IMG/VR virus record: IMGVR_UViG_3300014933_000005
Span: 1-22,590 of that record
DNA from: a virus
DNA: 22,590 bases
Direction: 5' to 3' (one strand)
Shown: piece after piece, positions 1 to 22,590 of the stretch
How positions within the stretch are numbered: position 1 is the first letter of the stretch
How the letters are laid out: each line of letters opens with the position of its first letter
The notes under the pieces: generated by a model
Seen by the model: only the letters and a program-made list of their open reading frames with translations
Told to the model about the DNA's origin: nothing
Databases searched by the model: none
Position numbers and translations under genes: made by a program

Positions 1-1
1 G

Positions 2-121
2 ACTGGGTGGGATTGTGTTACGCTTGCATCGTTGGTGGTTAAGCGCAATGGCAGGGGAGGAATCCCGGTGCGGCGTAGGATTGGGGATTCTCGGTCGTCA
101 TCAGACAAGCCTTCTGGGTGA
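2..121 (+). CDS. C-terminal fragment of an unidentified upstream gene
   Basis: The second plus-strand frame is open from the left edge to a TGA at 119-121, giving 39 codons rich in Arg, Gly and Ser (ends RSSSDKPSG). No start is visible because the gene would begin outside the window. HNH endonuclease genes often precede terminase genes in phages of this type, but no HNH motif can be recognised here, so that identity is only a guess from context. Frame 1 is also open from the edge, but only to a stop at 40-42. It is equally possible that this stretch is non-coding leader DNA before the terminase genes. The small terminase starts 38 bases later. Confidence 0.25.
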   Translation, partial: TGWDCVTLASLVVKRNGRGGIPVRRRIGDSRSSSDKPSG

Positions 122-159
122 AAGGCCCCCGGAGCCAAACAAGACAAAAGGACTTAACC

Positions 160-531
160 ATGAAAAAACCACCTCGTCACATTCTCGGCTATCTTAAAGA
201 CCCAAACACTTGGGACGCATCGACTTTTGAAACGGCCATCCGTAACGAAGTTGAGGGTTCGACTGGCCCATTGACGGCATCGGACGAATTGCTGATTGGC
301 ATCTTGGTTATCACGGTGGACAGCTTTTTGACGGCTCACATCAACATTCAATCTGAAGGGCATTTGTACCAATACAACAGTGGCGAAGCGCCAAGTGCTT
401 GGTACAAGATTCGCACGGAGTCGCTGGATAAGGCGGTCAAGATATTGGCCGAACTTGCATTGGTGGCCCGTGGCCGTCCAAAATTCAGCAGCAAAGTGAG
501 CGATGTAGATGAATTATTCGCCACAGCTTGA
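160..531 (+). CDS. terS: Terminase small subunit (P27-like)
   Basis: 123-residue protein. By family it recognises phage DNA and recruits the large terminase to start packaging into proheads. The segment from about residue 42 (GPLTASDELLIG) through the Trp-Tyr-Lys-Ile region to the ending LALVARGRPKF follows the layout of P27-family small terminases: a helix after 'LT..D', a spacer, a conserved 'P..W.KI' position, a second helix, then an 'L.L....R.KF' close. The ATG at 160 is chosen because AAAGGA lies about nine bases upstream; an in-frame start at 118 has no comparable site. The gene overlaps the large terminase by 23 bases, and that partner is unmistakable. Sequence similarity in this family is weak, so the call rests on pattern plus position. 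Confidence 0.75.
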   Translation: MKKPPRHILGYLKDPNTWDASTFETAIRNEVEGSTGPLTASDELLIGILVITVDSFLTAHINIQSEGHLYQYNSGEAPSAWYKIRTESLDKAVKILAELALVARGRPKFSSKVSDVDELFATA

Positions 532-2188
532 GTCTGCCTTTCAGTATGCAGCAGGTGTAACTCGGGGCGATATTCAGGCATGTGAGGATGTGAAGCTGGC
601 TTGCCAGCGGTTTCTCGACATGGTGGAGCGCAGGGATGCTCCCTATGAATTCATTGCCGAAAAGATTGAGCATGTCCTACGGTTCGTAAAGTTCTGTAAG
701 CATGTCAAAGGCCCGGACGCCGGGAAGCCAATTGAGTTGCAGCCATTCCAGATTCTCTGGTTGGCAGGGGTCTATGGACTCCGTGCCAAGGGAGATGTGA
801 CGACCCGGTGGGTGACAGACGTAATTTTGTTTGTGCCGCGCAAATCTGGGAAGACAACCCTTGCTTCTATTGTGTCGCTGTACGAATTGCAGTTTGGCGA
901 TGCTGGCGCTGAAGTGTTCACTTTGGCTACCAATCGGGAACAGGCGACCATTTGCTTTGACTCGTCCAAAGCAATCATTGAGGCGATGAAACAGGAGTTC
1001 CAGTCCAAGTTCATTGTATACCGCAATGAGTTGAAAAAGGCTGGCGACTCCACTTCTACTTACCGCGCTCTGTCTCGGGAAAACCGCAAGACTGGTGACG
1101 GCAAGAACCCGTCTGTCGCCATGATTGACGAAGCTGCCCAGATTACCGAACGAGGCTCCATCGAGGTTTTGCACTCTGGTATGGGTGCGCGTAAGAACCC
1201 GTTAAGGATGTACCTGACCACGGCCAGCTTTACCAAGGACACCAAGTTCTATGAGGACTTGAGCCATTTGCGCTCTGTGCTGCGCGGCGAAGCTCCAGAC
1301 AATTTCCGTTGGTTCGGGTTGCTGTACGGCATCGACCCCGGTGACGAATGGTCAAATCCTGACGTATGGGGTAAAGCAAATCCCATGCTCGGCATTTCGG
1401 TCACCAAGTCGCACATTCAGCACATGGCAGAGGAGGCATCGGCCAAACCTGCCAGTTTGAACGAGTTTTTGTGCAAGCAATTGAACATCTATGTGTCGGC
1501 CAACTCTGCTTGGATTGATAGGCGATTTTGGGACGAATCGGCTGCGCCCATGCCAACTGATAAGCCAGAATCGACTTTCATGGCATTTGACTTGGCGCAC
1601 AGTCGAGATTTGAACGCCGTCTGTACCTTGCATCGTTACAGTGAAGAAAACTTCTATGCCAAGTTCCAATTCTTTCTACCGGAAGAATCAATGGACTTCA
1701 TCCCCAACCATTACCTGCCAATTTATCAGCAAGCCATCTCGACTGGCATATTGAAGTTGACTCAGGGCAACGTCACGGATATGGTGGAGATTGAGAATTA
1801 CATCCAAAACCAATGTAAGGAACACGATGTCAAGGAAATCGGTTTTGACCCGTATAACGCTGCCGCTTTGGTTGCTAACCTTTACGGCCTCGGGCTACCT
1901 GTTAAAAAGGTGGGTCAAGGCATGGCAGTATTATCGAACCCGTCCAAGACAGCGGAACAGTTGATACTGAAGAAGGCAATTAAGCATGATGGCAATCCGT
2001 TCCTTGGGTGGCAAATCTCTAACATCGAAATATACGTTGATGTAAATGCCAATGTGAAACTGAGAAAGAACGAGGCCGACCCCTCTGCCAAAGTAGACGG
2101 GATTATTTCGATGATTATGGCTTTGCACTGTCATTTGGATAACGCATTTGTGGGAGAATCATTTGGCTTTAGGTCGCTAGAGTGGTAA
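509..2188 (+). CDS. terL: Terminase large subunit
   Basis: 559-residue ATP-driven DNA packaging motor and headful/site nuclease. The N-terminal ATPase shows a Walker A-like VPRKSGKT (residues 109-116), with the R/K substitution usual for terminases, and a Walker B MIDEAA (205-210) with the catalytic glutamate. The motif LTTAS (236-240) fits the coupling motif. The C-terminal RNase H-like nuclease shows its acidic positions in FDLAHS (Asp361), GFDPYN (Asp447) and KVDGIIS (Asp530). Length and layout match the Terminase_1 group seen with HK97-type portals. The start lies inside the small-terminase gene, with AGTGAG upstream, implying translational coupling. No motif is missing, so it should be active. 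It is followed by a 24-base gap and the portal gene. Confidence 0.95.
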   Translation: MNYSPQLESAFQYAAGVTRGDIQACEDVKLACQRFLDMVERRDAPYEFIAEKIEHVLRFVKFCKHVKGPDAGKPIELQPFQILWLAGVYGLRAKGDVTTRWVTDVILFVPRKSGKTTLASIVSLYELQFGDAGAEVFTLATNREQATICFDSSKAIIEAMKQEFQSKFIVYRNELKKAGDSTSTYRALSRENRKTGDGKNPSVAMIDEAAQITERGSIEVLHSGMGARKNPLRMYLTTASFTKDTKFYEDLSHLRSVLRGEAPDNFRWFGLLYGIDPGDEWSNPDVWGKANPMLGISVTKSHIQHMAEEASAKPASLNEFLCKQLNIYVSANSAWIDRRFWDESAAPMPTDKPESTFMAFDLAHSRDLNAVCTLHRYSEENFYAKFQFFLPEESMDFIPNHYLPIYQQAISTGILKLTQGNVTDMVEIENYIQNQCKEHDVKEIGFDPYNAAALVANLYGLGLPVKKVGQGMAVLSNPSKTAEQLILKKAIKHDGNPFLGWQISNIEIYVDVNANVKLRKNEADPSAKVDGIISMIMALHCHLDNAFVGESFGFRSLEW

Positions 2189-2212
2189 AGTATGGAAAAA
2201 TAGGAGTGAATC

Positions 2213-3610
2213 ATGGGAATGTTTGATATTTTCAAGGGCAAAAAAGGCCCATCTGAAAGCAACACATTATTCGGCCAAACAGCCTTGGGTAACAACATTG
2301 TCTTTCAAGGCAATAATAAAGTCCCGAATGTAAACACTCAGATTCTGTACGTCACCACTGCCAGCACAACCAATGCTGGCCGTCCGGTCGATATGTCTGT
2401 GCTGACACGAAACAGCACAATCATGTCTTGTATTGGAGTTAAAGCCCGTGCTTTGGCTCAACTCAAAATCAACATCATGTGCGAGATGGATGATGGCAAA
2501 TATGAAAATGCCGTCACAGGAACTGGTGTTGGTGCGCGAGATAAAGCCAAAGCCAAGCAAGTTGCCAAGTTATTGGCAAGCCCAAATAACTTTCAGAGCA
2601 AATATGAGTTCTGGTATCAGTGGTTGATGTGGTTGGAGCTTTCTGGCGAAGCCTTTACCTTGTGGTGGAGGAAAGACCAGAACAATTCAATGGAAACCCC
2701 ATTGGAGATGTACATCATGGACAGCACACTGATTGCTGTGACCATTACGCCGACCCGCTACCCATCGTATCGCTTGTCCACTCCAAGCTACGGTTTTTCG
2801 CGTGATGAGCCACTGAAGTCGCACCAAATCATGCACGTTAAAGAAGCTGCGTGGCAAGGTTCTGCCGGTTTCAACAAAGGCATCTTGGCGACTGAGTTAG
2901 TGGCTCTTGACCAAGACATTGACCTGTACGCAAACTACGTTATGCAGAATGGCGCGAAGCCATCTGGCATGTTCACGACTGATGCGGTCATTCCTGATGG
3001 CAAGTTCAAGGAAATTGCAGCCCGTTTGAAAGAGACTTGGAACAATATGACTGGCTCTCGCCAAGCAGACCCATCCAAGCCCGGACAGTCGATGCTGCTT
3101 GACCAAGGCATGAAGTACACGCCGCTGACCATGCTTACCTTGCAAGATGCTGACGCTGCTGCTCTAAAAGAGCAAACCATGAAGCGAATTTGCGGTTTGT
3201 TTGGTGTGCCTCCAAGCATGATTGGAATCCATGACCAGAAGTACAACAATACTCAGACCGTGGTGGACGAGTTTTACAAAACCGCCATGTATCCAATGAT
3301 TGTGAATATCCAAGAGAAACTGCAACAGCATTTACTCCAAGGTTATCCATCTCTGAAGGTTGAGTTTGACACCAAGGACTTTTTGAAGGGCGCTCCCTTA
3401 GACCAAATGAACTTTGCTGTTCAAGGTGTGTCGAATGGCATCTTGACTCCAAACGAAGCGCGTGAATATCTTGGCCGTGCCAATATCGAAGGCGGTGATG
3501 AATTGGTTAAGGATGCAAAAGCAGCCGACCCAATCACCGGAACATCGCCTCAAGATACTGGTGGCGGTGGCGGTAGTCAGAAGCGCAAAATGAATATCGG
3601 CAAGACCTGA
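2213..3610 (+). CDS. Portal protein (HK97 family)
   Basis: 465 residues. It forms the dodecameric ring at one capsid vertex through which DNA is packaged and to which the connector attaches. The sequence has the usual features of the HK97 portal family: a short basic N-terminus (MGMFDIFKGKKG), a central conserved block around 'DLYANYVMQNGAKPSG' (near residues 235-250), and a 'FGVPPSMIG' segment near residue 330. The C-terminus is a Gly-rich, basic, probably flexible tail (GGGGGSQKRK). AGGAGTG sits 6-11 bases before the ATG. It lies between the large terminase and the prohead protease, as expected. The downstream 137-base gap is the first real intergenic region in the window. Confidence 0.93.
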   Translation: MGMFDIFKGKKGPSESNTLFGQTALGNNIVFQGNNKVPNVNTQILYVTTASTTNAGRPVDMSVLTRNSTIMSCIGVKARALAQLKINIMCEMDDGKYENAVTGTGVGARDKAKAKQVAKLLASPNNFQSKYEFWYQWLMWLELSGEAFTLWWRKDQNNSMETPLEMYIMDSTLIAVTITPTRYPSYRLSTPSYGFSRDEPLKSHQIMHVKEAAWQGSAGFNKGILATELVALDQDIDLYANYVMQNGAKPSGMFTTDAVIPDGKFKEIAARLKETWNNMTGSRQADPSKPGQSMLLDQGMKYTPLTMLTLQDADAAALKEQTMKRICGLFGVPPSMIGIHDQKYNNTQTVVDEFYKTAMYPMIVNIQEKLQQHLLQGYPSLKVEFDTKDFLKGAPLDQMNFAVQGVSNGILTPNEAREYLGRANIEGGDELVKDAKAADPITGTSPQDTGGGGGSQKRKMNIGKT

Positions 3611-3644
3611 TAATATGACCGCAGATACAAAATATCTGGTAGTA

Positions 3645-3673
3645 TTGGCAAAACAGGTCAAACGGCCTAAAAT
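3645..3673 (+). promoter_or_regulatory. Predicted sigma70-type promoter before protease-capsid unit
   Basis: TTGGCA (3645-3650) and TAAAAT (3668-3673) are separated by exactly 17 bases, each one mismatch from the sigma70 consensus. It lies in the only long gap of the head module (3611-3747), about 75 bases before the protease ATG. The predicted start near 3680 would give a leader of roughly 65-70 bases. No transcription data are available. It is the best promoter-like pair I found in the window. Confidence 0.6.
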
Positions 3674-3699
3674 AAAGCTGCCTTTTATTGAAGGGCAAC

Positions 3700-3741
3700 C
3701 CCCTAAAATACAAGACAATGACCAATCAATTGCTTTAGGGG
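3700..3741 (+). promoter_or_regulatory. Leader hairpin covering the protease ribosome site
   Basis: CCCCTAAA (3700-3707) is a perfect 8-base inverted match to TTTAGGGG (3734-3741), with 26 bases between. The right arm contains AGGGG, the Shine-Dalgarno sequence for the ATG at 3748. In the predicted leader mRNA this stem would hide the ribosome site. There is no T-run, so it is not a terminator. The structure is visible; its regulatory role is inferred. Confidence 0.4.
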
Positions 3742-3747
3742 CAATAA

Positions 3748-4548
3748 ATGAAACAAATCCATCTAGTCTGCGAAGCCAAGCTCAACCTGACAGAAAAGTC
3801 TGCCAACGGGGAGCCGACTGGCAAGATTGAAGCCCGTATTACCACTTGGGGCGCTCGGGAAGGCGCTGATGGCCGTAAGTTCTTCTACACACCAGAAGGA
3901 TTTATGGATTGGGCTGGCGAATTTGCTGAATCTGGCCGACCACTTCCAATGTTCGTTAATCACAATGCTGATGCTGTTCCCGTTGGTGAATGGACTCAGT
4001 TTGAAATGGACGAAACTGGCATGAACGCCACTGGCCGCTTGTATCTCAATACAACTCAAGGCTCCGACCTATATCAAGTAATGTGCGAATCTCCATCCAT
4101 GTTTGGTGGAGTTTCTGTTGGCGCATTTGCTGAAGAATATCAGTGGGTCAAAGAAGATGGCACTCCATTCACAATGAGTTCCGCTGATTCAATGGATGAA
4201 GGTTATTTCCAGATTACCAAAGGTGGTCTGCATGAAACAAGTATTGTTATGTACCCAAACAACCCCGCAGCAGAAGTCAAGAAGCTGGAATACTTCCGTC
4301 CAGATGGCTCTGCTGATTTAAAAGTATTGGAAGAAGCCTTGCGGGATGCAGGTCTGTCCAAGCAGATGTCGGTTGCCGCCGCATCTGTATTCAAGTCGGT
4401 CATTGAGCAGCGTGATGCTGTGAAAGAGCCGATTGAAAGTGCGCCAAGTCAGAGCGATTCTGATGCGGAGGCAACCGAAGCGAAGATTCTCGCGGCTCTT
4501 GAGCAACGTGAACTTCTTAAACTCCTTGACACTCGCCTTAAAGGTTAA
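3748..4548 (+). CDS. Prohead protease (HK97 type, S78-like)
   Basis: 266-residue head maturation protease. It is built into the prohead, where it removes the delta domain of the major capsid protein and then itself. The expected signatures are present: a conserved FVNHN with candidate catalytic His72, followed by 'G.W......D..G......' and then FGGVSVGA with candidate nucleophile Ser123. Next comes 'LHETSIV..PNNPAA', a typical family close to the protease domain. The last 80 residues are low in conservation, acidic and helical (SDSDAEATEAKILAALEQRE), as in family members with a scaffold-like tail. The ATG at 3748 has AGGGG upstream. MCP1 starts two bases after the stop, and its delta-type domain is the likely substrate. 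Confidence 0.9.
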   Translation: MKQIHLVCEAKLNLTEKSANGEPTGKIEARITTWGAREGADGRKFFYTPEGFMDWAGEFAESGRPLPMFVNHNADAVPVGEWTQFEMDETGMNATGRLYLNTTQGSDLYQVMCESPSMFGGVSVGAFAEEYQWVKEDGTPFTMSSADSMDEGYFQITKGGLHETSIVMYPNNPAAEVKKLEYFRPDGSADLKVLEEALRDAGLSKQMSVAAASVFKSVIEQRDAVKEPIESAPSQSDSDAEATEAKILAALEQRELLKLLDTRLKG

Positions 4549-4550
4549 TC

Positions 4551-5894
4551 ATGTCTGACAAAATCATTGAAAAACTGGACTCTATCGAGTCTAAACAAGC
4601 TGAAGCAATTTCTGCTGTTGAAGCAAAAATCCCTGCTGCTGTTGAAGCTGTTAAAGCTGAAATGCAAGAGATGGTTTCTGCTTTGGAAGCAAAAGTTGCC
4701 TCCATTCAGATGCCTGAGTTCATCAAAGCTCCAGCTAAGACTGTGCGCGGCGATGTGAACCGTTCCGTCAAAGAACAACTGGCTACGTTCCACAAGAACG
4801 GCGGTCGTGTTGAGACTGAACTGAAAATGTTTGCTGACGAAAGCCAGTACGAAGCCTACATGAAAGAAGCCTCGGCTCTGACTGCTGGTGGTGACGGTAA
4901 AGGTGGTCGTACCGCTTATGACCCAGTGTTTGCTGCTCTGCGTTTGGCCAACCCCATGCGCGGTCTGTCTCGCACTGTTGCTACTGATGGCTCTAGCTAT
5001 CAGTTCCGTGTGAAGACTGGCAATGCTGGTGCAACTTGGGGCTACCCAATCCAGAACAACGGTTCGCCTACAACTGAAAACACAAGCATCTGGCAATTGG
5101 TTTTGCAAGATGTGAACACTCAGTTCCCTATCCGTACCGCTGCTTTGGACGACATTGATGGTCTGGAAGCCAACGTGGTTGATGACATGCTGATGGAATT
5201 CGCTCAAGTCGAAGCCCAATCCATGATTCAAAACAACGACCAAACCGACACGCCTAACACCTACGGTGGTACTGCTGGTTTGCGTGGTCTTGACCAGTAC
5301 GCTGGCGCTAACAGCACCTACGCTGGTGGCACTTGCTCTGTGGCTGCTTTTGGCTCGTCTGGTACTGGTTCTACCAGTGGTCTGCACAGCTTGGCAACTT
5401 ATGACCAGTTGACTTCCAACGCCAACACTGTCGGTGCTGCAAACATCACCTACAAAGACGTTGTGAACTTCATCTATCAGTTGCCACAACAGTACTGGAC
5501 TGCAAACGCTAAGTTCATGATTAACCCAATTTTGCTGTCGCAGATTCGTGGTTTGACTGACAGCAACGGCACTCCTGTGTTTGAGCGTATGTCGCCTCTG
5601 GAAACTGACGGTATTGTTGGTCGTCTGTTGGGCTTTGATGTTGTCGTGAACAAGTATGTGGACAACCCATCCCAAGCTACAACTGGCTCTGCTGGCACTT
5701 CTAGCCTGTACCCAATGTACTTTGGTGACTTCACTCGCGGCCACACCATCATTGACCGTTTGAACATGGTCATGCGCCGCTACGACCAGACATTGCCCGG
5801 TTACATCACCTTCTTTGGTGAGAAGCGTTTGGCAACATCGGTTCGCGACCCTAACGCCTTGGTGCGCTACCGGAGCACCGGGACAGCAACGTAA
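4551..5894 (+). CDS. Major capsid protein 1, full length with delta domain
   Basis: 447-residue HK97-fold capsid subunit. Residues 1-60 are an Ala/Glu/Lys-rich heptad-like coiled coil (AVEAKIPAAVEAVKAEMQE), matching the N-terminal delta/scaffold domain that is cleaved after assembly in HK97. A cleavage point near residues 105-110 is inferred from the length of the delta domain and from where homology to MCP2 begins (EASALT). The mature part starts with GGRTAYDPVFAALRLANP and contains 'DGSSYQF..KTGNA', 'FPIRTAALDDI', an 'LRGLDQ' segment, 'LLGFDVVVNKYVDN' and a C-terminal 'PGYITFFGEKRLATSVRDP'. It lies directly downstream of the protease and ends just before an intrinsic terminator. A second capsid-like gene follows at 6537. 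Confidence 0.95.
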   Translation: MSDKIIEKLDSIESKQAEAISAVEAKIPAAVEAVKAEMQEMVSALEAKVASIQMPEFIKAPAKTVRGDVNRSVKEQLATFHKNGGRVETELKMFADESQYEAYMKEASALTAGGDGKGGRTAYDPVFAALRLANPMRGLSRTVATDGSSYQFRVKTGNAGATWGYPIQNNGSPTTENTSIWQLVLQDVNTQFPIRTAALDDIDGLEANVVDDMLMEFAQVEAQSMIQNNDQTDTPNTYGGTAGLRGLDQYAGANSTYAGGTCSVAAFGSSGTGSTSGLHSLATYDQLTSNANTVGAANITYKDVVNFIYQLPQQYWTANAKFMINPILLSQIRGLTDSNGTPVFERMSPLETDGIVGRLLGFDVVVNKYVDNPSQATTGSAGTSSLYPMYFGDFTRGHTIIDRLNMVMRRYDQTLPGYITFFGEKRLATSVRDPNALVRYRSTGTAT

Positions 5895-5900
5895 AGCTGG

Positions 5901-5928
5901 AAGGGGGAGCTTGCCTCCCCCTTTTGTT
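5901..5928 (+). terminator. Strong intrinsic terminator after MCP1
   Basis: A perfect 9-bp stem, AAGGGGGAG (5901-5909) with CTCCCCCTT (5915-5923), has a 5-base loop and runs into TTTTGTT (5922-5928). The stem begins six bases after the MCP1 stop codon. The opposite strand has no T-run after the stem, so it acts only on rightward transcription. The next gene's ATG starts immediately after the T-run. Confidence 0.9.
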
Positions 5929-6528
5929 ATGTTTTACACATACATTCATTTCAAATCTGATACCCATGAACCCTTCTACATTGGAAAGGGTCAAGGGAAT
6001 CGTTATCTTGTAAAGACAAAGCGAAACAACTACTGGAACAATGTTGTTTGCAAGCACGGCTTTACTTCTGAAATTTTATGTAGGTGGAATACAGAACAAG
6101 AAGCATTGGAGCATGAGAAATTCTTGATTCAATGCTTTAAAGATGTTGGCGCTGATTTGGTTAATTTGACTGATGGCGGCGAAGGAACTTCTGGATGGAT
6201 TCCCTCTGATTCTTGGAGGGCTAAAAAAAGTGCTTCACAAAAAGCCAACTTTGTAAATCCTATGTTTAATCAAGCATCTGCTGAAAAAAGAAAAAACACA
6301 ATAACAGGTAGGACTTTATCTGAGTCTCACAAAGCAAACATTGGGTTGGGTTCTATTGGAAATAAAAGTCGCTTAGGCTTGAAAAACACAATAGAATCAA
6401 ACTTGAAAAGATCAGATAATTTGCGCGGAAACAAGCATTGTCTTGGGATTGTGCAAAAACCAGAGTCTAATAAAAAAAGATCAGAATCTTTGAAAGCGTA
6501 TTGGGCGCTTAAAAAGTCATTAATTTAG
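5929..6528 (+). CDS. GIY-YIG homing endonuclease with NUMOD3 repeats
   Basis: 199-residue free-standing homing endonuclease. The N-terminal GIY-YIG nuclease shows YTYI (residues 3-6), FYIGKG (16-21), Arg25, a Glu in EALEHEKF (58-65) and VNLTDGGEG with Asn79, the set of catalytic positions expected for the family. The C-terminal half is basic and contains NUMOD3-like DNA-binding motifs such as GRTLSESHKANIG (127-139) and LGIVQKPESNKKRSESLKA (172-190). The gene is visibly richer in A/T and in AAA/AAT codons than the flanking capsid genes, a sign of separate origin. The ATG directly follows the terminator T-run and has no free Shine-Dalgarno: the only G-rich stretch, GGGGGAG, is 20 bases upstream in the hairpin. 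Expression is therefore probably low. It sits between two paralogous capsid genes. Confidence 0.9.
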   Translation: MFYTYIHFKSDTHEPFYIGKGQGNRYLVKTKRNNYWNNVVCKHGFTSEILCRWNTEQEALEHEKFLIQCFKDVGADLVNLTDGGEGTSGWIPSDSWRAKKSASQKANFVNPMFNQASAEKRKNTITGRTLSESHKANIGLGSIGNKSRLGLKNTIESNLKRSDNLRGNKHCLGIVQKPESNKKRSESLKAYWALKKSLI

Positions 6529-6536
6529 GAACTGAT

Positions 6537-7577
6537 ATGACCATTACCAAAAGAATCCTGACGGGCATTAAAGAAACACTTGAGACTGGCGCAAAGGTCA
6601 CGATTGACTTGCGTGAAGCGTCTGCAATCACAGGCTCTGGTGACGGGGTTGGTGGTCGTACATATTTTGATGATGCGTTCGCCGCACTGCGCTATGCAAA
6701 CCCATTTAGGCAGTTTGCTCGCGTGATGAAGGTTGACGGGTCATCTGTGCAGTTCGTTGCCAAGACTGGTAACGCTACAAGCGCAAACCCTTGGGGTTAC
6801 ACATTCACCCCCAACAGCGGTTCTCCCAACACTGACACGACTATTTGGCAACTGCCAACTCGCGTCATTACTGCTCAGTTGCCAATCCGTACTGCGGTGC
6901 TGACTGACGTAAATTACTTGAACGAAACTTTGGTCGATGATCTTGCCTTGGAATTTGCCGCTGTTGAAGGCGCATCCATGGGCTTGAATGACGACCAAGC
7001 TGGAAGCACAACCACAAGCACTGGCGCAACCAATGGCTTGCGTGGCTTGAATAGCTACCCCGGCGCTGCTGGCGCATCGGCTGCTTACGGTACAAGCGGA
7101 ACGGCAATCACCAACGGTCTGCATACCATTGCCACTGTTGGTCACGCAGCAACTGCTGTTGACTTAGAGTCATTGCAAGCTATGGCTGGCGCATTGCCCG
7201 GACAATACTGGAACCTTCCCGGTACTGCATGGCAAATGCACCCCACCTACATTACCGCAATTCGCGCCTATGCCCATAACGGCGGCACAGGCCCCTATTC
7301 GCTGGTTGAAACTGGTGAAATGGGCGAAGGGCCAGCGGTCAACATTTTGGGCTTCCCTGTCATTCCCAACCCTTACCTTGACCCGCACGGTACGGCTGGC
7401 AACATCCCAGTGTATCTTGCCAACTGGCCCCGTTTCTTGAGCATCATGGATGTTGAGGAAATGACTATTCAAGCGATGGAACAAACAAGCCCCGGTTTTG
7501 TTACTCTGTACGCTGAAAAGCGCATGGTGAGTTCCGTGCGCGATGTGTTTGCTGGCGTTCGTCTGATTGAGACTTAA
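6537..7577 (+). CDS. Major capsid protein 2, paralogue lacking delta domain
   Basis: 346-residue HK97-fold protein, homologous to MCP1 along its whole mature length. Shared blocks include EASAIT, GDG.GGRT, FAALR.ANP, DGSS.QF..KTGNA, PIRTA.L.D, GLRGL, a 'LGF.V..N.Y.D' segment and PG..T...EKR..SSVRD near the C-terminus. Residue 27 here aligns with residue 106 of MCP1, so about 80 residues of coiled-coil/delta domain are absent and replaced by a short basic N-terminus. It could be a vertex-type or minor capsid subunit, an alternative main subunit, or a decaying duplicate. An intact frame and conserved core argue against decay. AGGAA overlaps the stop codon of the endonuclease gene, so its translation may be coupled. 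The connector gene begins two bases after its stop. Confidence 0.88.
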   Translation: MTITKRILTGIKETLETGAKVTIDLREASAITGSGDGVGGRTYFDDAFAALRYANPFRQFARVMKVDGSSVQFVAKTGNATSANPWGYTFTPNSGSPNTDTTIWQLPTRVITAQLPIRTAVLTDVNYLNETLVDDLALEFAAVEGASMGLNDDQAGSTTTSTGATNGLRGLNSYPGAAGASAAYGTSGTAITNGLHTIATVGHAATAVDLESLQAMAGALPGQYWNLPGTAWQMHPTYITAIRAYAHNGGTGPYSLVETGEMGEGPAVNILGFPVIPNPYLDPHGTAGNIPVYLANWPRFLSIMDVEEMTIQAMEQTSPGFVTLYAEKRMVSSVRDVFAGVRLIET

Positions 7578-7579
7578 AC

Positions 7580-8251
7580 ATGAGTTTCGATAACTATCAA
7601 TACGCTGCGCCTTTCGGGGCGCAGACACGCAATCCGTTCAACTACTCAAAGTTTGAACAGATTGGCCGCGATAGTTTGACGCAGTGGCTGACCCTTGAAC
7701 AAATCACACAACAGTTAAACCTGTTCAATGATGAAAGCCAAGACAGCTATTTGACGGGCCTAGAAGTGGCTACAAGGCAGGCAATTGAGGATTTCCTTGG
7801 TCTGTCTATCTTTCCGGTGTCTTATCGCGTGTATTACGGCTCTGAGAGCCTTGCTGCGTCACCTATAAGCCTTGACTTGCCAGAAGTGAGTCTGAACAAC
7901 ACTCCATCGCAAGCTGGAGTGACAATCACATCTGTCGGTTATTGGAATGATTCGTTCCCTCCGACCTTTGTGACTGTTGGCGGGTCAAACTATTACTACG
8001 ATGCCTCTGGCAACAAAGTGATTGTGAACAGCTTGCCCACGGACATCAATACTGTGATGACAGCACCTTTGATTATTGAATACGCTACTGTGGCAAACCC
8101 TCTTGCCTCGTATGCCGTGATTCAACAAGCTGGATTGCTGTTGTTGACGCACCTGTACAACAATCGTAGTGACACGACTGAAACCAAACTGAAGCAGATT
8201 CCGTTTGGTGTCGAGGCACTTTTGCGCCCATACAAAACTTTGGTGATGTAA
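7580..8251 (+). CDS. Head-tail connector / adaptor protein (gp6-like)
   Basis: 223 residues. By family and position it binds under the portal to form the first connector ring. The helical segment 'LTLEQITQQLNLFNDESQDSY' followed by a 'VATRQAIEDFLG' helix (about residues 35-75) resembles the opening of gp6/phiE125-gp8-type adaptors (L..AK.HLR......D..I..LI..A...IE...G). The close 'ALLRPYKTL' is common in that group. A beta-rich middle is probably an insertion; this protein is longer than the smallest adaptors. It immediately follows MCP2 and precedes a head-closure-like gene, supporting the call. There is only a weak ribosome site (GAGAC). Confidence 0.7.
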   Translation: MSFDNYQYAAPFGAQTRNPFNYSKFEQIGRDSLTQWLTLEQITQQLNLFNDESQDSYLTGLEVATRQAIEDFLGLSIFPVSYRVYYGSESLAASPISLDLPEVSLNNTPSQAGVTITSVGYWNDSFPPTFVTVGGSNYYYDASGNKVIVNSLPTDINTVMTAPLIIEYATVANPLASYAVIQQAGLLLLTHLYNNRSDTTETKLKQIPFGVEALLRPYKTLVM

Positions 8252-8596
8252 ATGGCAATTGCACGGTTTGAGAATATCGCTGTAAACAACCTCACTTTTG
8301 GTGAGTCTGATTTTGGCGAACAATCAACTACTCAGACCAAATGGTTTGATACCCGTGCGCGTGTCCACTCCGTTGCCAATAGCTTAAAGATTGCTGACAA
8401 ATATCGGTTGTATCAAGACTTGGTGAATTTCACCTTGAACTACACACCGAATATCAAGGCAATCGTTGACAGGCAAGATTTGTATTCGATTACATGGCGT
8501 GGAAACGACTGGCGTATTGATAATGCCCGTGAAGCTGATGACCGCATGAGTGTGGTTATCATGTGCTACCGTACTGACCCTGTAACGGCGGTTTAA
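8252..8596 (+). CDS. Head closure / head-tail joining protein
   Basis: 114 residues, starting directly after the adaptor stop codon (TAAATG). It is small and beta-rich. The pattern 'W.DTRARVHSV', a central 'ADKYRLYQDLVNFTL' and the late 'YSITWRGNDWRIDNARE.DDR' is like the SPP1 gp16 / HK97 gp7 head-completion family, in which a beta-barrel ends with 'I.WRG..Y.I......D....'. The role would be the stopper ring that retains DNA and docks the tail. No other function is suggested by motifs. The call rests mainly on position between the adaptor and the tail terminator. Confidence 0.65.
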   Translation: MAIARFENIAVNNLTFGESDFGEQSTTQTKWFDTRARVHSVANSLKIADKYRLYQDLVNFTLNYTPNIKAIVDRQDLYSITWRGNDWRIDNAREADDRMSVVIMCYRTDPVTAV

Positions 8597-9016
8597 ATGG
8601 CAACACAACAAAATCCGGTTCAATATGCAAAGGCTATTCAGTACCAACTGAACAGCATTGTCTCGCCTGTGCCTGTATATGCTGCGTTCAACCGCAACTT
8701 TGCATCACAGCCCAAGTTCGTAACATGGATGCTCCGAAATGTTCACCAACCAGTTTATACAGGCCCAGTTCAGTCGGTTAAAGGAATTGACCGCCCGACT
8801 TTTCAAATCTCTATTTTCACGCAGCAAATAGAAGACGGTTTCACAATTTCCAATCAGATATTACAATCTCTGCATGGTTATAGCGGGTTGTTTGGCGGGG
8901 CCACAAATGGTTTTCAAATCTCGAAAGCTGATGTGTTCTGGTTATATAACTCGTATAACAACGATGAAAAACTTGCACAGATTTTTCTTGATTGCACACT
9001 CGACATTCCAACATAA
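8597..9016 (+). CDS. Tail terminator / tail completion protein
   Basis: 139 residues, directly adjacent to the head-closure gene (TAAATG). It begins with a helix (PVQYAKAIQYQLNSI) followed by 'VPVYAAF' and ends in a beta-rich part (KADVFWLYNSYNNDEKLAQIFLDCTLD), resembling DUF3168-type tail-completion proteins (lambda gpU-like), which cap the tail tube and stop its growth. The next gene encodes the tail tube, which fits. Sequence conservation in this family is low, so function is inferred from size, layout and synteny. Confidence 0.6.
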   Translation: MATQQNPVQYAKAIQYQLNSIVSPVPVYAAFNRNFASQPKFVTWMLRNVHQPVYTGPVQSVKGIDRPTFQISIFTQQIEDGFTISNQILQSLHGYSGLFGGATNGFQISKADVFWLYNSYNNDEKLAQIFLDCTLDIPT

Positions 9017-9046
9017 GATATTTGTTTAACTCTTTAAGGAACTCAA

Positions 9047-9541
9047 ATGGCTCTCCCAAACAAAGTCTTACCCGGTTTTAGCGCAGCACTCTACTGCCAA
9101 CCAAGTGCTTCTCCAACTGCTTTGACCACTTCCCAGTTGTCAACGCTGGCTAGTGTCGCCGCAATTGCCGTGTCCGGTAACTTGCTGCCTGTCGAAGCCA
9201 TCCCTGCTTTTGGTCAAGATGACGCTGTTGCATCTTTCACTGTTGCTGGTTCACGACAGTCTGACAAGATTCCTAGCCAGTCTGCTCCTACGAGCTTGAC
9301 AATTACCGCAGCTTGGAATCCATCTGACGCAAACCTGTTGTTGATGCGCGGTGATGCTTATTCTGGTGTTGTTGACCGTACTTTTGTGGTGTCTGCAACT
9401 GATGGCAGCAACATCGTTTATTACGCTTTTAACGCCCGTGTGAGCCAATTCCAAATTGACTCAGCCCCCGGCGCTGAAGCGAAATGTACCTTTACTGTTC
9501 ACCCTCGCGGTAACCAGTATGGTTGGTCTAACAACGCCTAA
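9047..9541 (+). CDS. Major tail tube protein, copy 1
   Basis: 164-residue predicted tail tube subunit. It follows the tail terminator and has a good TAAGGA site nine bases before the ATG. The sequence is beta-rich and Ala/Ser/Thr-rich, as usual for tube proteins. It opens with LPNKVLPGFSAALY and ends HPRGNQYGWSNNA. A central block (about residues 54-110) holds 'PAFGQDDAVASFTVAGSRQS', 'DKIPSQSAP' and 'AAWNPSDANLLL'. The next gene is a close paralogue. No recognised domain signature is visible to me, so the tube role rests on position, size, composition and the duplicated, highly conserved nature expected of an abundant structural protein. Confidence 0.75.
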   Translation: MALPNKVLPGFSAALYCQPSASPTALTTSQLSTLASVAAIAVSGNLLPVEAIPAFGQDDAVASFTVAGSRQSDKIPSQSAPTSLTITAAWNPSDANLLLMRGDAYSGVVDRTFVVSATDGSNIVYYAFNARVSQFQIDSAPGAEAKCTFTVHPRGNQYGWSNNA

Positions 9542-9551
9542 GGAGTAAATC

Positions 9552-10070
9552 ATGGCCGCACCAAACAAAATCCTACCCGGCTTTAGCGCATCCCTGTGGA
9601 TGCAATCTGGAGCCACTCCTACTGCGTTCACCACTGCAAACTTGTCCGTTTGGACTGGTCAAGTAGCAACAATTGTTGGCACTGCTGCAAACGGTACTGG
9701 CGCTTCTGGCGTTTTGCTGCCTGTTGAGACTGTTCCAGCTTTCGGCCAAGATGATGCCGTGGCATCGTTCACTGTCGCTGGTTCGCGTCAATCGGACAAA
9801 ATACCAAGTCAGTCTGCTCCCACAAGCATGACCATCACTGCCGCTTGGAATCCATCCGATGCCGCTTTGCTGTTGATTCGTGGCGATGCCGCTTCTGGCG
9901 TGATTGACCGCACTTTTGTGGTTGCCGCTGTTGATGGTGCTACCACCATTGCATACGCCTTCAATGGCCGTGTGAGTCAGTTCCAGATTGATGCTGCTCC
10001 CGGTGCTGAAGCCAAATGCACATTCACTGTTCACCCACGGGGCAACCAGTACGGCTGGTCGAACACATAA
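9552..10070 (+). CDS. Major tail tube protein, copy 2
   Basis: 172-residue tandem paralogue of the previous gene. N-terminus (PNKILPGFSA), central block and C-terminus (FTVHPRGNQYGWSN) are almost the same protein sequence, but the DNA differs at many third codon positions. The main length difference is extra residues near 38-56 (VGTAANGTGASG). AAGGAG precedes the ATG. The two could form a mixed tube, one could serve a specialised part of the tube, or one could carry a surface loop variant. Both frames are intact. The stop codon overlaps the next start (TAATG). Confidence 0.75.
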   Translation: MAAPNKILPGFSASLWMQSGATPTAFTTANLSVWTGQVATIVGTAANGTGASGVLLPVETVPAFGQDDAVASFTVAGSRQSDKIPSQSAPTSMTITAAWNPSDAALLLIRGDAASGVIDRTFVVAAVDGATTIAYAFNGRVSQFQIDAAPGAEAKCTFTVHPRGNQYGWSNT

Positions 10071-10261
10071 TGCAAGTCTCAGAAGCCATTGAGATTATCG
10101 TTGGCACTTACGGCGACATTGAATCTGTCGCCCGTACTTTGCCAGTCGATGCCGCTGAAGTTGCTGGCGCTACCGCAGAGGCAGATACTGCTGAAGCTGT
10201 GGCTCTAGCCCTTCTGAAAAAATACAACCCATACACGCCACCCAAAACGACAAAAGTTTAA
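10070..10261 (+). CDS. Small conserved-position protein of unknown function
   Basis: 63-residue protein starting at an ATG that overlaps the stop of tube copy 2 (TAATG), so probably translated by coupling. The sequence is Ala/Glu/Val-rich and helical (AAEVAGATAEADTAEAVALALL), ending in a Pro/Lys tail (YNPYTPPKTTKV). I recognise no family. Its place between tube and chaperone genes suggests a tail-assembly helper. The coupled start and the exact fit between neighbours support it being real. Confidence 0.6.
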   Translation: MQVSEAIEIIVGTYGDIESVARTLPVDAAEVAGATAEADTAEAVALALLKKYNPYTPPKTTKV

Positions 10262-10263
10262 AT

Positions 10264-10485
10264 ATGAAAATACAAGATACGAGTGACCTGTTGAGTTACC
10301 TGATAACCCAATCCAGTGAACGCAAAGACTGGTTTGGGTTTACACAACAAAGGCTTACGGCAATTTCATTGGCCCATGAGATTGCCCGTAACCATGCCAA
10401 TACAATCTCGCCAGAGCAAGCGGTGGATTACGCCATTGCCCTAAACGAAGCGATATATCAAAAAATCATCCGCACTACACGATAA
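10264..10485 (+). CDS. Small protein of unknown function
   Basis: 73 residues, beginning two bases after the previous stop, with only a weak ribosome site. It is predicted mostly helical (DLLSYLITQSSERKDW, RLTAISLAHEIARNHA, PEQAVDYAIALNEAIYQKI), with no membrane segment or metal-binding motif. I do not recognise it. With its neighbour it occupies the gap between tail tube and chaperone G, where many siphophages have no gene. Confidence 0.6.
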   Translation: MKIQDTSDLLSYLITQSSERKDWFGFTQQRLTAISLAHEIARNHANTISPEQAVDYAIALNEAIYQKIIRTTR

Positions 10486-10494
10486 GGAAATGAA

Positions 10495-10956
10495 ATGACA
10501 CGACTCTCTAGCGCCTTTGGCGACAAATACCAATCTCAATCAATGCGAACAAAGACGTTCGTATTGGGTGGTCACACATTCAAGGTTCGCGTCCCTTTGT
10601 CCAAGGAGATGGAGGAGCTTCAAGAGCGCGTCAACAAAATTGACGAGGCTGAAGCCAAGCGCCGCTTTGACAAGATGACAGCAAGTTTCCGTGGTGAGCC
10701 AATTGAAGGTGTCGTCATTTCGGAAGACGATGTTATTGTGGAAGGTCGTTCCACAAAAGAATTGGTCAACACAGTATTGACTGTTGAGTCCCGAATTGTT
10801 GAATACATCAAATTGCTTGTTCCTGAAACCGGAAACTTTGATGGCCTTACTTATGAAGAAGTTGAAGCTGAATGGCCGATGTCGGTGCAGCTTGAGCTTT
10901 TGAGTTCAATCTCTGAAGCAATCCAACCCGGATACAAAGATTCAAGAAAAAACTAA
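10495..10956 (+). CDS. Tail assembly chaperone G
   Basis: 153-residue protein in the position of lambda gpG, which coats the tape measure during tail assembly and is absent from the finished tail. It starts with a beta portion (KTFVLGGHTFKVRVPLSKEM), typical of this class, then helices with many charged residues. AAGGAAATGA gives a good ribosome site. The frame ends ..SRKN-TAA. The last two sense codons form the slippery heptamer A_AAA_AAC (10947-10953), and the downstream -1 frame encodes the T domain. Identity is based on position and the frameshift arrangement; sequence conservation in this family is low. Confidence 0.8.
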   Translation: MTRLSSAFGDKYQSQSMRTKTFVLGGHTFKVRVPLSKEMEELQERVNKIDEAEAKRRFDKMTASFRGEPIEGVVISEDDVIVEGRSTKELVNTVLTVESRIVEYIKLLVPETGNFDGLTYEEVEAEWPMSVQLELLSSISEAIQPGYKDSRKN

Positions 10957-11297
10957 TCCGGGACATCAACCAACAAGCCAGAGCGTATGTGTACGCTCAT
11001 GGTGGATGTCCCGATGATATTCCGTCTGACGATTGGAGGAATATCGAGATATTGATAAGCGATGGCTATATTGGAAACAAAGCCATCCTTCTGGCTTTAA
11101 GTGCCTTGACGACAGGCAACTTAAACTCGAAAATGAAGCAGGGTTCTCAGGCGTTTACGATGAAGGATGTCCTACCATCAACGCATGAGTACATTGTCCC
11201 GCCAATGACAGAAGAAGAACAGAAAGCACAGGCTCAAAAGCAGCTTCTGGCCTTTATGTCTGCGAGTCCGGGCGCTGCTCCATATTTTGAGGCTTGA
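10495..11297 (+). CDS. Tail assembly chaperone GT, -1 frameshift fusion
   Basis: Predicted fusion made when ribosomes slip one base back at 10947-10953. Reading G through Asn153 and then continuing from 10953 in the -1 frame gives ..SRKN|LIRDINQQARAYVYAHGG.. and ends at the TGA at 11295-11297: 153 + 114 = 267 residues. In lambda the T part of gpGT recruits tail tube protein to the tape measure. The T part here has 'DDIPSDDWRNIEILISDGYIG' and ends in a flexible segment before FMSASPGAAPYFEA. The T frame has no good independent start: the first candidate is a GTG at 10989 without a ribosome site, inside the stimulatory structure. That supports production by frameshifting only. Confidence 0.85.
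10947..10953 (+). promoter_or_regulatory. -1 ribosomal frameshift site A_AAA_AAC
   Basis: In the frame of chaperone G the codons read AGA AAA AAC TAA. Positions 10947-10953 are AAAAAAC, a canonical X_XXY_YYZ heptamer in the correct phase. The stop codon immediately follows, and the -1 frame is open from the slip point through the T domain. Confidence 0.88.
10959..11013 (+). promoter_or_regulatory. Frameshift-stimulating RNA structure
   Basis: CGGGACATC (10959-10967) is perfectly complementary to GATGTCCCG (11005-11013). Nested inside are GAGCGTA (10981-10987) and TACGCTC (10992-10998), a perfect 7-bp hairpin with a TGTG tetraloop. The outer stem begins five bases after the slippery heptamer, the spacing typical of -1 frameshift stimulators. 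It is drawn here as nested stems; I saw no clear pseudoknot. Confidence 0.75.
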
Positions 11298-11298
11298 C

Positions 11299-11784
11299 AT
11301 GGCATACACATCAAATCCAAGAACATTCCAAATGGAAGGGTTCGCCGAACTAGAGCAACAGTTGTTGGCTGTTGGGCAAATGTATCGGACGGATTTGGTG
11401 GCCCGTCAAACGCTTTCCAAGGCTGCTAATGTGGCAATGATGCCAGTCTTGTATGCGGCTGCAATGGATGCGCCGTATGACGAGAAAAGTGATGGCCCAA
11501 TCCATTTGAGAAACACCATTCGTCTGGATTCAAGGATTCCCACTGAAGCCGACAAAAGGTCGGATTATGTCAATGAAACTGACGCTGTAATTTCAGTGGT
11601 TTCTGCAAAGAAAAGTGCCGTTTCTTTATCTCAGGAATTTGGCAACGCAAGGACATCAGCACAGCCATTTTTGCGACCTGCGCTTGATTCTCATGCGGAG
11701 CAAGTTATTCAGTCTTTGAAGGAGCAACTTTCAACGATAATCCCTGAGTACGTTGCGAAATTGAACCGTAGAAGGAAAAAATAA
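11299..11784 (+). CDS. HK97 gp10-like tail/neck component
   Basis: 161 residues starting at the ATG at 11299, with GAGG seven bases upstream; a TTG four codons earlier is less likely. The pattern fits HK97 gp10-family proteins: an N-terminal 'MEGFAELEQQLLAVG' helix, a central 'A..DAPYDE....IHLRNTI' block, and a conserved 'SQEFGNARTSAQPFLRPALD' near the end, then a basic tail (KLNRRRKK). Members are assigned to the neck or tail-completion stage. In most genomes this gene lies among the connectors, before the tail tube. Here it lies between the chaperones and the tape measure. Its stop overlaps the tape-measure start. Confidence 0.8.
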   Translation: MAYTSNPRTFQMEGFAELEQQLLAVGQMYRTDLVARQTLSKAANVAMMPVLYAAAMDAPYDEKSDGPIHLRNTIRLDSRIPTEADKRSDYVNETDAVISVVSAKKSAVSLSQEFGNARTSAQPFLRPALDSHAEQVIQSLKEQLSTIIPEYVAKLNRRRKK

Positions 11785-14204
11785 TGGCATCCAATAATAT
11801 CGCCCGACTTGGTGTTGTCCTTGGAATTGACACGGCAGCTTTTACTGCTGATGTCGATAAAGCTATTGCCGAAAACAAAAAACTTTCTGCGGCAATTAAA
11901 CGTGATTCAAATGCGGCTGCTGGCGCATTGGCAGACCTTAAAAATGCCACAGAAGATTATGGCAAAACATTGACTCGTGTTCAGCTTATGGAAAGAGAAC
12001 TGAACTCTGGTCGATTCATGAACGCTTCCCCGCTTTTGAAGCAGCAGCTTTTAGACCAAGCCAAAGCATATGATGCAATTGCTGTCGCCCAAAAGAAGGT
12101 GACAACAGGAATGAATGAGCAACAGCGAATGGGCCTGATGTATCAGACTACTGACTTGTTCACTCAAATCGCTTCTGGCGGCAATCCACTGGTTGCTTTC
12201 ATTCAACAGGGCGGTCAATTTAAAGATCAAATGGGTGGCTTTGCAAATGCGTTTAGAGTATTGACGGATTTGATTACTCCATTCAGTGTTGCAATGGGAT
12301 TGGCTGGCGCATCAATAGCTGCTGTTGGCTATTCGTTCTACAAAGGCGGTCAAGATTCTGCAAAGCTGCGTGATGATTTAATTTTGACGGGTAACCTTGC
12401 GGGTACAACTGCAAGCAAGGTTCAATTGCTCTCCGTAAGCATTGGTGATGACTTGTCTATGGGTTACACAAAAGCCCGTGACGTTATCGGCTCTCTTGTT
12501 GAGGCTGGTTCTTTTTCAGAAAGGTCTTTTGATTCCGTATCAAGGACTATTCTGCAATTTTCCAAAGTTACTGGATTATCTGCAAAAGAGGCGGCAGATA
12601 AATTGATTCCATCATTGGATGGAACGGCAAGCTCTGCTAAGTCGCTTAATGACAAATATCACTTTCTGACACTTGCTCAGTACAAGCAAATCGAAGCACT
12701 TGAATTGCAAGGTAAGGCGCAAGAAGCAATTATCTTGACATTAAATTTGCTTGGTGAGAGTCTTACTTCTCAAGAGCGTCAACTTGGCACTGTTGAGAAA
12801 TTGTGGAAAAGTCTTGGAGAGACAATCAATTATGTCAAAGAGGCAATCCTTAGTATTGGCCGTCCAGAAACAACTTCTGAATCATTGACAAAATTAGGTG
12901 TTGAAATTGCTCGTTTGAACTCGGAACTTGGTGGCACTGACACATCAAGCATAGCAAACAGAAGCGCCAACAAAGAGGCTCTTGCAAAAAAGCAAGCAGA
13001 GTTTGCCGCGCTTACTCAGAAGCTAGTAAGTGAATCAGAGGCCGCCGCCAAAAAAGGTGCTGACGCAGAAAAAAATTCAGCAGCCATTAAGGATTACAAA
13101 GATTTTGGCACAAAGTATGCGGCGCTGAATGGTGAACTTGCAAAAGCAATTGCTGATGCAAATTATGCTTATGCCGTTCAAGGTGCAAGTGAAACTGAAA
13201 AGTTGCGCTTGGAAATGCTGAAGAAAACAGGCGAGGCTGAAGCGGAAATTAACGCAAAAAATGAACAAGAAAAGGGCAAGTTCTCTGTCAACAATCGCAA
13301 AATTCTTATTCAAAAATTGCTTGCTATTGATGCTGACTACTCAGACAAACTTGAGCAACTCAGGTCTAAAGACAAAATCTCTTTGAATAAAGGTATTGAG
13401 GCTTATCGCCTTGAGCAATTAGAAGTAATCAATGCGGAAATGCGTCAAGCTGCGGCCAATGATATTGCCTATAAAGCTCAGACCAAAACGCTTGAACAGC
13501 AAAAGGAAATGCTTGTTCTGAAAAGCACCCTTGTTGCCGAAACAGAGAAAGATGCAAAACTTGCTGAAATTGCTTTGAAGTACGAGCAAAAGCGCAAAGA
13601 CATCAGGTATATGCCCGGTGAAGAATCAATGCTTCAGCAATTGAACCAACAAGAAGCTCTTGAAAAGTTCAACGTCCAAATTGAAGATAGCACCAAGAAA
13701 ACAAAAGAGATGTACGACTCTGTGTGGGGCAACATGGCAAACGCCATCGACAACTTTGTCAAGACTGGGAAACTGTCGTTCAAGGATTTGGCAAAGAGCA
13801 TCATTCAGGATTTGATTGCGATTCAGATGAAGGCTCAAGCTACTGGCTTGTTTAATATGCTTGTTAAATCGTTTACTGGTGGGGGCATTTCAGGCCCATC
13901 AACAAGCGCATCAACTTATGACAGTTCCATACAAGAGTTTGCTGATGGCGGAAGTCCTCCCGTTGGGAAAATGAGTCTTGTTGGCGAACGAGGCCCAGAG
14001 TTGTTTATCCCAAGTACAGCAGGGACTATCATTCCCAACAATGCCTTGGGCAACATGGGAAGCACTACCAACGTCACAAACTACAACATCAATGCCATTG
14101 ACACCAAATCGTTTGAAGACCGCTTGTTGGGAAGCTCAATGGCTGTGTGGGCGGCTAACCAATATGCTGGCAAATCAATGCCTACGAATTTCGGGAGAAC
14201 ATAA
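11784..14204 (+). CDS. Tail tape measure protein (lambda gpH-like)
   Basis: 806 residues; it sets tail length and is expected to be involved in DNA entry. The N-terminal region resembles the lambda-type tape measure: 'ARLGVVLGIDTAAF..DV..A' and a conserved block 'MYQTTDLFTQIASGGNPLVAFIQQGGQ' around residues 117-145, followed by a hydrophobic stretch (ITPFSVAMGLAGASIAAVGYSFY, about 166-190). Residues about 370-640 are Glu/Lys/Ala-rich and helical, probably a long coiled coil. 'WGNMANAIDNFVKTGKLSFK' at about residue 647 opens the lambda tape-measure C-terminal domain, and 'FADGGSPPVGKMSLVGERGPELFIP' near residue 715 is typical of such C-termini. At about 0.15 nm per residue the length implies a tail of very roughly 120 nm. 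Start and stop overlap both neighbours (TAATG). Confidence 0.92.
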   Translation: MASNNIARLGVVLGIDTAAFTADVDKAIAENKKLSAAIKRDSNAAAGALADLKNATEDYGKTLTRVQLMERELNSGRFMNASPLLKQQLLDQAKAYDAIAVAQKKVTTGMNEQQRMGLMYQTTDLFTQIASGGNPLVAFIQQGGQFKDQMGGFANAFRVLTDLITPFSVAMGLAGASIAAVGYSFYKGGQDSAKLRDDLILTGNLAGTTASKVQLLSVSIGDDLSMGYTKARDVIGSLVEAGSFSERSFDSVSRTILQFSKVTGLSAKEAADKLIPSLDGTASSAKSLNDKYHFLTLAQYKQIEALELQGKAQEAIILTLNLLGESLTSQERQLGTVEKLWKSLGETINYVKEAILSIGRPETTSESLTKLGVEIARLNSELGGTDTSSIANRSANKEALAKKQAEFAALTQKLVSESEAAAKKGADAEKNSAAIKDYKDFGTKYAALNGELAKAIADANYAYAVQGASETEKLRLEMLKKTGEAEAEINAKNEQEKGKFSVNNRKILIQKLLAIDADYSDKLEQLRSKDKISLNKGIEAYRLEQLEVINAEMRQAAANDIAYKAQTKTLEQQKEMLVLKSTLVAETEKDAKLAEIALKYEQKRKDIRYMPGEESMLQQLNQQEALEKFNVQIEDSTKKTKEMYDSVWGNMANAIDNFVKTGKLSFKDLAKSIIQDLIAIQMKAQATGLFNMLVKSFTGGGISGPSTSASTYDSSIQEFADGGSPPVGKMSLVGERGPELFIPSTAGTIIPNNALGNMGSTTNVTNYNINAIDTKSFEDRLLGSSMAVWAANQYAGKSMPTNFGRT

Positions 14205-14806
14205 TGGCAGGCTTTCAAGATATTTTTGAGATACAGCAGTCCATGACGGTGCAAAACCGTAGGACTGTTGGGCAGCAGGTAAGCCGTTCCGGTCAAGTTC
14301 GTGTGGCGCAATACCTTACGTCTGTGCCGTGGGTGTTCACCATCACGCCGCACAATTACTTGTACTACCCGCAAGTTCGCGGCATTATCCAAGCTATTGA
14401 TAATCTTGACCGCCAATTGCCAGAGGTGATTCAATTCAACAGTTCCAAACTGTCGTGGTTTACCGCAATGAAAGGAACTGCAACGACATCAGTTTTGGCT
14501 GCAACCCCGGCAGCAAACACTCAAACCTTGACGCTGACATCAAACGGCACATTCAAGGCTGGCGATTTCATTATGATTAACGGCTACACCTACAAGGTTA
14601 CCGCTGATTCTGCTGGAACAACTGTTTATATTCATCGACCTTTGATTGGTGCGCCTTTGTCTGGAACAACTGTTTATCTTGGAAACGCTTGCACTTTCAA
14701 TATGCTTGCACAACAATGTCCCACATACACATTGAACCCAATGACCAATGGTGCTTTTGTCCAATGGGATGCGCCATTTGTCTTTCGTGAGAACATTACA
14801 GTATGA
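14204..14806 (+). CDS. Minor tail protein in gpM / distal-tail position
   Basis: 200 residues, start overlapping the tape-measure stop. Position directly after the tape measure corresponds to lambda gpM, an early tail-tip protein. The N-terminal part (QNRRTVGQQVSRSGQVRVAQYL...PWVFTITPHNYLYYPQVRGI) and the C-terminal part (MTNGAFVQWDAPFVFRENI) appear to form one domain. Between them, about residues 93-165, lies a beta-rich segment (TQTLTLTSNGTFKAGDFIMI ... TTVYLGNAC) that looks like an inserted small barrel. I do not recognise a named family, and the function is inferred from order. It overlaps the next gene by four bases (ATGA). Confidence 0.65.
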   Translation: MAGFQDIFEIQQSMTVQNRRTVGQQVSRSGQVRVAQYLTSVPWVFTITPHNYLYYPQVRGIIQAIDNLDRQLPEVIQFNSSKLSWFTAMKGTATTSVLAATPAANTQTLTLTSNGTFKAGDFIMINGYTYKVTADSAGTTVYIHRPLIGAPLSGTTVYLGNACTFNMLAQQCPTYTLNPMTNGAFVQWDAPFVFRENITV

Positions 14807-15441
14807 GTACAACAATGACCGCGCTGGATAGCTCGTCTATTCGGCAAGTTGAATTTATTAGGCTGACCATGCCTTCTAATACATATACGTTCTGCAACGC
14901 CGCAGCACCTATAACCGTCAACAGCATCACATTTAGCAACCTTGGCAGTTTGCTTCAGTTGGGCGACATCAAGAGCAACATCAAAGCAACAAGCTCTGAC
15001 TTGTCCATTTCATTGGCTGGCGTGGATGGAACAAACATTTCAATCGTTTTGAGTTCTGGTATTAAAGGCTCAAAAATTGAAGTGTGGCGTGGATTTCTTG
15101 ACTCCAACAATCAAATCATCACAACACCAACCCAACAGTTTTTCAAACGGTATCAGGGTATTGTCTCCAACTACTCCATCACAGAAGACTGGAATGAGGA
15201 GGCCCGAACTCGTGTTGCCACTGTTGGTTTGTCTTGTGCCTCGTTTCGGACAATCTTGGAAAACCGTGTTGGTGGACTTCGCACAACGCCAAACAGTTGG
15301 CAATCTCAATATCCCGGAGATACAAGCATGAATCGGGTACAGTCGATTGCTGGTGCTTACTTCAACTTTGGTAGCCCTGTGACTTCTTCTGTCAGTCAAT
15401 CAACATCAAGTACGCCATCACAAAAGACATTTGGACAATGA
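14803..15441 (+). CDS. Tail-tip hub protein in gpL position
   Basis: 212 residues. The pattern 'RQVEFIRLTMPSNTYTFCNA...ITVNSITFSNLGSLLQLGDI', followed by 'LSISLAGVDGTNISIVL', 'GSKIEVWRGFLDSNNQII' and 'FKRYQGIVSNYSITED', is what is seen in DUF2163/hub-like tail proteins, which bridge the tape-measure end to the central fibre. 'SCASFRTILENRVGGLRT' and a possibly disordered Ser/Thr-rich tail close it. Known hubs of this type may carry Cys-rich iron-sulphur sites (lambda gpL); only two clear Cys residues are seen here, so I do not claim one. Overlaps of four bases join it to genes on both sides. Confidence 0.65.
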   Translation: MSTTMTALDSSSIRQVEFIRLTMPSNTYTFCNAAAPITVNSITFSNLGSLLQLGDIKSNIKATSSDLSISLAGVDGTNISIVLSSGIKGSKIEVWRGFLDSNNQIITTPTQQFFKRYQGIVSNYSITEDWNEEARTRVATVGLSCASFRTILENRVGGLRTTPNSWQSQYPGDTSMNRVQSIAGAYFNFGSPVTSSVSQSTSSTPSQKTFGQ

Positions 15442-15884
15442 TAAGACACGCTACAAGACACGATATACCCGCGCTGGTATGGATGATGCGGGAATACGCA
15501 AAAGAGGCTCCTGTGCCTGTTTTGGCTAATCCTGATAACCACAATGAGGAACACGTTGGCAACTTGATATTTCAGATGCTCAATGGGCGCGGATTTATTC
15601 TGATTGACGATGACCACCGGGGCATGATTTGCGCCATCATTACAAGCAATGTTTGGAGTCCACGGGTTCTGGAGTTGCGTGAGTTGGCTTGGTGGGTAAT
15701 GCCAGCGCATCGCGGAAAGTCAATTGGCGGCAGACTTTGGGTAAAGTTTGACGAAATAGCACAAGATATGCTGAACACAGGCCGAGTTGATTTTGTCTGC
15801 ACAACAGTGATGGCAAACTCGCCTTTGATAGACTACACCAAGCGCGGATATAAACCGCTTGAAGCCACATTCTTTAGGGACTAA
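15438..15884 (+). CDS. GNAT-family N-acetyltransferase inside the tail-tip operon
   Basis: 148-residue protein with the GNAT layout: 'MIRHATRHDIPALVWMMREYA' as beta1-alpha1, a 'RGFILIDDDHRGMICAI' beta2-beta3 hairpin, 'LELRELAWWVMPAHRGKSIG' containing beta4 and the acetyl-CoA pyrophosphate loop (HRGKSIGG, residues 91-98), and a closing 'DYTKRGYKPLEATF' with Tyr138 near the usual general-acid position. It should transfer an acetyl group from acetyl-CoA, but the substrate is unknown: it may be a virion protein or a host molecule. It sits exactly where lambda has gpK (NlpC/P60 peptidase), joined by a four-base overlap to the hub gene and two bases from the J gene. Confidence 0.85.
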   Translation: MIRHATRHDIPALVWMMREYAKEAPVPVLANPDNHNEEHVGNLIFQMLNGRGFILIDDDHRGMICAIITSNVWSPRVLELRELAWWVMPAHRGKSIGGRLWVKFDEIAQDMLNTGRVDFVCTTVMANSPLIDYTKRGYKPLEATFFRD

Positions 15885-15886
15885 AA

Positions 15887-18800
15887 ATGCCATCGTCACT
15901 TATTCTTATGGCAGCGGGTTTTACAACAGCGCAAATTTCTGCTCTTAGTTTTTCAATGCTTGCATCAAGATTTGCAATCAACTTTGCAGTTTCGGCTTTG
16001 CTAACTCGCGCATTTGCTCAAAATTCAGGTGCAAGTCAAGCTGTTGACAACGGAGTTCGCCAGCAAGTCCCTCCATCATCCAGCAACAGCATCCCAGTTG
16101 TTTATGGTGACGCATATTGTGGCGCTAGATTTGTGGACGCTGTATTAAGCACAGATAACAAAACCATGTATTACGTCATGGTGGTTTCGCATATCAGTCC
16201 AAATGGTCAATTTAGTTTTGATACAACAAAAATGTATTGGGGCGACCGTTTAATAACATTTGATGGAACAGACCAAACAAAGGTTGTGAGTTTGACTGAT
16301 GGTTCTGGCAACGTAGACACAAAGGTTAACGGCAATCTTTACATCAATCTTTATACATCTAATCAATCTGGCGTTATTACATCGGCAAATGGCGCTTCTG
16401 CACCATCATCTGTAATGGGTGGTAGTGATATTCCTTCAGGTCTTGCTTGGCCTGTTTCAAATAGACAAATGAATGGCTTGGCTTTTGCAATTGTCAAACT
16501 CAATTACAACCAAGATGCTCAAACAACTTCAATGCAGACGGTAACATTTCGTGCAAAGCATTATTTGAACGGCGCTGGATGTGCAAAACCCGGTGATGTT
16601 TGGTATGACTACATCACAAACGGATGGTATGGCGGCGCAATGGATACAAGCCTTGTCAACGCCGCATCTGCAACCGCACTAAATACATATTCTGACGCGA
16701 CTATTCCATATAACGGGGGTGCGTTTACACAGCCACGCTATCGAATCAACGGCGTGATTGATACTGGTCAAAGTTGTTTGAACAACATCAATCAAATTAT
16801 GGCTTCCTGTGATTCATGGAACCAATACAACAGTGCGCTTGGTCAATGGAGTGTGGTCATTAACAAAGCAGAATCGACTGGATATGCTTTTGATGATTCC
16901 AACATTGTTGGAGAGATTCGTGTCAGTGCTTATGACATCACTGGAAGCATTAACCAGATTGAAGCTCAATTTCCAAATGGCACAAACAAAGACCAAACTG
17001 ATTTGGTTTATTACGAAACACCATCTGGTCTTTTGTATCCCAATGAGCCAGTAAACAAGCAGTCAATTCAATTGCCGTTGGTAAATGATTCTGTGCAAGC
17101 TCAATATCTTGCCAACAGGATTCTTGAGCAAGCGCGTGAAGACTTGATTGTGTTTATTAGCACAACTTATGTCGGCATCCAAGTAGACGCTGGTGATGTA
17201 ATTTCAATTACCAATTCTTCTTATGGCTGGAACGCCAAATTGTTCCGTGTAATGTCAGTGTCAGAAGTCACATTGGCTGATGGCAATCTTGGCGCATCGT
17301 TTGAATTGAACGAATACAACGCACAGGTTTACGACAACGCAGACATTACAAAATTCAGCACAGTACCAAACACAAACCTTCCAGACCCATCATTCTTTGG
17401 GACTATTGCTGCTCCTACGGTTGCATCTTCATATCCATTTGCTGCCGTTCCTAGCTTTAATGTGCAGCCCTACATGGGTTCTGCCAGCTTTGCAACGTAT
17501 GTGGAAATTTGGTATTCGGCTTTCAGTTCGCCTTCAACATCGCAGTTATTCTTGGGCGGCATAACTGCAATTCCAAGCAACGGTGTTCCATACGTTGTTG
17601 GTCAAACATTGCCAACTGTTAATTTATCAATACCCGCTGGCAACTGGTATTTGTTTTCAAGAATCATAAACCCTACCGCAACAAGTCAATTTTCTCCAGC
17701 GTCTACTGTGTTTTCTTGGAGGCCAACTACATTCCAATATACGGATAGATATTTGGCTGTTGCATACGCTGACAACTCAACAGGCACATCAGGCTTTAGT
17801 TATAGCGCAAGGAATAAGTCTTATTACGGGTTATATAACAACACAACAGCAAACGGCGGGACAAACCCTGCTTTGTACACTTGGTATCAATCACCAGTAA
17901 ATTTCAGCACTGCAAATTATTTGCTTTATGCCAGTCGGCAAAACAGAAAATTTAGTTTCAATGTAGGCAATGCTGGATATTCTTCTTTGGGTGGTTCTTT
18001 TGTTCCACTTGAATCAAGTGTATACGACCAAAGCCTATGGTCTGGATTGATTGACCCAACTGGCTCAAATCAAAGTTTTATTGACTTGGATGAAAAAACA
18101 GGTCAATTGATTTCCGCTGGATATTCTGGCGCAAGCATAAATGACGGGTTTTTAAATGTTGTAAACAATCCTCAAGGCCAAATGAAAGTTGTCTTGCAAG
18201 ACTTCTTGAATTTTGGTTCTGGCATTTATACAAAATCATTTACCGCCGCAACATTAACTATTGACGTATATGGTCGGGTAGTTGGCTTCCAAGAACAAGA
18301 TCAGTTTTACTACACTGAAACTGTTTATACCGCGACATCTGGACAAACATCATTTAGCAACACACACACTGTTGGCTGGATTCTTGTGTTCCGTAATGGT
18401 CTTTTGCTTGATACAACAGAATACACAGAAACATCTACAACTGTTGTGATGTCAAATGCCTGTGTGACAGGTGAAACTGTTGTGATTATTTATATGCGTG
18501 GCGTAAGCACCTCGGCGGCTTATGTTGACACAAACATGGTAATTGCTTCAAGTACTACAAACACAATCACATATTCTTCTGCTCCTTGGCAAATCATCAA
18601 TGCTGGTGATGTGTTGACATTCTCAAATACTGGAACACCAACAACATACACGGTTGCAAGCATAAATACAACAACCAAAGTTATTACATTTACAACTTCA
18701 ATATCTGGGGCGACTGCTGGTTTGCAGGTTTACATTTATCGGGCAGCAAGCTCAAACTATGCGCCGTTTAGCAGATACACACAAAGCGTTTCTGCAATCT

Positions 18801-19207
18801 CGTCATTTACGCCAACAACGTATGCTGTGCAAAATGGCGCAGAATCAATTTACGTCAATGGATGCCAATTCAATGATATTGATTACAACATCACGGGCGC
18901 GGCAATTGATGGCTTCCCCGCTGTATTGACTGGAAATTTGACCGTCATTATGTATGCTCCAAACAACTTGAATGTCCCGGCAAGTAACATTACAAACACG
19001 GTGGCTTATTCAACGACTGGACAAACAACATATCCATTTGCAAGCAATCCATTGTCAATGGAAGTTTATGCAAACGGGGCTATTTTGGCAAAAGGTTCTG
19101 GTTATGATTACACGCCAAGTTCCGTTAATTACAACCTTTCCACCGCTTTTAATAACAATTTAACATTGCTAAATCAGCAGACTTTTGCTAGGATTGGCGC
19201 AGCATAA
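15887..19207 (+). CDS. Tail tip / central fibre protein (J-like)
   Basis: 1106-residue host-recognition protein at the tail tip. Residues 1-45 are strongly hydrophobic (LILMAAGFTTAQISALSFSM), resembling the gpI-like tail-assembly segment fused to J in some phages. 'SNSIPVVYGDAYCGARFVDAV' follows. Residues about 345-490 match the core of gpJ-type proteins (phage-tail_3 domain): 'SINQIEAQFPNGTNKDQTDL', 'QAQYLANRILEQAREDL', 'VQVDAGDVISITNSSYGW'-like (actually GIQVDAGDVISITN) and 'LGASFELNEYNAQVYDNADI'. After this come beta-rich, Ser/Thr/Asn-rich domains, with three related repeats from residue 813 to the end. The C-terminus is the likely receptor-contact part. AGGGA precedes the ATG. Confidence 0.88.
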   Translation: MPSSLILMAAGFTTAQISALSFSMLASRFAINFAVSALLTRAFAQNSGASQAVDNGVRQQVPPSSSNSIPVVYGDAYCGARFVDAVLSTDNKTMYYVMVVSHISPNGQFSFDTTKMYWGDRLITFDGTDQTKVVSLTDGSGNVDTKVNGNLYINLYTSNQSGVITSANGASAPSSVMGGSDIPSGLAWPVSNRQMNGLAFAIVKLNYNQDAQTTSMQTVTFRAKHYLNGAGCAKPGDVWYDYITNGWYGGAMDTSLVNAASATALNTYSDATIPYNGGAFTQPRYRINGVIDTGQSCLNNINQIMASCDSWNQYNSALGQWSVVINKAESTGYAFDDSNIVGEIRVSAYDITGSINQIEAQFPNGTNKDQTDLVYYETPSGLLYPNEPVNKQSIQLPLVNDSVQAQYLANRILEQAREDLIVFISTTYVGIQVDAGDVISITNSSYGWNAKLFRVMSVSEVTLADGNLGASFELNEYNAQVYDNADITKFSTVPNTNLPDPSFFGTIAAPTVASSYPFAAVPSFNVQPYMGSASFATYVEIWYSAFSSPSTSQLFLGGITAIPSNGVPYVVGQTLPTVNLSIPAGNWYLFSRIINPTATSQFSPASTVFSWRPTTFQYTDRYLAVAYADNSTGTSGFSYSARNKSYYGLYNNTTANGGTNPALYTWYQSPVNFSTANYLLYASRQNRKFSFNVGNAGYSSLGGSFVPLESSVYDQSLWSGLIDPTGSNQSFIDLDEKTGQLISAGYSGASINDGFLNVVNNPQGQMKVVLQDFLNFGSGIYTKSFTAATLTIDVYGRVVGFQEQDQFYYTETVYTATSGQTSFSNTHTVGWILVFRNGLLLDTTEYTETSTTVVMSNACVTGETVVIIYMRGVSTSAAYVDTNMVIASSTTNTITYSSAPWQIINAGDVLTFSNTGTPTTYTVASINTTTKVITFTTSISGATAGLQVYIYRAASSNYAPFSRYTQSVSAISSFTPTTYAVQNGAESIYVNGCQFNDIDYNITGAAIDGFPAVLTGNLTVIMYAPNNLNVPASNITNTVAYSTTGQTTYPFASNPLSMEVYANGAILAKGSGYDYTPSSVNYNLSTAFNNNLTLLNQQTFARIGAA
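18323..19204 (+). repeat. Three degenerate beta-module repeats at the J C-terminus
   Basis: Within the J-like gene, three segments share a pattern: an aromatic-T start, a GQT-x-F or related turn, a 'V..NG..L' strand, a D/E-Y step and a final hydrophobic strand. They lie at about 18323-18512 (YTATSGQTSF ... FRNGLLLDTTEYTET), 18770-18965 (YTQSVSAISSF ... YVNGCQFNDIDYNIT) and 18995-19204 (YSTTGQTTYPF ... YANGAILAKGSGYDYT). A different barrel-like segment separates the first two. Identity is low and is judged by eye. Confidence 0.5.
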
Positions 19208-19217
19208 GGATGTCACA

Positions 19218-19574
19218 ATGACACAAGCATACAATTTATCGCAACTTGCAAACAATCTAAACACAGCGGGTCAGCTTGATGCTACTGATGGTTTGGTTAA
19301 TGCTGTACCTATCGCAAATGGTGGTACTGGCGCATCTACGGCAAGTGCGGCAAGAACAAATTTAGGTGTTGCAGTTGGAACGGATGTTCCAAGCGTAAAT
19401 GGAACTGGTGCGACCGGAACGTGGCCCATCAATATTTCCGGTACGGCGACAACTGCATCATCCGTAACAACAACCAATTGGACAATAACTGAAGTCAGTG
19501 GTCAATTGGTATTTAAATATGGCGGCACGACCAAGTTCATCATGGACGCCACTAACGGCATCAGCGCAATCTAA
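19218..19574 (+). CDS. Small tail fibre / tip protein
   Basis: 118 residues. The ATG at 19218 has AAGGA eight bases upstream; the frame is open further back into the J gene without a better start. It has a short helical N-terminus (YNLSQLANNLNTAGQLDATD) followed by 'VPIANGGTGASTASAARTNL', a motif that is very common in phage tail fibre proteins, and then a beta-rich end (WTITEVSGQLVFKYGGTTKF). It is the first of a series of short fibre-type genes after J. It probably decorates the tip or fibre; no enzymatic motif is visible. Confidence 0.65.
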   Translation: MTQAYNLSQLANNLNTAGQLDATDGLVNAVPIANGGTGASTASAARTNLGVAVGTDVPSVNGTGATGTWPINISGTATTASSVTTTNWTITEVSGQLVFKYGGTTKFIMDATNGISAI

Positions 19575-19586
19575 GGAGCAATTTAC

Positions 19587-19943
19587 ATGACCATTACAGT
19601 AGCCGGAACCACAATTACATTCAATGACAGTACAACACAGACTACGGCAGCACCTTGTAAAGCGTGGGTGCGCTTTGATGGAACAACAGGAACTAGGGCT
19701 GGTAGTTTTAACGTCAGTAGTGTTACCGTAAACGGTACTGGTAGTTTTACTGTTAATTTTTCTTCAGCTTTAGCAAATGCCAATTACAGTTCAGTTGTTA
19801 CTCCGGGAGATGGAACATCTGTTGGTTATGGTACTCCAACGGCTTATGCGTCTACTTTTGCGACTGGTTCTTTTAATATATCAACAAGAGCAAGTGGCAG
19901 CCCAACTTCCTTTACGGCTATTTCTGCCGCTGTTTTTGATTAA
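19587..19943 (+). CDS. Small tail fibre protein
   Basis: 118 residues with a strong AAGGAG site. It opens MTITVAGTTITFNDSTTQTT, a strand-rich start often seen in short phage fibre proteins, followed by 'KAWVRFDGTTG' and 'FNVSSVTVNGTGSFTVNF...ANANYSSVV', a beta-sandwich-like module also familiar from phage tail fibres. Composition is dominated by Thr, Ser, Gly and Val. It may be a receptor-binding head domain or a decoration protein. Function is inferred from composition and from its place in the fibre cassette. Confidence 0.6.
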   Translation: MTITVAGTTITFNDSTTQTTAAPCKAWVRFDGTTGTRAGSFNVSSVTVNGTGSFTVNFSSALANANYSSVVTPGDGTSVGYGTPTAYASTFATGSFNISTRASGSPTSFTAISAAVFD

Positions 19944-19961
19944 CCTATACGAAAGATTTTT

Positions 19962-20366
19962 ATGACAAGTGTAATTGTTTTTACAAATGATGTAGGCGGG
20001 GTGTCTGTATGTATTCCAACGGGAGAATTATCTATTGAGGAAACACAGGCTAAAGATTGCCCTGAAAATTCTTATATTGTGGACGCATCATCAATTCCAC
20101 AAGAAAATAATGATTTTTTTGATGCGTGGGAACAGACAAATGGAGTCGTTACTGTAAACATCTTTAAAGCAAAAGCAATTACCAAAGCCCGGCTTCGTGT
20201 TGAACGAGAACCACTGCTTGCGGCACAAGATGTTTTATTTCAACGCGCACAAGAAAATGGCTCGTCAACCATTGCAATTGTTGCTGAAAAGAAGCGACTT
20301 CGTGACATCACGCTTTTAGCGGATAATGCTGAAACACTTGATGATTTACGCGCAATTAAATGCTAA
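19962..20366 (+). CDS. Fibre-associated protein, possible tail fibre assembly chaperone
   Basis: 134 residues. The N-terminal half is beta-rich (SVIVFTNDVGGVSVCIPTGE) with 'IEETQAKDCPENSYIVDASSIP' and 'FFDAWEQTNGVVTVNIFKAK'. The C-terminal half is strongly helical and charged (AITKARLRVEREPLLAAQDV ... IVAEKKRLRDITLLADNAET). This soluble, charged layout after a fibre gene resembles tail fibre assembly helpers (Tfa-like) and contrasts with its Thr/Ser-rich neighbours. A GAAAGA site precedes the ATG. The Tfa comparison is by analogy, not by recognised homology. Confidence 0.55.
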   Translation: MTSVIVFTNDVGGVSVCIPTGELSIEETQAKDCPENSYIVDASSIPQENNDFFDAWEQTNGVVTVNIFKAKAITKARLRVEREPLLAAQDVLFQRAQENGSSTIAIVAEKKRLRDITLLADNAETLDDLRAIKC

Positions 20367-20397
20367 CATAGCATCATAAAGACAAGACAGCATCCGT

Positions 20398-20440
20398 CCC
20401 CTGCCAGTAGGCGGGGAGCGTCACCACCTGAGAACGGGGA
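20398..20440 (+). promoter_or_regulatory. Intergenic hairpin with alternative pairing to a ribosome site
   Basis: The 79-base gap before the next gene holds CCCC-T-GCC (20398-20405), AGTA loop, GGCGGGG (20410-20416): a GC-rich hairpin with one bulged T and no T-run after it. TCCCC (20397-20401) could instead pair with GGGGA (20436-20440), the Shine-Dalgarno of the GTG start at 20446. Two exclusive structures are therefore possible; regulation is only inferred. Confidence 0.35.
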
Positions 20441-20445
20441 AAACT

Positions 20446-20934
20446 GTGGCAGTCTTTAACAAAAATTCAATCACGCAAGTAAGCGGGTTTAATAACCCCT
20501 GTATTACTGGCGAACTGGTCTATCAGCAAAAAACGTACTGGAACCTCGTTCTTACGTCTGAAGACGGTACAACTCCAGTCAATTTGACGGGCGCGACAAT
20601 CAACGCACAGATTGTTCGGCGCACACTTACCAACGTCCAAGACACTCGTTATGGTTTGTCTTTTGACATTGGCAACTACACTCCGACACCAACTGCAATT
20701 CCATTGACGATTTCCAATCGTGTGGATGCCACTGGCTCTTTCACGCTTGTGATTGATGATTCGTCTTGGAGCCTTGTGGACACTGACGCTGAAATGGCAA
20801 TCAACTCTGCCACTGGTGCTGGTTTTTCTGGACGCATCAAAATCAGCTTTCCATTAAACGGCGTTACTCCAGCAGAAGACAACATTATTTTCTTGTTGTT
20901 TATTGTCAGGTCTGATGGCATCGTAAAAGTCTAA
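20446..20934 (+). CDS. Tail tip / baseplate-type structural protein
   Basis: 162 residues beginning at GTG (20446), with GGGGA seven bases upstream; no ATG fits the conserved-looking N-terminus (MAVFNKNSITQVSGF). The protein is beta-rich: 'CITGELVYQQKTYWNLVLTS', 'NLTGATINAQIVRR', 'SFTLVIDDSSWSLVD', 'FSGRIKISFPLNG' and 'IIFLLFIVRSDGIVKV'. The layout, an Ig-like sandwich with a polar 'L.GA.I.AQI.R' strand, resembles N-terminal domains of baseplate upper proteins that anchor receptor-binding proteins. This is a resemblance in pattern only. It starts the second half of the fibre cassette. Confidence 0.55.
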   Translation: MAVFNKNSITQVSGFNNPCITGELVYQQKTYWNLVLTSEDGTTPVNLTGATINAQIVRRTLTNVQDTRYGLSFDIGNYTPTPTAIPLTISNRVDATGSFTLVIDDSSWSLVDTDAEMAINSATGAGFSGRIKISFPLNGVTPAEDNIIFLLFIVRSDGIVKV

Positions 20935-20943
20935 GGAGGCATC

Positions 20944-21237
20944 ATGGCTAATTTGACCATTAGTGCCGTTCCAAGCAATACGACAGTCACAGTACAAGAC
21001 TCAAACAACATTTTGTTGAATGTTCAACCGACTGCGAGCGTTAAAGTTGCCGTCACGCCGACACCAACACAAATTGTTCAAATCAATCGCGGGGTTCAAG
21101 GGCCAAGCGGAAGCAACATCATTGGCGGGTATCCGGTAAGTATTGCCGATGCTCAAAATTATGATGCGCTTATGTTTTTAGACAATCAATGGGTAAACAT
21201 CCCACAAGTTGAAATCGCTGACGGCGGTAATTTTTAA
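20944..21237 (+). CDS. Small fibre-cassette protein with collagen-like start motif
   Basis: 97 residues with a near-perfect AAGGAGG site. The first half is strand-rich and Thr/Val-rich (LTISAVPSNTTVTVQDSNNI). It includes RGVQGPSG, a short Gly-X-Y stretch of the kind that links fibre segments, and then 'GGYPVSIADAQNYDALMFLD' followed by 'QWVNIPQVEIADGGNF'. The ending DGGNF recalls the ending DGGTY of the next protein, suggesting a shared fibre-type terminal strand. It is probably a structural linker or decoration; no enzymatic motif is seen. Confidence 0.6.
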   Translation: MANLTISAVPSNTTVTVQDSNNILLNVQPTASVKVAVTPTPTQIVQINRGVQGPSGSNIIGGYPVSIADAQNYDALMFLDNQWVNIPQVEIADGGNF

Positions 21238-21249
21238 GGAGCCTTAATC

Positions 21250-22359
21250 ATGTCAAACACAATCCGAATCAAACGCCGCGCAAACGGTGGTGGCGCTGGC
21301 GCTCCTAGTACGCTGGCAAACGCTGAAATGGCGTTTAACGAACAAACGAACGTACTGTACTACGGCACAGGCACAGGCGGCTCTGGTGGCTCTGCAACCT
21401 CAATCATCCCGATTGCTGGCAATGGCGCTTTTGTTGACTTGTCTACCGACCAGACCATTGGCGGCAATAAGACATTCAGCAATGCAATTGTTGGTGCTAT
21501 CACTGGCAACGCTGGCACTGCCACTGCTTTGGCAACTGGTCGCACTATTGCAATCACTGGCGACTTGGCTTACACAAGCCCATCGTTTGATGGCACAACC
21601 AACGTCACTGCCACTGGCACTTTGGCTACTGTCAACAGCAATGTCGGCACATACACCAAAATCACAATCAACGGCAAGGGCTTGGCTACTGCTGGTTCGC
21701 AAGCAAGCCTGTCTGATTTGTCATCGCCTACAAGTTCTTTCAGCTTTGGCAGTCAAAACCTGACAAGCCTTGCTGACCCTGTGAATCCTCAAGATGGCGC
21801 AACCAAGAATTACGTTGACTCTGTTGCTCAAGGTTTGAATGTCAAACAGGCTTGTGTTGCCACCACAACTGGCGACATTACTCTATCTGGTTTGTCCACT
21901 CAAGCTGGTGGCGACTGGGGTTCTTCTTTGTCGTCTGGTGCGCGAGTGTTGGTAAAGAATCAAACCCTGTCGCAGAACAATGGCATCTATGTTGCTGACG
22001 CAAGCACATGGACACGGGCCATTGATGCAAACACTTGGAACGAACTGATTTCCGCTTTCACGTTCATTCAGACTGGCACAACTGAAGCTGACACTGGTTG
22101 GGTTTGTACTGTTGACGCTGGCGGTACGCTTGGCACAACTCCAATCACATGGGCGCAATTCTCTGGCGCTGGCACATACACTGCTGGCACAGGCTTGACA
22201 TTGAGTGGTTCGCAATTCAGCATCACAAACACCGCTGTAACTGCCGCTTCTTATGGCAACGTGAACGGCACTCAGCTTGCCACATTCTCTGTCAATGCTC
22301 AAGGCCAGTTGACTGCTGCTGCAACATACGACATTAACGTAGACGGCGGCACTTATTAA
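21250..22359 (+). CDS. Tail fibre protein
   Basis: 369 residues, AAGGAG before the ATG. The N-terminus (TIRIKRRANGG...APSTLANAEMAFNEQTNVLYYG) has the 'KR....P..L...E.A.N' pattern of phage fibre attachment modules. A long Thr/Gly/Ala-rich, strand-rich region follows. The segment 'PVNPQDGATKNYVDSVAQGLNVK' (about residues 178-200) is a very common motif in phage tail fibres, leading into 'GARVLVKNQTLSQNNGIYVA' and 'TWTRAIDANTWNELISAF', also a widespread fibre domain. The C-terminus ends in a beta-strand-rich 'FSVNAQGQLTAAATYDINVD'. It probably forms a trimeric side or tip fibre. GC and codon use look like the neighbouring structural genes. Confidence 0.75.
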   Translation: MSNTIRIKRRANGGGAGAPSTLANAEMAFNEQTNVLYYGTGTGGSGGSATSIIPIAGNGAFVDLSTDQTIGGNKTFSNAIVGAITGNAGTATALATGRTIAITGDLAYTSPSFDGTTNVTATGTLATVNSNVGTYTKITINGKGLATAGSQASLSDLSSPTSSFSFGSQNLTSLADPVNPQDGATKNYVDSVAQGLNVKQACVATTTGDITLSGLSTQAGGDWGSSLSSGARVLVKNQTLSQNNGIYVADASTWTRAIDANTWNELISAFTFIQTGTTEADTGWVCTVDAGGTLGTTPITWAQFSGAGTYTAGTGLTLSGSQFSITNTAVTAASYGNVNGTQLATFSVNAQGQLTAAATYDINVDGGTY

Positions 22360-22368
22360 AATCAACCC

Positions 22369-22380
22369 TGCTATATAGCA
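22369..22380. repeat. Perfect 12-base palindrome before the last gene
   Basis: TGCTATATAGCA is its own reverse complement. It lies in the 37-base gap between two fibre genes, 16 bases before the ATG at 22397. TGCTATATA also looks like an extended -10 element, but no -35 box stands 17 bases upstream and a start there would leave almost no leader. It is noted as a palindrome only. Confidence 0.4.
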
Positions 22381-22396
22381 ACAGAAGGGAAGCCAC

Positions 22397-22590
22397 ATGG
22401 CTAACAAAATTCAAGTCAAGCGTTCGGCAGTTGCCAGCAAAGTTCCGGTAGTTGCCGACCTTGACCTTGGTGAACTTGCAATCAATACATTTGATGGCAA
22501 ATTGTTCATGAAGAAAAACAATGGAACCGCATCTATTGTTGAGCTTGGTCAAACTGGCCCTGCGGGGCCTACTGGCCCAACGGGTTCAAC
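22397..22590 (+). CDS. Tail fibre protein with collagen-like repeats, cut by window end
   Basis: The first 64 codons of a gene that runs off the right edge. AAGGGA lies about eight bases before the ATG. The N-terminus NKIQVKRSAV...VPVVADLDLGELAINTFDGKLF is a typical fibre attachment module, sharing the 'I.VKR...P....L...E.A.N' pattern with the preceding gene. 'VELGQTGPAGPTGPTGS' then begins Gly-X-Y collagen-like repeats, which form trimeric shafts in phage fibres. Total length and C-terminal receptor domain cannot be seen. Confidence 0.75.
   Translation, partial: MANKIQVKRSAVASKVPVVADLDLGELAINTFDGKLFMKKNNGTASIVELGQTGPAGPTGPTGS

Follow-up and report, generated by a model that had tools for sequence, protein, structure and literature searches.

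In most tailed phages, one protein builds both the five-fold and the six-fold capsomers of the head. HK97, for instance, has a single capsid gene and carries a delta domain on every subunit, and all capsomers of RcGTA are likewise formed from one capsid protein. T4 is the textbook exception. In this phage the pentamers consist of gp24, and the removable N-terminal peptide is 65 amino acids long in gp23 but only 10 amino acids long in gp24 (PMC9958956). Here we describe a locus in a 22,590-nucleotide stretch of viral DNA (IMG/VR record IMGVR_UViG_3300014933_000005), referred to below as the window, in which, as in T4, two HK97-fold paralogues follow in succession behind a protease gene and both duplicates are retained. 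The window is part of a tailed-phage genome with the gene order terminase, portal, S78-type protease, MCP1, MCP2, connector, and tail genes. The features of its head module are as follows:

2213..3610, + strand: portal protein (Pfam PF04860, 3e-60)
3748..4548, + strand: S78-type prohead protease, just 5' of MCP1 (Pfam PF04586, 1e-7; phrog_3244, 2e-12)
4551..5894, + strand: MCP1, HK97-fold major capsid protein of 447 amino acids with an N-terminal scaffold (delta-type) domain (PF05065; AlphaFold/Foldseek)
4551..4865, + strand: N-terminal helical region of MCP1, residues 1-105, absent from MCP2 (alignments and model)
5898..5926, + strand: intrinsic-terminator-like hairpin directly 3' of MCP1 (sequence; equivalents in relatives)
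5929..6528, + strand: putative GIY-YIG-type homing endonuclease of 199 amino acids inside the MCP1-MCP2 gap (phrog_314, 3e-15; motif YTY...FYIGKG)
6526..6536, + strand: ribosome-binding region of MCP2, TAGGAACTGAT (sequence; relatives have comparable TAGGA/TTGGA sites)
6537..7577, + strand: MCP2, second HK97-fold capsid protein, 346 amino acids, without a scaffold domain (PF05065; model)
6537..6617, + strand: short N-terminal tail of MCP2, residues 1-27, before the (K/R)EAS motif, with one short helix

MCP1 and MCP2 are HK97-fold capsid paralogues. They are identical at 135 of 346 positions (39%; BLASTP E = 1e-63), and both belong to PF05065 (Phage_capsid) by profile score (111.7 bits, 5e-32, for MCP1 and 61.6 bits, 1e-16, for MCP2; curated cutoff, 24.2 bits) as well as by predicted fold. 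The AlphaFold models, which are of moderate confidence (pLDDT 68 for MCP1 and 72 for MCP2), point to the RcGTA capsid protein (Rcc01687, PDB 6tb9) as the nearest solved structure by fold for both proteins (Foldseek E values of 8e-20, the best match of MCP1, and 1e-15 for MCP2), and this protein is nearest to MCP1 by sequence profile too (E 3e-9). An earlier note on this DNA had described two paralogous HK97-fold capsid genes with shared motif blocks in the same order. Its coordinates and lengths are right, the structure predictions that it proposed match HK97-fold capsids for each copy, and the motif order agrees apart from the last block, which reads EKRLATSVRD in MCP1 and EKRMVSSVRD in MCP2, so that the EKR..SSVRD given there needs a small correction. 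The note missed that, measured against the fold, the start of MCP2 lies approximately 80 residues further in and that the two genes are not adjacent in the window, being 642 nt apart with the hairpin and the endonuclease between them.

Ahead of its capsid core, MCP1 has approximately 105 N-terminal residues with long helices predicted at residues 2 to 51 and 65 to 82, and it thereby resembles HK97 gp5 both in fold and in having a fused N-terminal helical delta-type domain. Unlike in HK97, this domain is missing from MCP2, in which approximately 27 residues with one short helix precede a core that retains the full HK97 fold in the predicted model. The locus thus departs from the single-capsid-protein head of the HK97/RcGTA type, as the scaffold-less second paralogue is found in every relative examined. 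In T4, too, the removable N-terminal region is much shorter in the second protein, gp24, as the putative one is in MCP2; however, the scaffold of T4 is a protein of its own, gp22, whereas the scaffold is fused here to MCP1 only. A conserved (K/R)EAS(A/G)(L/I)T-G motif marks the boundary between tail and core in both proteins and, by analogy with HK97-type maturation, is the likely cleavage region of the prohead protease. The core alignment has 68 columns in which the two families agree in residue and conservation reaches 90% or more. The differences between the families include indels and the A-domain, where the motif IRGL.D..G.P is conserved in MCP1, matching RcGTA, and is degenerate in MCP2. 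Since the T4 mutations that let gp23 take the place of gp24 at the vertices include A-domain positions (PMC9958956), this domain is a sensible site of specialization. T4 gp23 and gp24 match only PF07068 (Gp23), whereas MCP1 and MCP2 match only PF05065, and the two duplications therefore look independent; by analogy, MCP1 and MCP2 may work like gp23 and gp24 and yet stand outside that family.

The pair belongs to a large siphophage group, mostly from fresh water and related to the Methylophilaceae phage P19250A (KX815270), with genomes of about 35 to 40 kb, compared to the 169-kb genome and prolate head of T4. Most of the related loci (L003 to L469) came from IMG/VR queries with MCP2, an MCP2 alignment, an MCP1 alignment, and divergent MCP1s and MCP2s. 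The search for other phages with both genes, which the earlier note had suggested, found MCP1 and MCP2 together in every fetched locus long enough to show both, 443 in total (245 of 255, 48 of 56, and 150 of 152 in three locus sets); the 20 loci without both genes all end inside the region. As some loci derive from one contig, identical protein pairs were dropped; the first sets then comprised 187 distinct complete pairs, with pairwise identities down to 55% for MCP1 and 47% for MCP2. Queries with MCP1 only, divergent MCP1s included, also returned loci with both genes, and within the reach of these pattern-based scans, no relative with MCP1 but without MCP2 was found, the most divergent MCP1 queries included. 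The pair was also present in three metagenome bins. Among sequenced phages, the sole good match was P19250A, whose isolate genome carries both genes, MCP2 being annotated there as "hypothetical." Venkman, reported to be close to P19250A (PMC8163748), was not among the matches in this search. The head module of P19250A shares the protease, MCP1 (60% identical), the hairpin, and MCP2 (55% identical) with the window but differs in that its gap holds no endonuclease. Chance pairing in one contig and an assembly artifact are ruled out by the 443 loci and the finished P19250A genome. A scan of bacterial genomes for tandem PF05065 genes listed just one of the two copies that its positive-control genome is known to have, and the rarity of such tandems in bacterial genomes is therefore unusable as evidence. 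A literature search with few subscription journals in its reach turned up no account of two HK97-type capsid genes in the P19250A-related group. In three loci, a capsid gene is broken in two (MCP2 in L231 and L237 and MCP1 in L392), perhaps through assembly errors or through genuine frameshifts.

A tree of 33 MCP1/MCP2 pairs and three outgroup capsids (Bcep176, ctuI7215, and phiPsal1) separates MCP1 from MCP2; MCP2 is monophyletic (support, 98/96), monophyly of MCP1 is weakly supported (56/83), and the MCP1/MCP2 labels need two changes, the smallest number possible. The pair goes back to one duplication that is older than the radiation of the group. That MCP1 has the ancestral form is read from domain architecture and not from the tree, since the outgroup branches are very long. 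Median pairwise dN/dS over 659 pairs was 0.139 for MCP1 and 0.138 for MCP2, and with medians this equal, purifying selection acts on MCP2 as strongly as on the main capsid gene; the distances of the two genes are correlated (r = 0.68). If MCP2 were a functionless, drifting relic of a recent duplication, its somewhat faster divergence (median p-distance of 0.38 versus 0.27 for MCP1) would be expected. However, its dN/dS is the same as that of MCP1, the duplication predates the group, loss was never found, and 187 distinct complete pairs stand against two frame-split MCP2 copies, so that we give this explanation next to no credence. The tree and dN/dS rule out a pseudogene or a recent duplicate, and pseudogene-like decay, which the earlier note had named as a point to look for, was not seen. 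Universal co-retention, one ancient duplication, equal purifying selection, and consistent architectural differences strongly support MCP1 and MCP2 as an old, functionally fixed capsid pair with a division of labor in general, and to this extent the proposal of the earlier note stands. On the specific roles that it offered, namely hexamer versus pentamer subunits or a mixed lattice, the evidence bears indirectly, through the absent scaffold domain, the hairpin, codon bias, and the parallel with T4.

Directly 3' of MCP1, the sequence forms a GC-rich hairpin with T residues behind it; in T4, a terminator-like hairpin with a T run comes after gene 23. Scored by one fixed rule, a hairpin follows MCP1 in 146 of 153 distinct sequences; none follows MCP2 (0/152) or precedes MCP1 (0/152), and the shuffled control gave 1 in 187. 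The more distant loci retrieved later showed the same distribution (88 of 97 after MCP1 and 0 of 87 after MCP2). Stem sequences are highly variable, and paired bases have changed on both sides, which indicates that the structure and not the letters is kept. We infer that the hairpin is an intrinsic terminator with partial read-through, which would lower the dose of MCP2 and the downstream genes relative to MCP1. Terminators after the capsid gene are also known in phages with a single capsid gene, such as T7, and the hairpin alone therefore does not single out MCP2.

The gap between the two genes measures 642 nt in the window and about 50 to 80 nt in all but five of the measured relatives. In the window it contains a putative endonuclease open reading frame (ORF) that follows the hairpin and ends in a stop codon overlapping the MCP2 ribosome-binding site. 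The ORF was recognized by its phrog_314 homing endonuclease match (3e-15) and by the motif YTY...FYIGKG read in the sequence, and it has no Pfam match at an E value of 0.1. A homologue occupies the same gap in locus L042, and in loci L343 to L346 the gap instead carries a small ORF in which an HNH-like motif can be read (L346:5342-5719). At least two invasions of the gap, one by the putative GIY-YIG endonuclease and one by the HNH-like ORF, parallel the presence of segD between T4 genes 23 and 24. T4 segD, a GIY-YIG endonuclease gene between capsid genes, lies on the opposite strand, and its similarity to the ORF of the window is marginal (E 6e-4). Endonucleases may settle at the same spot because conserved capsid genes are perhaps good homing targets. 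In L346, a strong hairpin (CTGGGGAGTC...GACTTCCCAG) lies within the 5' end of the HNH-like ORF and resembles terminators that have been reported within T4 mobE and segF (PMC2988022).

Codon bias, measured with length control in 125 loci, served as a proxy for dose. Its median was 0.229 for MCP1, 0.169 for MCP2, 0.131 to 0.141 for the tail tube, 0.122 for the portal, 0.117 for the protease, and 0.107 for the terminase; MCP1 exceeded MCP2 in 100 of the 125 loci, and MCP2 exceeded the portal in 108. In the window itself, MCP2 has a value of 0.091, below the tail-tube genes. The medians would fit a structural protein present in an intermediate number of copies, although the shared composition of the paralogues confounds the comparison. 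A structural-gene-like codon bias and a fixed place in the head operon also speak against MCP2 being something other than a regular shell subunit, that is, a protein with a transient role in assembly (decoy, chaperone-like, or capping) or with a role in the host cell that is absent from mature heads. The missing scaffold domain would suit such a protein, as would the fact that we found no report of MCP2 in virions and that its P19250A counterpart is listed as hypothetical; nevertheless, the intact HK97 core fold, a dN/dS equal to that of MCP1, and the (K/R)EAS motif that the two proteins share beside the predicted cleavage site make this role improbable.

The absent scaffold domain, the hairpin, and the codon bias fit MCP2 being a less abundant virion subunit that co-assembles with MCP1. 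Our best guess, with a probability of roughly 60%, is that MCP2 is a T4-style vertex pentamer protein, a reading based on architecture, the dose proxies, and the T4 precedent. A fixed two-subunit capsid, with MCP1 as the scaffold-bearing main subunit and MCP2 as a specialized and probably less abundant one, is well supported. In the full reading, MCP1 supplies the built-in N-terminal scaffold and would make the hexamers, and MCP2, born by duplication before the group diversified, then lost the scaffold domain. Translated from those transcripts that continue past the terminator behind MCP1, MCP2 would be produced at a lower level, would enter the procapsid via the common fold, and would most likely form the pentamers at the eleven nonportal vertices, as gp24 does in T4, with the prohead protease trimming both proteins at the common (K/R)EAS motif. 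Universal co-retention and the selection data would be accommodated equally well if MCP2 were a co-assembling subunit outside the pentamers, whether at some hexamer positions in a mixed lattice, in a portal-adjacent ring, or as a setter of head size. A codon bias close to that of the tail-tube genes would allow more than about 55 copies, and the region around the MCP2 E-loop is well conserved. However, the scaffold would be diluted if a scaffold-less protein were spread through the hexamers, the hairpin and codon bias point to a dose below that of MCP1, and the vertex role has a direct precedent in T4, whereas we know of none for mixed-lattice, portal-ring, or head-size roles of a second capsid paralogue; a nonpentamer subunit is in our view possible but rather unlikely.

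A broader proposition builds on the vertex reading: that abundant, little-described siphophages with small genomes independently evolved a T4-like two-subunit capsid, with the scaffold on the hexamer protein only, scaffold-less vertex pentamers, a terminator-set dose, and a gap repeatedly targeted by homing endonucleases. We consider the odds on this proposition to be even. If true, it would be a second, independent origin of vertex specialization, in a simple HK97/GTA-type phage of approximately 38 kb and fixed across hundreds of genomes, and it would imply that such specialization pays even when the head is neither large nor prolate. It would also provide a small natural system in which to study how a capsid protein gains or loses the ability to form pentamers and to ask if a fused scaffold is needed at the vertices. 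Since P19250A is a cultured member of the group, the question is testable now.

The tail tube is a second duplicated structural gene, although its presence varies among loci. In the window, two tail-tube (major tail protein) genes lie in tandem (9047-9541 and 9552-10070) and are 74% identical; two copies were found in 144 of the 250 loci with a match, and one was found in P19250A. Further downstream, a GNAT-family acetyltransferase gene (window positions 15438-15884; PF00583, 1e-5) lies amid the tail-tip genes.
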